Notes under the pieces: model-generated
What the model saw: only the letters and a program-made list of their open reading frames with translations
What the model was told of the DNA's origin: nothing
The model's database searches: none
Program-made: the position numbers and the translations under genes
From: Gemmatimonadota bacterium
GTDB lineage: Bacteria; Gemmatimonadota; Gemmatimonadetes; Longimicrobiales; Gaopeijiaceae
Reading direction: 5' to 3'
Length of the DNA stretch: 64,000 nucleotides
Assembly: GCA_009692205.1 (NCBI GenBank)
Contig: SHZR01000015.1
Span: 1-64,000, forward strand
Shown: piece after piece, positions 1 through 64,000 of the stretch
Position numbering within the stretch: position 1 is the stretch's first letter
Layout of the letters: every line of letters starts with the position of its first letter

Positions 1-113
1 AGCTGCCCGCCTGGTTCGCTGATTACAACGCCGTGGCGCCGCACTCGGCGCTCGGCTATCAGTCCCCTCACCAGTACCGCACCACCCTGCTCTTGGCAGG
101 TCCCAAGTCTTAG
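1..113 (+). CDS. IS3-family transposase (OrfB), 3' end only
   Basis: The window opens inside a coding frame (codons from base 3) that stops with TAG at 111-113. The 36 visible residues include FADYNAVAPHSALGYQSP, the characteristic end of the integrase catalytic domain (DDE, rve) of IS3-type transposases, where a W-x(n)-YN-x(3)-PHSALGY-x-(S/T)P motif closes the protein. The rest of the element lies left of the window, and no terminal inverted repeat can be defined here. The stop codon overlaps the stop of the next gene on the other strand (TTA at 110-112), so the two genes converge with no spacer. The family call is firm; whether the copy is intact cannot be seen. Confidence 0.8.
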   Translation, partial: LPAWFADYNAVAPHSALGYQSPHQYRTTLLLAGPKS

Positions 114-664
114 CCTGAACTGCCTCTCGAAACGGGGTACAGAGCACAGTCCAGTAACTCGGGCTGTGCTTCGGCCCTGCGGCCCGCAAGAAATCCCACG
201 CAATAGGCGCGCAACGTCGCATCGAATCGGCTCATGTCGGGAGAGGAGCTTAATCCAGACTCGCCCTTCCGCTTGAGCGCCTGTGCGAGCTTCCCGACGG
301 CCTCCGTGAGCTCCATCACATGCGGGTCACCTGCCGCGGCCAGCTCGCCCTTATCCACGTGAGCATTGGAGCCAAGTCCCGTGACGACGCCCTCCTCGGG
401 CTTCCCCATGGTACGGCGCACGCCGAGCGCCTCGCGCTTGGGCATCGGATCCTCGGGCGAGATGAACGCGCCGCTCATCGCGTCGGGACGGCGCTCCGGC
501 ATCGGGTCGTCCGGCGAGATGTAGGCACTGTCGCCGGCCGGAAGCTTGGGCGCCGCTTCGGCCTTGGGCGCCGAGGAGTTCCGGTGCGTCTGCTGCTTGC
601 GGCTGCCGGGGGGGAAGGCCGGCGGGGGAAGTCTGCTGCCCTGCTTGTTGTTGTTCTCGCTCAT
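110..664 (-). CDS. Hypothetical protein with repeated ISP(D/E)DPMP motif
   Basis: This frame encodes 184 residues from an ATG at 664; the frame stays open upstream, but those residues look like shadow translation. The N-terminus is polar and low in complexity (MSENNNKQGSRLPPP). The middle holds two copies of a short motif, YISPDDPMPERR and FISPEDPMPKRE, about 20 residues apart. The C-terminal 60 residues look globular and helical (VMELTEAVGKLAQALKRKG, then FDATLRAYCVGFLAGRR). No signal peptide or membrane segment is visible. It lies 120 bp downstream of surE on the same strand and runs tail to tail into the transposase end. I do not recognise a family; it may be a lineage-specific conserved protein. 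Confidence 0.6.
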   Translation of the reverse strand: MSENNNKQGSRLPPPAFPPGSRKQQTHRNSSAPKAEAAPKLPAGDSAYISPDDPMPERRPDAMSGAFISPEDPMPKREALGVRRTMGKPEEGVVTGLGSNAHVDKGELAAAGDPHVMELTEAVGKLAQALKRKGESGLSSSPDMSRFDATLRAYCVGFLAGRRAEAQPELLDCALYPVSRGSSG

Positions 665-784
665 GGGGCCTGCCCTCCGTCGGGGGCTCGCGGACTCTGG
701 GGCGCCCGCCCACCGCGCGCAATATATCCACGCGCTGCGGACGGAAACAAAGGTTTCGCGGCCCACCGGGGCCACGCCAGACCT

Positions 785-1591
785 CTAGAGCTCGAGATTC
801 CAGCTCCGGATCTCTTCGAGAAGCGCGTAGTTGGTCAGGTCCAGATGCAGGGGGGTCACGGACACGTACCCGTCCTCGACGGCCTGGAAATCTGAGTCCT
901 TGGCCCCGCTCCAGCTGGCCGACCCGCCCCCGATCCAGAAATACTCGCGCCCGGACGGATCCTTCGCCCGGGTGATCGATTCGGCGAAGCGGCGCTGGCC
1001 GAGCGACGTGACGCGGATGCCCCGCACGTCGGAAGGTGCAGTCGCGGGGAGGTTCACGTTGAAGAGCGTGTCCTTGGGCAGGTCCTTTCGCCCGAGAATC
1101 GTCCGGAGGATCGCACGCACGACGTCCTCCCAACCCTCAAGCTCCTCGTGGAGCGCCCCCGAGTAGGAAAAGGCGAGCGCAGGGATCCCCATGATCGTCG
1201 CCTCCATCGCCGCGGCCACGGTGCCCGAGTAGAGCACGTCCTCCCCCATGTTGGGGCCGTGGTTGATGCCCGACAGGCACACGTCGGGCCGGTCCGGGAG
1301 AAGCGCGTTCACCGCCAGCAGCACGCAGTCGGTGGGCGTTCCGTCGACCATCCACGCACCGTCGATCGCCCGGCGGGCACGCAGCGGATGGTGCAGTGTG
1401 AGCGAGTGGCTCGTCGCGCTCTGCTCGCGGTCGGGGGCGACGGTCGTCACGGCCCCGAGCGCGCTCGCCGCGGAGGCCAGGACGCGGATGCCCGTGGCCA
1501 GGTATCCGTCGTCATTGGTGCAGAGGATGTTCAGCGGACGGTCAGGGCTCGGAGACGGGAACGGTCGGCGTGAGAAGGTCGCGCAGGGCAT
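785..1591 (-). CDS. surE: 5'-nucleotidase SurE (survival protein)
   Basis: SurE hydrolyses nucleoside 5'- and 3'-monophosphates using a divalent metal and acts in stationary-phase survival. The protein (268 aa from the ATG at 1591) has the diagnostic start LNILCTNDDGY with the metal-binding Asp pair near residues 27-28. It also has the SATSHSLTLHHPL segment and SGINHGPNMGEDVLYSGT with the conserved Asn. Family length is about 250, so the roughly 19 residues before LNIL are probably not all native. No ATG or GTG lies closer, so the true start may be CTG at LNIL or the overlapping ATG listed. It overlaps the 3' end of the MerR gene by 50 bp and ends the der-plsY-gpsA operon. Confidence 0.93.
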   Translation of the reverse strand: MPCATFSRRPFPSPSPDRPLNILCTNDDGYLATGIRVLASAASALGAVTTVAPDREQSATSHSLTLHHPLRARRAIDGAWMVDGTPTDCVLLAVNALLPDRPDVCLSGINHGPNMGEDVLYSGTVAAAMEATIMGIPALAFSYSGALHEELEGWEDVVRAILRTILGRKDLPKDTLFNVNLPATAPSDVRGIRVTSLGQRRFAESITRAKDPSGREYFWIGGGSASWSGAKDSDFQAVEDGYVSVTPLHLDLTNYALLEEIRSWNLEL

Positions 1592-1913
1592 CCAGGTCGG
1601 CCTTCATGGCCGCGAGGAACTCGGGAGCCAGAGCGTCGTGCCGTCCCCCCTCGAGCTCGCCCGCCTGCCGCATCTCGAGGAGCCGCTTGTTGGCTCCTTC
1701 GATCGTGTACTTCTGCACGTACAAGAGGTTCTTCACGAGCATCACGAGCTCGACGTCCTGCGCGCGAAAGACGCGGTTGCCCGCCCGGTTCTTGCGCGGA
1801 TGCAGGACCTCGAACTGGGTCTCCCAGTAGCGGAGCACATGCGGCTTGAGCCCGGTCAGGTGGCACACCTCACCGATGGAGTAGTAGACCTTCTTCGCGA
1901 TGTGCTCGCTCAT
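1542..1913 (-). CDS. MerR-family transcriptional regulator
   Basis: This is a small (123 aa) MerR-type DNA-binding protein. The winged-helix region begins YYSIGEVCHLTGLKPHVLRY and continues through the RAQDVELVMLVKNLLYVQ helix typical of the family. A short C-terminal coiled segment follows (GANKRLLEMRQAGEL) with no cysteines or ligand domain, like the MerR proteins often found near ribosome, division or lipid genes in high-GC bacteria. The ATG at 1913 forms an ATGA overlap with the gpsA stop, which favours it over the GTG at 1919. Co-transcription with gpsA/plsY hints at regulation tied to phospholipid or growth status, but no target is visible. Confidence 0.88.
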   Translation of the reverse strand: MSEHIAKKVYYSIGEVCHLTGLKPHVLRYWETQFEVLHPRKNRAGNRVFRAQDVELVMLVKNLLYVQKYTIEGANKRLLEMRQAGELEGGRHDALAPEFLAAMKADLDALRDLLTPTVPVSEP

Positions 1914-2923
1914 GTCCACTCTTCCGGCTTCGGGTCCCGAGTCATCAGCGCGCGCAGAGCCTCAGCGGGCGCGCGCCCCTCGTACAGGATGGCGAACATC
2001 TGCTCCGTGATCGGCATCTCGACTCGATGGCGGCGCCCCAACTCGTAGGCCGCGCGCGTGGTCTGCACGCCCTCCGCGACGGCCGTCATGTCGGAGAGGA
2101 TCCGGTCGAGCTGTTCCCCCCGCCCCAGCCGATACCCCACAGTCCGGTTCCGGCTGAGCGAGCCCGTGCAGGTGAGCACCAGGTCGCCGAGACCGGCCAA
2201 CCCGTAGAAGGTAGCCTTCTCGGCGCCCACCGCGAGGCCGAGCCGCGTCATCTCGGCGAGCCCGCGCGTGATGAGCGCCGCGGTCGTGTTGTGGCCGAAG
2301 CCGAGCCCGGCGGTCGTGCCCGCCGCGAGCGCGATGACGTTCTTCAGGGCCCCGCCGAGCTCCACGCCGACGACGTCCGGGTTCGTGTACACGCGGAACG
2401 TCGTGGTCTGGAAGAGGTCGCGCGCGCGGACGGCCGCCGCCTCGTCCCGGCTCGCGATCACGACCGCGGTAGGCTGGCCCGCCGCAACCTCGCGGGCGAA
2501 GCTCGGGCCGGACAGCACGCAAAAGCGCCGCATGGCAGGCTCCGGGAGCGCCTCCGCGAGCACCTCGTCCATGCGGAGGAGCGACCCGATCTCGATCCCC
2601 TTGGAGGCGCTGAGCACGAGCGCGTCCGGCTCCAGGTGGGGAGCGGCGCTCGCCATGACGCGCCGCACGAACTGCGACGGGCTCGCGGAGACGACCAGCT
2701 CGGCGCCCTTCACGGCCGTGCTGAGGCGGGTCTCCGCGCGCATCCCCTTCGGGAGGGAAACCCCTTCTAGATAGGGATTTAGGCCCTCGTGGTTGATCGA
2801 CTGCGCGACCTCGGGCTCATAGGACCAGATCGTGACGTCGTGGCCCTTCTGCGCGAGGACCGTGCCGAGCGCGGTGCCCCAGGCCCCGGCCCCGACCACG
2901 ACCGCGCGGACCGGCTGACTCAC
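1910..2923 (-). CDS. gpsA: Glycerol-3-phosphate dehydrogenase [NAD(P)+]
   Basis: GpsA reduces dihydroxyacetone phosphate to sn-glycerol 3-phosphate, the backbone for phospholipid synthesis, in the cytoplasm. The 337 aa match the usual length. The N-terminal Rossmann motif is VVVGAGAWGTALGTVLAQKG (residues about 8-27). Then come GPSFAREVAAGQPTAV, the catalytic-lysine segment GGALKNVIALAAGTTAG near residue 190, and GLAGLGDLVLTCTGSLSRN near 240. It starts with GTG overlapping the plsY stop (GTGA). Adjacent PlsY uses its product, so the pair forms one pathway step after another. Confidence 0.97.
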   Translation of the reverse strand: MSQPVRAVVVGAGAWGTALGTVLAQKGHDVTIWSYEPEVAQSINHEGLNPYLEGVSLPKGMRAETRLSTAVKGAELVVSASPSQFVRRVMASAAPHLEPDALVLSASKGIEIGSLLRMDEVLAEALPEPAMRRFCVLSGPSFAREVAAGQPTAVVIASRDEAAAVRARDLFQTTTFRVYTNPDVVGVELGGALKNVIALAAGTTAGLGFGHNTTAALITRGLAEMTRLGLAVGAEKATFYGLAGLGDLVLTCTGSLSRNRTVGYRLGRGEQLDRILSDMTAVAEGVQTTRAAYELGRRHRVEMPITEQMFAILYEGRAPAEALRALMTRDPKPEEWT

Positions 2924-3558
2924 GCGTTGAACCCCTTCGGCTCTCCGCCCCCTTCAGCGGAGCGGCCACGGCGACCGAAACGATGCTCCTCACCCTTCGC
3001 CAGGCGCCGGATGTTTCCACGGTGCGCCCAGATCACGAAGGCGGCGAGCGCCCCGGAGAACCAAAGCAGGCTCGCACCCCCCTCGTGCGGGGTCAGCGCC
3101 ACCAGAAGAGGCACCGTCGCGGCCGTGACGATGGATCCCACGGAGACGTAGCCGGTCGGGAACGTCACGGCACACCACACGAGGAGCCCGCCCAAGACCG
3201 CCCAGGGCGCCAAGGCCAGGAAGACGCCGGCACTCGTCGCGATGCCTTTGCCGCCCCGAAACCCGACCCAGGCGCTGAACATGTGCCCCATGATGGCGGC
3301 CGCCCCGAACGCGAGGGTCCAGCCGAACCCCGCCCCCGCCAGGTCCGTGAAGAGCCACACCGGCAGGAACCCTTTGGCCACATCGACCAGGACGACCGGG
3401 AGGGCCGACTTCATGCCGAGCACCCGGAACGCATTCGTAGCTCCCAAGTTGCCTGATCCATGCTCACGCAAGTCGATGCCGTGAAAGACCTTGCCTATCA
3501 AGAAACTGGTGGGTATGGACCCTGACACGTACGCGAGCACGAGCAGGACGTAGGTCAC
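2920..3558 (-). CDS. plsY: Acyl-phosphate:glycerol-3-phosphate acyltransferase PlsY
   Basis: PlsY is an inner-membrane enzyme that transfers an acyl group from acyl-phosphate to glycerol 3-phosphate, giving lysophosphatidate. The protein has 212 aa. It carries the three conserved PlsY motifs: GSIPTSFLIGKVF near the N-terminus, HGSGNLGATNAFRVLG (residues about 33-48), and the glycine-rich GFRGGKGIATSAGVFLAL near 98-115. At least four or five hydrophobic helices are present. The start is the GTG at 3558, which overlaps the der stop as GTGA and gives the canonical short N-terminus; the much longer upstream open frame is antisense to der. The C-terminal tail is polar and glycine-rich. Confidence 0.96.
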   Translation of the reverse strand: MTYVLLVLAYVSGSIPTSFLIGKVFHGIDLREHGSGNLGATNAFRVLGMKSALPVVLVDVAKGFLPVWLFTDLAGAGFGWTLAFGAAAIMGHMFSAWVGFRGGKGIATSAGVFLALAPWAVLGGLLVWCAVTFPTGYVSVGSIVTAATVPLLVALTPHEGGASLLWFSGALAAFVIWAHRGNIRRLAKGEEHRFGRRGRSAEGGGEPKGFNA

Positions 3559-4877
3559 GTGTCCGTGCCGCTTCGGACCCTCAGGCGGATCGGCGTTCCC
3601 ATGAACGTCCACGCCTCTCGAAAGCCGTTGTGGAGGAAGCGGATGTAGTGATCGGCAAGCGCCTTCGGAAAGTTCACGAAGACGGCAAAGGTGGGCGGCC
3701 GCACCCCGATCTGCGTCGAGTAGCGCACCTTCACCCGTCGGCCCCGAGAAACCCCCGGAGGCTGGTGGCGGATGAGCCCCTCGAGCACCTCGTTCACCTC
3801 GTGGGTCTCGATTCTGCGGAGTCTCTCCTCCTGGACCTCCAGCACGAGGTCGAGGCACTTCCTCACCCGCTGCCCGGTCAGCGCCGACGTGAAGAGCATC
3901 GGCACCCACTTGAGGAACGGGATGCGCTCGCGCATCGACTTCTCCCAGTCGGGCGCGGTCATCGTCTCCTTGGTGACCAGGTCCCACTTGTTGACCACCA
4001 GGATGACCGCCTTCCCGGCGTCCCACGCGGTCTCGGCGATGCGGACGTCCTGAGCGTGCAACTTGGTCTCGGTGCCGTCCACCATCACGATGCAGACATC
4101 CGAGTCCTGCACAGCGCGGTCCGTCCGGAGTGCGCTGTAGTACTCGATGCTGTCCTTGACCTTGCTCTGACGCCGAAGCCCCGCGGTGTCCACGAACACG
4201 AGCGTCTTGCCGTGGTAGGCGAAAGGCGTATCCACCGAATCGCGCGTGGTGCCCGCCACCTCCGAAACCACCACCCGCTCCTCACCGAGGAGACGGTTCA
4301 CGAAACTCGACTTGCCCACGTTCGGTTTGCCCACGACGGCCACGCGGATCTCGTTCTCGTTCGCCCCACCGCCCTCTTCGGGGGGCATGAGCCCGAGCAC
4401 GCGATCGAGCACGTCGCCCGAGCCCTTCCCCGAGATCGCGCTCACCGGGGCCGGATCGCCGAGCCCGAGCGACCAGAACTCGTGACGGGCCTCGTCGCGT
4501 GGCAAGTTGTCGAGCTTGTTGGCCACGAGCACGATCGGCTTGCCCGACTTACGGAGGATATGGGCGACCATCTCGTCGAGGGGGTGGACGCCCTCCCGCG
4601 CATCGACCAACAGGAGCACCACGTCGGCCTGTTCGATCGCGGCCAGCGCCTGCGCCCGGATCGCGCGATCGAGCGGGACGTCGCTTCCCTCGACCATGCC
4701 GCCGGTGTCGACGATGTAGAACTCGCGCCCGGCCCACTCTGCACGCGCGAAGTTGCGGTCCCGCGTCACGCCGGGCCGGTCGTCGACGATCGCCAAGCGT
4801 CGGCCCAGGACGCGGTTGAAGAACGTGGATTTCCCTACGTTGGGGCGCCCGACGACCGCGACGATGGGTAGACTCAC
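3555..4877 (-). CDS. der: Ribosome-assembly GTPase Der (EngA)
   Basis: Der is a double GTPase needed for 50S subunit maturation. The 440 residues contain two G domains. The first has G1 GRPNVGKSTFFNR (about 10-22), DTGG and NKLD. The second has GKPNVGKSSFVNRLLGEER (about 184-202), DTAGLRRQSKV and NKWD. A KH-like C-terminal domain ends the protein, including the YSTQIGVRPPTFAVFVN segment. The GTG start overlaps the stop of the DUF512 gene (GTGA), and its own stop overlaps plsY. The neighbourhood DUF512-der-plsY-gpsA is a frequently conserved arrangement. Confidence 0.97.
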   Translation of the reverse strand: MSLPIVAVVGRPNVGKSTFFNRVLGRRLAIVDDRPGVTRDRNFARAEWAGREFYIVDTGGMVEGSDVPLDRAIRAQALAAIEQADVVLLLVDAREGVHPLDEMVAHILRKSGKPIVLVANKLDNLPRDEARHEFWSLGLGDPAPVSAISGKGSGDVLDRVLGLMPPEEGGGANENEIRVAVVGKPNVGKSSFVNRLLGEERVVVSEVAGTTRDSVDTPFAYHGKTLVFVDTAGLRRQSKVKDSIEYYSALRTDRAVQDSDVCIVMVDGTETKLHAQDVRIAETAWDAGKAVILVVNKWDLVTKETMTAPDWEKSMRERIPFLKWVPMLFTSALTGQRVRKCLDLVLEVQEERLRRIETHEVNEVLEGLIRHQPPGVSRGRRVKVRYSTQIGVRPPTFAVFVNFPKALADHYIRFLHNGFREAWTFMGTPIRLRVRSGTDT

Positions 4878-6145
4878 GAAGCCCTCAGCGTCTCGGTGAT
4901 CTCGTAGCCGGCGCGAACGTCCGCAGGCCCGAGGGTCGCTACGAGCTCGGCCCTCGCCAAGTCGTCGATGAAGCGTCCGTCGGCGTTCAGCGCCTCGGCC
5001 GGCAGGAGGATGATGTCGCCCTCACGCCCCTCGGCGAGCGCGCGCAGGATGTCACGGCCGCCGAGCAGGCCCGCCACCGTGACCGTCTCCCCGAAGTACT
5101 CGTTCACGACCTCGACGACCTCCACGTCCGCCCCCGTGGCGGATGCGAGGCGCGGCGCGCGCTCTCGCAGGAACGGTGCCATCGAGCGCGCTGTGACGAG
5201 GCGGACGCGCCGCCCGTCGAGCCGCGGCACCGTCGCCAGGCCCTGATCGAAGCTCTCCACAAACCTCCGGATCTGACCGACGCCGTTCTCATAGAGGGCC
5301 CCGTCGTCGTAATATGCGGTGTCGGGGATCGGCCGCTGGGCGATCAAGTACATCTCGTCCGCGGCGTAGCACCACCCGATCCCGCGCTCGGGCGTGGCGC
5401 GGGCCCGAGCTTCGTCCACATGCGCGATCGCGGCGGCCGCCTCGTCGGGTCGCAGGAGCCGGACCGGGCGGTTCAGGTTGTAGCGCGTGAGCCCGACGGG
5501 CACCACGGAGAGCGAGCTCACCGCGGGCCCGAGCGCCCACAGGTCCTCGATCGTGCGGTGCAGGTGGGCTCCGTCGTTCCATTCCGGGCAGAGCACGACC
5601 TGGGTGTGCACCTCGAGCCCCCCGTCGATCAGCTCCCTGAGCTGGTCCATGATCAGTCCCGCGCGGTCGTTCACGAGCAGCCGCTCGCGGACCGCGGGCT
5701 CGGTGGCGTGCACGCTCACGTAGAGCGGCGAAAGCCTCTGCTCCACCAGCCGAGCGAGCCCCTTCGGGCCCAGATTCGTGAGCGTGACGTAGCTACCGTA
5801 AGTAAAGGAAAGCCGGAAGTCGTCGTCTTTGAGCCAGACCGCATCGCGCGCCCCCTGCGGGTTCCCATCGATGAAGCAGAACACGCACTTGTTGGCGCAC
5901 TCTCGGATCGCGTCGGGCGCGGGAATGATGCCGACCGACTCGCCCGGATCCCGTTCGAACGCGTACAAGACGGTCTGGCCGGATGGAGTGACCGCCTCGA
6001 GCTCGACCTGTTCGTCGGCGAGCAGGAACGTGAAGTCGATGCCGTCCCGTACCGGCTCGCCATTGATGCGCACGACGCGCGAGCCGATCTCGAGCCTGAG
6101 CTCGTCGGCGATGCTACCGGCTTCGATGTCTGCGATGCGAACCAC
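4874..6145 (-). CDS. DUF512-family radical SAM-like protein with N-terminal PDZ domain
   Basis: This 423-aa protein matches the PDZ-radical SAM-DUF512 architecture. A PDZ-like segment covers residues 1-60 (IEAGSIADELRLEIGSRVV, then INGEPV). A Cys cluster at about 83, 87 and 90 (CANKCVFCFID) has the CxxxCxxC spacing that holds a 4Fe-4S cluster in radical SAM enzymes. The DUF512 half follows, with LSPLYVSVHATEP, the HTQVVLCPEWNDG and SLSVVPVGLTRYN segments, and GWCYAADEMYLIAQRPIPD. The function is unknown in general. It is the first gene of the der operon and starts with GTG; no strong ribosome-binding site is visible. Domain assignment is confident, biochemical role is not. Confidence 0.9.
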   Translation of the reverse strand: MVRIADIEAGSIADELRLEIGSRVVRINGEPVRDGIDFTFLLADEQVELEAVTPSGQTVLYAFERDPGESVGIIPAPDAIRECANKCVFCFIDGNPQGARDAVWLKDDDFRLSFTYGSYVTLTNLGPKGLARLVEQRLSPLYVSVHATEPAVRERLLVNDRAGLIMDQLRELIDGGLEVHTQVVLCPEWNDGAHLHRTIEDLWALGPAVSSLSVVPVGLTRYNLNRPVRLLRPDEAAAAIAHVDEARARATPERGIGWCYAADEMYLIAQRPIPDTAYYDDGALYENGVGQIRRFVESFDQGLATVPRLDGRRVRLVTARSMAPFLRERAPRLASATGADVEVVEVVNEYFGETVTVAGLLGGRDILRALAEGREGDIILLPAEALNADGRFIDDLARAELVATLGPADVRAGYEITETLRAS

Positions 6146-6288
6146 GTGGGGGCCCTGCGACGGGGGGAATCAACCTAACCGAAGCCCCGCTCCACCTACA
6201 GTTTCGGTCTCTTGACCGGTTGGGACCCGGGGGCGCAGGTTCGAACATCTATGCAGGACCGCTCGACCTCCCCAGGAGCATCCCCGAC

Positions 6289-7491
6289 ATGACGCTCGCC
6301 CGGACTCGCGCGCTCGTCTGGCTGGCGCTCGCCGCGCTCCTCGGCTGCGAGGAGGTCGAGCAGGTGCAGGACCGGTTCCGGGACCTCACGCCCTACGAGG
6401 CTTACAGCGAGTCCCTGGCGCAGGCCGGGCTCTCCGAGACGGCGCTCGGTCGCGATTGGATCCTGGCCGGGAGTGCTGCGGTGGACGCCGCCGCCCCCGT
6501 GTCCCTCCCCTTCCAGGAGGAGGGGTACATCACGGCGGAGGAGCCGACCGCGATGGCGTACCGGATCACGGTCCCGCGCGGACGGAGGCTCACCGCCGAC
6601 GTGACGCTCGACACCGAGGATGGCACGCGCGTCTTCGTGGACCTATTCCGCGTCGCGGCCGGGGACGAAGACCCACCACGGCCCATCATCTCGAGCGACT
6701 CCGTGCCGGGAACGTTCGTGCACGAGCCGTGGCGCGAAGGTGACTTCATCCTGCGGCTCCAGCCCGAGCTGCTTCGGGGAGGTCAGTACCGGGTGACCCT
6801 GCGACTCGAGGCGCAGCTCGCCTTCCCCGTGGACGGTCGCAACATGCCGGCGATTCAGAGCATCTTCGGGGCCGAGCGGGACGCAGGCGCGCGCAGCCAC
6901 GAGGGCGTCGACATCTTCGCCCCGCGGGGCACGCCGGTTCTCGCGGCCGCTGCGGGTCGAGCGTACCGCGTCGGCATCACCAACCTGGGCGGCAAGGTCG
7001 TGTGGGTGCGGGACCCCCTGCGCAACGCGCGGCTCTACTATGCGCACCTGGACAGCCAGCACGTGCGCGACGGCGACCGCATCGAAATCGGGGACACGCT
7101 CGGGTTCGTGGGCAACACCGGGAACGCGCGCACGACGCCGCCCCACCTGCACTTCGGGCTCTACCGCACCGGCGAAGGCGCGATCGACCCGACCCCCTTC
7201 CTCGCCCCTCCGCGCGGCACGCTCCCCGAACTCACCGCCGATCTCGGACAGCTCGGCGCGTGGGTGAGGCTCCAGAACGAGGGCACGCGACTCCGCGCTG
7301 CACCAGAGACCGACGCACCGGTGCTCCGTGAGCTCGAGCAGTTCACGCAGGTACGCGTGCTCGGCGGCTCCGGTGAGTACTTCCGCGTGCGCCTACCCGA
7401 CGGCATGAACGGCTACGTGGCCGCGCGCCTCACCGAGCCTGCCGACCAGCCCTTCTCCACTCAGGTGGCGACGAGCACCCAGCAGGAGTAG
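6289..7491 (+). CDS. M23-family peptidase lipoprotein with C-terminal SH3-like domain
   Basis: This is a secreted lipoprotein (400 aa) probably acting on peptidoglycan. The N-terminus LVWLALAALLGCEE has a lipobox with the lipidated Cys near residue 20. A beta-rich domain of unknown role follows. An LytM/M23 domain then has SHEGVDIFAPRGTPVLAAAA (zinc ligands His about 204 and Asp about 208) and HLHFGLYR (His about 286-288). The last 80 residues (LGAWVRLQNEGTRLRAAPET to the end) look like a bacterial SH3 domain. The ATG at 6289 has AGGAGC about ten bases upstream and gives a proper signal peptide, so upstream codons were excluded. It is transcribed divergently from the DUF512 gene. Confidence 0.92.
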   Translation: MTLARTRALVWLALAALLGCEEVEQVQDRFRDLTPYEAYSESLAQAGLSETALGRDWILAGSAAVDAAAPVSLPFQEEGYITAEEPTAMAYRITVPRGRRLTADVTLDTEDGTRVFVDLFRVAAGDEDPPRPIISSDSVPGTFVHEPWREGDFILRLQPELLRGGQYRVTLRLEAQLAFPVDGRNMPAIQSIFGAERDAGARSHEGVDIFAPRGTPVLAAAAGRAYRVGITNLGGKVVWVRDPLRNARLYYAHLDSQHVRDGDRIEIGDTLGFVGNTGNARTTPPHLHFGLYRTGEGAIDPTPFLAPPRGTLPELTADLGQLGAWVRLQNEGTRLRAAPETDAPVLRELEQFTQVRVLGGSGEYFRVRLPDGMNGYVAARLTEPADQPFSTQVATSTQQE

Positions 7492-7531
7492 ACCGGAGCG
7501 CCGCGTGCGCGACGCCCCGGCCCCCCTGCTT

Positions 7532-7550
7532 GGCCGGTTGTCTACCGGCC
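7532..7550. terminator. Hairpin between convergent genes
   Basis: A perfect 7-bp stem, GGCCGGT / ACCGGCC, with a 5-base loop sits where the M23 gene (+) and the next gene (-) converge. It overlaps the stop codon of the minus-strand gene. There is no clear T-run on either side, so it may be a factor-assisted or bidirectional terminator. Confidence 0.4.
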
Positions 7551-7979
7551 GGCGTACCGCGTCCAGCGCCCGCGACCGAGGTTGCCTACGTTGGCGACGG
7601 GCCGCTCGCGCAGCTCGGCGATCATCCCATCGAGTCGCGCGCGCTCCTCGGGCGTGAGGTTCGGGGGGTAGAACCCGAGGATCGGAATGACCTCTCCAGT
7701 CGTCGGGTTCGGGCGCTCGCGCCGCACGCGGGCGAGCAAACGAATCCCAATCACGAGCTCGTCAGCCGTGGCGGCTGCCGGGTCCAGGACCACGATCTCG
7801 CGCCCGGACTCGCGCACGAGCACGACACGGGCTCCGAGGTTCGGAAACGCGTCGGGGAGCGCGAGGAAGATCGGCCGCGTGGTGGCATGCTGTGCGGATG
7901 CTGCTGAAGGCGTGAAGGCTGCGCTCAGGAGGAGAACTGCGGCTAGGGCCAGCCCAGCCGAGGATGTGAATGGTCGCAT
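7542..7979 (-). CDS. Small secreted protein of unknown function
   Basis: The frame encodes 145 aa from the ATG at 7979 (MRPFTSSAGLALAAVLLLSA), which gives a clean Sec signal peptide ending near AASAQ; the longer in-frame start at 8039 would bury this signal. The mature part is about 115 residues. It contains FLALPDAFPNLGARVVLVRE, GREIVVLDPAAATADELVI and a C-terminal helix LTPEERARLDGMIAELRERP. No catalytic motif is recognised. It lies 66 bp downstream of another secreted-protein gene on the same strand and probably belongs to that transcription unit. Confidence 0.7.
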   Translation of the reverse strand: MRPFTSSAGLALAAVLLLSAAFTPSAASAQHATTRPIFLALPDAFPNLGARVVLVRESGREIVVLDPAAATADELVIGIRLLARVRRERPNPTTGEVIPILGFYPPNLTPEERARLDGMIAELRERPVANVGNLGRGRWTRYAGR

Positions 7980-8045
7980 GGTTCGAGCCACTCCGATGAC
8001 AACGGGTTGATAGGGGACTTTCCACGGGTCTGAAGTCATTTCAAC

Positions 8046-8822
8046 TCAACCACCCCCCGTGCACCACGTCGCCTGAATGTCGAGGACCTCCAGGGTTTGC
8101 TCGTCGTAGGTGAACCACATCCAGCACGTGTAATCGAGCGACAACTCCTCAGGGATCCCTCCACCGCCACCGCCGCCACCACTCCCGGAGTCGACGGTTG
8201 GCGGGCAGGCAGGTTGCTCCTCGCGGGGCGAGTACGTGGAGAGTGCGGTCTTGTCGAACGAGCTCGGCCCCGCCCCCGGCGCGGCCTCCCACCACGCGGA
8301 GTGATTGGTCATCCCGTCCGCAGCGAGACCGCAGTCCGAGTCGATATTGATGAGCACGTTTCCGAGGATGTGATGCGGAAACGGGTTCAAGAAGAAATGC
8401 GAGTCCTCCCGCGATCCCGGTTGACTCGCGATGACGACCCCGCCGTGCCGCACCGTCGCGGTGATATCGACGCGGCCCTTGTTGCCGATGTAGTCGTGCT
8501 CGCCATACGCTTCGACTTGCCTGGCCCAAAACACGACGCCCGTGTGGGCGTTCCAGATGTCGGTCTCGGGGGTGGCGGGGTTGGAGGGATCCTCCTCCTC
8601 CGGGGGCAGCTCACCACCGGGCACCAGCGCCGGTGCATCGGGGGCAGGGAAGTCGACGTATTCACGAGCGACGAACGCGTCGGGCGAGACCTGCGGGAAG
8701 GAGAGTTGGAGATCGAGCGGCTCCACGAACTCGCCGAGGGCCACCGCGGTGCTGGGCTCCTCCGCACACGCTACGACCAGTAGCGCGACGAGTGGGGGGA
8801 CGATCCTGCGTCCTGGGGACAT
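8046..8822 (-). CDS. Putative lipoprotein of unknown function
   Basis: The protein has 258 aa. The N-terminus RRIVPPLVALLVVACAEEPS ends in a good lipobox (VVAC, Cys about 19). The mature protein has a proline- and acid-rich segment (GGELPPEEEDPSNP), then a part that reads like a beta fold (VWNAHTGVVFW-like and DYIGNKGRVDITATVRHG segments), a run of seven glycines near residue 222, and a C-terminal segment with two cysteines and several tryptophans (LDYTCWMWFTYDEQ, ATWCTGGG). The paired cysteines suggest a disulfide outside the cytoplasm. Unrecognised family; gene reality is supported by signal, codon bias and spacing. Confidence 0.7.
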   Translation of the reverse strand: MSPGRRIVPPLVALLVVACAEEPSTAVALGEFVEPLDLQLSFPQVSPDAFVAREYVDFPAPDAPALVPGGELPPEEEDPSNPATPETDIWNAHTGVVFWARQVEAYGEHDYIGNKGRVDITATVRHGGVVIASQPGSREDSHFFLNPFPHHILGNVLINIDSDCGLAADGMTNHSAWWEAAPGAGPSSFDKTALSTYSPREEQPACPPTVDSGSGGGGGGGGIPEELSLDYTCWMWFTYDEQTLEVLDIQATWCTGGG

Positions 8823-8897
8823 ACGTTCCTCCGGAGAATGGATAGGGTGGAGAGGGGTCCTGATGGAGGTCCGCAGCGAAGCGCTAGCAGGATGTGC

Positions 8898-10169
8898 TCA
8901 GCCGGAGGATGAGGCTGCGGACAGGGACGTCGGTCGAATCCGAACCCATCTCGGCTCCGACGACGAGAACTTCGGAATTGTTTGTGGGGAGCACGGTGAA
9001 CGAGCCTGTGAAAGGGCTCGGAATCGCGGCCAGACGGACCACGCGCCCGTTCGCCACTCCGAGGAGCCGAGCTCGGCCACCGGGGCACCGGTTTCGTAGC
9101 GGTCGACGAGCCAGACGACGCTCCCGTCGGGCATCGCCGCCGGCCGGGAAGAGAAGGAACCCTCATCCAGCGTCACGATGGTCCCGGGCGCGTCGGGACC
9201 GATCCCGACGCGTGCCATGGCCGTGCTGCTCCCGCGCCCGACGGCCATCCAGGACACGGTAACACCCGTCGACTGAACCGTGAGGCTCGCCCGCCGAAGG
9301 TTCACGCCCGGCTCCGCGACGGTCACGCGACTGACGAGCTCCCAGCGGTCCGAGCTGGTGGAGTTGCCGCTCGGCCGCTCGCGGAAGAGACGCAAGGACT
9401 TCTGGAAGCCCGGAAGGCCAGCATCGTATCCGGACAGGAGCATCCACAGGCCCGAGCCCTCGAGGTAGGCGAGCGCCATCTGCTCGACTCGATCCTCGTC
9501 CGGCAGCACGTAGCGAGTCCAGGCCCCGTCGACACGTTCGTACACGTGGACGCTCGCACGGGAAGGAGTCGGCTCCGACGCGAGCCAGACGAGGCGGTCG
9601 CCCGCCCGCACGAGTCGCGTGGCAAGTCTGGACGTGAGCCGCTCGCCCGGAAACTCCATCGGCTCCAGCGCGGTCCAGCGCTCTCCATCGTGCTCGCCAT
9701 ACCAGAGCCCTCGGACCATGTCGATGGCCGGGAGCGAATCCGGATCGACCAGGAGCAGGATGGCCGCCCAGCGACGGTCATCGAGCGCTGCGACGCGGAC
9801 GCTCCCGAGGGTTCCGGGGAGCGGATTCTCGACGGTGCGCACGGGCTCCCCGATGTAGGCCACGGCGATCACGTTCGACGACACCCTCTCGGCCTGGCGC
9901 CCGGGGCGCGGATTCCAATGGTACGACGGAGCCCCGGCCAAGAGCGGGTCGTCTCCCACCAGAATCACCTGCTCGTGCTCGACGTAGACCTCGGTACCGT
10001 CCTCGAGCGCCAACGGGCGACGCTCGAGTCCGCAGAATGACATGAGACCCGGAGGCCCCGCCCTCGCGGCGGACCGCGGGGCGGGCTCACTCGAGCACGC
10101 CACCGCGGTAGCGAACGCTGCCGCCGCGACCCAACCCCTCCGCCGCCGCCCTGCCCTCGATCCGCTCAT
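8898..10169 (-). CDS. Secreted lipoprotein, beta-propeller-like, with apparent 3' frameshift
   Basis: The N-terminus RRRRGWVAAAAFATAVACSS is a lipoprotein signal (lipidated Cys about 25 counted from MSGSRAG). The mature part has repeated W-rich strands of 30-50 residues, such as RRWAAILLLVDPDS, DGAWTRYVLPDEDR and DRWELVSRVTVAEPG, suggesting a propeller of the exo-alpha-sialidase or WD type. No enzyme motif is seen. After VDRYETGAPVAELGSS (about base 9062) the frame turns into arginine- and serine-rich filler. The -1 frame there continues sensibly as GVANGRVVRLAAIPSPFTGS and further to a TAG at 8884-8886. A one-base deletion, real or a sequencing error, is likely, and the intact gene would span 8884-10169. 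Confidence 0.65.
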   Translation of the reverse strand: MSGSRAGRRRRGWVAAAAFATAVACSSEPAPRSAARAGPPGLMSFCGLERRPLALEDGTEVYVEHEQVILVGDDPLLAGAPSYHWNPRPGRQAERVSSNVIAVAYIGEPVRTVENPLPGTLGSVRVAALDDRRWAAILLLVDPDSLPAIDMVRGLWYGEHDGERWTALEPMEFPGERLTSRLATRLVRAGDRLVWLASEPTPSRASVHVYERVDGAWTRYVLPDEDRVEQMALAYLEGSGLWMLLSGYDAGLPGFQKSLRLFRERPSGNSTSSDRWELVSRVTVAEPGVNLRRASLTVQSTGVTVSWMAVGRGSSTAMARVGIGPDAPGTIVTLDEGSFSSRPAAMPDGSVVWLVDRYETGAPVAELGSSEWRTGAWSVWPRFRALSQARSPCSPQTIPKFSSSEPRWVRIRPTSLSAASSSG

Positions 10170-10245
10170 CGCTTCCACTCCGCTGTGCGTTGCGCTCGCA
10201 CATACGATGCAGGCGGACGAAGGCCCCCTCCATGTCTGGATGGGA

Positions 10246-10746
10246 CTACCTCGGCGGCCACTCCGGATGCTCGGTCCGCTCGACCGCCTCGGCCCGCGGG
10301 AGCGCCGCTAGCAGCTCCGCGACCGTCGGCCCGTCGAGGCGGGGGCGCACGTCGTGTGCGACCTCCGCGAGCGGAGCCAGCACGAACCGCCGCTCGCGCA
10401 TGCGCGGGTGCGGCAGGATGAGACCGGGCTCGTCCGCCACCCTATCGTCGTAGAGAAGAAGATCCAGGTCGATCGTCCGGGGACCGTTCGCAACGTCGCG
10501 GCGCCGGCCCATCCGATCCTCCACCTCGGCCATCGCGGCGAGTAGCATGCGCGGCTCGAGCGCCGTGCGGCCCCGCAGCACGGCGTTCAGGAACGGAGGC
10601 TGGTCGCGCAGCCCGACCGGCTCCGTCAGCCAGAGGGACGACACCCGCTCGACCGCGACGAAGCCCTCGAGTGCGCGTACGGCGCCGCGCAGCTGTCCGA
10701 CGGGGTCGCCCACGTTGGCACCGAGCCCGAGGAAGACCTCAGCCAC
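10246..10746 (-). CDS. folK: 6-hydroxymethyl-7,8-dihydropterin pyrophosphokinase FolK
   Basis: FolK transfers pyrophosphate from ATP to 6-hydroxymethyl-dihydropterin in folate synthesis. The protein has 166 aa from the GTG at 10746, which overlaps folB by 8 bp and gives the classic start VAEVFLGLGANVGDP. Further signatures are SSLWLTEPVG, QPPFLNAVLRG, the HPPK segment GPRTIDLDLLLYDD and LPHPRMRERRFVLAPLAEV. Length matches the family (about 160). It follows folB and folP in pathway order reversed, all on the minus strand. Confidence 0.95.
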   Translation of the reverse strand: MAEVFLGLGANVGDPVGQLRGAVRALEGFVAVERVSSLWLTEPVGLRDQPPFLNAVLRGRTALEPRMLLAAMAEVEDRMGRRRDVANGPRTIDLDLLLYDDRVADEPGLILPHPRMRERRFVLAPLAEVAHDVRPRLDGPTVAELLAALPRAEAVERTEHPEWPPR

Positions 10747-11098
10747 GCCGGCGGAGCACCTCGACGGCCGCGTACGGGACGCCTCGCGACCGGAGCGCAC
10801 CTGGCTTCCGGACCCGCACGCGCACCTCCTCGACCGCGAACGCCGTGAGCACCACGCGCGCGCACTCTTCGGCGATCGCTTCGATCAAAGCGAACGGCCT
10901 CGAGCGAGCGACCGCCGCGACCGCCTCGCAGACCGCCTCGTAGTCGACGGTAAGGCCGAAATCGTCGCTCGTCCCCGCGGGCCGCAGATCGAGCCCGAGC
11001 TCCACGTCCACGAAGATCTCCTGTTCCGACGCGCGCTCCTCCGCGCTCACGCCGACGCGCGCACGCAGGGGCATTTCGGGGAGGATGATCCGGTCCAC
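10739..11098 (-). CDS. folB: Dihydroneopterin aldolase FolB
   Basis: FolB cleaves 7,8-dihydroneopterin to 6-hydroxymethyl-dihydropterin and glycolaldehyde. From the GTG at 11098, one base after the folP stop, the protein is 119 aa and begins VDRIILPEMPLRARVGVS, as expected for the family. A further signature is DFGLTVDYEAVCEAVAAV, followed by IEAIAEECARVVL and VRVRVRKPGAL with the conserved lysine. An ATG at 11119 would add seven residues and overlap folP by 20 bp. The start choice rests on family length (about 120). Confidence 0.92.
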   Translation of the reverse strand: MDRIILPEMPLRARVGVSAEERASEQEIFVDVELGLDLRPAGTSDDFGLTVDYEAVCEAVAAVARSRPFALIEAIAEECARVVLTAFAVEEVRVRVRKPGALRSRGVPYAAVEVLRRRG

Positions 11099-11099
11099 G

Positions 11100-11891
11100 T
11101 CAGGCCCCTCGCACTGCATCGACGACTTCAACGACCCGCTTCGCCTGCAGCACGTCGTGCACCCGCACGATCGAAGCGCCGTTCCACGCGGCCAGCGCGA
11201 CGGCGGCGAGCGTTCCCTCGAGGCGCTGGGAGGGCGGCAGCTTGCTCGCGAAGGACCCGAGGAACGCCTTCCGCGAAGGACCGACGAGCACCGGGTAACC
11301 CAGCGTGGCAAGCTCCTCGAGTCGCGCCAGCAACTCGAAGTTGTGCTTCGCGGTCTTCCCGAAGCCGATGCCCGGGTCCACGATCACCTCGTCGATCCCG
11401 GCCGTCCTCGCGCGCTCGGCGCGCTCGGCCAGGAACGCCCGCACCTCCCCGACCACATCGTCGTACGCCACGTCCTGCTGCATCGTCTTCGGCCGGCCCC
11501 GCATGTGCATGATGACCACCCCCGCCCCGCCCACTTTCGCGACCCGAATCATCTCCGGGTCGGAGAGCCCGGTCACGTCGTTGACGAGCGTCGCACCGCG
11601 CGCGACGCACTCCTCCGCCACGCGCGGCTTGCACGTGTCGATGGAGACGCGCGCAGCGACCTCGCGCGCGAGGGCCTCCACGACGGGCGCGACGCGGTCG
11701 ATCTCCTCCTGCTCGCTCACGGGGTCGGAGCCGGGGCGCGTGCTCTCGCCACCCACGTCGACGATGTCCGCGCCCTCCTCGGCCAGGCGCACGCCCTGGC
11801 GCACCGCGTCCTCGGTGCGCAGGTAGCGTCCGCCGTCGGAGAACGAGTCGGGCGTGACGTTGACGACGCCCATGACGAGCGTGCGCGCCAA
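11100..11891 (-). CDS. folP: Dihydropteroate synthase FolP
   Basis: FolP joins 6-hydroxymethyl-dihydropterin pyrophosphate with p-aminobenzoate; it is the sulfonamide target. The 263 aa hold the pterin-binding motifs VMGVVNVTPDSFSDGGRYL near the N-terminus, DVGGESTRPGSDPVS (about 47-61), SIDTCKP, VNDVTG, DPGIGFGKT and GPSRKAFLG near 204. The start is a TTG at 11891 with GAGGA just upstream; an ATG six codons later is possible but would leave almost nothing before the first strand. It lies 32 bp after the metalloprotease stop on the same strand. Confidence 0.95.
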   Translation of the reverse strand: MARTLVMGVVNVTPDSFSDGGRYLRTEDAVRQGVRLAEEGADIVDVGGESTRPGSDPVSEQEEIDRVAPVVEALAREVAARVSIDTCKPRVAEECVARGATLVNDVTGLSDPEMIRVAKVGGAGVVIMHMRGRPKTMQQDVAYDDVVGEVRAFLAERAERARTAGIDEVIVDPGIGFGKTAKHNFELLARLEELATLGYPVLVGPSRKAFLGSFASKLPPSQRLEGTLAAVALAAWNGASIVRVHDVLQAKRVVEVVDAVRGA

Positions 11892-11923
11892 CCGTCCTCG
11901 CAGCCCCGCAACCGCCGCTGCCG

Positions 11924-14575
11924 TCAGTTCACCAACTCCAACCCCGCCGCCAACGCACGCTCGATCCGCACCCTGCTCTCGTTCAGGTGCGCGCGCGTAT
12001 AGGCGTCCAGGTCGCGCGAGCCCATCGCGGCCGTGAGGTCGTTGCCGAGATCTTCCAGGGTCATACGGGCGACCGAGCGCGCGTCGGCCGGCGTGCCACT
12101 GGGCGCGTCCGTCACGAGCGCGATCATGCGGTCCAAGTGTGCGCGCTGCAGGTCACGGCGCATCGACGGCACGGACCTGCCCGCGCGCGCCTCGCTCCAG
12201 ATAGCGTCCGAGAGCGACTCGAGCAGCTCGGGGATCGTGAGCACCTCGGCGTCGCCGAACTTCATCTCGGCGTCACGGATCCTCGCGAAGACCATCGAGG
12301 TGGTGATCTGGTCGAGCAGTTCGCGCTGCAGATCCAGCACCTCCGTTTGGTATGGATAGTCGATGCGCCCGCGGATCGTCAGGTCGCTATCCCAGTGACT
12401 CCAGCGATTCGCGCCGAACTGCTGGAGCACCTCCGCCGGCAGCTCGAACGCGTCCTGGCTGAATCCGTACTCGACGAGGAAGTCGAGCGCCTCGATCTGC
12501 TTCTCTCGGGGCACGTTCTCCCAGGGGCCCCGGCCGCCCGGATCGCCCACGTGATCGCGGTACAGGTACTGTCCGCCGATGTACTTCACGCCCGTCGCGA
12601 GCGCTCTTCCGTACTGGAACAGGAGGCTCGCGAACACCGACGTGGCACCGGCATAGGAGGCGTCGTCCTCGAGGGCGAACGTCGGGACGTCGCGCCACGT
12701 GCCTCGGATCGTGCCCGCGCGCTCCATCCCCCAGCGTAGCGGGTCCTGGCCGAGGTCGTAGGTGTTCACCGTGGGATCGAGCGCTCCGGGCCCGCGGGTG
12801 TCCTCGTCCGTCCCGTACGCGTGCCCGGGCTGCGCGGCCTGCCGCGCGAGTTCCTCCGCGCGCTCAGGGTTGGGCGTGTAGCCGTACGAGATCGCCCAGC
12901 GGTCGTAGGAGCCCATGCCCCGGATGTAGAAGTCCCCGTTGGGCTCCCCGGGCGGAGCGATGTTGGGCGTCGCGTAGTCCATCACCGAGCCGACGAGCCC
13001 GCGCTCACGCGTCCAGTTCGTGTCCGCGAGCCGCTCGTTCGGCGTGTCGACCGAGGCCCGGAAGTTGTGGCGCAGCCCGAGGGTGTGGCCGACCTCATGC
13101 ATCGTCACCCACTTCACGGCCTCGTTCACGTACTCCATCGGAACGGGCTCCGACGGGCCGAGGTCTCCGCGCGCTTGCAGCAGCGAGCGGATGAACATCC
13201 CCTGCGAGATCATCTCGGTGCCGAACGACGCGATCTCGCCGCCCATGGCGAGCCGCTCGAGCTCCTCCGGCGTCGCCGCGAGCATCTCCTTCACCGCGGT
13301 CGCCGGGCTCACCTGGAAGCGCCACGCGCTCCGGAACCCCAGGATCATGCTGCCTTCCATCAGGATATCCGCATCCAGGATCTCCCCCGTGCGCGGATCG
13401 ACCACCGACGGTCCAATCGCGCTGTAGCCCGGCGGATCGGAGACGTTCCAGCGAATCGTCGGGTAGCGGATGTCTTCCGCGTCGGCGCTGTCCGGGAGCA
13501 GCTCGGCGCGGATCGCGTCGCGGAAGCCCGCCTGCTCGAACGCCTCGTTGTACGCCTCCACCGCTTCGATCATCGCCGGCCGGTACTCCTCGGGCACGGT
13601 GCGATCGATGTAGTACGTGATCGGCTGCTTCGGTGTGCACAGGCCCTGCCGGTCAGCCGGGCCGGCGCACTCGAGCCGCCACTTACGCACGTAGCGCACG
13701 AAGAAGTCTCGGCCCTCGTCGAGCGAGAAGTCCTTCTGGGCGTTGAGGAAGTAGCCCACACGGTCATCAGCCGCGCGGCGCTCCATGGGCACCTCGGGGA
13801 GCGCCAGGAGGCGCGTGTGCACCGTGACCGGGATGAACCGGCTGTCGGGTACGCTGCGGAGGTCGGCGGCCCCGCCCGAGCGGAACGTCAGACTCGAGTT
13901 GATCGTCATGTTTCGCGGGAACGACCGGACCGACTCGAGGAAGCTCCGCGACTCGTCTAGGCTCGCCCCACCGCCCCCACCGCGCCCGCCCTCGGCCGTG
14001 ACCGCCCCCCTCATACCCTCGCTGACCCGCGACAGGTCGGACACGAACCAGTCGTAGACGTCCACCAGGTGGTCGGTCGAGTCGCGTGTGGCGCCGATGC
14101 GTGCCGTCGCCAGCACCGAGGATCCGAAGGTGAGATCGATCGAGCGCTGTTCCGGCGAGCCCTCCGGCGCCGCGTAGATGTTCTGGTGCTGCACGAGGAG
14201 CATGCGGCCCTGGCGCTTCTCGAAGGAGACGATGCGCGCCTCCTGGTCGAGCATGGTGCCGCCGTAGATGCCCCCGCTGCCCGGCCCTCGCGAGGCCTCG
14301 AACGACATCAAGAAGCGCTCGCCCAGTCGGCCCTCGGGCACCACGAACAGCAGACGCCCGTCGTCCAGATACGTGTCGAAGAACCCCTCTTGGAGCGTCG
14401 CGTCCTCAGTCATGCGGTCGAAGTCGGAGCGTTCCGGTGTGCTCTGGGCGGAGTCCGGCGCCGCCAACGAATCGGGCGGCACCTGCGCCGCGGCGGAATC
14501 GGGCGGCACCTGCGCGGCGACCGTCGCCGGAAGCGCGAGCAACAGGGCGGCCAGGGCCACGATCGAGCGATCCAT
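11924..14575 (-). CDS. Secreted zinc metalloprotease, DUF5117/DUF5118-type
   Basis: This is a large (883 aa) exported protease. The ATG at 14575 has GAGG seven bases upstream and gives the signal peptide MDRSIVALAALLLALPATVA with cleavage near AAQ. A short direct repeat follows (VPPDSAAAQVPPDSLAA). The catalytic site is MHEVGHTLGLRHNFRAS near residues 491-507, a HExxH-x(5)-H metzincin-like signature. The N-terminal half carries the DUF5117 beta domain (SFEKRQGRMLLVQHQNIYA) and the middle has NEAFEQAGF and GSVMDYATPN, where MDY corresponds to a Met-turn. Role: probably protein degradation in the periplasm or outside the cell. It may be the first gene of the fol transcription unit. Confidence 0.92.
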   Translation of the reverse strand: MDRSIVALAALLLALPATVAAQVPPDSAAAQVPPDSLAAPDSAQSTPERSDFDRMTEDATLQEGFFDTYLDDGRLLFVVPEGRLGERFLMSFEASRGPGSGGIYGGTMLDQEARIVSFEKRQGRMLLVQHQNIYAAPEGSPEQRSIDLTFGSSVLATARIGATRDSTDHLVDVYDWFVSDLSRVSEGMRGAVTAEGGRGGGGGASLDESRSFLESVRSFPRNMTINSSLTFRSGGAADLRSVPDSRFIPVTVHTRLLALPEVPMERRAADDRVGYFLNAQKDFSLDEGRDFFVRYVRKWRLECAGPADRQGLCTPKQPITYYIDRTVPEEYRPAMIEAVEAYNEAFEQAGFRDAIRAELLPDSADAEDIRYPTIRWNVSDPPGYSAIGPSVVDPRTGEILDADILMEGSMILGFRSAWRFQVSPATAVKEMLAATPEELERLAMGGEIASFGTEMISQGMFIRSLLQARGDLGPSEPVPMEYVNEAVKWVTMHEVGHTLGLRHNFRASVDTPNERLADTNWTRERGLVGSVMDYATPNIAPPGEPNGDFYIRGMGSYDRWAISYGYTPNPERAEELARQAAQPGHAYGTDEDTRGPGALDPTVNTYDLGQDPLRWGMERAGTIRGTWRDVPTFALEDDASYAGATSVFASLLFQYGRALATGVKYIGGQYLYRDHVGDPGGRGPWENVPREKQIEALDFLVEYGFSQDAFELPAEVLQQFGANRWSHWDSDLTIRGRIDYPYQTEVLDLQRELLDQITTSMVFARIRDAEMKFGDAEVLTIPELLESLSDAIWSEARAGRSVPSMRRDLQRAHLDRMIALVTDAPSGTPADARSVARMTLEDLGNDLTAAMGSRDLDAYTRAHLNESRVRIERALAAGLELVN

Positions 14576-14706
14576 GACGCTACCTCGGGGTTCTGCGGGT
14601 TCCGGTGCGGTCACCGTCTCGGCTCATGCCCCACCGGCCTCCGGGAAGTCTACGCCCTGGGTGTACCCGGGGGGTAGTTCGGGGCTCCGCGGGCTGCCCG
14701 GACGGG

Positions 14707-14723
14707 GCCCCCAGATTGGGGGC
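14707..14723. terminator. GC-rich hairpin between metalloprotease and lactamase pseudogene
   Basis: GCCCCCA, a 3-base loop, then TGGGGGC: a perfect 7-bp stem in the 178-bp gap between two minus-strand genes. It would sit just after the lactamase pseudogene on the minus transcript. No T-run follows, so termination is a guess from position and stability. Confidence 0.4.
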
Positions 14724-14753
14724 TGGTCAGCAGCGCGCAGCCGTGGCGCCCAG

Positions 14754-15535
14754 CTACGCCACGGGTCGCCCGCCGCGGCGAATGATCTCGGCCGAGACGC
14801 ACAGGTCGAGGATCTCGTAGTACCTCCCCACCGCGTCCTCGCCGATGACGAAGGGATTTGGCTCGCCTTCCTTTCGCCACCCGAGCAGCGGCAGCGCGTT
14901 GCTCGTCGTATCGAGATACGGATGGTTGCTGGCGAGCACGTCGGCGCCGGCCGCCGCAGCGACCTCCGAGAACTTCCTCAACGAACTCTGATACTCGAGA
15001 AGGCTGGCGCGCTCTCCGGGGAGCCCGGTGCCGCCCCAATAGGCGACGACATGCCTCTGGTCTCTTGGAGATAACGGCCTGCTCCCCAGTGATCTCCATG
15101 ACCATGCATGATCAAGAGGTACTTCAGATCGCTAGGGTCGAGCCCCAACGCGCGCATCCCGTCCTCGATGTACCTCCGGCCTTCGTCGGGACTGTCCAAC
15201 GCGTCGATGAGGATGAGACCCTCGCTGGTCTCGACCACCCACGCGCCGTATTGGCCGTGGCCGACGTAGTAGAGGTTGTCGAACACCGCCGTGGGAGGAA
15301 TGACCATGGACTGCCACAAGCGACGTTCGGCTGCTGCTGACCCGGGCTCGTTCGTCGGATGGCAGTAGCGGTCCGCGAACCACCTGAAGTCGCCCACCAC
15401 GCCGACCGGCTGGGCTGCGAGCGAGTCCGCACGGTCGGTGAATCGCCTGATTTCGGCGGAGTCCTGCGCCGTGGCTCGACCGCTCCACAGGCAGAGCGAC
15501 AACGCCACCATCACGACTATCCGAATTCTGCCCAT
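14754..15535 (-). pseudogene. Subclass-B3-like metallo-beta-lactamase fold protein, internally deleted and frameshifted
   Basis: The 5' part (14978-15535) encodes a signal peptide (VVMVALSLCLWSGRATA), the typical MBL strand FDNLYYVGHGQYGAWVVETS and the zinc motif MHGHGDHWGAGRYLQETRG. Just after this the frame becomes SSPIGAAPGSPES and stops. The coherent reading resumes in the -1 frame as HVVAYWGGTGLPGERASLLE, then RKFSEVAAAAGADVLASNHP and GEDAVGRYYEILDLC, ending at 14754. In intact relatives about 90 residues, including the second histidine motif, separate ETRG from HVVAYWGG. So an internal deletion near 15055-15065 removed a metal-binding segment and shifted the frame. The remaining product cannot be an active hydrolase. 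Confidence 0.85.
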
Positions 15536-15616
15536 GAGACTCCTGCCTTCGAAAGCGCGCGAGGGTCAGGCCTGCTCCGGGCTCAGTAGTGAGGCGAGCC
15601 CAGACGCCCTGGGATG

Positions 15617-15997
15617 CTACACGTGAATCAACTCGACGTGGCTTCCGGTCAGCTCGGCCAGCCGCTCGAGGTCGAGCTCATCCGACGTGACGATGCCGTC
15701 ACCATCCTCGGCGAGGAGCACGAGCGCCGCGTCGATCACGTCCGTCGATCCGGCGAGGGCCAGCAGGCCGCCCGCCGCACGTCCTAGCCCACCATCGAGT
15801 GGGCGAACGTCGACCCCCGCGAGCGCCTTGGCCAACAAAGCTTGGCGGGGCCCCCCTCCCCGCCAAGCCTGCCCGAGGACTCCGCCGTGCGTGATGGGCA
15901 CCTCCTCGGTCCGCACGGCTGCCTTCAGCCGACGCCACATGGCGCGGTCGTTCTTGTCGAGCGCGATCAGGGCCCCGCTGTCCAGGACGAGTCTCAT
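15617..15997 (-). CDS. PIN-domain toxin (VapC-like)
   Basis: The 126-aa protein is a PIN-domain ribonuclease of a type II toxin-antitoxin pair. It starts MRLVLDSGALIALDKNDR with the first acidic residue at Asp6. The second cluster is STDVIDAALVLLAEDGDG and the third TSDELDLERLAELTG, so the acidic metal site appears intact. Its ATG overlaps the antitoxin stop (ATGA), the usual order for this family. The toxin frame is complete, while the antitoxin upstream has lost its 5' end, which raises the question of whether the pair is still expressed. Confidence 0.85.
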   Translation of the reverse strand: MRLVLDSGALIALDKNDRAMWRRLKAAVRTEEVPITHGGVLGQAWRGGGPRQALLAKALAGVDVRPLDGGLGRAAGGLLALAGSTDVIDAALVLLAEDGDGIVTSDELDLERLAELTGSHVELIHV

Positions 15998-16260
15998 GCC
16001 GCTCCCTCGCGCCCCTTACGCGCACGTGTACGGTCGCCGGATCCACGGACGACAACAGCGGCGGTTCGGTCCGCGCGCGCCTGTTCGACCATCTCCTGCT
16101 CGGATATCTCGCCGTGTTCAGCCTCGTACGTCTCAATGCCGTCTGCCAAAGCGGACAGCCGCCGTTCCTTCGCCATCCGCTCGGCTAGGGCGACGCTCAC
16201 CCAGGAGCTGACGGACTGGGCCCGGCCGGTAGACACGGCCTCCTGCGCGGCATCCAGCAA
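15994..16260 (-). pseudogene. Antitoxin partner of the PIN toxin, 5'-truncated
   Basis: Recognisable antitoxin sequence runs from about LLDAAQEAVSTGRAQSVSSW through VALAERMAKERRLSALADGI and YEAEHGEISEQEMVEQARAD to a stop at 15994. This is the helical region of ribbon-helix-helix type partners of PIN toxins. The usual N-terminal 10-15 residues (the DNA-contacting strand) are missing: just before LLDAAQ the sequence becomes the antisense of the HerA-like pseudogene. A TTG lies exactly at the junction (16258-16260), and the frame stays open far into the antisense, so a product of unknown start could still be made. The coordinates cover only the part I can assign. Confidence 0.7.
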
Positions 16261-17217
16261 GGTGGCGAGAAGTTCCTCGGCGAGCCGATGCTCAACATCG
16301 ACGACCTCGTGCAGACGGTCGATGGGCACGGCGTCGTGAACATCCTCGCCGCCGACCAGCTGATGAGTCACCCGCGGCTCTAAGCCTGCTTCCTGCTCTG
16401 GCTGCTCTCGGAGCTGTTCGAGAACCTGCCCGAGGTGGGAGACCGCGACAAGCCGAAGTTGGTGTTCTTCTTCGACGAGGCGCATCCGCTGTTCGCGGAC
16501 GCGCCCGCCGCGCTCGTCGAGAAGGTCGAGCTCGTGGTGCGGCTGATCCAGTCGAAGGGCGTCGGCGTGTATTTCGTCACCCAGAATCCGATCGATATTC
16601 CTGACAAGGTGCTGGGGCAGTTGGGCAATCGCATTCAACACGCTCTGCGGGCGTTCACCCCGCGCGACCAGAAGGCGGTGAAGGCCACGGCGGAGACGAT
16701 GCGCCCGAAGCCCGGGCTCGACATCGAGCAGGTGATCACCGAGCTCGGCACGGGCGAGGCCCTGGTGTCGCTGCTCGACGCCTCGGGCACACCGGGCATC
16801 ACCGAGCGCGCGTGGATGTTGGCGCCGGGGTCGCAGATCGGGCCGATCACGCCCGCAGAGCGTCAGGCCCTGGTCGCGAATTCCGTGGTGGCGGGCGTGT
16901 ACGAGAAGGTGGTCGACCGTGAGTCGGCCTTCGAGATGCTGAAGGCGCGCGCGGAGGCGACGGCCGCGGCCGCTCAGCCCCAGGCAACGGGCCGGGCCGG
17001 GCCAAGCGCCGGCGGCGTGGCAGGCGCCGTCGCGGGGGCCGGCGCTCTCGGCGCCAGGGGCGGGTTGCTGTTCGGCACCACGGGTCCGCGCGGCGGCAAG
17101 CGCGACGGGCTGTTCGACCTCATGGCCAAGAGCGCGGCGCGGAGCACGGGCACGGCCATCTCACGCGGGCTGGTGCGCGGCGTGCTCGGTTCGTTGCTCG
17201 GCGGGAAACGGCGGTAG
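16246..17217 (+). pseudogene. HerA-like ATPase (DUF853 family), 5'-truncated with an in-frame stop
   Basis: DUF853 proteins are HerA/FtsK-type ATPases of about 500 residues. Here homology begins near 16246-16261 (GGEKFLGEPMLNIDDLVQ) and continues as GVVNILAADQLMSHPRL, then a TAA at 16381-16383 where family members have Tyr. It resumes at once in the same frame as [18 protein letters not shown] and reaches 17217. Walker B is present ([14 protein letters not shown]), as are [14 protein letters not shown], the [16 protein letters not shown] segment and a C-terminal [14 protein letters not shown]. The Walker A half is absent, cut off at the junction with the antitoxin. Two lesions make this a clear pseudogene; the frame after 16435 could still make a partial product. 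Confidence 0.85.
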
Positions 17218-17235
17218 GCGAAGCCCGACCGAGGG

Positions 17236-18072
17236 TTACATCCCCACCACGCTCGTCGTATACCATGCGATGATCACGTCGCCCCACTGGTAGGCGATGC
17301 CTCCCGCCGCGGCCAAGAACACGCCGAGCGGCACGAGGCGCTTGGAGATCATCGAGATGGGCCCGAACACGAGGAGCGCGAGCACGGATCCGAGGAAGAT
17401 CGTGAGCGCGACGCCCCAGATGCCGACGAACGTGCCGACCATCATCATCATCTTCACGTCGCCGCCGCCCATGGCCTGATCGACCCCGGCCTCCTCCAGG
17501 CGCCCGGGCGACATTTTCTTGATGAGCCGCGTTCCGAGCACACCGACGAGCCAGAGCACGCCGAACCCGACGGCTCCCCCGATCACGGCCTGGACCCACC
17601 CGGGCCCGCCGGGGAGGAACGCGAGCGCGACCCCCAGGACCGCGCCGCCGATGGAGAACTTGTCGGGGATCGCGTTGAAGTGTCCCACGTCCTGGTAGAA
17701 GCGCGCGTCCGAGATGGAGATGCCGAAGAGGATCGTCAGGAACGTCGCGCCGCGGAACGCTTCACCGGTCGCGCCGTGCGTGGCGAACGTGCCCGCCCAC
17801 ATGAGCCCGGTGGCGAGCTCGACCAAGGGATATTGGATCGACACCTGCTCGGAGCAGCGCCGGCACTTGCCGCGCAGCACGATCCAGGACAACACGGGGA
17901 TGTTGTCGTACCAGCGGATGGCCTCGTGACACTTGGGGCAACGGGAGCCCGGCGACACCACGGACTCCTCCTTGGGCCACCGCAGCGTGCACACGTTCAG
18001 GAACGATCCGATGGTGAGGCCGAAGAGGCCGGCGATCACAGGCAGTGCCACATAGCTGAACCAATCAGTCAC
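17236..18072 (-). CDS. Type 4 prepilin peptidase (A24)
   Basis: This inner-membrane enzyme cleaves the class III leader of prepilins and may methylate the new N-terminus. The 278 aa contain the zinc-ribbon-like motif CPKC (45, 48) and CRRC (70, 73) of full-length PilD-type enzymes, the FLNVCTLRWPKEESV start, about seven hydrophobic helices, and two catalytic aspartates: ISDARFYQ (about 122) and GGGDVKMM (about 205). The GTG start overlaps the TrmH-family gene by 8 bp. It lies 28 kb from the pilin genes of this window; PilA and the pilin-secretin fusion are plausible substrates. Confidence 0.93.
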   Translation of the reverse strand: MTDWFSYVALPVIAGLFGLTIGSFLNVCTLRWPKEESVVSPGSRCPKCHEAIRWYDNIPVLSWIVLRGKCRRCSEQVSIQYPLVELATGLMWAGTFATHGATGEAFRGATFLTILFGISISDARFYQDVGHFNAIPDKFSIGGAVLGVALAFLPGGPGWVQAVIGGAVGFGVLWLVGVLGTRLIKKMSPGRLEEAGVDQAMGGGDVKMMMMVGTFVGIWGVALTIFLGSVLALLVFGPISMISKRLVPLGVFLAAAGGIAYQWGDVIIAWYTTSVVGM

Positions 18073-18850
18073 TTGCAGCCTCCCGCGTCAGCGCGTGCAA
18101 CAGGATCGCGCCCGCCATCGCCACGTTGAGGGACTCGGCAGGTCCCGGCATGCCGACGGCCACGAGCGCCTCGGATGCTTGAGTGATCTCCGTTCGCACG
18201 CCCCCGCCCTCGTTCCCCACCACCAGCGCGAAGCCCCTGTCGAAGCGCCGCTCGTCCACGTTCTTGCCCGCCGCGTCCGCGACCAGGATCGGGACGCGCA
18301 GCTCTTCGAGCCGCGCGATCGCGTCCGCCGCGTCGGCGCGAACCACGGCCAACCGGAACACCATGCCAGCCGAAGAGCGCACGGTCTTGGCGCCCCACGG
18401 ATCGACCGTGCCGTCGAGGCACACGACCGCGTCGAGGCCGAACGCGACCGCCGCGCGGATCAACGTGCCGGCGTTGCCGGGATCCTGCACGCGATCCAGC
18501 ACGAGGTAGCGTCCGCCGGATACGAGTCGGTCCAGGCCGGCCGTGGGCTCCTCACAAATGAGCAGCACGCCCTGGTGCCTCTCCGTGTCGGAGAGGCGCG
18601 CGAGCTCTCCGTCGTCCACCTGCGCCACATCGAGCGCCTCGAGCCGGCGCGCGAGCGCCCGGCCGGGTTCGGTCGTCTCGAGCTTCGGCGAACGGACGGC
18701 GAACGACACCTTCACGCCGCCCTCGAGCGCCTCCGACACCGAGCGCACGCCCTCCACAAGCACGGTCGCCTCACGCGCCCGCGACTTGGGCAGCCGGAGG
18801 CGGGCGACGAACGCCGCGCGGCGCTGGCTCAGGCCCGCCACGGACGCCAC
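18065..18850 (-). CDS. TrmH/SpoU-family RNA 2'-O-methyltransferase
   Basis: This 261-aa methyltransferase modifies ribose 2'-OH groups in rRNA or tRNA. The N-terminus has a substrate-binding domain ([20 protein letters not shown]). The SPOUT fold carries [34 protein letters not shown] and [20 protein letters not shown], the three motifs that form the trefoil-knot SAM site. It starts with GTG, 11 bp from the divergent thiD, so both promoters overlap. The position in RNA that it modifies cannot be told from sequence; RlmB-like is the usual default. Confidence 0.9.
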
Positions 18851-18861
18851 CTTCCGAGCCG

Positions 18862-19656
18862 ATGAACGAGAAGATCCCCATCGCCCTGACGATCGCCGGT
18901 AGCGACTCCGGCGGCGGCGCGGGCATCCAAGCCGACCTGAAGACGTTCCACGCGTTCGGCGTCTACGGCACGAGTGTGATCACCGCGATCACCGCGCAGA
19001 ACACGCTGGGCGTGCACCTGGTCCATGCCGCACCCCTCGCGGACGTGCGCGCCCAGCTCGACGCAGTCGTCACGGACCTCCGCCCCGCCGCGTTCAAGAC
19101 CGGCATGCTCGCGACCGCCAAGCTGGTGTCGGCCGTCGCAGCCGAGGTGCGTCGGCATGGGCTCCGCCCCTATGTGATGGATCCGGTCATGGTGGCTACG
19201 AGCGGGGACCGCCTGCTCGAGGAAGACGCCGTCGCGTCGCTCGTCCGCGAGTTGCTCCCTCTCGCCGACCTCGTCACGCCGAACCTGCACGAGGCAGCCA
19301 TCCTCGCCGACATGCCCGTCGCGACGCTCGTCGACATGCGCAGCGCCGCGGAGAGAATTCGGCGCCTGGGCGCGGCCGCCGTGCTGATCAAGGGCGGACA
19401 CCTCGAGCACGAGGCCATCGACCTTCTGCTGGACGCGAGCGGCGAGCGCCTCTGGCGTCGCCCACACATCGACACGGCCCACACCCACGGCACGGGCTGC
19501 ACGCTGTCCGCCGCAATCACCGCGGGCCTCGCGCGCGGCGACGCGCTTCCGGACGCCGTCGACCGCGCGGTGCGCTACGTCTCGAGAGCGATCGCGTCGG
19601 CGCCTGGGCTCGGCAAAGGCCATGGGCCGATCAATCATTTCGTGAGCCCGGACTGA
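18862..19656 (+). CDS. thiD: Hydroxymethylpyrimidine/phosphomethylpyrimidine kinase
   Basis: ThiD phosphorylates HMP and HMP-P for thiamine synthesis. The 264-aa ribokinase-fold protein begins [20 protein letters not shown]. It has [44 protein letters not shown] and the anion-hole and catalytic segment [12 protein letters not shown] with the conserved Asp/Cys environment. Its 3' end overlaps the convergent purine nucleoside phosphorylase gene by 22 bp. No TPP riboswitch is visible in the 11 bp between it and the divergent methyltransferase gene. Confidence 0.95.
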
Positions 19657-20474
19657 GGGTCGGCAGGAAGCCGTGGGACTAGCGCCTTCAGCAACCGCCC
19701 GAGCCGCACTCCTGCCTCCCGCCCCACCGCGACCACCTCCGCGTGCGAGAGCGCGCCCCCACCCAGCCCCGTCGCCTTGTTCGTCACCACGCTGAACGCG
19801 AGGCAGCGCACGCCCCGCGCGCGTGCGGCAACGACCTCCGGCACCGTCGACATGCCGACGAGATCCGCACCGAGCTTGCCGAGCATGCGGACCTCCGCGG
19901 CGGTCTCGTAGGAGGGTCCGAGCACTCCCGCGTAGACGCCGCTGTGCAGCGCGATGCTGAGTTGGGCCGCGGCCTCCACCGCGAGGAGGCGCAGCTCGGG
20001 ATCGTACGGCGCGCTCATGTCGGGGAAGCGCTCCTCCCCTGTCCGGACCGGCCCCATCAGCGGGCTCTGAGCCTGCAGGTTGATGTGGTCCTCGAGCATG
20101 ACGATGTCGCCCGGCTCGAGCGTTGGCCGCACGCCGCCCGCCGCGTTCGTGAACACTATCGTGTGCACGCCGAGGGCAGCCATTGCCCGCACGGGACCCG
20201 CCACAACGTCCGGCGAGTGACCCTCGTAGAGGTGATACCGGCCGCACTGGAAGAGGACCTCCGTTCCGGCGAGCCGCCCGGCGACGAACTTCCCCGCGTG
20301 CCCCGCGACCCCTGCGGAGGGGAAGCCCGGGACCTGCTTGAACGCTACGGACGTGGTGTCGGAGAGCTCTTCAACCATCGCCCCGAGCCCCGAGCCGAGC
20401 ACGACGGCGACGCGGGGCTGGAAGGGGAGTGTCGAGCGCAGGTAGGCCGCGGCCGCGGCTGCGTAGTCCGGCAT
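19635..20474 (-). CDS. Purine nucleoside phosphorylase (trimeric class)
   Basis: The enzyme releases purine bases from (deoxy)inosine and guanosine using phosphate. The 279 aa match the trimeric PNP family: VAVVLGSGLGAMVEEL with the phosphate-binding loop, AGHAGKFVAGRLAGTEVLF, GRYHLYEGHSP, VFTNAAGGVRPTLEPGDIV, and GVYAGVLGPSYETAAEVRML. The VVTNKATGL segment near the C-terminus carries the purine-contact Asn/Lys region. It converges on thiD with overlapping 3' ends. Confidence 0.93.
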   Translation of the reverse strand: MPDYAAAAAAYLRSTLPFQPRVAVVLGSGLGAMVEELSDTTSVAFKQVPGFPSAGVAGHAGKFVAGRLAGTEVLFQCGRYHLYEGHSPDVVAGPVRAMAALGVHTIVFTNAAGGVRPTLEPGDIVMLEDHINLQAQSPLMGPVRTGEERFPDMSAPYDPELRLLAVEAAAQLSIALHSGVYAGVLGPSYETAAEVRMLGKLGADLVGMSTVPEVVAARARGVRCLAFSVVTNKATGLGGGALSHAEVVAVGREAGVRLGRLLKALVPRLPADPQSGLTK

Positions 20475-20585
20475 CAGAGGATCATCGAGGCGATGCAGCA
20501 GTCATGAACGCTCCTGAGGTTGGCTCGGGGCGCCCCAAGCTACGGACCCGCGCGCGGTGGGCGGAAGGTCGGCGTTACCGACGCA

Positions 20586-21335
20586 TCACCACCAGCCCCG
20601 ATGCTCGATCTCGTTCCGAGGCAGCCTGATGCCGCCGCGCTTGGCGGCCACGAGCCTCGGATTCCGGAAGACGATGATCAGCCCCGCTCCGGCGAGGAAT
20701 CCGCCGATGTGGGCTGTGTAGGCCACCCCGCCCCCGCCCGCAGGCGAGAGGAGCGACGAGCCGACTTGGATCGCGATCCAATAGCCCAGCATGATCCACG
20801 CGGGCAGCGGGATCACGCGCACGAAGAAGACGAAGACGAAAAGCGTGTAGACCGCTGCGCTGGGATAGAGGACGAGGTACGCGCCCATGATGGCGCTGAT
20901 CGCGCCCGACGCGCCCACCATAGGGATGGCGGAACTCGGGTCGGTGAACACGTGGGCGAGCGAGGCGACGAGCCCCGTCAGGACGTAGAAGAGCGCGAAG
21001 CGCAGGTGCCCCATCGAGTCCTCGATGTTGTTCCCGAAGATCCACAGGAACCACATGTTGCCGATGAGGTGCATCCAACTTCCGTGGAGGAACATCGAGG
21101 AGAAGAGCGCCTGCCAGGTAAGGCCCCCGAGCCGGCACGGGCTCTCGCCCCCGGCCGCCAGCGTCCCGGCCACCTCCGCCGGAATCGCCCCGAACGCGCA
21201 GATGGAGCCGCCGAGGGCATCCTCCGAGAGCCCCGCTCCCTGGACGTACCACCAGACCCCGACGCAGGCCGCGATGAGCAGCATGGTGACGAGCGGGAAG
21301 ATCTCGGTCGGGTTGTCGTCGTGGAGTGGGAACAT
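20586..21335 (-). CDS. Rhomboid-family intramembrane serine protease
   Basis: This is a membrane protease of 249 aa with at least six hydrophobic helices. The catalytic Ser lies in [11 protein letters not shown] (about 143) and the partner His in [10 protein letters not shown] (about 209), with [20 protein letters not shown] supplying the oxyanion His/Asn residues of helix 2. The start [15 protein letters not shown] at 21335 is the common rhomboid N-terminus; the further upstream codons are discarded. It is divergent from dnaK with a 161-bp shared regulatory region. Substrate unknown. Confidence 0.93.
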
Positions 21336-21391
21336 GCGGCGTCGAGCGCGCACCCCGGAGAGGATCTGCCATGTCGGCAGGCTGGCGGCGG

Positions 21392-21416
21392 AAAACCCGT
21401 CATACCGGCGGGTTTT
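21392..21416. promoter_or_regulatory. Inverted repeat in the rhomboid-dnaK divergent region
   Basis: AAAACCCG (21392-21399) and CGGGTTTT (21409-21416) form a perfect 8-bp inverted repeat with a 9-base centre, 81 bp before the dnaK start. No CIRCE element (TTAGCACTC-N9-GAGTGCTAA) is present, although the 9-base spacer is alike. It could be an operator or a terminator for incoming transcription. Confidence 0.4.
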
Positions 21417-21496
21417 GGGCCTCTTCTGTGGGCACATCGATTGCACGTCCCGTGCCGCAACGCAACGCTCACACAGAACGCGCAGGAAGGGAGAAC

Positions 21497-23440
<1,944 letters not shown>

Positions 23441-23490
23441 GGCGAAGGGCCCGGGCAACGCGGCGTACCGGTCGCATCGTCCAACACTAG

Positions 23491-23522
23491 CGAGAGGGCC
23501 GGACCCGCTTCCGGCCCTCTCG
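23491..23522. terminator. Strong hairpin after dnaK
   Basis: A perfect 12-bp stem, CGAGAGGGCCGG (23491-23502) with CCGGCCCTCTCG (23511-23522), and an 8-base loop, lies 51 bp after the dnaK stop. There is no T-run, so it may act with Rho or protect the 3' end. It separates dnaK from htrA. Confidence 0.6.
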
Positions 23523-23587
23523 GGTACAGGAGCGACGACGGTGATGTTCGCTCCGCCGCCCACAGAACCGCAACGGAGATCGAGACG

Positions 23588-25135
23588 ATGTACGATCCGC
23601 TGAAGGCGAAAGCCAAAGTGGTCTTCTATAGCGCCATTGCCTTCCTGTTTGGGCTCGGGTTAGCTAGCGGTCTGGGCTGGACGAGCCCGACGCATGCGAT
23701 GCCGACCGTCACCGAGGAGCCTCAGGTCTCCCCGGAGGCCATGCAGCCGGCGCTCGATCTCAGCGCGGCGTTCACCAACCTCGCCGAGGCCGTGACCCCG
23801 GCTGTGGTGCGCATCGAGAGCCGACGCCCGGGCCAGGCCGTGAATCCAACGCAGGTCCCCGAGGCGTTCCGGCGCTTCTTCGACACGCCGGACGGCGGCG
23901 GAGAGCCCACGCCCCAGCTGGCTTCCGGCAGCGGATTCGTCGTGACGGACGACGGCTACATCCTCACCAACAACCACGTGGTCGCGGGGGCCGACGAGGT
24001 CACGGTCTACTTCCCCGACCGGCGCTACTTCACGGCCAGGATCATCGGCGCCGACCCCTTCACCGACGTGGCGGTCATCAAGGTCGACGCGCCCGAGCGG
24101 CTGCCGCACATGTCGTTCGGGAACTCGGACCAGCTCAAGGTCGGCGAGTGGATCCTCGCGATCGGGAACCCCGGCTTCGGCAGCTCGACGCAGCTCGACT
24201 TCACGGTGACGGCGGGCATCATCAGCGCGCGCGGACGTGGCCTCCAGCTGCTCCAGCGCGACCTCTTCGAGGACCCCCGCTACGGGGACCTGGCATCCCG
24301 CTGGGCGATCGAGGACTTCATCCAGACGGACGCGGTCATCAACCCGGGCAACTCCGGGGGCCCGATGGTGAACCTCCGCGGCCAGGTCGTCGGCATCAAT
24401 TCCGCGATCGCGTCGTCCACGGGGGTCTACCAGGGCTACGGGTTCGCGATTCCGATCAACCTCGCGCGCCGCGTCATGGAGGACCTGGTCGAGTTCGGTC
24501 AGGTCCAGCGTCCGCGGATCGGCGTCCAGATCCAGAACGTCGCCGCGGAGGACGCCGAGGTGTACGGGCTCCCGTCCGTCTCGGGCGTAATGGTGTCGGG
24601 TGTCGAGGCGGACGGCCCCGCGGCCGGCGTGCTCGAGCCGGAAGACGTGGTGGTCGCGATCAACGGGGCGCCGGTTGGATACGTGGCCGAGCTCCAGGCC
24701 AAGATCGCGGAGCACCACCCCGGCGACCGCGTGACGGTGACGATCTACCGCGATCGTCGCCGCATGGACTTGGACATCCAGCTGGCGGAGGCACCGATCA
24801 ACGGTACGCCGACGGTGGTGGCGGAGCGCACGGTCCACTCGGAGGAGCGCCTGGGGATCAACGTCGAGGTGGTCGACGCGGAGCTCGCCGAGCAGCTCGG
24901 CTACTCCACCGTCGGCGGTGTGGTCCTGCGGGACGTCGCCCCGGGGAGCGCCGCGGCCCGCCGGAACCTGGGGGGGTTCGTCGGCAATAAGCTCGTGCGG
25001 ATCAACGAGACCACCATTGAGACGGCCGACGACGTGCGCGTGGCCCTGGATGGGATCGCGCCCGGAGAGATCGTCTCCATGCACTTCCAGGACAACCAAG
25101 GGAGCCCGAGGGTCGTCAACGTCAGGATGCCCTGA
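23588..25135 (+). CDS. Periplasmic serine protease HtrA/DegQ-like
   Basis: This is an envelope quality-control protease of 515 aa. An N-terminal hydrophobic segment (VVFYSAIAFLFGLGLASGLG) acts as signal or anchor. The trypsin-like domain has His130 (LTNNHVVAGADE), Asp160 (TDVAVIKVDAPE) and Ser256 (INPGNSGGPMVN). Two PDZ domains follow (from about 305, RPRIGVQIQNVAAE, and from about 415, LGINVEVVDAELAEQLGY). A GAACGGAGAT-like purine stretch precedes the ATG. It follows dnaK on the same strand but behind a strong hairpin. DegP and DegQ cannot be told apart by eye. Confidence 0.94.
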   Translation: MYDPLKAKAKVVFYSAIAFLFGLGLASGLGWTSPTHAMPTVTEEPQVSPEAMQPALDLSAAFTNLAEAVTPAVVRIESRRPGQAVNPTQVPEAFRRFFDTPDGGGEPTPQLASGSGFVVTDDGYILTNNHVVAGADEVTVYFPDRRYFTARIIGADPFTDVAVIKVDAPERLPHMSFGNSDQLKVGEWILAIGNPGFGSSTQLDFTVTAGIISARGRGLQLLQRDLFEDPRYGDLASRWAIEDFIQTDAVINPGNSGGPMVNLRGQVVGINSAIASSTGVYQGYGFAIPINLARRVMEDLVEFGQVQRPRIGVQIQNVAAEDAEVYGLPSVSGVMVSGVEADGPAAGVLEPEDVVVAINGAPVGYVAELQAKIAEHHPGDRVTVTIYRDRRRMDLDIQLAEAPINGTPTVVAERTVHSEERLGINVEVVDAELAEQLGYSTVGGVVLRDVAPGSAAARRNLGGFVGNKLVRINETTIETADDVRVALDGIAPGEIVSMHFQDNQGSPRVVNVRMP

Positions 25136-25206
25136 CCGCGGCCGACAGCCGAGGATGGCCGGAGATTGAACCACTCTCCGCGCCGGGTTTATCTTCTGGT
25201 GGGCGC

Positions 25207-25289
25207 GCGAGAGTGGCGGAATTGGTAGACGCGCGGGATTTAGGATCCCGTGGCTTATTGCCGTGGGGGTTCGAGTCCCCCCTTTCGCA
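25207..25289 (+). tRNA. tRNA-Leu (anticodon TAG)
   Basis: The acceptor stem pairs GCGAGAG (25207-25213) with CTTTCGC (25282-25288), one G-U pair, and A25289 is the discriminator; CCA is not encoded. The anticodon stem CGGGA/TCCCG encloses TTTAGGA, so the anticodon is TAG (25241-25243), reading CUA. A long variable arm (about 25251-25264) marks a class II tRNA, and the T arm is GGGGG-TTCGAGT-CCCCC. It stands just upstream of tig. Confidence 0.97.
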
Positions 25290-25330
25290 TACCGAATTCC
25301 CCGAACCTGGACCGCCGGTCGCGCGACGAC

Positions 25331-26593
25331 ATGACACTAGACGCAGCACGTTTGCAGATCTCCGTGCAGGAGCAGGAACGCTGGCGCCGCAAGATGAGCG
25401 TCACCGTTCCAGCCGCAGTCGTCCGCGAGGAAGAGCAGCGGACGGCCCGGCAATTCGCTTCCCAGGCTCGCCTCAAGGGCTTCCGTAAGGGTCACGTCCC
25501 GACGCGGGTCATCGAGTCCCGCTTCGGCGGAGCGCTCCGCAAGGAAGCGCTCGGCAAGCTGATCCAGGACGCCTACCGGTCGGCGCTCGCGAGCGAGCGC
25601 CTCCAGCCTATCAGCGAGGGCCAGGTCGAGGACGTGCAGTACGAGCCCGAGCAGGACCTGAAGTTCGAGGTCGCGTTCGACGTCCATCCGGTCATCGAGC
25701 TCACGCGGCTCGGCGGATTCAGCGTCAAGCGCCCCGTGCCCGACGTGAATGACGAGCACGTCGGACACGTGCTCGCACGCATCCAGGAGCAGCAGGGCGC
25801 CTGGCGCCCCGTCGACGAGGGCAGCCCGGTCGACGGCGACCTGGTGTCGGTGAAGATCCTCCGCCTCGACGGCGAAGGCGGCGAGGCGCGCGACTACGAC
25901 TTCGTGCTCGGCAAGGGCGACGCGATCGCTGAAATCGAAGTGGCGATCAAGACGCTCGCGCCGGGAGGCGAGGCTAGCGAAGGCGAGTTCGACATCCGCT
26001 TCCCCGACGACCTGCCGGACGAGACGAAGCGAGGCACGAGCGAGCGCGTCCGCATCACGCTCGTGAGCCGCCGCACGCTCGACCTGCCGGCTCTCGACGA
26101 CACTCTCGCGAAATCGGTGGGTGAGTTCGAGACGCTCGCCGAGCTGACCGCCAAGGTCCGCGATGACATGGAGCAGGAGGCGTCGCAGCGAGCCGACGCC
26201 ACGGTGCGGGGCCAGCTGCTCGAGCTCGTGCTCGAGGCCAACCCGTTCGAGGTCCCGGCCTCGATGGTCGACCGCTACCTCGACACCATCCTCGGCGAGG
26301 CCAAGGACGTGCCTGCGGAGAAGCTGGCCGAGGCCCGCGAGCAGATCCGGCCGGAGGCCGAGCGCCAGGTGAAGCGGATCCTGGCGATCGACCGCGTGGC
26401 CGATGCGCGGGGCCTCGCGGCCACCGAGGACGAGATCGACAAGCGCGTCGAGGAGATCGCGACGGCCAACTCGACCTCCCCGGCCAAGGTTTACGCGAGC
26501 TTGCAGAAGGCGGGCCGCATCGAGTCGATCGAGCGCGAGCTCACCGAGCGTAAGGTGTTCGACTTCCTCAAGGCGCAGTCGGAGATCACATGA
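25331..26593 (+). CDS. tig: Trigger factor (ribosome-bound chaperone)
   Basis: Trigger factor binds at the ribosomal exit tunnel and has peptidyl-prolyl isomerase activity. The 420-aa protein starts at the ATG at 25331 after the tRNA. The ribosome-binding signature is present in [21 protein letters not shown] (about 45-65). A PPIase-like domain follows (about 150-240, [18 protein letters not shown]), and then the helical C-terminal arm domain with [15 protein letters not shown]. Its stop overlaps the clpP start (ATGA). The order tig-clpP-clpX-lon is the widespread protease operon. Confidence 0.96.
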
Positions 26594-27228
26594 CGATCTA
26601 TCCCCCGTACGTCATCGAGCGGACGAGCCGAGGCGAGCGCAGCTACGACATCTTCAGTCGGCTGCTCATGGACAGGATCATCTTCCTGGGCAGCGGGATC
26701 GACGACAACGTCGCGAATATCATCGTCGCCCAGCTGCTCTTCCTCGACGCCGAGGACCCGGAGCGGGACATCTGCATGTACATCAACTCGCCGGGCGGTA
26801 GCGTGTACTCCGGCATGGCGATCTACGACACGATGCAGCATATGCGCGCGCCGGTCGCGACGTTCTGCGTCGGTATGGCGCTCTCGATGGGCGCCGTGCT
26901 TCTGGCCGCCGGGGCGAAGGGCAAGCGCAACTCGCTGCCCAACTCCCGCATCATGCTGCACCAGCCGTCAGGCGGATCACAGGGCACCGCGTCCGACATC
27001 GAGATCGCGGCCAAAGAGATCCTTCACATCCGCGAGCGTCTCAACGGGATCATCGCGAAACACACCGGCCAGAGTATCGAGCGCATCGCGGACGACGTCG
27101 ACCGTGATCGCTTCATGAGCCCCCTGGAAGCGGTGGAGTACGGGCTCATCGACAGTGTGCTCGAGGGACCCGTGCGGACGCCGGAAGGCAAGCCCAAGGA
27201 CTCCGACATACGGGAGGCCAAGTCATGA
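26590..27228 (+). CDS. clpP: ATP-dependent Clp protease proteolytic subunit
   Basis: ClpP forms the tetradecameric serine-protease chamber. The 212 aa show Ser99 ([14 protein letters not shown]), His124 ([10 protein letters not shown]) and the Asp of the [16 protein letters not shown] region (about 173). The N-terminus, with [17 protein letters not shown], is standard and contains a short propeptide at most. ATGA overlaps couple it to tig upstream and clpX downstream, so all three should be made together. Confidence 0.98.
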
Positions 27229-28466
27229 CGAGCGACAAGCATCTCCGGTGTAGCTTCTGCGGTAAGTCCAAGGAGAGCGTCAAGAAGTTCATCTCCGGAC
27301 CGAACGTCTATATCTGCAACGAGTGCATATCGCTCTGTAACGAGATCCTGGCGGAGGAAGAGGAGAGGGAAGCACAGGCGCACGTACCTCCGAGCCCGAC
27401 TCCTGAGGAGATCAAGGCGGTCCTCGACCAGTACGTCATCGGCCAGGAGATGGCCAAGAGGGCGCTCTCCGTCGCGGTCTACAACCACTACAAGCGGGTC
27501 AGCCACCAGGGCGTGCTCGATGAGGTCGAGATCGACAAGGCGAATATCCTCTTGATCGGCCCGACCGGCGTCGGCAAGACGCTGCTCGCGCAGACGCTCG
27601 CCCGCACGCTCAACGTCCCATTCACCATCGCCGACGCCACGACGCTTACCGAGGCCGGCTACGTGGGCGAGGACGTCGAGAACATTCTGGTCCGGCTGCT
27701 CCAGGCCGCCGACTTCAACGTCGCCGAGTGCGAGCGCGGCATCGTCTACATCGACGAGATGGACAAGATCGCGCGCAAGTCGGAGAACCCCTCCATCACG
27801 CGCGACGTATCCGGCGAGGGCGTGCAGCAGGCCCTGCTCAAGATCCTCGAGGGCACAATCGCGAGTGTGCCGCCGCAGGGCGGGCGCAAGCACCCACAGC
27901 AGGAGTACATCCAGGTCAACACCCGCAACATCCTCTTCATCTGCGGGGGCGCGTTCGACGGCCTCGAGCAGATCGTCGAGGGCCGCCTCGGCAAGCGCAG
28001 GATCGGATTCGGCGGCGGAGACGTGGAGACGGTGGAGACGAAGGAAGGCGAGATCCTGCAGTGGGTGGAGCCGGAAGATCTCCAGCGCTACGGAATGATC
28101 CCAGAGATCGTAGGTCGGCTGCCCGTGACGGTGGCGCTGGAGAGCCTCGACGAGGAGGCCCTCGTCCGAATCCTGCAGGAGCCGAAGAACGCGCTCGTGA
28201 AGCAGTACGACAAGATGTTCGAACTGGAGGGCATCGGCCTGACATTCGAGCCAGCGGCGATCCTCGCGATTGCCCGCGGCGCGCTCGAGCGGGGCACGGG
28301 AGCCCGTGGCCTCCGCTCCATCATCGAGAACGTCATGCGGGACGTGATGTTCGAGATCCCCTCGCGGCGCGACGTCCGCGAGGTGGTGGTCACCGAGGAG
28401 TCGATCGACCACGGCGTGCCGCCGCTCCTCGTGCTGAACCCCGTGGAGCGTAAGCGCGAGGCGTAG
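27225..28466 (+). CDS. clpX: Clp protease ATP-binding subunit ClpX
   Basis: ClpX is the unfoldase that feeds ClpP. The 413-aa protein has the N-terminal C4 zinc-binding domain ([17 protein letters not shown], then [10 protein letters not shown]). It has the AAA+ Walker [17 protein letters not shown] (about 111-126), Walker [18 protein letters not shown], and a [14 protein letters not shown] segment near the IGF-type ClpP contact and pore region. The sensor-2 [15 protein letters not shown] is near the end. It is coupled to clpP by ATGA; lon starts 50 bp downstream. Confidence 0.98.
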
Positions 28467-28516
28467 TCCCGCGTAGCGCTCCTACCCTCGACGGCCCGAA
28501 GCCGGTACGATAGCGC

Positions 28517-30925
28517 ATGCCGCTCCTCATCCGGGCCGAAGACCAGCTCGACATCCCCGATCGCCTGCCGGTGGTCGCGCTGCGCGACCTGGTGTTCTTC
28601 CCTTACATCGTGCTCCCGATCCTGATTGGTCGGAGACGATCGGTGGCGGCGCTCGAGGAAGCACGTGACAGCGACAACCTCGTGCTGCTCGTCGCGCAGA
28701 AGGATCCCGGCGTCGACGACCCCGGCCCGAACGAGATCTTCCGCGTGGGAACCGTCGCACGCCTCGTGCAGGTGTCGAAGCTTCCCGACGGGACGTCCCG
28801 TGTGGTGCTCGAGGGGCTCGGCCGGGCGCGCATCCGGAGGCTCACGACCACGACCGAGGCGCTGCGCGCGACGGTCGAGCCGCTGGTGAGCCGCGAGGCC
28901 GACCCCCAGGGCGATGCGCCCGACCGCATCGTGTCCCTCGCGCGCTCGGTGGTGAGCCTCTACGCGGAGTACGCGAGGCTCCACGAGCGCATCCCAGAGG
29001 AGTTGGCCACGACGCTGTCGGCCGAAGGCGACCGGGTTCGCCTCGCGCACCTGGTTTCCGGACACCTCATCCTGCCCTCGGTGGAGAAGCAGGAGATCCT
29101 GGAGTCGATCGACCTCGTGGCCCACCTGGAGATCCTGCGCGAGATCCTGGCGCGCGAGCTCGAGATCCTGCGCATCGAGCGGAAGCTCGACAAGCAGATC
29201 CAACTCCAACTCGGCGGCGCCCAGCCGTTCGACTTCGCCCCTGGCCTCAGGACCGTCCACCGCGAGCCCGCCAAAGACGAGCCGGACGAGTGGGCCGAGA
29301 TCGCCGAGACCATCGCGGACGCGGACCTGCCGCCGCACGCGCGCAGCCGGGCAGAGAAGGAGCTCGGACGCCTGCGGAAGCTCAATCCGGTCGCTCCCGA
29401 GGCGGCGGTGATCCGGACGCACCTCGACTGGATCGTCTCGCTGCCGTGGACCGCGCGCTCGAAGGACAGCATCGACGTGCGCCGCGCTGCCACCGTGCTC
29501 GAGGCCGCGCACTTCGGGCTCGTAGAGGTCAAGGAGCGGATTCTAGACCACGTCGCGGTACTCTCGCTGGTGCGTGAGATGCGCGGGCCGATCCTCTGCC
29601 TCGTAGGCCCTCCGGGCGTCGGCAAGACATCGCTCGGCAGAAGTATCGCCGACGCGCTAGGCCGAGAGTTCGTGCGCGTGAGCCTGGGTGGCGTTCGGGA
29701 CGAGGCTGAGATCCGCGGGCATCGCCGCACCTACGTGGGCGCGCTCCCGGGGCGTGTGATCCAGGGCATGCGGCGGAGCGGCACGCGGAATCCCGTCTTC
29801 CTCCTCGACGAGGTGGACAAGCTCGCGCGCGACTTCCACGGCGATCCGGGCGCGGCCCTCCTCGAGGTGCTCGACCCCGAGCAGAACCGCTCGTTCACGG
29901 ACCACTATCTCGAGCTCGAGTTCGACCTGTCGGACGTGCTGTTCGTCGCGACCGCCAACACGCTGCAGGAAGTGCCGGAGCCGCTCCGCGACCGCATGGA
30001 GGTCATCCGCCTGCCCGGGTACCTCGACACCGAGAAGCGGGAGATCGCGGCGCGCTTCCTCTGGCCTCGCCAGACCGAGCGTCACGGACTCGACACCCGC
30101 CCGGATCTCGCGCCCGAAGCGGTGCATCACATGATCGAGCGCTACACGCGCGAGGCCGGCGTGCGCGAGCTCGAGCGCCGACTCTCTCGGATCGCGCGCA
30201 AGCTCGCTCGCGCGGTCGCCGACGGGAGGCCGCTCGCGACGTCGATCGGCGTCGACGACCTCAAGGATCTGCTCGGGCCCCCGCCCTACCAGCCCCCGGA
30301 CCGCGAGAAGGAGGGCGACCGCATCGGCATCGCCAACGGACTCGCGTGGACCGCGGCCGGAGGCGCGGTCATGGACGTGGAGGTGGCGATCGTGCCTGGA
30401 ACGGGCAACCTTCGCCTGACGGGTACGCTCGGCGACGTGATGAAGGAGTCCGCCCAGGCGGCCGTCACCTACGCGCGCTCGCGGGCGCAGATCTTCGGTC
30501 TGGAGCCCCTCTTCCACGAGAAGATCGACGTGCACATCCACATCCCCGAAGGCGCCACCCCGAAGGATGGGCCCTCAGCGGGCATCACCATCGCGGTCGC
30601 GCTCATCTCGGCGCTCACGGACACCCCCACGCGCGCAGACGTGGCGATGACGGGCGAGATCACGCTGCGCGGTCGCGTGCTCGGCGTGGGCGGCGTGAAG
30701 GAAAAGGCCGTCGCGGCGCTCCGGGCCGGCGTGCGCAAGGTGGTGCTCCCCGACTCGAACGCGAGCGATCTGGAGCTACTGCCGCAGGAAGTGAAGGACC
30801 AGGTCGAGTTCGAGCTCGTCCGCACGATGGACGAGGTCATGAACGCCGCTCTGGCGCGGAGCCCTTACCGCGCGCGCCGCCCGGCGTCCGAGGCCGTCGC
30901 CGAAGTGCCGGTCTCGCACGGATGA
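28517..30925 (+). CDS. lon: ATP-dependent protease Lon
   Basis: Lon combines an N-terminal substrate-binding domain, an AAA+ module and a Ser-Lys protease in one chain of 802 aa. The N-domain begins LPVVALRDLVFFPYIVLPIL. Walker A is GPPGVGKTSLGRSIADALG (about 364-382) and Walker B FLLDEVDKLARDF. The catalytic Ser687 lies in ATPKDGPSAGITIAVALI and the Lys in GVKEKAVAALRAGV about 43 residues later. The C-terminus overlaps engB (ATGA). It probably belongs to the tig-clpPX transcription unit, though a 50-bp gap leaves room for its own promoter. Confidence 0.97.
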   Translation: MPLLIRAEDQLDIPDRLPVVALRDLVFFPYIVLPILIGRRRSVAALEEARDSDNLVLLVAQKDPGVDDPGPNEIFRVGTVARLVQVSKLPDGTSRVVLEGLGRARIRRLTTTTEALRATVEPLVSREADPQGDAPDRIVSLARSVVSLYAEYARLHERIPEELATTLSAEGDRVRLAHLVSGHLILPSVEKQEILESIDLVAHLEILREILARELEILRIERKLDKQIQLQLGGAQPFDFAPGLRTVHREPAKDEPDEWAEIAETIADADLPPHARSRAEKELGRLRKLNPVAPEAAVIRTHLDWIVSLPWTARSKDSIDVRRAATVLEAAHFGLVEVKERILDHVAVLSLVREMRGPILCLVGPPGVGKTSLGRSIADALGREFVRVSLGGVRDEAEIRGHRRTYVGALPGRVIQGMRRSGTRNPVFLLDEVDKLARDFHGDPGAALLEVLDPEQNRSFTDHYLELEFDLSDVLFVATANTLQEVPEPLRDRMEVIRLPGYLDTEKREIAARFLWPRQTERHGLDTRPDLAPEAVHHMIERYTREAGVRELERRLSRIARKLARAVADGRPLATSIGVDDLKDLLGPPPYQPPDREKEGDRIGIANGLAWTAAGGAVMDVEVAIVPGTGNLRLTGTLGDVMKESAQAAVTYARSRAQIFGLEPLFHEKIDVHIHIPEGATPKDGPSAGITIAVALISALTDTPTRADVAMTGEITLRGRVLGVGGVKEKAVAALRAGVRKVVLPDSNASDLELLPQEVKDQVEFELVRTMDEVMNAALARSPYRARRPASEAVAEVPVSHG

Positions 30926-31527
30926 AGATCCGCACCGTCGAGTACGCAGGGACCATCGCGGCGGCCGGAGGCAAGGCACCGGGAACCCTCCCGCAGATCG
31001 CGTTCTCGGGAAGGTCAAATGTCGGGAAGTCTTCGCTGATCAACATGCTGCTCCGGCGCACGCGTAAGAAGATCGCCTACGTGTCGAGCACGCCCGGAAA
31101 GACGCAGGCGCTCAACTTCTATTGCGTCAACGACAAGTTCTTCCTCGTCGACCTACCCGGATACGGTTACGCTCGCGTGCCGGAGGCGAAACGGGAGACG
31201 TGGACCCCCCTGATCGAGTGGTACCTGAGTTTGTCGGGCAAGGTGCGAGGGGTGGTCCACCTCGTGGACTCTCGGCACCCGCCCACCGGGCATGACCTCT
31301 CGATGGTGTCGTACCTCGGGGAAATCGGGCTGCCCGCGCTGATCGTCCTCACCAAGGTCGACAAGCTCAAGAAGGCCGAGCTGGAACGCTCCCGGGCGCG
31401 GGCGCTCGAGGCTCTCGGTATCGAGGAGTCGCAGCTCCTCCCGTTCTCGGCCAAGACGGGCGAGGGCCGCGACGCACTCCTCTCGGCGCTGGAGGAGTTG
31501 CTCCACCCACGCGCACCCGCGGCGTGA
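30922..31527 (+). CDS. engB: Ribosome biogenesis GTP-binding protein EngB (YsxC/YihA)
   Basis: EngB is a small GTPase needed for late 50S assembly. The 201-aa protein starts at the ATG at 30922, which overlaps the lon stop. It contains G1 FSGRSNVGKSSLINMLLRRT (about 29-48), the G2 threonine region YVSSTPGKTQALNFY, G3 VDLPGYGYARVP, and G4 VLTKVDKLKK, followed by SAKTGEG. The link lon-engB is common in many phyla. Its stop overlaps the GTG start of the next gene. Confidence 0.96.
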   Translation: MKIRTVEYAGTIAAAGGKAPGTLPQIAFSGRSNVGKSSLINMLLRRTRKKIAYVSSTPGKTQALNFYCVNDKFFLVDLPGYGYARVPEAKRETWTPLIEWYLSLSGKVRGVVHLVDSRHPPTGHDLSMVSYLGEIGLPALIVLTKVDKLKKAELERSRARALEALGIEESQLLPFSAKTGEGRDALLSALEELLHPRAPAA

Positions 31528-32117
31528 GCACGCGGCGTGGCCGGCTCGCGCTCCTGCTCGCGGTCGGAGCGTGCACCATCGCCCCCGGCCCCCCCGACAC
31601 CAGCCTCCCGGATGTGGGCGCGCCGCCGACGGGATTCGGGACGCTCCGCCAGGAAGACGTCTCGATCACGCTCAGGAGCGGGGACCTAAGCCTCCTCGTG
31701 ACGCCCCTGCACCGATCGGTCACGCACGTCACCGCACCCGACACCGAGCGCCGTCTCACCGCGCTGGTGGCGGCGCATGCGACGCCAGGCAGGGAGGACG
31801 GCTCTGGGCTCTTCCTGGTGTCGCTCTTCTCCGATCGGCCGGACGTGGGGTTCGTGCCCGAGGACGTGCAGCTGATCGCGCTGGGCTTCCGGCTCCGCCC
31901 TTCGACCATCGTGGCGCTCACGCCCACATGGGGGGAGCGGCGGCTCCGGCAGCGGGAGCAGGAGATGGCGGTGTACGACTTCGCCGACGGCGTGGACCTG
32001 GAGCGGGACCTCGTGCTGGTCTACGGGCTCGTGCAGAGTGCCCAGTGGAGCGCGATCCTACCGCGTATCCTGGCGGAACGGGCCCGCGTGCGTGCGCGCG
32101 CCGGCCTCGGGGCGTAG
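31524..32117 (+). CDS. Putative lipoprotein of unknown function
   Basis: This 197-aa product from a GTG start overlapping engB (GTGA) has a lipoprotein leader (RRGRLALLLAVGACTIAP, Cys about 17). The mature part contains beta-rich segments, LRQEDVSITLRSGDLSLLVT and GLFLVSLFSDRPDVGFVPED, then VALTPTWGERRLRQREQE, and ends in a basic helix. No catalytic motif is seen. It ends the tig-clpP-clpX-lon-engB unit and runs tail to tail with the sigma-54 activator gene (5-bp gap). Confidence 0.75.
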   Translation: MSTRRGRLALLLAVGACTIAPGPPDTSLPDVGAPPTGFGTLRQEDVSITLRSGDLSLLVTPLHRSVTHVTAPDTERRLTALVAAHATPGREDGSGLFLVSLFSDRPDVGFVPEDVQLIALGFRLRPSTIVALTPTWGERRLRQREQEMAVYDFADGVDLERDLVLVYGLVQSAQWSAILPRILAERARVRARAGLGA

Positions 32118-32122
32118 CCCCG

Positions 32123-33729
<1,607 letters not shown>

Positions 33730-33733
<4 letters not shown>

Positions 33734-34245
33734 GGCGCGCCCACGGGCGGCGTGCCGCCGGGCAGGGTATGCGGGGCTGCTCCGCCAGCGAGGAGGGCCA
33801 CCGCGTGCGCGACGAGGGGCTCTAGGACCGCGAGCCCGTCCTTCACCCCCCCGGGGCTCCCGGGGAGGTTCACGATCAACGTGCGGCCTCGCACGCCGGC
33901 GAGCCCCCGCGAGAGGACCGCGTAGGGCGTCGCGGTGAGCCCGCGCCGGCGGATCTCTTCGGCGAGGCCCGGGGCCTCGCGTTCGAGCACGGCGCGTGTG
34001 GCCTCGGGCGTGACATCCCTTGGCGCCAAGCCGGTGCCCCCGGTGGTCAGAATGAGGTCGAGCCCGAGCGCATCCGCCCACGTGAGCAAGAGCGGAACCA
34101 TGCTGGAGGTCTCGTCGGGGACGACACCCCTGGCGGCGACCTCGTAGCCGCGCGAGCCGCACCACGCGACGATGCGGGCGCCGCTCTCGTCCTGGCGCTC
34201 GCCCCTCGCGCAGCCGTCGCTCACCGTCAGGATTCCGACGCGCAT
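33730..34245 (-). CDS. mog: MogA/MoaB-family molybdopterin adenylyltransferase
   Basis: This 171-aa protein activates molybdopterin by adenylylation before molybdenum insertion. It starts MRVGILTVSDGCARGERQDE at 34245, only two bases after the gcvT stop. The substrate motifs are LTTGGTGLAPRDVTPEATRA (about 68-87) and LIVNLPGSPGGVKDGL near 135-150. No other molybdenum-cofactor gene lies in the window, so it sits alone in a mixed operon. MogA and MoaB have the same fold and cannot be separated with certainty here. Confidence 0.92.
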
Positions 34246-34247
34246 GG

Positions 34248-35357
34248 CTAGCGACGGATGGAGCCCTGGGTGTAAAACGGCGGCCGAGTGACCACCGCGT
34301 CGAGGGCCCGGCCGCGCGCGTCCACGTGGAGCTTCGTGCCGGGTGCCGCCCTCTGCGCCGGGACGTACCCCATGGCGATGCCGATCCCGAGGGAGGGGCT
34401 CACCGTCCCGCTGGTGACCACGCCCACCGGCTCGCCGTCCGCGAGGATGCCGTAACCATGCCGGGGAAAGGCGCGCTCCCCGAGTACCAGCCCCACCAGG
34501 CGGCGGCGAATGCCCTCCTTCTTCTGCGCGAGCAGCGCGTCGCGACCGACGAAGTCGCTCTTGTCGAGCTTGGTGATCCACGCGAGGCCCGCCTCGAGGG
34601 GCGTGTGCTCCGCGTCGAGTTCGTTGCCGTAGAGCGGGTACCCCATCTCGAGCCTCAGCGAGTCACGCGCTCCGAGCCCGACGGGCACAAGGCCCGCGCC
34701 CTTCCCCGCCTGGAGCAGCGTGCGCCAGACTCCGACCGCGTCCGCCGAGGCGACGTAGAGCTCGAAGCCGTCCTCACCCGTATAGCCGGTGCCCGCGATC
34801 GTCGCCGGGACCCCCGCGACCTTTCCTTCCGTGAACCGGTAGTACGTCACCCCGTCGAGGCCGACGTCGACCAGCGGGGCCAGAATCTCTCGGGCTGCGG
34901 GGCCCTGGAGTGCGAGCAGCGCCGTCGTGTCGGACACGTTCTCGAGTTCGACGTCGAGGCCGGCCGCGTGCGAGTTCACCCACGCCCAGTCCTTCTCCAG
35001 GTTGGACGCGTTCACCACAAGCATGTACCGGTCGGCGTAGCGGTAGACCAAGAGGTCGTCGACGATGCCGCCGGACTCGAGACACATGGCGGAGTACTGC
35101 GCCTGGCCCACCTCGGACTGTGCGGCGTCGTTCACCGTGACGCGCTGCACGAGATCGAGCGCCTGGGGGCCGCGCACGATGAACTCCCCCATGTGCGACA
35201 CGTCGAAGAGCCCTGCGGCCTCGCGGACCGCTCGATGCTCGGCCGTGATACCGCTCGGGTACTGAACCGGCATTTCGAAGCCCGCGAAGGGGACGAGCTT
35301 GCCCCCCAGCTTCGCGTGTTCGTCGTGAAGCGGCGTGCGCTCGAGGACGGAACTCAT
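34248..35357 (-). CDS. gcvT: Glycine cleavage system T protein (aminomethyltransferase)
   Basis: GcvT transfers the aminomethyl carbon from lipoyl-GcvH to tetrahydrofolate, releasing ammonia. The 369-aa protein starts at the ATG at 35357 (MSSVLERTPLHDEHAKLGGK), overlapping argF by ATGA. Folate-binding landmarks are MVPFAGFEMPVQYPSGI-like sequence near residue 22, FDVSHMGEFIVRGP, VNASNLEKDWAWV, GTGYTGEDGFELYV and GLGARDSLRLEMGYPLYGNE with the catalytic Arg/Asp region. gcvH and gcvP are not in the window. Confidence 0.96.
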   Translation of the reverse strand: MSSVLERTPLHDEHAKLGGKLVPFAGFEMPVQYPSGITAEHRAVREAAGLFDVSHMGEFIVRGPQALDLVQRVTVNDAAQSEVGQAQYSAMCLESGGIVDDLLVYRYADRYMLVVNASNLEKDWAWVNSHAAGLDVELENVSDTTALLALQGPAAREILAPLVDVGLDGVTYYRFTEGKVAGVPATIAGTGYTGEDGFELYVASADAVGVWRTLLQAGKGAGLVPVGLGARDSLRLEMGYPLYGNELDAEHTPLEAGLAWITKLDKSDFVGRDALLAQKKEGIRRRLVGLVLGERAFPRHGYGILADGEPVGVVTSGTVSPSLGIGIAMGYVPAQRAAPGTKLHVDARGRALDAVVTRPPFYTQGSIRR

Positions 35358-36256
35358 CCCATCAAGTCGAGGAGGATCGCCTTCTGCGCGTGCATGCGAT
35401 TCTCTGCCTCGTCGAAGATCCTGGACTGGGGCCCGTCGATCACGGACGCCATGACCTCCTCGCCGCGGTGCGCCGGCAGGCAATGCAAGAAGATCGCCTT
35501 GCGATCCGCGCGCTTCATGAGCGCGTCGTCGACCACGTATCCGGCGAACGCGCGTGCGCGCACCGCCATCTCCTCCTCCTGGCCCATCGAGGCCCAGACG
35601 TCCGTCGTGACCACGTCGGCACCCTCAGCGGCCTCGGCCGGATCTCGGGTCAGCAGGACCCTTCCGGTCTTCTGCGCGCGCGCCACCACGGTCGGGTCAG
35701 GGTCGTAGCCCGCGGGGCACGCGAGCCGGAGCTCGAAGCCGAGCCGGAACGCGGCATTGATCCACGAGTTGGCCATGTTGTTGCCGTCGCCGATCCACGC
35801 CACCTTGCGGGCGGAATGGTCGGAGCCGAACGCCTCGGCCACCGTCTGTAGGTCAGCGATGACCTGACAGGGGTGCAGGAGGTCCGTGAGCGCGTTGACC
35901 ACCGGCACGGACGCGTGCTCGGCCAGCTCCTCGACCTCGGCGTGCGCGAACGTGCGGATGGTGATTCCGTCCACGTACCGCGACAGCACCTCCGCGGTAT
36001 CGGAGACCGTCTCGCCGCGCCCGATCTGGCTGTCGCGATCCGACAAGAAGATGGCGTGCCCGCCGAGCTGGGTCATCGCCACCTCGAACGAGACGCGCGT
36101 GCGCGTGGAGCTCTTCCTGAAGATCATCGCGAGGCTCTTGCCGGTGAGCTTCGACTTGTCGTCGCCGGACTTGAGACGCCGGGCCCGATCGAGGAGCGCG
36201 ATCAGCTCTTCGGTGGAGAAGTCCGTGATCGCAAGGAAATCGCGGTGTGTGGCCAT
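35354..36256 (-). CDS. argF: Ornithine carbamoyltransferase
   Basis: ArgF makes citrulline from ornithine and carbamoyl phosphate. The 300-aa protein contains the carbamoyl-phosphate motif FRKSSTRTRVSFEVAMTQLG (about 46-65), LLHPCQVIADLQT (the HPCQ motif), DVWASMGQEEE (SMG motif region), and the ornithine-specific HCLPAHRGEEVM near the end. Length is slightly short of the usual 305-335 but complete. It lies 12 bp after hslU and is coupled to gcvT. Otherwise no arginine genes are nearby. Confidence 0.96.
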   Translation of the reverse strand: MATHRDFLAITDFSTEELIALLDRARRLKSGDDKSKLTGKSLAMIFRKSSTRTRVSFEVAMTQLGGHAIFLSDRDSQIGRGETVSDTAEVLSRYVDGITIRTFAHAEVEELAEHASVPVVNALTDLLHPCQVIADLQTVAEAFGSDHSARKVAWIGDGNNMANSWINAAFRLGFELRLACPAGYDPDPTVVARAQKTGRVLLTRDPAEAAEGADVVTTDVWASMGQEEEMAVRARAFAGYVVDDALMKRADRKAIFLHCLPAHRGEEVMASVIDGPQSRIFDEAENRMHAQKAILLDLMG

Positions 36257-36268
36257 GTCTGGTGGCTG

Positions 36269-37743
<1,475 letters not shown>

Positions 37744-37747
<4 letters not shown>

Positions 37748-38325
37748 GCTTCCTTGACCCCGTCGACGCCGAGCTCGAGCACGACGATATCCTGGTTGGT
37801 GTAGATGCAGATCCCGCCCGCGATCTCGAGCGAGCGCTGCACGATCGCCTTGGCGTCGAGGTCGGAGTGCGCCTTGAGCGCGCGAGCCGCCGAGAGGGCG
37901 TACGAGCCCCCCGATCCGATCGCGACGATGTCGTCGTCCGGCTCGATGATGTCGCCGAGTCCGCTCACCATGAACAGGTGGTTGGCGTCGGCCACCGCGA
38001 GGAGCGCGTCGAGCCGTCGGAGGTAGCGGTCCATACGCCAGTCCTTGGCCAACTCGACAATCGCCTTCGTCATGTTCGCGGGATAGCGATCGAGCTTCTC
38101 CTCGAGCTTGTCGAAGAGCGTGAACGCATCCGCGACGGCACCGGCGAACCCCGCCAGGAACTTGCCGTCCTTCAGCGCTCTGACTTTGCGCGCCGATCCC
38201 TTCACGACGGTGTCGCCCATCGTGACCTGACCATCCCCACCCATGGCGACCCGTCCGTCACGACGGACGGCGAGCACAGTGGTGGAACGAATGAGACGAG
38301 GGGCCGCGCTGGAGGGGGATCGCAT
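37744..38325 (-). CDS. hslV: HslUV protease proteolytic subunit HslV
   Basis: HslV is a threonine protease of proteasome beta-subunit fold. The 193-aa frame from the ATG at 38325 begins [20 protein letters not shown], so about 15 residues are removed to expose the catalytic Thr of [10 protein letters not shown]. The body has [18 protein letters not shown], the KVRAL segment, [20 protein letters not shown] and [15 protein letters not shown]. Upstream in-frame residues are antisense to xerC and were excluded. It is 77 bp from xerC and overlaps hslU. Confidence 0.95.
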
Positions 38326-38402
38326 GACCGAGGGGCTGCCGGTAGGAAGGGGAATGAATCTAACGGCACCGCTGCCGAACTGGCAGACGCCGAGCGCCCC
38401 CG

Positions 38403-39332
38403 CTAGGTCGATCGCGGGTGGGCCTGCCGATAGACGCGCAGCAGCCGCTCCTTGCTCGTGTGGGTGTAGATCTGCGTGGTCGAGAGGGAGACGTGGCCGA
38501 GGAGTTCCTTTACGGCGAGCAGATCCGCCCCGGCCTCCAGCAGGTGGGTGGCGAAGCTGTGGCGGAGCGCGTGCGCCGAGAGGCCCCGCGCGCCGGCGGC
38601 CACCTCGAAGCATTTGCGCACCGTCTCCTGGATGGAGCGGCGGGACAGCCGCCCGCCCCGCGCGTTCAGGAGCAGAGGGCCCGACGTCCGGTCCGCCACC
38701 TCCGCGCGCCGGAGCGCGTAGCGTCCGAGCGCGCGGAGCGCGGCGTCCGTGACCGGAACAATGCGCTCCTTTCGGCCCTTGCCGAGCACGCGCACCGACT
38801 TCGAGCGCTCGTCGAGCACACCGACGTCGAGGCCGTGCAGCTCCGACAGGCGGAGCCCGCTCCCGTAGAGCAGTTCCATGATGAGCAGCGTGCGCGTGCC
38901 GGAGAGCGTGTTCTCCGCGGCGGCTCGTTCGGCAAACGCGAACACGTCCTCGACGTCCCCTCGAGACAGGTGGCCGGGGAGCCGCTTGTCGAGCTTGGGG
39001 CCGCGAACCGCGCGCCCGGGGCTCGAGTCGATGCGCTCCTCGGCTTGAAGGAAGCGGAAGAACGTGCGGGCGGCGGCGAGTTTGCGCGCCGCCGAGCGCT
39101 TGGAGAGACCCTGCCGCCCGCACCATCCGAGGAACGCCCTGAGCGCGAGGCGATCGACCTCACTGTCGGACCACTGCCACGAGGCGCGGCCCAAGTATTC
39201 CCCGAGGAACGACTCGAGCTGGGCCAAGTCCCGCGCGTACGCCGTCACCGTGTTCGGCGAGAGCTGCCGCTCATCCGCCAGGTGCTTCAGGAACTCCACG
39301 ACCTCCGGGCCCGACGAGCCGGTCTCGGTCAT
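38403..39332 (-). CDS. xerC: Tyrosine recombinase XerC/XerD
   Basis: This site-specific recombinase of 309 aa probably resolves chromosome dimers. The N-terminal SAM-like domain runs to about 110 ([20 protein letters not shown]). The catalytic domain has the first Arg in [15 protein letters not shown], Lys in [11 protein letters not shown], His-x-x-Arg in [20 protein letters not shown], His in [14 protein letters not shown] and the nucleophile Tyr in [12 protein letters not shown]. The start ATG at 39332 lies seven bases after the trmFO stop. The topA-trmFO-xerC-hslV-hslU order equals the classical codV-type operon of Firmicutes. Confidence 0.94.
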
Positions 39333-39339
39333 GGATGCG

Positions 39340-40698
39340 TCAGGCGGACGCGCCCACGGAGCTGGCCCCGGCATCGACCCGAGCGGCGGGTGCGATCCCG
39401 TGCACCCCCATCCACGCGAGGAAGTCGGCCTGTGCGCGCTCGGCGAGCAGCTCGCGCTTCTTCTGCTTGTCCCGCACGTCCATCGGCAGCGGCTCGACGA
39501 GGCCCCAGTTCGAGTTCATGGGCTGGAAGCGCCGGGGATCGGCCTCGCGCAGGTAGCGGAGCAGTGCCCCCAGCATGGTCGTGGGCGGCGGCACCACCGG
39601 CTCGAGACCCGCCAGCACGCGCGCGAGGTTGATGCCCGCGAGGATGCCACTCGCCGCGGACTCCGTGTAGCCCTCGACGCCTGTGAGCTGACCCGCGAAG
39701 AGCACGTCGGGCCGGCCGGGGGGCGCGCCCGCTGCGGTCAGACGCGCGGGAAAGTTCAGGTAGCTGTTCCGGTGGATCGAGCCCCACCGAAGGAACTCCG
39801 CGCCGGCGAGCCCAGGGATCATGCTGAAAATGCGGCGCTGCTCTCCGATCTTCAGGCGGGTCTGGAAGCCGACCATGTTCCACATCTGTCCGGCCGCGTC
39901 CTCGCGCCGGAGCTGCACGACCGCCCACGGTCGTGCGCCCGTGCGCGGATCCGTCAGCCCGATCGGCTTCATGGGTCCGAAGCGCAGCGTGTCCACACCG
40001 CGCGCCGCCATCACCTCGATCGGGAGACACCCCTCGAAGTAGGGAACTGCGTCCCAGTCGTGCCCCTCGTGCGACTCGCCCTCCCGAACCGCGGCCACGA
40101 ACGCCTCGTACTCCGGGCGGCTCATCGGGCAGTTGAGATAGTCGGCGTCCTCGTCGAATCGTCCGGCCGCGAACACGATCGAGTCGTCGAGCCCGTCCCG
40201 GTCGACGATCGGCGCGATCGCGTCGAAGAACGCCAGGCCGTCGTCTCCGAGCAGCGCCCGAATCGATGCGGAGAGCGCGTCGGACGTGAGCGGGCCCGTG
40301 GCGATCACCGCGGGGCCGTCGGGCATTCCGGCGCACTCTTCACGCACGACGTGGATTCGCGGCTCAGCCTCGACCGCGCGCGTCATGGCTTCGGCGAAGA
40401 TGTGCCGGTCCACGGCCAGCGCCGAGCCCGCCGCGACACGGGCGCGGTCCGCGCAGTCGAGCAGGACGGAGCCGAGCGTGCGCATTTCCCGCTTCAGTTG
40501 GCCGTGCGCGTTCGCGGTGTCTTCGCTCTTGAAGGAGTTCGTGCAGACGAGCTCGCCGAGGAGCTCGGAGCGGTGCGCGGGGGTGTTTCGGATCGGACGC
40601 ATCTCCACCAAGCGCACCTCGCGCCCGCCGCGCGCGAGCCGGAGCGCCGCCTCGCAGCCGGCAAGCCCGCCACCGACCACGGTGGCCGGCACGCTCAC
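39340..40698 (-). CDS. trmFO: Folate/FAD-dependent tRNA (uracil-54-C5)-methyltransferase TrmFO
   Basis: TrmFO makes ribothymidine at tRNA position 54 with methylenetetrahydrofolate as carbon source. The 452-aa frame from the GTG at 40698 overlaps the topA stop (GTGA). It begins SVPATVVGGGLAGCEAALRL with the FAD motif GGGLAGCEAA. Further signatures are CTNSFKSEDTANAHGQLKRE, CPMSRPEYEAF, FEGCLPIEVMAARG, PVQLRREDAAGQMWNMVGFQ-like text and GVEGYTESAASGILAGIN. The gene-order partner topA is typical. Confidence 0.96.
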   Translation of the reverse strand: MSVPATVVGGGLAGCEAALRLARGGREVRLVEMRPIRNTPAHRSELLGELVCTNSFKSEDTANAHGQLKREMRTLGSVLLDCADRARVAAGSALAVDRHIFAEAMTRAVEAEPRIHVVREECAGMPDGPAVIATGPLTSDALSASIRALLGDDGLAFFDAIAPIVDRDGLDDSIVFAAGRFDEDADYLNCPMSRPEYEAFVAAVREGESHEGHDWDAVPYFEGCLPIEVMAARGVDTLRFGPMKPIGLTDPRTGARPWAVVQLRREDAAGQMWNMVGFQTRLKIGEQRRIFSMIPGLAGAEFLRWGSIHRNSYLNFPARLTAAGAPPGRPDVLFAGQLTGVEGYTESAASGILAGINLARVLAGLEPVVPPPTTMLGALLRYLREADPRRFQPMNSNWGLVEPLPMDVRDKQKKRELLAERAQADFLAWMGVHGIAPAARVDAGASSVGASA

Positions 40699-43190
40699 TT
40701 CTTCTTCCGGGCCTTCGGGCTCCCCTTCGGGCTCTTCCGGCCGCGAGCCTTCCCACCCCGGCCCGCTTTCTTGGCGAGCAGATCCAGGCCTGCATCGAGG
40801 TCGATGTCCTCCGGCTCCACGCCCTTGGGGAGCGTGGCGTTCACGTCGCCATCGGTGACGTACGGGCCGTAGGGGCCCGAGAAGATCACGATGTCGGCAC
40901 CCGACTTCGGGTGCTTGCCGAGCTCGCGCAGCGGCGCACCCTTGCCGGAGGCCTTCGCGTCGAGGAGCGCCGTCGCCTCCTCCAACGTGACGGTCCAGAG
41001 CGTGTCGGTCCCCTTCAGGCTCGCGAACGTCTTGGCACGCCGCACGAAGGGTCCGAACCGGCCGATCGCCGCGACGATCTCCTCGCCCGAAGGGTCGATG
41101 CCGACCGTTCTCGGGAGCTCGAGCAGCTTGAGCGCGGAGGGGAGGTCGATATCCTCGGGCTTGCGATCCTTCGGCACGCTGACGCGCTTGGGCTTCTCCA
41201 CGCCAGGCGCGGCCTCCAGCTCGATGTAGGGGCCGTAAGGGCCCACCTTGAGCCGCACCTTGAGGCCGGTCTCGGGCTGGACGCCGAGCTCCTTCCCCTC
41301 GGGGTCGACCCCATCGAGCGAGCGCGTGCTCTTGCACTCGGGGTATCCGGAACAGCCGAGGAAGCGGCCGAAACGGTTCCAGCGGACGATCATGGGCCGG
41401 CCGCACTTGTCGCACGCCTCGCCCTCGGCCGCCAGGATCTCCCTGATGATATGGTCGGAGTTGGCCTCACCGGCTTTCAGGCGCTCGAGGAAGCTGGGGT
41501 AGAAGTCAGCGAGTAGTGTTCGCCACTCCAGCTCCCCTTCCTCGACCCGGTCGAGCTTGGTCTCCATGCCGCTCGTGAACTCGACGTCGAAGATGTCCGG
41601 GAAGATGCGCACGAGCAGCTTCGATACGACCTCGCCTAGGTCCGTCGGACGGAAGCGGCGCTGGTCGAGCTCCACGTAGCCGCGGTCCACGATCACCGAG
41701 ATGATCTGCGCGTATGTGGACGGCCGTCCGATGCCGAGCTCCTCGAGCTCCTTCACCAGGCTGGCTTCCGAGAAGCGGGGCGGCGGCTGGGTGAAGTGCT
41801 GCTTGGGCTCGAGCGCGCGGAGTGCGGCCGCGTCGCCTGGAGCGAGGTCGGGCAGCGGCTCGAGATCGTCGAGTCTCTTGTAGTCGCCCGCCTCGGTAGC
41901 TTCGACGTAGAGGCGTGTGAAGCCCGGGAACTTCACGATCGACCCGGTGGCACGGAATACGTAGCGCTTGCTACTCGACCCGCTCAGGTCGAAGTCGACC
42001 GTCGTGGTGTCGTAGACCGCCGGGGTCATCTGACTGGCCACGAACCGCAGCCAGATCAGCTCGTAGAGGCGCGCCTGATCCGGGTCGAGGTAGCGGGCCG
42101 CTTCGTTCGGATGGATCGTCACGTCGGTCGGTCGGATCGCCTCGTGGGCGTCCTGCGCGGCGCGTTGCTGCTGGCCGCCGTAGAGCTGCGGCGCGCCCGG
42201 CACATACTCGGCCCCGAACTCGCCCCGGATCCACTGACGCGCCTGGTCCACGGCCTCGGGGGAGACGCGGGTCGAGTCCGTACGCATGTACGTGATCAGA
42301 CCCACCTCGCCGCGATCGCCGAGCGGCTGGCCCTCGTAGAGGCGCTGCGCGCTGGACATCGTCTGGCGGGCCGAGAACCGGAGCCGCTTCGCGGCCTCCT
42401 GCTGGAGCGTCGAAGTGGTGAACGGGGGGAACGGGTTCTTCCGCCGCTCGCGCCGTTTGATGTCCGTGACCGCGAACGGCCGGCCGACGAGGTCGTCGAC
42501 CACCGACCGGGCCGAGGTCTCGTTGTCGAGGGCGAAGGCCTTGCCGTCGATCTTGTGCAGCTTCGCGTCGAAGGCCTGCCCGTCCCGCTCCAGGTGAGCG
42601 GTGATCGACCAGTACTCCTGCTGCACGAACGCGCGGATCTGGTCCTCGCGCTCGCAGATCAGACGCAGCGCCACGGTCTGCACGCGTCCCGCGGACAGAC
42701 CCGGCCGAATGGGCTTCCAGAGCAGCGGGCTCACCTGGTAGCCCACGAGCCGGTCGAGGATACGACGAGCCTGCTGGGCTTCGATCTTCTTGATGTCGAG
42801 CGGACCGGGTGAGGCGAGCGCCTTTTCGACCGCAGCCTTCGTGATCTCACGGAACGTGACGCGCTGGAAGCGGCTCTTGTCCTTCTCGTACCCGAGCTGC
42901 TCGGCCACGTGGTAGGCGATCGCCTCACCCTCGCGGTCGGGGTCGGTCGCCAGGATGACCATGTCCGCGTTCGCCGCCTTGGCCTTCAACTCCGCGATGA
43001 CCTTCGCCTTGCCGCGGATGGTCACGTACTTGGGCTCGAAGCCGTGCTCGATGTCGACCCCCAGCTCCTTGGGAGGCAGGTCACGCACGTGCCCCACCGA
43101 AGCCGCGACGTCGTAGTCGCGGCCCAGGTACTTCCCGATCGTCCGCGCCTTGGCGGGCGACTCGACGATGACCAGGTGTTTAGGGCTCAT
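40695..43190 (-). CDS. topA: DNA topoisomerase I
   Basis: TopA relaxes negatively supercoiled DNA. The 831-aa type IA enzyme starts MSPKHLVIVESPAKARTIGK (Toprim). It has LATDPDREGEAIAYHVAEQL with the acidic metal triad, then the active-site Tyr in GLITYMRTDSTRVSPEAVDQ. One C-terminal zinc ribbon remains (CDKCGRPMIV to CSGYPECKS). It is followed by at least two topoisomerase repeats with GPYGPYIELE and GPYGPYVTDG, and a lysine-rich tail (KARGRKSPKGSPKARKKK). The start overlaps the aroK stop (ATGA). Confidence 0.97.
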   Translation of the reverse strand: MSPKHLVIVESPAKARTIGKYLGRDYDVAASVGHVRDLPPKELGVDIEHGFEPKYVTIRGKAKVIAELKAKAANADMVILATDPDREGEAIAYHVAEQLGYEKDKSRFQRVTFREITKAAVEKALASPGPLDIKKIEAQQARRILDRLVGYQVSPLLWKPIRPGLSAGRVQTVALRLICEREDQIRAFVQQEYWSITAHLERDGQAFDAKLHKIDGKAFALDNETSARSVVDDLVGRPFAVTDIKRRERRKNPFPPFTTSTLQQEAAKRLRFSARQTMSSAQRLYEGQPLGDRGEVGLITYMRTDSTRVSPEAVDQARQWIRGEFGAEYVPGAPQLYGGQQQRAAQDAHEAIRPTDVTIHPNEAARYLDPDQARLYELIWLRFVASQMTPAVYDTTTVDFDLSGSSSKRYVFRATGSIVKFPGFTRLYVEATEAGDYKRLDDLEPLPDLAPGDAAALRALEPKQHFTQPPPRFSEASLVKELEELGIGRPSTYAQIISVIVDRGYVELDQRRFRPTDLGEVVSKLLVRIFPDIFDVEFTSGMETKLDRVEEGELEWRTLLADFYPSFLERLKAGEANSDHIIREILAAEGEACDKCGRPMIVRWNRFGRFLGCSGYPECKSTRSLDGVDPEGKELGVQPETGLKVRLKVGPYGPYIELEAAPGVEKPKRVSVPKDRKPEDIDLPSALKLLELPRTVGIDPSGEEIVAAIGRFGPFVRRAKTFASLKGTDTLWTVTLEEATALLDAKASGKGAPLRELGKHPKSGADIVIFSGPYGPYVTDGDVNATLPKGVEPEDIDLDAGLDLLAKKAGRGGKARGRKSPKGSPKARKKK

Positions 43191-43732
43191 TCCGCTCTGA
43201 TTTCGCGATACTCCAGCGCCAGGATCTCCAGGACACTGGCCGAGACATCATCTACGGAGGACCGCTCCGTGTCCACTGCCCAGGTCGCTTCCTTATAGTA
43301 CGGAGCGCGCCAGGCGATGAGGCGGATGGCCTCTTCGAGGGCGTCCGGGCGGGCGAGCAAAGGCCGCGTTCCCGCGGCACCCGACGCCCGCCGGAGCGCT
43401 TCTGGAGCGGACACCTGCAGCCAGAACGAAGCCGTTCCGGCCGGCACCCCCTCGAGACGCCCGGCAGCAGCCGCCCACCCTCCCCCACTGGCCAGGACCA
43501 CGTGCCGTTCGGCGAGCAACCGCTGGGCGACTCGCTCCTCGAGCGCGCGGAAATACTGCTCGCCCCGGCTGGTAAAAACCTCCGAAACCGAGATGCCCGC
43601 CTCGGCCTCGATCGCGTCGTCGAAGTCGATGAAGCGCCAGCCGAGCCGGGCCGCGACCCGCTTGCCGACGCTCGTCTTGCCCGAGCCCATGAAGCCGATC
43701 AGCAGGACCCGGTCGAGAGCAGTCGGCGTCAC
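43187..43732 (-). CDS. aroK: Shikimate kinase
   Basis: AroK phosphorylates shikimate at the 3-OH on the way to chorismate. The 181-aa frame from the GTG at 43732 overlaps the aroC stop as GTGA. It contains the P-loop LLIGFMGSGKTSVGKRVAAR (about 10-29), the shikimate-binding FIDFDDAIEAEAG, the segment FRALEERVAQRLL, and VVLASGGGWAA. The adjacent aroC and the stop-start overlaps on both sides make co-expression likely. Confidence 0.94.
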   Translation of the reverse strand: MTPTALDRVLLIGFMGSGKTSVGKRVAARLGWRFIDFDDAIEAEAGISVSEVFTSRGEQYFRALEERVAQRLLAERHVVLASGGGWAAAAGRLEGVPAGTASFWLQVSAPEALRRASGAAGTRPLLARPDALEEAIRLIAWRAPYYKEATWAVDTERSSVDDVSASVLEILALEYREIRAE

Positions 43733-44934
43733 CGCTCGCCGAATCCCCGCTCTTTCAGGTAGTTGAGGTAGCTCTCGAAGTTGCGGCGCACCTCGCCGAC
43801 CGAGTCGCCCCCGAACTTCTCGAGGAAGGCGTCCGCCAGCACGAGCGCCACCATGGCCTCTCCGACCACGCCTGCGGCGGGCACCGCGCACACGTCGCTG
43901 CGCTCCACGGCGGCGTCCCCCGGTGCGCCGTCCCGGAGGTCCACGCTCGCGAGCGGCTTCCGGAGCGTCGAGATCGGCTTCATGGCGCCCCTGACCGCCA
44001 GCGGCTCGCCGGTGGTCACTCCGCCCTCGAGCCCCCCCGCGCGGTTCGACGCACGGCCGATGCCGCCGGTGAGAGGCTTCTCCTCCGCCCGCACGATGGC
44101 GTCATGCACCTCGGAGCCGGGCCTCCTCGCCCCTTCGAAGCCGATCCCGATCTCCACGCCTTTGACCGCGTGGATCGACATGACGGCACCTGCGAGTCGG
44201 CCGTCGAGCTTCCGGTCCCACGAGACATGGGAACCGAGCCCGACCGGGAGCCCGGTCGCGATGACCTCGAAGACGCCCCCGAGCGTGTCACCGCGCTCCT
44301 TGGCGGCGTCGATCTCGGCCATCATGCGCACCGCTGCCGCCTCGTCGAGACAGCGAACCGGGCTCGCGTCGGCCGCCGCGTTCAGGTCCTCGGGGAGATC
44401 GCGCGGGTCCGCCTGCACCGATCCTATGGAGAGAATATGGCTGCCCACGCGCACGCCGAACTCAGCGAGGAAGCGCTTGGCAATCGCGCCGCACCCGACC
44501 CGCATCGTGGTCTCGCGCGCGCTCGCCCGCTCCAAAATGTCCCGGATGTCACGCCGATCGTACTTGAGCACGCCCACGAGGTCGGCGTGTCCAGGGCGCG
44601 GGAGGTAGTGGGGCTTGAGCGCCTTCGGGTTCACGTCCGGCGGCGGCGGATCGTGGCTCATCGCCACGGTCCAGTTCTCCCAGTCCTTGTTCCAGACCAC
44701 GAAGGAAATCGGCGAGCCGATGGTCTCGCCCAGGCGAACGCCGTTCAGCAGATCCGCCTTGTCGGTCTCGATCTGCATGCGCCGGCCACGTCCGTACCCG
44801 CCCTGCCGGCGCGCGAGCTCGGGGTCGACGTCCCGCGCCATCTCGAGTGAAAGGCCCGCGGGCATGCCCTCGATGATGGCCGTGAGGGCGCGGCCGTGGG
44901 ACTCGCCCGCCGTATGGAAGTGGATGCGCGTCAT
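43729..44934 (-). CDS. aroC: Chorismate synthase
   Basis: AroC forms chorismate from EPSP with reduced FMN. The 401-aa protein starts at the ATG at 44934 (MTRIHFHTAGESHGRALTAI) with the motif GESHG. Further signatures are RRQGGYGRGRRMQIETDKAD, HADLVGVLKYDRRDIRDILE, RASARETTMRVGCGAIAKRF, GVEIGIGFEGARRPGSEVHD and the GGLEGGVTTGEPLAVR loop. It opens the long aroC-to-sigma54 activator operon; the 97 bp up to the preceding gene on the same strand may hold the promoter. Confidence 0.97.
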   Translation of the reverse strand: MTRIHFHTAGESHGRALTAIIEGMPAGLSLEMARDVDPELARRQGGYGRGRRMQIETDKADLLNGVRLGETIGSPISFVVWNKDWENWTVAMSHDPPPPDVNPKALKPHYLPRPGHADLVGVLKYDRRDIRDILERASARETTMRVGCGAIAKRFLAEFGVRVGSHILSIGSVQADPRDLPEDLNAAADASPVRCLDEAAAVRMMAEIDAAKERGDTLGGVFEVIATGLPVGLGSHVSWDRKLDGRLAGAVMSIHAVKGVEIGIGFEGARRPGSEVHDAIVRAEEKPLTGGIGRASNRAGGLEGGVTTGEPLAVRGAMKPISTLRKPLASVDLRDGAPGDAAVERSDVCAVPAAGVVGEAMVALVLADAFLEKFGGDSVGEVRRNFESYLNYLKERGFGER

Positions 44935-45030
44935 GGGTCGCGGAAAGTGTACCAGACCCGATGGCGCGGTCAACCGCGGTGCGACGGACCGGCGGGCGCG
45001 AACGCCGCCCGCAGGAGGACGCCCTTCGCG

Positions 45031-45483
45031 CTAGTTGATGCTGACGGTGACGGTGTCCGCGCCTGTCTCGCCCAGCGCGTCCGAGGCCGTGACGATGACG
45101 CGCACGGTGCCTGTGGAAGCCCCCGCCGGCACCAAGGTCCGCGTGACCGTCGTATCCTGCGGGACCGGTAGCGTGAACGGGATCTCCGTGAACGCAACGC
45201 TTCTACCCGTGAACACGCCCTTGAAGCTCACGTTTGTCACGCCGTCCGGCGCACTCACGTTCGCCGTCACCTGGACTGAGCCACCCACGGCAAGCGTGAG
45301 ATTGGCCTGCGGCGCGGTGATCTCCACCTCCGGCCCGAGGAGCCCCGAGAGGGCCCCGAGCCCCGTGAAGAGGTTGTCACCTGTGCACGCCGGCAGGGAC
45401 GCCTCGACCAGCACCGCGCCCGCGAGACGCAACCGCCTCCCGCGTCCCGGTCGCGCCGGACGCATCGCTTGGTAGGCTCTCAT
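45031..45483 (-). CDS. Secreted Ig-like domain protein, last gene of the pilin cluster
   Basis: This 150-aa protein has a basic N-terminus, a short hydrophobic run (LAGAVLVEASLPACTGDN) with a possible lipobox, and then one beta-sandwich of about 95 residues (EVEITAPQANLTLAVGGSVQ, VTANVSAPDGVTNVSFKGVF, VRVIVTASDALGETGADTVT). This is like the bacterial Ig-like folds in surface proteins. It starts 6 bp after the pilin-secretin fusion stop and should be co-translated. A role as a pilotin or a pilus-accessory lipoprotein is only a guess from position. Confidence 0.7.
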   Translation of the reverse strand: MRAYQAMRPARPGRGRRLRLAGAVLVEASLPACTGDNLFTGLGALSGLLGPEVEITAPQANLTLAVGGSVQVTANVSAPDGVTNVSFKGVFTGRSVAFTEIPFTLPVPQDTTVTRTLVPAGASTGTVRVIVTASDALGETGADTVTVSIN

Positions 45484-45489
45484 GGGTCC

Positions 45490-46419
45490 TCAGTTCGAGC
45501 GGACGATGTGCGGCGTGACCAGAATGATCAGGTCCTGCTGGATCGTTTGCTCCCGCACCACCCTGAAGAGCCGGCCGATCAGAGGGAGGTCCTGGAGAAG
45601 CGGGATCCCCGAACGCGCTTCCGTGCGCTCGGACTGCGTCAGGCCCGCGATCACTACCGTCTCGCCGTCCTGGACGAGCACGCGCGTCCGGGCATTCTGG
45701 GTCCGGAAGATGAATCCCGCGTCCGACGGCGCGAGCTCCGCCGCCGAGCGCTCGGCTTCGAGCTCGAGCAGGATGTGGCCGTCCGCGGTGACGTGAGGCG
45801 TCGTGGGCAGGATGACGCCGGTCTGTTGCTGTTCGACCTGCGCCGTCGGGAAGCCCGCGCCCGCGTCGATCGTACGGATCGGCGTGAGCTCACCGACGTG
45901 GATCCGTGCCTGCTGGTTGTCGAGCACCGTCACCTGGGGCGTCGCCTCGATGTCGCTGAGGTTGACCGAAGCCAAGGCGTCGATGAACCCGATGAGCTGG
46001 TGGCGTCCCACGACCAACGAGGTCAGGAGCTGGAGCATCGGCCCCGCCACGCGCGCCGTGGCATTCCCGAGGGCCGCGACCGAGTTGCCGCCGAGCGCGA
46101 CGACCGTTTCACCCTGCGCGATCGGGTCGAGCACGCCGTCGCCGTCCGTGTCCGAAAATCCCGAGGAGAGTGCGTTGAACTGGTTGCCGCGCGAGTCCTT
46201 GAGCTCGTACGTGACGCCGAACTCCTCGAGGTCTGTCCGGTTGACAAAATAGATGTCCTGGAGTGTCGCCAGATTCCTGAGGTCCGACTTCATGGAGGCA
46301 ATGAAGGCCTTCTCGCGCGTTTGCGAGAATTTCGGGATCGCGATGGCTGCCAAGACCCCGATGATGACCAGGACGATCAACAACTCGATCAGGGTGAAGC
46401 CTGCGCGCCGAACGATCAC
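45490..46419 (-). CDS. Chimeric protein: type IV pilin N-terminus fused to a secretin C-terminal domain
   Basis: The frame encodes 309 aa from a GTG at 46419 with GAGG six bases upstream; an ATG at 46461 is the longer alternative. Residues 1-7 form a short prepilin leader. Residues 8-62 are a full type IV pilin helix (FTLIELLIVLVIIGVLAAIA, Glu5 present), about 40 of 54 positions identical to the adjacent PilA. A linker with a calcium-loop-like DTDGDGVLD (90-98) follows. Residues about 128-309 are a complete secretin (PilQ/GspD) C-domain: PQVTVLDNQQARIHVGE, GVILPTTPHV, DGETVVIAGLTQSE, SGIPLLQDLPLIGRLF, and a DLIILVTPHIV end. The N0/N1 secretin domains are absent. A functional fusion and a relic of a pilin-pilQ deletion are both possible. 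Confidence 0.85.
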   Translation of the reverse strand: MIVRRAGFTLIELLIVLVIIGVLAAIAIPKFSQTREKAFIASMKSDLRNLATLQDIYFVNRTDLEEFGVTYELKDSRGNQFNALSSGFSDTDGDGVLDPIAQGETVVALGGNSVAALGNATARVAGPMLQLLTSLVVGRHQLIGFIDALASVNLSDIEATPQVTVLDNQQARIHVGELTPIRTIDAGAGFPTAQVEQQQTGVILPTTPHVTADGHILLELEAERSAAELAPSDAGFIFRTQNARTRVLVQDGETVVIAGLTQSERTEARSGIPLLQDLPLIGRLFRVVREQTIQQDLIILVTPHIVRSN

Positions 46420-46468
46420 CGTATACCTCGCCGCGAAGAGAGGCCGAGAAGGGGAATCCACCTAAGGT

Positions 46469-46502
46469 GGCGGCGCCCGGACCCACTCGGGCCCGGGCCG
46501 CC
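46469..46502. terminator. Stem-loop between pilA and the pilin-secretin fusion gene
   Basis: GGCGGCGCCCGG and CCGGGCCGCC pair over ten base pairs with a 2-base bulge and a 12-base loop, 57-90 bases after the pilA stop. It could reduce read-through into the fusion gene or stabilise the pilA message, which is commonly far more abundant than neighbouring transcripts. No T-run is present. Confidence 0.45.
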
Positions 46503-46558
46503 GGTACTTCACCGCTCACACCCGCATCGAGCGCGGGGCCCTAGACAACCGCATCACG

Positions 46559-46954
46559 TCACGGGGTGCAGGCGATCTCATTAGGTTGAGCCGGAGCCGT
46601 CGGCGAGGTCGGCGCCGTGGCCGTTCCGTAGTAGATCGCGCAGCCCCGGGTAGTGCCGAGCGCGGTGTGATAGGCGCTCGCGGCCCAACCCGTGGACGTC
46701 ACAGAAGTCAGCGTGACGTTGGAACCGTCGGAGTTGACGAACCCGAGGTCAACGATGTTGCTCGTGTACGAGTAGGTGTCGGAGTAGTAGATCTCCTGCT
46801 GGCTCGCGAGGTTCTTCAGGTCCGACTTCATCGCGGCGAAGTACGCCTTCTCACGCGTAGCCGAGAACTTCGGGATGGCGATGGCCGCCAAGATGCCGAT
46901 GATCACGACCACGATGAGGAGCTCAATCAGGGTAAAGCCCTTGTTGTTCCGCAT
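46559..46954 (-). CDS. pilA: Type IV major pilin-like protein PilA
   Basis: The prepilin has 131 aa from the ATG at 46954, with GGAG six bases upstream. The leader MRNNKG is short and ends at the cleavage point before FTLIELLIVVVIIGILAAIA with Glu5 of the mature protein. The globular part is small (about 75 residues) with SATREKAYFAAMKSDLKNLA, QQEIYYSDTYSYT and a cysteine pair (RGCAIYYG and the final ACTP) that may form the D-loop. The C-terminus is rich in Pro/Thr/Ala, as in O-glycosylated pilins. A -24/-12 promoter lies upstream, and PilSR genes are in the same cluster. Confidence 0.93.
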   Translation of the reverse strand: MRNNKGFTLIELLIVVVIIGILAAIAIPKFSATREKAYFAAMKSDLKNLASQQEIYYSDTYSYTSNIVDLGFVNSDGSNVTLTSVTSTGWAASAYHTALGTTRGCAIYYGTATAPTSPTAPAQPNEIACTP

Positions 46955-47003
46955 CTGGTGCTCCGGGTGTGAATGAATCTGAGGCCCGACGGGCCACAAT
47001 ACG

Positions 47004-47020
47004 GGCAAGGTAGGTTCCAC
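47004..47020 (-). promoter_or_regulatory. Sigma-54 (-24/-12) promoter of pilA
   Basis: On the minus strand TGGAACC-N4-TTGCC reads at 47019 to 47004, with GG and GC ten bases apart as in the consensus TGGCACG-N4-TTGCW. The predicted start is near 46993, giving a leader of about 40 bases with the GGAG site before ATG 46954. The upstream 140 bp are AT-rich (ATATATTACAGG) unlike the surroundings, as expected for activator and bending sites. PilR, a sigma-54 activator, is encoded 3 kb upstream. Confidence 0.75.
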
Positions 47021-47165
47021 AACGGAAGCAAATCCTATAAGACAATATATTACAGGTACTTACATAACAGAAGCACACGCCAGGACGAGCCCTTTGGGAG
47101 GGCCGGACTGTGGGATTCTGCAACTCTTTCCACGTTTTGCAGCAGTTCGCGGCGCCCATCAAACT

Positions 47166-49073
47166 TCATTTGTTTACGGCGACCGATGCCTGGGCCGAAT
47201 CCGCATGGAGCAGCGACGGAAGTCCGAATTCGGCCACTCTGACCGCATCGAGGGTCTGCCGTGAGAGCGCGCTCGACCTGCTCGCCCAAGCGGAGTCGAG
47301 CGCGGCGTACGCGCCGACCGAGTCGCCGGCTTCGCGGCGCTCGTACGCGAGGTACATCCACTGGGGCCAGAAGGACGCCTGCGCCATCTCCTCGGCTCGT
47401 CCGCGGGCCTGCCTCGCCTCGCCCCATCGCCCCTGCGCGGCAAGCGCCCACGCCAGCACGTAGTGCCGAGTGGGATCTCGGTCATAGACGGCGAGCGACA
47501 CGCGCGCGAAGCGCTCCGCGCCAACGGCATCTCCGTGCTGCGCACGGAGCCAGGACAGGATGCTTGGCGCGAGCGCGAAACGGGGCTGTGCCTGCCACGC
47601 AGACATGAGAAGGTTCTCCGCGGCTTGATACCGCTCGACCTCCATGAGCCGGTTGGCGACCTCGGTCACGAGCGCGTAGTGCCCGCCCAGGATATTGATC
47701 GCGGCACGGTAGGCGAAGAGCGCTTGGCTCGTGTTGCCGGCCTTCAGGAATTCGTCCCCCAGGATCCACTGCGATCGCCCGGAATGGGGCGCGTCCCGGA
47801 GCAGGGCGTTGAAAAACGTCTGATTGTCCTTCCAGTCCGGGGTGCGCGTCCATGTTCGAACGACCGAGAGGGAAAGCGCGAGGAACAGGAGGATCCAGGC
47901 TCCGCGGGGGCGCTCGCGCGAGAGCCTCACCACGAGCCACCCCGTCGCGGCCGCCAGCCCGACCGACGGCAAATAGAGCGTTCTCTCGGCGAGTACCACG
48001 CCGGAGAGGAACAGCGTGTTCGAGATCGGCGAGATCGCGATGACGAACCAGACTACGCCGAGCGCAGCGGCCCGCGAGCTGCTCGAGCCCGGCGACAGCT
48101 CCGGCCGCCGCCACGCGATCCACGCGGTGGCGAGGACCACGATCGCCATCACGGCACCCACGAGGTTGTCGACGCGCCAGGCCAGCGAAATCGGAATGAC
48201 GTTCGGTGAGTAGTCCGAGTAGAGGTCCAGCGGGAAGACCCAGAGTCGCACGTAATGCGTCCAGACCTCGCCGAGGGTCCAGATGCGCGGAATCTCGGCG
48301 AGCAGGTCGGCGCCGAGCGGTGCGAACGGATTCGCGATGCTGCCCAGAATCGTGTAGCGACCCATGAGCAGCGCCGCGGCGACGACCGACATGACCAAGT
48401 AGAGGCGCCAGCGCTCGCCGATGTACCGCGCGACATCGCCGAACGCGATCCGCTGGCGAGCCGCGTCGAGCAGGAAGATCAGACCCGGCAGCACCACGCC
48501 GCTCTCCTTCGCTCCGAACGCGACCGCGTAGAGCGCTCCGATCAGCAGCGCGAGCCCCCATCCCGACCGCGCCGGACCCCGCACGTGCACGAGGCACGCG
48601 AGCAGGATCGCCACGGCGGACAGGATCTCGCCCATCCCGATGACGTTGGAGACCGCCTCCACGTGCACCGGATGGATCGCGAAGACGAGGCCCGCCACGA
48701 GCGAGGCCGAGAGCGGCATCAGCGCAGCGCAGAGCAGGAGCACCAGGACGGACGCCGCCGCGTGGCCGAGGACGTTCGCGACGTGGAAGGCGATGGGCGA
48801 GCCGCCTCCGACCGCGTAGAGGAGGCCGAGCGTGCTGGTGGTCGCCGGCCGCCATAGGCCGAGCTCCCTACCGAAGTCGGTCGGCCAATACGGCGTGACG
48901 AGCGCACCGGGCAACGTCCCGAGGCTGTGGATCGCCTGGTTGTCGACCACGATGTGCACGTCGTCGTACGCGAATCCGTTCCGGAGCGAGTTCGCGTAGA
49001 CCAGCACAGCCAGGAGCCCGACGACGACGGCCGCGGTGCGGACGTCGCGTAAGGGCCATCCCAGCCGCGTCAC
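47166..49073 (-). CDS. GT-C type membrane glycosyltransferase with C-terminal TPR region (TMTC-like)
   Basis: This 635-aa protein from a GTG overlapping the GT2 stop (GTGA) has 10 or more hydrophobic helices in its first 430 residues. It includes the first-loop acidic motif GFAYDDVHIV (Asp37/38) of polyprenyl-phosphate-sugar dependent transferases, HPVHVEAVSNVIGMGEILSA and YPLVYSLAR-like later loops (for example VVLAERTLYLPSVG). The C-terminal 200 residues form TPR-like helix pairs (SQALFAYRAAINILGGHYAL, ALAAQGRWGEARQARGRAEE). The arrangement equals TMTC-type protein O-mannosyltransferases. With the adjacent GT2 it could glycosylate pilin; that is inferred from location. Confidence 0.82.
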   Translation of the reverse strand: MTRLGWPLRDVRTAAVVVGLLAVLVYANSLRNGFAYDDVHIVVDNQAIHSLGTLPGALVTPYWPTDFGRELGLWRPATTSTLGLLYAVGGGSPIAFHVANVLGHAAASVLVLLLCAALMPLSASLVAGLVFAIHPVHVEAVSNVIGMGEILSAVAILLACLVHVRGPARSGWGLALLIGALYAVAFGAKESGVVLPGLIFLLDAARQRIAFGDVARYIGERWRLYLVMSVVAAALLMGRYTILGSIANPFAPLGADLLAEIPRIWTLGEVWTHYVRLWVFPLDLYSDYSPNVIPISLAWRVDNLVGAVMAIVVLATAWIAWRRPELSPGSSSSRAAALGVVWFVIAISPISNTLFLSGVVLAERTLYLPSVGLAAATGWLVVRLSRERPRGAWILLFLALSLSVVRTWTRTPDWKDNQTFFNALLRDAPHSGRSQWILGDEFLKAGNTSQALFAYRAAINILGGHYALVTEVANRLMEVERYQAAENLLMSAWQAQPRFALAPSILSWLRAQHGDAVGAERFARVSLAVYDRDPTRHYVLAWALAAQGRWGEARQARGRAEEMAQASFWPQWMYLAYERREAGDSVGAYAALDSAWASRSSALSRQTLDAVRVAEFGLPSLLHADSAQASVAVNK

Positions 49074-49891
49074 GGAGTCCGTGGAGCGGTGGCGTCGATC
49101 CGCTCGGGCGTGTCCCAGGACGGGACCGAGGGAGGTGTCCACTTCGGCACGCTCGGCGGCAGCACGTTGTACTTCAAGATGCACCAGAACGCAGAGACGC
49201 CGTCCTTCCACCCAATCTTCTTCCCCTCCGCGTACGAGCGACCGTCGTAGCTGATGGGAAGCTCGTAGATGCGCGCGCCCGCCTGCGCGAGCCGCGCGGT
49301 CAGCTCGGGCTCGATGCCGAACCGATTGGCCGACAACGGCAGCGACTGGAGCAGCTCCCGCCGGACCATCTTGTAGCACGTCTCCATGTCGGTGAGGTTC
49401 ACGTCGGTGAGCATGTTCGACATGAGCGTGAGCACCCGATTGCCGACGGAGTGCCAGAAGAAGAGCACGCGGTGCGGCCCGCCGAGGAAGCGCGAGCCGT
49501 AGACGGCGTCGGCCTTCCCGCTGAGGATCGGCCGGAGCAGCAGGGGGAGCTCGTGCGGGTCGTACTCCATGTCGGCGTCCTGCACGACCACGACGTCGCC
49601 GGTCGCATGCGGGAATCCGGTGCGGAGCGCAGCGCCCTTGCCCGCGTTCTTCTCGTGCATGACCAGACGGTCGATGAGCGTCCCCTCGAGGCCAGGCAGG
49701 ATGTCGCGCGTGCCGTCCGTGGAGCCGTCGTCCACGACGATCACCTCGAGCTGGAGCGGCACCTCTCGAACGCGGCGCAGGAGCGCCTCGACAGTTCCGA
49801 CCTCGTTGTAGACCGGAATGACGACGGTGAGGCGCACCCGAGCCCACGGGAGCTCTTCGGTGGGCGGCGCGGCGGGAAGGGGGCTGCGCAT
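49070..49891 (-). CDS. Dpm1-like family 2 glycosyltransferase
   Basis: This 273-aa enzyme probably charges polyprenyl phosphate with a sugar from a nucleotide sugar. The GT-A fold has VVIPVYNEVGTVEALLRRV (22-40), IVVDDGSTDGTRDILPG with Asp54/55, EKNAGKGAALRTGF and QDADMEYDP (104-112, DxD). NLTDMETCYKMVRRELLQ and RFGIEPELTARLA follow, which are typical of the DPM1/ArnC-like family. There are no C-terminal membrane helices. The C-terminus repeats a short unit: PPSVPKWTPPSVPSW. It overlaps the membrane transferase gene by 4 bp and starts 8 bp after pilR. Confidence 0.88.
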   Translation of the reverse strand: MRSPLPAAPPTEELPWARVRLTVVIPVYNEVGTVEALLRRVREVPLQLEVIVVDDGSTDGTRDILPGLEGTLIDRLVMHEKNAGKGAALRTGFPHATGDVVVVQDADMEYDPHELPLLLRPILSGKADAVYGSRFLGGPHRVLFFWHSVGNRVLTLMSNMLTDVNLTDMETCYKMVRRELLQSLPLSANRFGIEPELTARLAQAGARIYELPISYDGRSYAEGKKIGWKDGVSAFWCILKYNVLPPSVPKWTPPSVPSWDTPERIDATAPRTP

Positions 49892-49898
49892 TTACTCG

Positions 49899-51257
49899 TT
49901 ACTCCGGGATGCTGTAACGGTTGAGCTTGCGATAGAGCGTCGAGGGATCGATGCCCAGCACCTCGGCCGCGCGCGTCTTGTTGCCGCCCTCGGCCTGGAG
50001 AACCCACTGGATGTAGGCGCGCTCCACGACTTCCATGGTCGGGTTCTGCGCCGTCTCCTCCGTCGCGAGCCGCGGCCGGGGCGCCTCACGCACGCGCTCG
50101 GGGAGCGCCTGCGGCCCGATGGTATCACCCGTGGCCAGGACCGCGGCGCGCTCGAGCGCGTTCTCCAGCTCGCGCACGTTCCCGGGCCAGTCGTAGCGGG
50201 TGAGGACCTCGAGCGTCTCCGGGGCCAGAACGGGCACGCGAGCCACGCCGCGAGCCGTCGCGAGCTTGTGGAGGAAGTAGTTCGCCAGCACCGGAACGTC
50301 TTCACGCCGCTCGCGCAGAGGAGGTAGGTGCAGCTGGATCACGTTGAGGCGGTAGTAGAGATCGCTGCGGAAGGCGCCGCGTGAGATCTCTTCCTCCAGG
50401 TCGCGGTTCGTCGCCGCGATGATGCGCACGTCCACCGACACGGCCTTCGTCGCGCCGACCGGGATGACTTCCCGCTCCTGCACCGCGCGCAGGAGCTTCA
50501 CCTGCGTCGATGGGCTCATCTCGCCGATCTCGTCGAGGAAGAACGTCCCACCGGCGGCCGCGACGAGGAGCCCGTCCTTGTCCCTCACCGCCCCGGTGAA
50601 GGAGCCCTTCACGTGGCCGAAGAGCTCGCTGTCGAGCAGACTGTCGGGGAGCGCGCCGCAGTTGATCGACAGGAACGCTCGCTCCGACCGATCCGACAGC
50701 TCGTGGATGTAGCGCGCGACCAACTCCTTGCCGGTGCCGCTCTCTCCCGAGATGAGCACCGTCGAGCCCGTCGCCGCCACGGTCTCGACGAGCGCCAAGA
50801 CCTCCACGAAGCGCGGCGCGGCGCCCACTGGCCTGCGTGCGTCCACCTGGCCGCGCCGGCGGATCTCCTTTCTGAGCTGCCGGTTCTCGACTTTGAGCTG
50901 GCGGGCTTCTGCGGCGCGCCGACAGATGGCGAGCAGTTCGTCGTTGGCGAACGGCTTCTGGAGGTAGTAGTACGCGCCCTCGTTCACCGCCCGCACCGCC
51001 GTCTGGAGCGAGGCCTGCGCGGTCATCAGGATCACCGGCATCTCGGGATCGATCTGGCGCGCCGCGGACAGCACGTCGAGGCCGCCCGCGCCCGGCATGC
51101 GGACATCGGTCAGCACGAGATCAGGCTTCTCGTCTTCCAACGCCGCGAGCGCCTTCGGGCCCGAGTCGGCCACCGTGACCTCGTATCCCTCGCCGCGGAA
51201 GAGGATCTGGAGCGTCTCGAGGATGGCCTGCTCATCGTCGACCAAGAGGATCTTCAT
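49899..51257 (-). CDS. pilR: PilR-type NtrC-family response regulator
   Basis: This 452-aa regulator starts MKILLVDDEQAILETLQILF. The receiver domain has Asp7/8, the phospho-acceptor Asp51 (LVLTDVRMPGAGGL) and Lys101 (YLQKPF), so it should be phosphorylated. The AAA+ domain carries ISGESGTGKELVARYIHELS, GHVKGSFTGAVRDKDG (sigma-54 contact loop) and GGTFFLDEIGEMSP. The C-terminal Fis-type HTH is NKTRAAEVLGIDPSTLYRKL. Its ATG overlaps the sensor kinase stop (ATGA). The pilA promoter in this cluster is of the matching class. Confidence 0.9.
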   Translation of the reverse strand: MKILLVDDEQAILETLQILFRGEGYEVTVADSGPKALAALEDEKPDLVLTDVRMPGAGGLDVLSAARQIDPEMPVILMTAQASLQTAVRAVNEGAYYYLQKPFANDELLAICRRAAEARQLKVENRQLRKEIRRRGQVDARRPVGAAPRFVEVLALVETVAATGSTVLISGESGTGKELVARYIHELSDRSERAFLSINCGALPDSLLDSELFGHVKGSFTGAVRDKDGLLVAAAGGTFFLDEIGEMSPSTQVKLLRAVQEREVIPVGATKAVSVDVRIIAATNRDLEEEISRGAFRSDLYYRLNVIQLHLPPLRERREDVPVLANYFLHKLATARGVARVPVLAPETLEVLTRYDWPGNVRELENALERAAVLATGDTIGPQALPERVREAPRPRLATEETAQNPTMEVVERAYIQWVLQAEGGNKTRAAEVLGIDPSTLYRKLNRYSIPE

Positions 51258-52942
51258 GTCCCCACCCCCGCGCCGGCCGTCACGCTCTCCGGCGAGCCCG
51301 GCAAGAAGATCACGAACTGAGCGCCTCCATCCGGCCCCTTCTCCACGAACGTCGCGCCTTGATGCGCCTCTACGGCGCGGTGCACGACCGCCAGACCGAG
51401 CCCGCTCCCCTTGGGCTTGGTGGTGAAGAACGGATCGAAGATGCGCCCGCGGACCTCCGGCCGGATGCCCTCGCCACTGTCGGCCACGGTGAGTCGGACC
51501 GGATGGTCGATGTCCGTGCCGCGCGGCCGCGGATGGTCCTTCTCGTCGGCCAGCGAGACGGTCACGCGTCCGCCCGGACCGGCCGACTGCGCGCCGTTCA
51601 GCACCAGATTGAAGAGCGCCCGGTGTAGTAGGTCCGCGTCGCCGACCACGTGGATCGGGCCTGGGTCCAATTGGGAGACGATGTCGACGCCGGCGGCGTC
51701 CGGGTGCTGCTTCGCGACGATCAGACACCCGCGCACGACGGCGTGCAAGTCGATCTCGTCCCGCGCGCTCATCTTCAAGCCGGAAAACTCGAGAAACTCC
51801 GAGAGCAGACGACTCAGTCGGTCCGACTCGGTCAGCACCAGTCGCTCCAGGATCGCGCGGTCACTCGGCGAGACCCGCCCCGCCGAAAGCTGCTCCACGG
51901 CGCTCCGGATCGACGCCAGCGGGTTCTTGATCTCGTGGGCGAGCGACGCGGAGAGCGCTGCCACGGCCTCCAGTCGCTCCGCGCGCACGTTCATCTCTTC
52001 GAGTCGCTCGCTGTCCGTGATGTCCTGGAAGAGCGCGGTCACCGACGGCGGCTCGCCCTCGCCTCGCTCCAGCACCGCGGTACTGACGCCGAGCTGCACG
52101 TTGCCGTGCTTCGTGACGGCCTGTGCCTGCGCGCGCGCGACCGAACGGCGGCTTCGGATGGCGCGCTCGAGAATGCCCCTCATTCCGGGCGCGATCCGTT
52201 CCAGCTCGGAAAGGATCGGTTGGCCGACCCGTCCCTGCATGTCCGCACCAAGCAATTTATCCGCCGCGGGATTGGCGTAAGCGAGCTGCCCCTCCCCGGT
52301 AACCGTGATGACTCCCGTGGACAAGTTGGCCAGGATGTCCCCGGTGTCGAGGCGGAGCTGCTGCAGCTGCGACGCTACGGCACCAAGCGCCTGGCCCGCG
52401 CGCCGTACCCGGTCGCCGACGTAGCCGGTAATGACCGCGACCACCGAGAACAGGCCAATACTGAGGGCGACATCGCGGGTGAACGACCCCTGATGCCCCC
52501 AGGCCAGATCCGCGAAGTAGAGGACGCTCGCCAGCGCTCCGATCAGTACGCCGCCCGGGAGGGGCAGGAGAAGCGCGCCCGCGCTGATGACGAGGATGTA
52601 CACCGACGCGAACCCGCTCGCCGGCCCCCCCGTCACGTGCACGATGCCCGTCACCAGGAAGGCGTCCAGGATGACTTGGGCATAGGTGAAGTTCCGGCTC
52701 GGCTCCCGCGCCAGCACGTGCGTGCGCCAGAAGGAAGGAGCGGTGACGGAGACGGCGACCAGGAACATCACGACCACGATCTGCGTGTCTTGGCTGCGCG
52801 CCTCGGACCAAACGGAGAGCGCGCCTAGGAGGATCCCCGTGATGAGCGTAAGCCGCCCAACGTAGAGCCAGCGCAGGAGGTTCCGGCCTAGGGGTAGCTC
52901 CGGGGACGGGGCGGATGGTCCCGCGTGGATCAGCTCGGCCAC
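51254..52942 (-). CDS. pilS: PilS-type sensor histidine kinase
   Basis: This 562-aa kinase has a membrane domain of about six helices in the first 185 residues (LLRWLYVGRLTLITGILLGA and following), as in PilS. A PAS domain runs about 205-315 (ILANLSTGVITVTGEGQLAY). The dimerisation domain carries the phospho-acceptor His336 (ASLAHEIKNPLASIRSAVEQ). The HATPase domain holds RALFNLVLNGAQSAGPGG, VADSGEGI, and FFTTKPKGSGLGLAVV. It is the first gene of the pil transcription unit and 126 bp downstream of the LysM gene. Confidence 0.9.
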   Translation of the reverse strand: MAELIHAGPSAPSPELPLGRNLLRWLYVGRLTLITGILLGALSVWSEARSQDTQIVVVMFLVAVSVTAPSFWRTHVLAREPSRNFTYAQVILDAFLVTGIVHVTGGPASGFASVYILVISAGALLLPLPGGVLIGALASVLYFADLAWGHQGSFTRDVALSIGLFSVVAVITGYVGDRVRRAGQALGAVASQLQQLRLDTGDILANLSTGVITVTGEGQLAYANPAADKLLGADMQGRVGQPILSELERIAPGMRGILERAIRSRRSVARAQAQAVTKHGNVQLGVSTAVLERGEGEPPSVTALFQDITDSERLEEMNVRAERLEAVAALSASLAHEIKNPLASIRSAVEQLSAGRVSPSDRAILERLVLTESDRLSRLLSEFLEFSGLKMSARDEIDLHAVVRGCLIVAKQHPDAAGVDIVSQLDPGPIHVVGDADLLHRALFNLVLNGAQSAGPGGRVTVSLADEKDHPRPRGTDIDHPVRLTVADSGEGIRPEVRGRIFDPFFTTKPKGSGLGLAVVHRAVEAHQGATFVEKGPDGGAQFVIFLPGSPESVTAGAGVGT

Positions 52943-53068
52943 GGTCCTCCCTGGAGGCGGCGGACGGTCACTCCACCCTTACGCCTTCGTTTTCGCAAGA
53001 TGCGAAGACCCCGTTCTGGTAGACTGCAAGGCAGGGCGCCGGGCGAGCGCGCCCAAGCGCCTCGGTGC

Positions 53069-53890
53069 TCAGTCCTCGAGCGGGACGTCCAGGACCTGCC
53101 CGACGTAGATGCGGCTGCCGGCCAGCTGATTGGCCGTGCGTAACTCCTCGACGGTGGTGCCGTGGGTCCGCGCGATGGTCCAGAGGGAGTCACCGCGGCG
53201 CACCCGATACTCCAGCCGCTCCTCGTCCTCGGCCGTCACGGCCGGCTGCGCGATCGCTACCGCGTGTTGCACGGGGGCCGCCTCACGCGACTGCCGCGTT
53301 TCGACCAAGGCCGCGTACTGCCGCGGGAAGACCGCGACGTGGTAGTGCACGGGGAACCGCTCGAGGGTCGCGTCGATGACGCCGGCGCGCTCCAGGTCGA
53401 GCAGAACGCCCTCGAGCCACGCCCGGCAGCGTCCGCCGTTGGGCCTCCGGAGATCGAGCGCCATGCCCGCGGGATGCACCGATTTATCCGATGCGTTCGC
53501 CGGCTGGCTGGACGTCGGACGCGTGAGGCTGGTGACGACGAGCTGTTGTCCGCACGCGGCTCGGTACTGCGAGCCGAGGCGGCGCACGAAGAGCTCGACC
53601 TCCGGCCGCGCGTAGGGAAACGAGACTCCCTTCAGCAGGAAGTCGGAAGTCGGCTGGATGCGGACGAGCCACCCCTGGGATGCGAAGAAGCGGATGCGCT
53701 CGCCGTCTCTCAGGAACGTGTAGTCGTGATCGCGCGCGATGCGGTTTTGCCGGTCGACCGAGGCCATGGAGCCCCGGAGGGTCTGGGCAGCCGAGCGGGC
53801 GGGGACGCCGAGGGCGAACGCGACGGCGAGCGACACGCCCACGAGGAGCGTTCGCTGCTGGGAAAAACGCGGCTGGCTGTGCGCGAACAT
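53069..53890 (-). CDS. DUF5715-like secreted protein with C-terminal LysM domain
   Basis: The 273-aa frame from the ATG at 53890 starts with a signal peptide (TLLVGVSLAVAFALGVPARS). Residues about 40-190 resemble the DUF5715 / M15-like fold: YRAACGQQLVVTSLTRPTSS, NASDKSVHPAGMALDLRRP (a His-Asp pair as in peptidoglycan D,D-peptidases) and RFPVHYHVAVFP. A LysM domain covers about 225-272 (EYRVRRGDSLWTIARTHGTT), which binds peptidoglycan. A TTG at 53923 would extend the start by 11 residues. Likely periplasmic; an amidase or peptidase function is not proven. Confidence 0.85.
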   Translation of the reverse strand: MFAHSQPRFSQQRTLLVGVSLAVAFALGVPARSAAQTLRGSMASVDRQNRIARDHDYTFLRDGERIRFFASQGWLVRIQPTSDFLLKGVSFPYARPEVELFVRRLGSQYRAACGQQLVVTSLTRPTSSQPANASDKSVHPAGMALDLRRPNGGRCRAWLEGVLLDLERAGVIDATLERFPVHYHVAVFPRQYAALVETRQSREAAPVQHAVAIAQPAVTAEDEERLEYRVRRGDSLWTIARTHGTTVEELRTANQLAGSRIYVGQVLDVPLED

Positions 53891-53943
53891 CGAGTCGGCT
53901 TCGTGTCCTTCCGGTGGCCCCAAAATCCTTACGCCACATTAGT

Positions 53944-53955
53944 AAACATATGTTT
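53944..53955. promoter_or_regulatory. AAACATATGTTT palindrome upstream of the LysM gene
   Basis: This is a perfect 12-bp palindrome in an AT-rich patch, 54 bp upstream of the LysM-gene start and just beyond the sod stop. Position and symmetry suggest a binding site for a dimeric regulator. A related ACATATGTTCGT sequence is found at the ArsR-methyltransferase gene. Confidence 0.35.
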
Positions 53956-53987
53956 CGTGGCGCACAAGAAGCACGTTTCAGGGCAGG

Positions 53988-54602
53988 TCAGCCGGCCTGG
54001 CTGAATCTCCGGGCCACGGCGTCCCAGTTGACCACGTTCCACCACGCCGCCAGGTAGTCCGGGCGCCGGTTTTGGTACTTCAGGTAGTACGCGTGCTCCC
54101 ACACGTCGACGCCCAGGATCGGGTTCTTGCCCTGCATCACGGGCGTGTCCTGGTTGGGCGTCGCGACGATGGAGAGCTTGCCCTTGTCGGCACACAGCCA
54201 GCCCCACCCCGAGCCGAACTGCCCCTGGGCCGCGGCCTGGAGCTTCGTCTTGAAGTCGTCGACGGAGCCAAACTCGGCGGTAATGGCCGCCGCTAGTGCG
54301 CCGGACGGAGCCTTCGCGCCGCCGGGCGTCATGATATCCCAGAAGAGCGCGTGGTTCGCGTAGCCGCCGCCGTTGTTGCGCACCGCGCCGCGAATCGCCT
54401 CGGGTAGCGCGTTCAGGTCCGCGATGAGCTGCTCGACCGACTTCTTCTGCAAGTCGGGATGGCTCTCGAGGGCCTTGTTCAGGTTGGTCGTGTAGGCCGC
54501 GTGATGCTTGCTGTGATGGATCTCCATCGTGCGCGCGTCGATGTGCGGCTCGAGAGCGTCGTAGGCATAACCGAGCTCGGGAAGGGCGAACGGATAGGGC
54601 AT
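53988..54602 (-). CDS. Superoxide dismutase (Fe/Mn type)
   Basis: The enzyme dismutates superoxide in the cytoplasm. The 204-aa protein starts [20 protein letters not shown]. Metal ligands are visible: His in [20 protein letters not shown] (27-28), His in [18 protein letters not shown] (about 83), and Asp/His in [20 protein letters not shown] (about 167-171). The WGWL and GGAKAPSG segments fit both Fe and Mn versions; the metal cannot be decided here. No signal peptide is present. Confidence 0.96.
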
Positions 54603-54763
54603 GGAAGGTCACTCCGGAGGCTGGGCCGCGAGCGAGCGCTCGCGGATGGTCGCCCCGCCGTGGTCCCGGACCCCGGTGGGTCCGCTAGCTTGGAGGCGGC
54701 GGGGCTTCGCGGAGATTGTAACCCGGCGGCGTCACCGCCAGCAAACCCCCTCGAGCACGCTCG

Positions 54764-56002
54764 ATGCCAGGTGAGGCCGTGGCCGATCAGCCGGCAGCGC
54801 GACAGAGGGAGAGAAGGATTCTCCTGGTCGACTGCGACGCGTTCTTCGTGCAGGTCGCTCGGCTCCATGACCCCGAGGGCGCGGGACGCGCCCGTCTGCT
54901 CATCGTCGGCGGCTCTCCGACCGATCGGGGAGTCGTCACGTCCGCCTCCTACGAGTGTCGCGCATTCGGCGTACGCTCGGCGATGCCCACGGCTCAGGCG
55001 CTCCGGCTCTGCCCCGACGCCATGGTCGTCGGCGTGCCCCGCGGCGCCGTGATGGAGAAGAGCCGCGAGGTGCGGGCCGTGCTCGAGCACCTCGCTCCCG
55101 TGGTGCAGGCCGCGTCGGTCGACGAGTTCTACTTGGACCTGACGGGAACCGAACGGCTCTTCGCGGCTGAGACGCTCGAAGCCACCGCGCGGCGCATTCG
55201 CGACGGCGTGCTCGCACGCACGTGTGTGGAGGTGTCCATCGGCGGCGGCACGGGACGTGTCATCGCGAAGCTCGCGACCGCCAAGGCCAAGCCGGCCGGC
55301 GTGTACATCGTGGCGCCTGGGCAGGAGCGTGACTTCCTCGATCAACTCGAGCTGGCCGATCTCCCTGGCGTCGGCCCGGCGCTCGCAGATGTGCTCCGCG
55401 CCCGCGGGCTCGTGCGCGTGCGGGACGCCGTGGCTGTCCAGCGCGAGTGGCTCGAGCGCTGGCTCGGCAAGCGCCGCGGCGCATGGCTCTGGCGGCGGGT
55501 CCACGGCCTGGACGACAGCGAGGTCGAGCCGCGCGAGCGCCGCAGGTCGCTTTCAGCGGAGCGCACGTTCTTCGAAGACCTCGGACGCGACGAGGATCTG
55601 GAGCGTCGCCTGATGGAGATCGCGGCCACGGTGGCGTCCGGGCTTCGCAAGGAAGGCCTCTGCGCCCAGACCATCACGGTGAAGCTCCGCGACTACGACT
55701 TCCGCACACGGTCGCGGAGCCGCACGCTGCCCGAGCCGGTCGAGTCGGACGCCGCGATCCTGGATGTCGCGCGTACGCTCCTGCGCGAGCTCCGGGCGCA
55801 GCGGCATGTCGCCGCGAGGCTGCTCGGCGTCGGGCTCTCCGGGCTCGCGGAAGGATCTGGCACGCGGCAGCTCGGACTGTTCGCGGACCCGGTCGCCGGC
55901 GAGAGCGAGCGCGACCGCACGCTCTCGCGCACGGTCGACCAGCTACGCAAAAGATTCGGCCGGGACGCAGTGCGTCCCGGCCGATTACTCGACGACGAGT
56001 GA
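54764..56002 (+). CDS. dinB: DNA polymerase IV (Y family)
   Basis: This translesion polymerase has 412 aa. The palm/finger signature ILLVDCDAFFVQVARLHDPE (about 18-37) holds the first metal Asp; the second catalytic site is ASVDEFYLDLTGTERLFAAE (about 117-136). A helix-hairpin-helix thumb is QLELADLPGVGPALADVL. The C-terminal little finger ends RTRSRSRTLPEP. No beta-clamp motif of the QLxLF type is obvious, but GTRQLGLFADP near 362 is close to it. A perfect inverted repeat lies in its last codons. Confidence 0.92.
   Translation: MPGEAVADQPAARQRERRILLVDCDAFFVQVARLHDPEGAGRARLLIVGGSPTDRGVVTSASYECRAFGVRSAMPTAQALRLCPDAMVVGVPRGAVMEKSREVRAVLEHLAPVVQAASVDEFYLDLTGTERLFAAETLEATARRIRDGVLARTCVEVSIGGGTGRVIAKLATAKAKPAGVYIVAPGQERDFLDQLELADLPGVGPALADVLRARGLVRVRDAVAVQREWLERWLGKRRGAWLWRRVHGLDDSEVEPRERRRSLSAERTFFEDLGRDEDLERRLMEIAATVASGLRKEGLCAQTITVKLRDYDFRTRSRSRTLPEPVESDAAILDVARTLLRELRAQRHVAARLLGVGLSGLAEGSGTRQLGLFADPVAGESERDRTLSRTVDQLRKRFGRDAVRPGRLLDDE
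55956..55984. terminator. 29-bp palindrome in the 3' end of dinB
   Basis: TCGGCCGGGACGCA and TGCGTCCCGGCCGA are exact inverted copies separated by one base. The structure ends 16 bases before the dinB stop and 43 bases before the convergent desaturase stop. As RNA it would form a very stable hairpin in either direction, so a bidirectional terminator embedded in coding sequence is likely. No T-run is present. Confidence 0.5.
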
Positions 56003-56026
56003 CCTTAGGCTAACTGCGCGAGCGGA

Positions 56027-57184
56027 CTACGCGGCGGCTAGCGCCTGGTCGCAGACGTGCGCGGCCACGGCCAACGCAAGAAGCTCATGCGCCCGGTAGA
56101 CGATCGCGTCGAGCGAAGGTGTCTCGCTGAACATCTCCTCGGCCTTTTCCCGGATCTCGGGAATCGTCGGCAGATGCGGGAGCGACATCTCGGCCAGGCG
56201 CTCCTCGAGCTGACCCCGCGCCTTGCGGGCGAACTCGGTCAGGTCCTCGACCTTGTGGGACTCGGCCCACGCTTCGCGCACGCGATCGGCGTAACTGTCG
56301 ACCGTAAACGCGGCCGCCAGCTCACCGGCGACCTTCTCCACGACCTTCCGGCCCACCGGGCGCTCGCCGCGCATGATCGCCTCGGGCGGCGCTCGCAGAT
56401 CCCAGATCAATCCCGTCCAGGACAGAGCCTTCAGGATGTAGTACGTCATGTCGATCTCCCACCACTTGAACCCCTGACGCGCAGAGCTCTGGTAGTGGTG
56501 GTGGTTGTTGTGCCAGCCCTCGCCCATGGTGATGAGCGCAAGCCAGAAATTGTTGCGCGAGTCGTCGCCCGTGAGATAGCGCTGCGAGCCCACCACGTGC
56601 GCGAGCGAGTTGATGAAGAACGTGCCGTGGTAGAGCGCGATCGTGCTCCAGAAGAAGCCCACGACCAGCATCGGCCAGCCACCCCAGAGCCAGAGCCCGA
56701 AGGCGAGCAGGAACGCAGGGGTATACGTGAACCGGTCGAGGAACGCGATCTCTGGGTTCTTCGTGAGGTCACGCACCGTGCCGTAGTCGGGCTTCGCGCT
56801 CGAGGGGGCGAAGATCCACCCGACGTGGGAGTACAAGAACCCGTGATGGCGCGGTGAGTGGACGTCGTGCTCGGTGTCCGAATGCAGGTGGTGATGACGG
56901 TGGATCGCCGCCCACCACACAACTCCGCGCTGCGCCGACGATTGGCAGAGGAAGGCGAGCACGAACTGGCCGAAGCGGCTCGTCTTGTAGGAGCGGTGGC
57001 TGAAGTAGCGGTGGTATCCGCCCGTGACGGCGAACATGCGGATGACGTAGAGCGCAAAGGCGACCAAGAGGGCCTGAGCCGTCACCCCGGTCCAGATCGC
57101 GGCGAGGCCGGTCAGGTGGACCAGGACGAAGGGGATGGTCGCCGGATAGACGATGTCTTCGTGATCGTGTGTGTGGCTCACTCC
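56027..57184 (-). CDS. Acyl-CoA/acyl-lipid delta-9 desaturase
   Basis: This membrane di-iron enzyme introduces a double bond into saturated fatty acids. From the GTG at 57184 (GGAGG five bases upstream) it has 385 aa. The three histidine boxes are present: GGYHRYFSHRSYKTSRF, AIHRHHHLHSDTEHD and HNNHHHYQSSARQG. Four hydrophobic helices surround them. The C-terminal 110 residues are helical and charged (RKARGQLEERLAEM, PEIREKAEEMF), longer than in typical relatives. An upstream in-frame start at 57283 would add 33 residues without family support. It converges on dinB and is divergent from the ArsR gene. Confidence 0.93.
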   Translation of the reverse strand, partial: GVSHTHDHEDIVYPATIPFVLVHLTGLAAIWTGVTAQALLVAFALYVIRMFAVTGGYHRYFSHRSYKTSRFGQFVLAFLCQSSAQRGVVWWAAIHRHHHLHSDTEHDVHSPRHHGFLYSHVGWIFAPSSAKPDYGTVRDLTKNPEIAFLDRFTYTPAFLLAFGLWLWGGWPMLVVGFFWSTIALYHGTFFINSLAHVVGSQRYLTGDDSRNNFWLALITMGEGWHNNHHHYQSSARQGFKWWEIDMTYYILKALSWTGLIWDLRAPPEAIMRGERPVGRKVVEKVAGELAAAFTVDSYADRVREAWAESHKVEDLTEFARKARGQLEERLAEMSLPHLPTIPEIREKAEEMFSETPSLDAIVYRAHELLALAVAAHVCDQALAAA

Positions 57185-57302
57185 CACCTCCGTTAGTGGG
57201 GTTGCTGTACGTCGGGAGGGGCCTGCGACTTCGGTGACAGCGTGAACGGTAATGATACGCCGGAGAGGCGCAAAGGTTTTCAAACTGGTGCGCCGGGCCC
57301 AC

Positions 57303-57336
57303 TTGATTCCCCACCTGCGTTACATATGTTCGTATG
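57303..57336 (+). promoter_or_regulatory. Candidate promoter and operator of the ArsR-methyltransferase gene
   Basis: TTGATT (57303-57308) and TATGTT (57325-57330) form a -35/-10 pair with 16-bp spacing. The near-palindrome CATATGTTCGTATG (57323-57336) covers the -10 region. The predicted start lies 4-13 bases before the possible ATG codons (57341, 57344, 57350), so the message may be leaderless. Overlap of a dyad with the -10 fits autorepression by an ArsR protein. Confidence 0.5.
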
Positions 57337-57340
57337 CGAA

Positions 57341-58291
57341 ATGATGAATATGACGACTGCCCCACCCATTCTCGAGCGCCTCAGCGCCCTCGGCGACGAG
57401 ACGCGCGCGAGAATCCTGGCGCTCTTGGAGCGCAGCGAGCTCACGGTGACCGAACTGGCATCCGTGCTACAGGCCCCCCAGCCCGGGGTCAGCCGGCACC
57501 TGAAGACCCTCGCTGCCGAGGGATGGGTGGAGGCCCGCGCCCAGGGCCGCAACCGCCACTACCGGCTCGCGCCCGACCTGGACGAGCCCGCCCGAGCCCT
57601 CTGGCGGATCGTGCGGAAGGAGATCGGCGGGAGCGGGATCTATGCAGCGGATGCCGAACGCGCGCGCGGCGTGCTCGAACGCCGGCGCCTGCGCTCGGCC
57701 GAGTTCTTCGCGCAGGCCGCGGAGAGATGGGACGAGGTCAGGGAGCAGCTCTTTGGTCCTTCTGCGAACCTCCTGCCCATGCTCGGCCTCCTACAAGAGG
57801 ACTGGGTCGTGGCCGACCTCGGCGTCGGCACGGGAGCGCTGGCCGAGACGCTCGCGCCCTTCGCGGCGCGCGTGATCGGTGTCGATCGCTCCGAGCAGAT
57901 GCTCGCGGCTGCGAGGCATCGGCTGGGCCAGACGGCCAACGTGGAGATCCGACGGGGCGACCTCGAGCGTCTTCCCGTGGCCGACGAGGAGCTCGACGTG
58001 GCGGTCTTGGCGCTCGTGCTGCACTACGTCGTCGATCCACCCGCCGTGCTCGCCGAGGTGCGGCGAGCTCTCAAGCCCCGGGGTCGCCTCGTCCTCATGG
58101 ACATGCGCACCCACGACCGGGGGCCGTGGTACGCCGAGGAGATGGGACACGTCTGGCCGGGCTTCGAGGCCGATCAAGTGCGCGGCTGGCTCGTCGAAGC
58201 AGGATTCGCGCACGCTCGCGTGGTGCCCCTTCCCCCGTCGCGCGACGCGACCGGTCCCCTGCTCTTCCTCGCCTCCGCCGTGAAACCGTAG
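57341..58291 (+). CDS. ArsR-family regulator fused to a SAM-dependent methyltransferase
   Basis: The protein (about 316 aa) has an ArsR winged helix at residues about 8-85 ([40 protein letters not shown]). No metal-binding cysteine pair is seen, so it is probably not metal-responsive. A class I methyltransferase follows at about 145-310: [20 protein letters not shown] (SAM motif I), [16 protein letters not shown] and [20 protein letters not shown]. The next gene is ahcY, 37 bp away. Fused proteins of this type next to SAH-cycle genes are known as SahR-like regulators, so SAM/SAH sensing is the best guess. Several ATGs (57326, 57341, 57344, 57350) are possible starts. Confidence 0.85.
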
Positions 58292-58328
58292 TCTCCTCAC
58301 ACTCGAGCCCTACCGACCAGAGAGCGTC

Positions 58329-59816
58329 ATGAGCCACACTGCCGTACTGCCCAAGGGCCGCGCCAAGCCCGCGAACGAGCGTCTGTCCTTCAAGGTGAAG
58401 GACCTCTCCCTCGCCAAGTGGGGCCGCAACGAGATCCGACTCGCCGAGCAGGAGATGCCGGGACTCATGGCGGCACGCGCCGAGTACGGCCCGCAGGAGC
58501 CGCTCGCCGGACTCAAGGTCGCGGGCTCGCTGCACATGACCGTGCAGACGGCTGTGCTCATCGAGACGCTCGTGGACCTCGGGGCCGATGTGCGCTGGGC
58601 GTCGTGCAACATCTTCTCCACCCAAGACCACGCGGCAGCGGCGGTGGTGGTGGGCCGCAAGGGAACACCCGAGCAGCCCAAGGGCTCGGCCGTCTTCGCC
58701 TGGAAGGGCGAGACGCTCGAGGAATACTGGTGGTGCACCGAGCACATGCTGACCTGGCCGGACGGGTCGGGCCCCGACCTCCTAGTCGACGATGGCGGCG
58801 ACGCGACGCTCGTCATCCACAAAGGCATCGAGTTCGGAACCGCCGAGGGCGTTCCCGACTTCGACCCCGAGAGCGAGCCGCACGAGTGGGGCGTGATCCT
58901 GGATCTGCTTCGCAAGACGCTCACCGAGGATCCGGGCACTTGGAAGCGCATCGGCAAGAACATCCGCGGCGTCTCCGAGGAGACCACCACCGGCGTGCAC
59001 CGTCTCTACGAGATGGAGAAGGCGGGCACCCTGCTCTTCCCGGCCATCAACGTCAACGACTCCGTCACCAAGTCTAAATTCGACAATCTCTACGGGTGCC
59101 GTCACTCGGTCATCGACGGGCTCAACCGCGCGACCGACGTCATGCTCTCCGGCAAGACCGCCCTGGTGCTCGGGTACGGGGACGTCGGCAAGGGATGCGC
59201 GCAGGCGCTCAAGGGTCAGGGCGCGCGCGTCTTCGTGACGGAGATCGATCCCATCTGCGCCCTCCAGGCCAGCATGGAGGGGTACACCGTCGTGCGGCTC
59301 GACGACATCATCTCGCAGGCGGACGTGTTCATCACCGCGACCGGCAACCGCGACGTCATCACCGCCGAGCACATGGGCCGCATGAAGGACAAGGCGATCG
59401 TGGCCAACATCGGCCACTTCGACAACGAGATCGACATGGCCGGTCTCGCCGCCGTAAAGGGGATCCGCAAGGAAGAGATCAAGCCTCAGTACCATGAGTG
59501 GACGTTCTCCGACGGGCACTCCGTGCTCATCCTCGCCGAGGGCAGGCTCATGAACCTCGGGTGCGCCACGGGACATCCGAGCTTCGTGATGTCGGCGAGC
59601 TTCACGAACCAGGTGCTCGCGCAGATCGACCTCGCGACCAACTCAGCGGGCTACGAGAAGAAGGTCTATGTGCTGCCGAAACACCTGGACGAGAAGGTCG
59701 CGCGGCTGCATCTGAACAAGATCGGGGCGCGGCTGACGGAGCTTTCGGACAAGCAGGCGGCGTATCTCGGGGTGCCGAAGGCAGGGCCGTACAAGCCGGA
59801 TTACTACCGGTACTAG
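58329..59816 (+). CDS. ahcY: Adenosylhomocysteinase
   Basis: AhcY splits S-adenosylhomocysteine into adenosine and homocysteine, keeping methylation going. The 495-aa protein is of the longer bacterial type. Signatures are [56 protein letters not shown] with the catalytic Lys/Asp, and the NAD site [20 protein letters not shown]. The conserved end KPDYYRY is intact. It follows the ArsR-methyltransferase gene and is probably co-transcribed. Downstream is a poly-G tract and an inverted-repeat element. Confidence 0.98.
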
Positions 59817-60135
59817 GGGGCGGGGCGGCCGGGCCGGGGGGGCCGGGGGCGGGGACGGTACCCGCTCCTCCTCTCCGGGCCTGCTCGCTAGCTGACCATC
59901 CCAACGTAGGGCTCGCTCAGCGGCGCAGCTCAAGACCTCGTAGGGTCAGGATTCGCGTCGCGGGGCGCTGCGCCGATGACCCTGCGAGGAGGAGCGGGTA
60001 CCGTCCCCGCCCGTCGGTCCGCTGAGGCTCGTTCGGTACGGCCCTCGTGCAACCGGGGCGCGGTGAACGACTTCCTGAAGAAGAGGCTCATCGAGCGCTC
60101 GAAGCGGGACTCGCGACCTGACCGACGCGGCGGGA
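59817..60135. other. 319-bp region without a recognisable gene
   Basis: This stretch begins with a G-rich tract (about 59818-59854, several runs of four to seven G) and holds the inverted-repeat element listed separately (59847-60012). To its right a GTG at 60063 opens a 33-codon frame to a stop at 60164 with a lysine-rich start (NDFLKKRLIERSKRD); it could be a tiny gene or a remnant, and I cannot decide. No tRNA or promoter was seen. Confidence 0.6.
59847..60012. repeat. 166-bp element with 27-bp perfect terminal inverted repeats
   Basis: Bases 59847-59873 and 59986-60012 are perfect inverted copies (core GCGGGGACGGTACCCGCTCC) with 112 bp between them. Inside, CCTCGTAGGGTCA near 59936 pairs with TGACCCTGCGAGG just before the right arm (12 of 13), so the element is a nested hairpin. 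There is no open frame of note. It resembles REP/BIME-type or MITE-type non-autonomous elements mobilised by a transposase elsewhere. Only this copy is present in the window, so the family is inferred from shape. Confidence 0.6.
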
Positions 60136-60348
60136 CTACCCCTCCTCGGGGATCCCGCGGCTGATCCGAAACACGTGCCCGTCCGGATGACGAACGTGCA
60201 TCTCGCGCACGTTCCACGGCATGTCGGTGGGCAGCCACGTCACGTCGAGGGCCTGCTCGACGCAGAGCCGATGGACCGCATCGACCTCGTCTACCCAGAT
60301 CGACATCCACGCGCCCTTCTCGAGGGAGTCGTCGCCTCCCGGACCGAA
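60136..60348 (-). pseudogene. VOC-family (glyoxalase-like) protein, C-terminal fragment
   Basis: From about base 60348 to the stop at 60136 the minus strand encodes GKGAWMSIWVDEVDAVHRL-like VOC sequence (EKGAWMSIWVDEVD, DVTWLPTDMPWNVREMHVRH, PDGHVFRISRGIP). This is the last beta-alpha-beta unit of a VOC protein. Family members have about 120 residues; here the first half is missing and is replaced by the antisense of a second VOC fragment. A frame extends to 60510 but its N-terminal 55 residues are non-homologous. Probably non-functional. Confidence 0.7.
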
Positions 60349-60364
60349 GGTGCGCGTAACGTCG

Positions 60365-60507
60365 AGGATGGCATCCCGTTCACCTCGTCTGGCGTGGCGG
60401 ACGCCCAGAAGGAGTTCGAGCGGCTCAGCGCGCTCGGCGTGCGCTTCACGCGGAAGCCCGCGAAAATAGGACCTGTTACGACGGCGGTCTTCGACGACAC
60501 GTGCGGG
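60365..60507 (+). pseudogene. Second VOC-family fragment, opposite orientation
   Basis: The plus strand reads DGIPFTSSGVADAQKEFERL, then GVRFTRKPAKIGPVTTAVFD and DTCG, which is the C-terminal half of a different VOC subfamily (GPVTTAVFDDTCG motif). Upstream homology ends near 60365, where the minus-strand fragment begins, and downstream the last strand (usually NLIQI) is replaced by HSVRPSAK. Both ends are therefore missing. The fragment is internal and cannot be a working gene. Confidence 0.7.
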
Positions 60508-60510
60508 CAC

Positions 60511-60993
60511 TCAGTCCGCCCGTCTGCGAAACACGCGCGGTTTACCGGCAACGTCGAGCGCGATGTCGCCCCCGTTCCGCGCGCCGACGTATGACCGCGA
60601 CTCCACGGGGAGCGGCACCGACCAGTCGCCGAGCAGGCCCGGCGGCATATCGGCGACGTCGCGGTACTCAAGGGGCACCGGGGAGGCGAAGAACCGCTCG
60701 GGCCGCGTCAGCGAGAAGGAGATGTTCGTCTCAGAGAGCCGCAGCTCGGACATCTCCGCGACGAAGAAGCCGGGCAGATAACCCTCCCGCGCCGAGTCGA
60801 ACTCGTCGCTCGTTCCGTAGTACCATCCGCGCGCTTGAGAGCCCACAGATTCCAGCACGATGAAGTGGTTCTCGTTCAGGTCGGCCGTGTTGTACGGATA
60901 CGTGTATTCGTACAAGGTCTGCCCGGCCGCGAATCCCGGCGAGACTAGCGCCCCGGCGGCGATCGCCAGGGCACGAAGGAACGGATGAATCAC
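60511..60993 (-). CDS. Small secreted protein of unknown function
   Basis: The 160-aa frame from the GTG at 60993 overlaps the upstream membrane-protein stop (GTGA). The signal peptide is VIHPFLRALAIAAGALVSPG with cleavage near FAAGQ. The mature part is beta-rich and aromatic (TLYEYTYPYNTADLNENHFI, ESVGSQARGWYYGTSDEFDS, RLSETNISFSLTRPERFF). No family is recognised. It appears to be partner to the membrane protein gene before it, with which it is translationally coupled. Confidence 0.7.
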   Translation of the reverse strand: MIHPFLRALAIAAGALVSPGFAAGQTLYEYTYPYNTADLNENHFIVLESVGSQARGWYYGTSDEFDSAREGYLPGFFVAEMSELRLSETNISFSLTRPERFFASPVPLEYRDVADMPPGLLGDWSVPLPVESRSYVGARNGGDIALDVAGKPRVFRRRAD

Positions 60994-61652
60994 GCGGTGG
61001 CGTCCCACACCGGCTTGCCCAGGAGCACAGCGAGTCGCTCGGCGTCTAGCCGCATCTGATCGAGGCTCCCGTGATCGATCACGTTCATCCGGGTGGCGTC
61101 GTCCAAGACGAGGTTCAACTCGTAGCTGTAGTACGACGAGTTCTTCGATCGACAGTGCTCGGAGATGATCTGCAGCGCGTGGATCCGATCGAGGTCGGCG
61201 TAGTGCTTGAGCGCCCTATGGCTCCCGGCCTCGTAGGGCGCGACCCGCCCCTTCCAGTACTCCCCCCGTCGCTTGTCGAACACGATGGGCGCGGTCCCGA
61301 AGTAAAGCAGGCCGCCACCCACCCCAGTGAAGATCAAGCCGAAGAGGACGGGCGCGATGAGCGGGAACTCCCCGCTCGCGTCGAGGGCTAGGGTGGCCAC
61401 CGTGAAGCCGACCATGACGGCCAACCCGATCCCCAAGAAGATCGAGTAGAACACCACCGCCCCGCGCGTCGCCCGGAACTCGGTGCGGGTGGGGTCGACT
61501 TCGACGAGCCGGTGCGTCCGGAAGCTCGCGCCCCCACCCTTCGCCGCTCCCCATTCCGTGCGCGCAGCAAGGTCGTCCCCCAGAGCGGCAGGATCGAAGG
61601 ACACGGGCTCGACCCGCAGGCCTTTGAGCTTCAGGGTGAGGCCTTTGAACAT
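60990..61652 (-). CDS. Membrane protein of unknown function with two hydrophobic segments
   Basis: A perfect GGAGGAG site precedes the ATG at 61652. The 220-aa protein has a basic N-terminal region (MFKGLTLKLKGLRVEPVSFD), two hydrophobic helices at about 67-90 (VVFYSIFLGIGLAVMVGFTV) and about 96-120 (FPLIAPVLFGLIFTGVGGGL), and a cytoplasmic C-terminal half of about 100 residues (KRRGEYWKGRVAPYEAGSHR, LDRIHALQIISEHC, SYELNLVLDDATRMNVIDHG). It resembles PH-domain-like or photosystem-type small regulators, but no family is certain. Confidence 0.72.
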   Translation of the reverse strand: MFKGLTLKLKGLRVEPVSFDPAALGDDLAARTEWGAAKGGGASFRTHRLVEVDPTRTEFRATRGAVVFYSIFLGIGLAVMVGFTVATLALDASGEFPLIAPVLFGLIFTGVGGGLLYFGTAPIVFDKRRGEYWKGRVAPYEAGSHRALKHYADLDRIHALQIISEHCRSKNSSYYSYELNLVLDDATRMNVIDHGSLDQMRLDAERLAVLLGKPVWDATA

Positions 61653-61788
61653 GTCTCCTCCGGGTTCGCGACCTGCACGGGCGTCGCCTAACCTGCGAGC
61701 GACCGGGGGTGGACGCCAGAAGCCGCGCGAGGAGGTGCCAGGGGAGCAAGGAGGGAGGTAGACGAGTCGCGGAGGCTCGGCCCTGCAG

Positions 61789-62202
61789 TCATCCCTCGGC
61801 TTCCTTTGCCATGAACACCGTCAACAGCATCGCGCTGGATTCCGCAGCGCGCACATCGTGCGGCACGCCCGCGCTGAGCATCAGGACATGCCCCGCCCGC
61901 AGGTCGTGGTCTTGGCCGTCCGCCGCGACCATGAGACGCCCTTCCAAGACGTGGATCGTCACTTCCCCCCTCGCTTGATGCTGCTCTAGCTTCCCGCTCG
62001 GCTCGAACGCGAACAGGACGTGTGCCGCGGACGCGCGATGGAGGATCGTGATCTGACGGTGGCCGTCCTGGGACGGATGCTCTTCAGCCCGCAGCTTGGA
62101 CAACAGCGCGGCCAAGTCGAAGGCGTGAGCGTTCCCGGCGAAGCGTTCCACAGGAGCTCTGCGAAGTCGATCGCGATGAAGGGCTTCATCCGGAGCGTTC
62201 AT
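61789..62202 (-). CDS. Small cupin-domain protein
   Basis: This single-domain cupin has 137 aa. The two cupin motifs are ARGEVTIHVLEGRLMVAADG (first) and LRAGHVLMLSAGVPHDVRAA (second), with metal-ligand positions near the HASAAHVLF strand and the GVPHDV His. The N-terminus contains an amphipathic helix (AHAFDLAALLSKLRAEEH). The enzyme or sensor role is unknown. It is 136 bp from the membrane protein gene and faces away from the second cupin. Confidence 0.82.
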   Translation of the reverse strand: MNAPDEALHRDRLRRAPVERFAGNAHAFDLAALLSKLRAEEHPSQDGHRQITILHRASAAHVLFAFEPSGKLEQHQARGEVTIHVLEGRLMVAADGQDHDLRAGHVLMLSAGVPHDVRAAESSAMLLTVFMAKEAEG

Positions 62203-62306
62203 CGCTGTCCCCCAAAGAGTGCACGATCGTCACACCACCGTCAGATTCCAGAAGCTCACCCACAGTGAGCCCCGCGTCTGCACCCATCTTCCATTTTGGC
62301 GAGGCC

Positions 62307-62782
62307 ATGAAGAACCACCTCCTGTCCCACGTCGTTGCGGGCTGCTTGGCCGCATTGCTGGGGTCCGGCGCCACGTATGTTGCCCTGAGAGACACCCCAG
62401 CGAGGCCGAGCCCCCGGAGTCGATGCCAGCCCAGGCGTCGGCGACCACCGTCGCAGAGTCGCTCCAGACGGTCCTCTTCGAGACCACGATGGACGATGTG
62501 CTCGCGCGCGCGGTGATGATCCGCGAGTTCGAGCGTGCTCCCGGCACGGGGGGCACGCCGCACCGCCATCCCGGGAGCCACATCTTCGGCTACGTGCTGG
62601 AAGGCACGTACGAGGTGCAGGTGGACGACGGCCCACTCCGGAGGCTGGTGGCAGGCGAGACGTTCTACGAACCGCCCGGCGCCCTACACGCAGTGTCGCG
62701 CAACGGCAGCTCGACGAAGGCCGTGCGGTACCTAGTGTTCAGCGTGTCCGACCCGACGCTGCCGGCGACGGTCCCCGAGTAG
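62307..62782 (+). pseudogene. Exported cupin with a -1 frameshift after the signal anchor
   Basis: The plus strand begins MKNHLLSHVVAGCLAALLGS, a good signal or anchor, but this frame turns to arginine-serine filler after VALRDTPARP. In the -1 frame the coherent reading continues as SEAEPPESMPAQASATTVAE, a TVLFETTMDDVLARAVMIRE strand and a cupin core (GTGGTPHRHPGSHIFGYVLE, AGETFYEPPGALHAVSRN) to the stop at 62782. The shift lies near 62395-62410 and needs one missing base. Alternatively an ATG at 62422 (MPAQAS) starts a shorter cytosolic cupin. Confidence 0.65.
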
Positions 62783-62813
62783 ACGAGCGACACGTCGCAC
62801 CCCCGCACCTCAA

Positions 62814-63797
62814 ATGATCGTCGTCACGGGTGGGGCCGGCTTCATCGGGTCGAACCTCGTCGCGCGCCTGGTCGACGAGGGGCATCACGTGTCGATCAAC
62901 GACACGCTCGGCCCGGGTGAGAAGTGGCGGAACTTGGCCAGGCACCCATTCGACGAGCTCATCCCTCCTGGTGGGCTGCCCGACTTCCTCGCGAGGCGCG
63001 GTCACGAGGTCCAGCTCGTGTACCACCTCGGGGCCATCACGTCCACGACGGAGACCGACAGGGGTCTCCTCACCGAGACCAACATACGGCTCTCCCAGCG
63101 GATCTGGCGCTGGTGCACCGACCATCAGGTTCCGCTCGTGTACGCGTCTTCGGCCGCTACGTATGGCGATGGCTCGAGTGGCTTCGTCGACGCCGATTCG
63201 GCCGAGGCCCTGGCCCGCCTCCACCCCCTGAACGACTACGCGTGGAGCAAGCACGAATTCGATCGCTGGGCGGTGCACGAGGTGGATCGAGGCGCGGGCG
63301 CGCCGCCCGTCTGGTACGGACTCAAGCTCTTCAACGTGTATGGCCCCAACGAGTACCACAAAGGCGACATGCAAAGCGTGGTCGCCAAGGCGTACCCCTA
63401 CGCAGCGCGCGGGGAGCCCGCGACCCTCTTCCGGTCCCATCGCCCCGACTACGAGGACGGCGGGCAGAAGCGCGACTTCGTGCACGTGAGCGACTGCGTC
63501 GACGTGATGACGTGGCTCGCGGAGCGACGACCCCCGAGCGGCCTCTACAACGTCGGGACCGGTCGCGCCCAGAGCTGGCTCGAGCTGATGCGCGCGCTGT
63601 ATGGGGCGGCGGGCCAGGAGCCGCGGATCGACTGGATCGACATCCCCGAGGAGATCCGCGACCGCTACCAGTACTTCACGGAAGCCGACATGACAAAGCT
63701 TCGCGCCGCCGGATACGAGCGACCCTTCCTGCCTGTCGAAGACGGCGTGCGCGCTTACGTCGAACGGTACCTGGCAGCCGAGGATCCCTACCGGTAA
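62814..63797 (+). CDS. hldD: ADP-L-glycero-D-manno-heptose 6-epimerase
   Basis: HldD makes the heptose of the lipopolysaccharide inner core. The 327-aa SDR-type protein starts MIVVTGGAGFIGSNLVARLV. It has the HldD-specific features PGEKWRNLARHPFDELIP, LVYHLGAITSTTETDRGLL, SAATYGDGSSGF, the catalytic YAWSKHEFD, LFNVYGPNEYHKGDMQSVV, and the end FLPVEDGVRAYVERYL. It implies an LPS outer membrane. It is 31 bp from the frameshifted cupin and converges on the holin-like gene. Confidence 0.93.
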   Translation: MIVVTGGAGFIGSNLVARLVDEGHHVSINDTLGPGEKWRNLARHPFDELIPPGGLPDFLARRGHEVQLVYHLGAITSTTETDRGLLTETNIRLSQRIWRWCTDHQVPLVYASSAATYGDGSSGFVDADSAEALARLHPLNDYAWSKHEFDRWAVHEVDRGAGAPPVWYGLKLFNVYGPNEYHKGDMQSVVAKAYPYAARGEPATLFRSHRPDYEDGGQKRDFVHVSDCVDVMTWLAERRPPSGLYNVGTGRAQSWLELMRALYGAAGQEPRIDWIDIPEEIRDRYQYFTEADMTKLRAAGYERPFLPVEDGVRAYVERYLAAEDPYR

Positions 63798-63807
63798 TGA
63801 CGCGAAG

Positions 63808-64000
63808 TCAGCGCTTCTCCCCGTCCTTCAAGACTCCACCGAGGATCATCGTGACGAGCGAGATCACGATGCTCCCCAGGACGGCCGTCCAGAATCCGGA
63901 GACCGCGAAGTCGTCCAGGATCCTCGCCGTGAGCATGAGCATCAGCGCGTTCACGACGAGGGCGAAGAGCCCCAGCGTGAGCACCAGGAGCGGGAACGAG
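63808..64000 (-). CDS. Phage-holin-family (YvlD-like) membrane protein, 3' part only
   Basis: The minus strand reads into the window end with LVPLLVLTLGLFALVVNALM and then FWTAVLGSIVISLVTMILGG before a polar tail (LKDGEKR) and TGA at 63808-63810. The two hydrophobic helices match the 4-TMS holin-like YvlD proteins; the start is outside the window. The tail is 10 bp from the convergent hldD stop. Confidence 0.7.
   Translation of the reverse strand, partial: SFPLLVLTLGLFALVVNALMLMLTARILDDFAVSGFWTAVLGSIVISLVTMILGGVLKDGEKR

Follow-up and report, generated by a model that had tools for sequence, protein, structure and literature searches.

The window analysed here is the 64,000-nucleotide stretch that opens contig SHZR01000015.1 of a Gemmatimonadota bacterium, the genome called G000 in our comparison of 39 genomes. 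All features described below lie on its minus strand. pilA (46559..46954), the gene for the major pilin of a type IVa pilus, encodes 131 amino acids and has a GGAG ribosome-binding site at 46961-46964. Further upstream are pilR (49899..51257) and pilS (51254..52942), which agrees with the claim of the first-pass annotation that a sensor kinase and its regulator are encoded 3-6 kb upstream of pilA in the same orientation. PilS combines a PilS-type membrane domain with PAS, HisKA and HATPase domains, the last two forming a kinase core. PilR has a receiver, an AAA+ domain with a GAFTGA-type loop in its GSFTGA variant, as had also been claimed, and a Fis-type HTH. The loop reads GSFTGA in 23 of 30 PilR loci and GAFTGA in the other seven. 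The earlier reading had been made conditional on rpoN; the gene is present and complete, with AID, CBD and DBD domains, and an RpoN match was found in 38/39 genomes.

Two genes (47166-49891) separate pilR from pilA. One encodes a family-2 glycosyltransferase of the polyprenyl-phosphate sugar synthase type, and the other a membrane protein with TPR repeats, presumably similar to TPR-type mannosyltransferases, that is found in several copies beside pilA in some relatives. One idea is that these two proteins could glycosylate the pilin. The first gene after pilA (45490..46461; likely start GTG 46419) is a pilin start joined in frame to the secretin domain of PilQ.

The −24/−12 element of pilA

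The element TGGAACCTACCTTGCC (47004..47019, read 5ʹ to 3ʹ from 47019 to 47004) lies within the 211 nt that separate pilA from the stop of the preceding gene (47166). The T of its TGG is 65 nt upstream of the pilA ATG (46954). The gap between the −24 GG and the −12 GC is exactly 10 nt, and the element matches 9 of the 12 scored positions of the consensus TGGCACG-N4-TTGCW, as quoted in PMC2725144. Its sequence, position and exact −24/−12 spacing are as the first-pass annotation gave them, with the element on the minus strand.

Transcription from a σ54 promoter starts 12 nt downstream of the −12 C, which for pilA would be position 46993; this start is expected from geometry. An AT-rich proximal block (47037..47063) contains single conserved columns (−42, −36, −35, −27 and −21). 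A second palindrome suspected there by eye was rejected, as most rows lack a good repeat and only single columns are conserved. A hairpin in the pilA leader was also rejected, since folding was no better than in shuffled sequences (z 0.58).

A match to the consensus proves nothing by itself. In the window, 3.7 occurrences of TGG-N8-TTGC are expected and 7 are found, a count that 8 of 100 shuffles reach. Across the genome, TGGNACN5TTGC has 11 matches and its reversed control 14, with no excess; hence, we do not use genome-wide pattern scoring as evidence. Several of the 11 matches (L071, L075, L077 and L078) are 54-150 nt before possible gene starts, and these are candidates for further RpoN promoters. 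With pattern counts at background, the pilA element could itself be a chance match, with pilA read from another promoter. We regard this as very improbable, because the site, its spacing and, as described below, its distance from an enhancer are conserved, and because no σ70-like promoter was found in 45000-53000.

It is conservation that gives the site its significance. A GG-N10-GC element scoring at least 8/12 is found at an offset of 50-110 in 22 of 23 related pilA upstream regions, and one scoring at least 7 is found 50-110 nt before pilA in all 23; these regions come from related genomes in three families and are not 23 independent events. At random places in related loci (n=12,000), the rate of a site scoring at least 8 is 0.065. 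GG-GC gaps of 9 and 11 each reach a score of 8 in just 1/23. The second tandem pilin served as an internal control: in the first two families it has no score-8 site at the 50-110 offset in any of 16 genomes. G024 and G038, which have multi-pilin arrays, are not counted among the 16; other pilin copies in the G024 array do show score-8 sites.

pilA loci were recovered from 30/39 genomes, and 23 were used in the promoter count. G004 and G009 served as a contrast set instead. Five more were left out: G015, with a 53% pilin and its only site at 150 nt; G016, where the contig begins within pilA; G001, whose pilin is divergent; G012, in which no start was clear; and G033, where the match is another pilin close to the edge of a contig. 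In tandem or array loci the first-type pilin was chosen, which is not always the best match.

A candidate enhancer and its regulator

The first-pass annotation missed a second conserved feature upstream of the promoter. In the window it takes the form of the inverted repeat TGGAA-N4-TTGCA, continued by GAATCCCACA (TGGAAAGAGTTGCAGAATCCCACA, 47132..47109). Counted from the T of TGG, its TTGCA arm begins 104 nt upstream, and a further TGCAA copy (47137..47141), with similar copies in some relatives, lies 18 nt upstream of that arm. A T(T/C)GCA-N-(A/T)(A/T) block is found at −103 to −107 from −24 in 18/23 upstream regions, and at exactly −104 in 12 (2,000 shuffles: mean 0.06, maximum 2). Together with its upstream arm, the block forms TGCAA-N4..7-TTGCA, with at least 9/10 matches in 15/23 (200 shuffles: mean 0.38, maximum 4). 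In the remaining five genomes, the repeat is at −114 (G023), −117 (G029), −90 (G038) and −91 (G024), and G020 has a variant at −106. Half-site and site occur together 18 times across the fetched loci and 17 of these occurrences are at pilins, although pilins and PilR had guided the choice of loci.

In the 18 genomes compared, the half-site is 81% identical, a value that is partly circular since rows were picked by a pattern, and the promoter core is 90% identical; the stretch between them averages 31%. The ATG lies at a distance of between 65 and 103 from −24. A rigid distance from enhancer to −24, combined with a variable distance from −24 to the ATG, fits the expected look of an NtrC-type activator site. 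The whole arrangement, with the enhancer, the promoter and the fixed spacing between them, is conserved across three families of the order. At the level of sequence, the locus has a candidate upstream activator site of a σ54 promoter, and the TGCAA-N5-TTGCA repeat is the likely PilR enhancer. The view that pilA has a σ54 promoter is thus supported by the conserved site, an RpoN in the genome, PilS and PilR encoded upstream, and a conserved candidate enhancer.

Is the regulator that acts here PilR? σ54-dependent transcription of pilA could instead be driven by another NtrC-type protein. The window genome has 26 PilR-like matches, and many relatives have a second kinase and NtrC-type pair just past the tandem pilins (L036, L037, L038, L040, L041, L049 and L050). 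However, the second pair is not at the locus in G000 or in G003, and both keep the site and the half-site.

Two loci that have lost pilSR are informative. In G004 (same genus) and G009 (same family), sod, lysM, pilA, aroC, aroK and topA follow in order, and pilS, pilR and pilMNOPQ are absent at that locus. The best PilR-like matches in these genomes are 42% (G004) and 44% (G009) identical, and both genomes retain RpoN. Neither has GG-N10-GC within 20-200 nt of pilA, or TTGCA/TGCAA in the 300 nt before it. G009 has one GG-N10-GC element, of score 6, at 256. At offset 66, where G002 has its site, G004 carries TGGAGAATTGTTTTGCC, a GG-N11-GC element whose spacing has changed by 1 nt. In the compared loci, the site and the regulator are kept together and lost together, and from this co-loss we infer control of pilA by PilSR. 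The loss of both elements from two syntenic loci without pilSR also counts against another regulator, which we consider unlikely. An observation on the other side is G006, which retains the site although no PilR match in it is close; this assembly is in 830 pieces, and the contig with pilA measures 5.6 kb. The pilins of G004, G006 and G009 are 64-79% identical to the window PilA, and those of G004 and G009 have open frames and the prepilin motif.

Probable loss of the pilus machine

In G003, G001 and G002, all of the same genus, pilMNOPQ precede aroC. When the pilM-Q DNA of G003 was searched against the window genome, only the PilQ end was found, and PilM, PilN, PilO and PilP were missing. The window genome has no match to PilO, and none to T2SSF, the domain of the platform protein PilC. 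Four T2SSE genes pass the cut-off in this genome. They are 37-45% identical to the canonical PilB/PilT of four relatives, with one degenerate copy at 27%, while the canonical PilB and PilT of those relatives are 67-85% identical among themselves. Canonical PilB and PilT are therefore absent from the assembly, and the T2SSE genes are distant paralogues. One T2SSE-type ATPase gene (L056, G000:C15:72706-73833) has in-frame stops and is possibly a pseudogene.

PilO is missing from 6 of the 39 genomes and T2SSF likewise from 6; G000, G004, G006, G009 and G018 have neither. Against the reading of a loss, the only T2SSF gene of G003 is inside a type II secretion-like cluster, and G002 has only a match below the cut-off. 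Hence, recovery of a pilus-type PilC may be difficult in this genus, or the gene may have been lost earlier. We think it probable that the pilus machine has been lost in the lineage of the window genome. The claim of the first-pass annotation that the regulatory loop is complete in cis thus holds for the regulation, but most of the machinery that would normally be its output is absent from the genome.

The gene downstream of pilA indicates how the local part of this loss could have occurred. It encodes pilin to about codon 72, followed by the PilQ secretin; the change-over is at codons 70-73, with the junction at about 46243-46250. It is the only secretin match in the window genome, which has no full-length PilQ, and no other such fusion is present among 3 loci found in a search of genome contigs. 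A deletion at the locus would have removed pilMNOP and the N-terminal half of PilQ, leaving the pilin-secretin fusion.

Decay of the fusion was considered, and a relative-rate test came out against it. The secretin half has 6 unique changes on the G000 branch versus 23 on the G003 branch with G001 as the outgroup, and 8 versus 17 with G002 as the outgroup. The secretin domain of G003 has thus changed faster than that of the fusion, which shows no decay in this lineage. An undecayed secretin half fits a deletion that happened very recently, or an error in the assembly.

An assembly error would give a different picture: the promoter would be real and the machine still present, the pilMNOPQ deletion would be a misjoin, pilBTC would lie in missing sequence, and the cells would make ordinary pili. 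Besides the undecayed secretin half, this is favoured by the metagenome-type assembly, which is in 61 contigs, and by the presence of PilO in G001, G002 and G003. However, pilin and PilQ share only a few bases at the junction, too few for a repeat to mislead an assembler, and none of the other contigs contains the missing segment. Moreover, a genome that is 97.9% complete lacks several genes at once that belong to separate places, and in G004 and G009 similar losses lie within contigs. We therefore judge a misjoin improbable, though a less remote prospect than control by another regulator.

A pilin circuit probably without its machine

The gene absences and the fusion junction can be read directly in the assembly. 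The explanation that we consider probable as a whole is that a conserved σ54/PilSR unit at pilA has outlived the type IV pilus machine. RNA polymerase with RpoN would read the −24/−12 promoter of pilA. PilS would switch PilR, which would bind TGCAA-N5-TTGCA about 108 nt upstream of −24; the intervening DNA would loop, and the GSFTGA loop of PilR would remodel the polymerase. We infer the PilR binding, the looping, the transcription start and the reality of the deletion in the cell.

What would such a circuit make? With the machine genes absent, its product is most likely a pilin that does not go into an ordinary pilus. Either the circuit has been recently orphaned, or the pilin serves some separate purpose. 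As a promoter it is of an ordinary kind. What is unusual, as far as metagenome assemblies show, is that it persists where the machine is missing, and that two relatives have a lone pilA. The dN/dS of pilA says little about selection: it is 0.35 versus G003 at a low dS (0.33), and synonymous sites are saturated versus G004. The synonymous divergence of pilA between G000 and G003 (0.33; L033) is less than half that of pilR (0.78) and aroC (0.77), for which codon bias or exchange between species are alternative explanations.

A more tentative proposal, which we think possible but less likely than not, is that PilA of this clade has a function independent of pili. The σ54/PilSR unit would then be kept in the window genome to express an unassembled pilin, the fusion, whose secretin half shows no relaxed evolution, may be a functional by-product and not debris, and pilA would have been kept alone in the two relatives after loss of pilSR, pilMNOPQ and the σ54 site. 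In both relatives, the lone pilA is still in place between its old neighbours.

In a limited search of open-access literature, neither this enhancer nor the retention of pilA in the absence of a pilus machine turned up for Gemmatimonadota. For a PilR of a phylum in which few species have been cultured, our analysis maps enhancer and promoter precisely and in a form that can be tested. It also describes a natural series, from a full locus to a machine-less locus to a pilin-only locus, in which promoter decay accompanies loss of the regulator. If pilA is truly kept without the machine, pilins act in the cell envelope beyond the building of pili.

The closest comparisons are with three known systems. 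The Geobacter sulfurreducens PilR/RpoN system (PMC2725144) is alike in having an enhancer-binding protein gene, pilR, near pilA and an RpoN-type element before pilA, which in that species was mapped by 5ʹ-RACE. It differs in that pilR is immediately upstream of pilA and a pilus system is present, whereas here two genes intervene and the machine is missing. PilSR of Pseudomonas aeruginosa (PMC6058289) shares the PilS-type membrane domain and the action of PilR with σ54 at pilA, but P. aeruginosa builds pili, unlike the state predicted here. Pseudomonas PilS contacts PilA directly (PMC6058289). Speculatively, if this contact holds here, unassembled PilA, and perhaps the fusion, whose N-terminal helix is similar to that of PilA, would hold the circuit low. 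Legionella pneumophila also still builds pili, unlike the predicted state of the window genome, but its PilA2 has an iron-related role that is independent of piliation (PMC13170364). PilA2 thus sets a precedent, being a type IV pilin with a function for which PilT, PilD and PilS/PilR are all dispensable.
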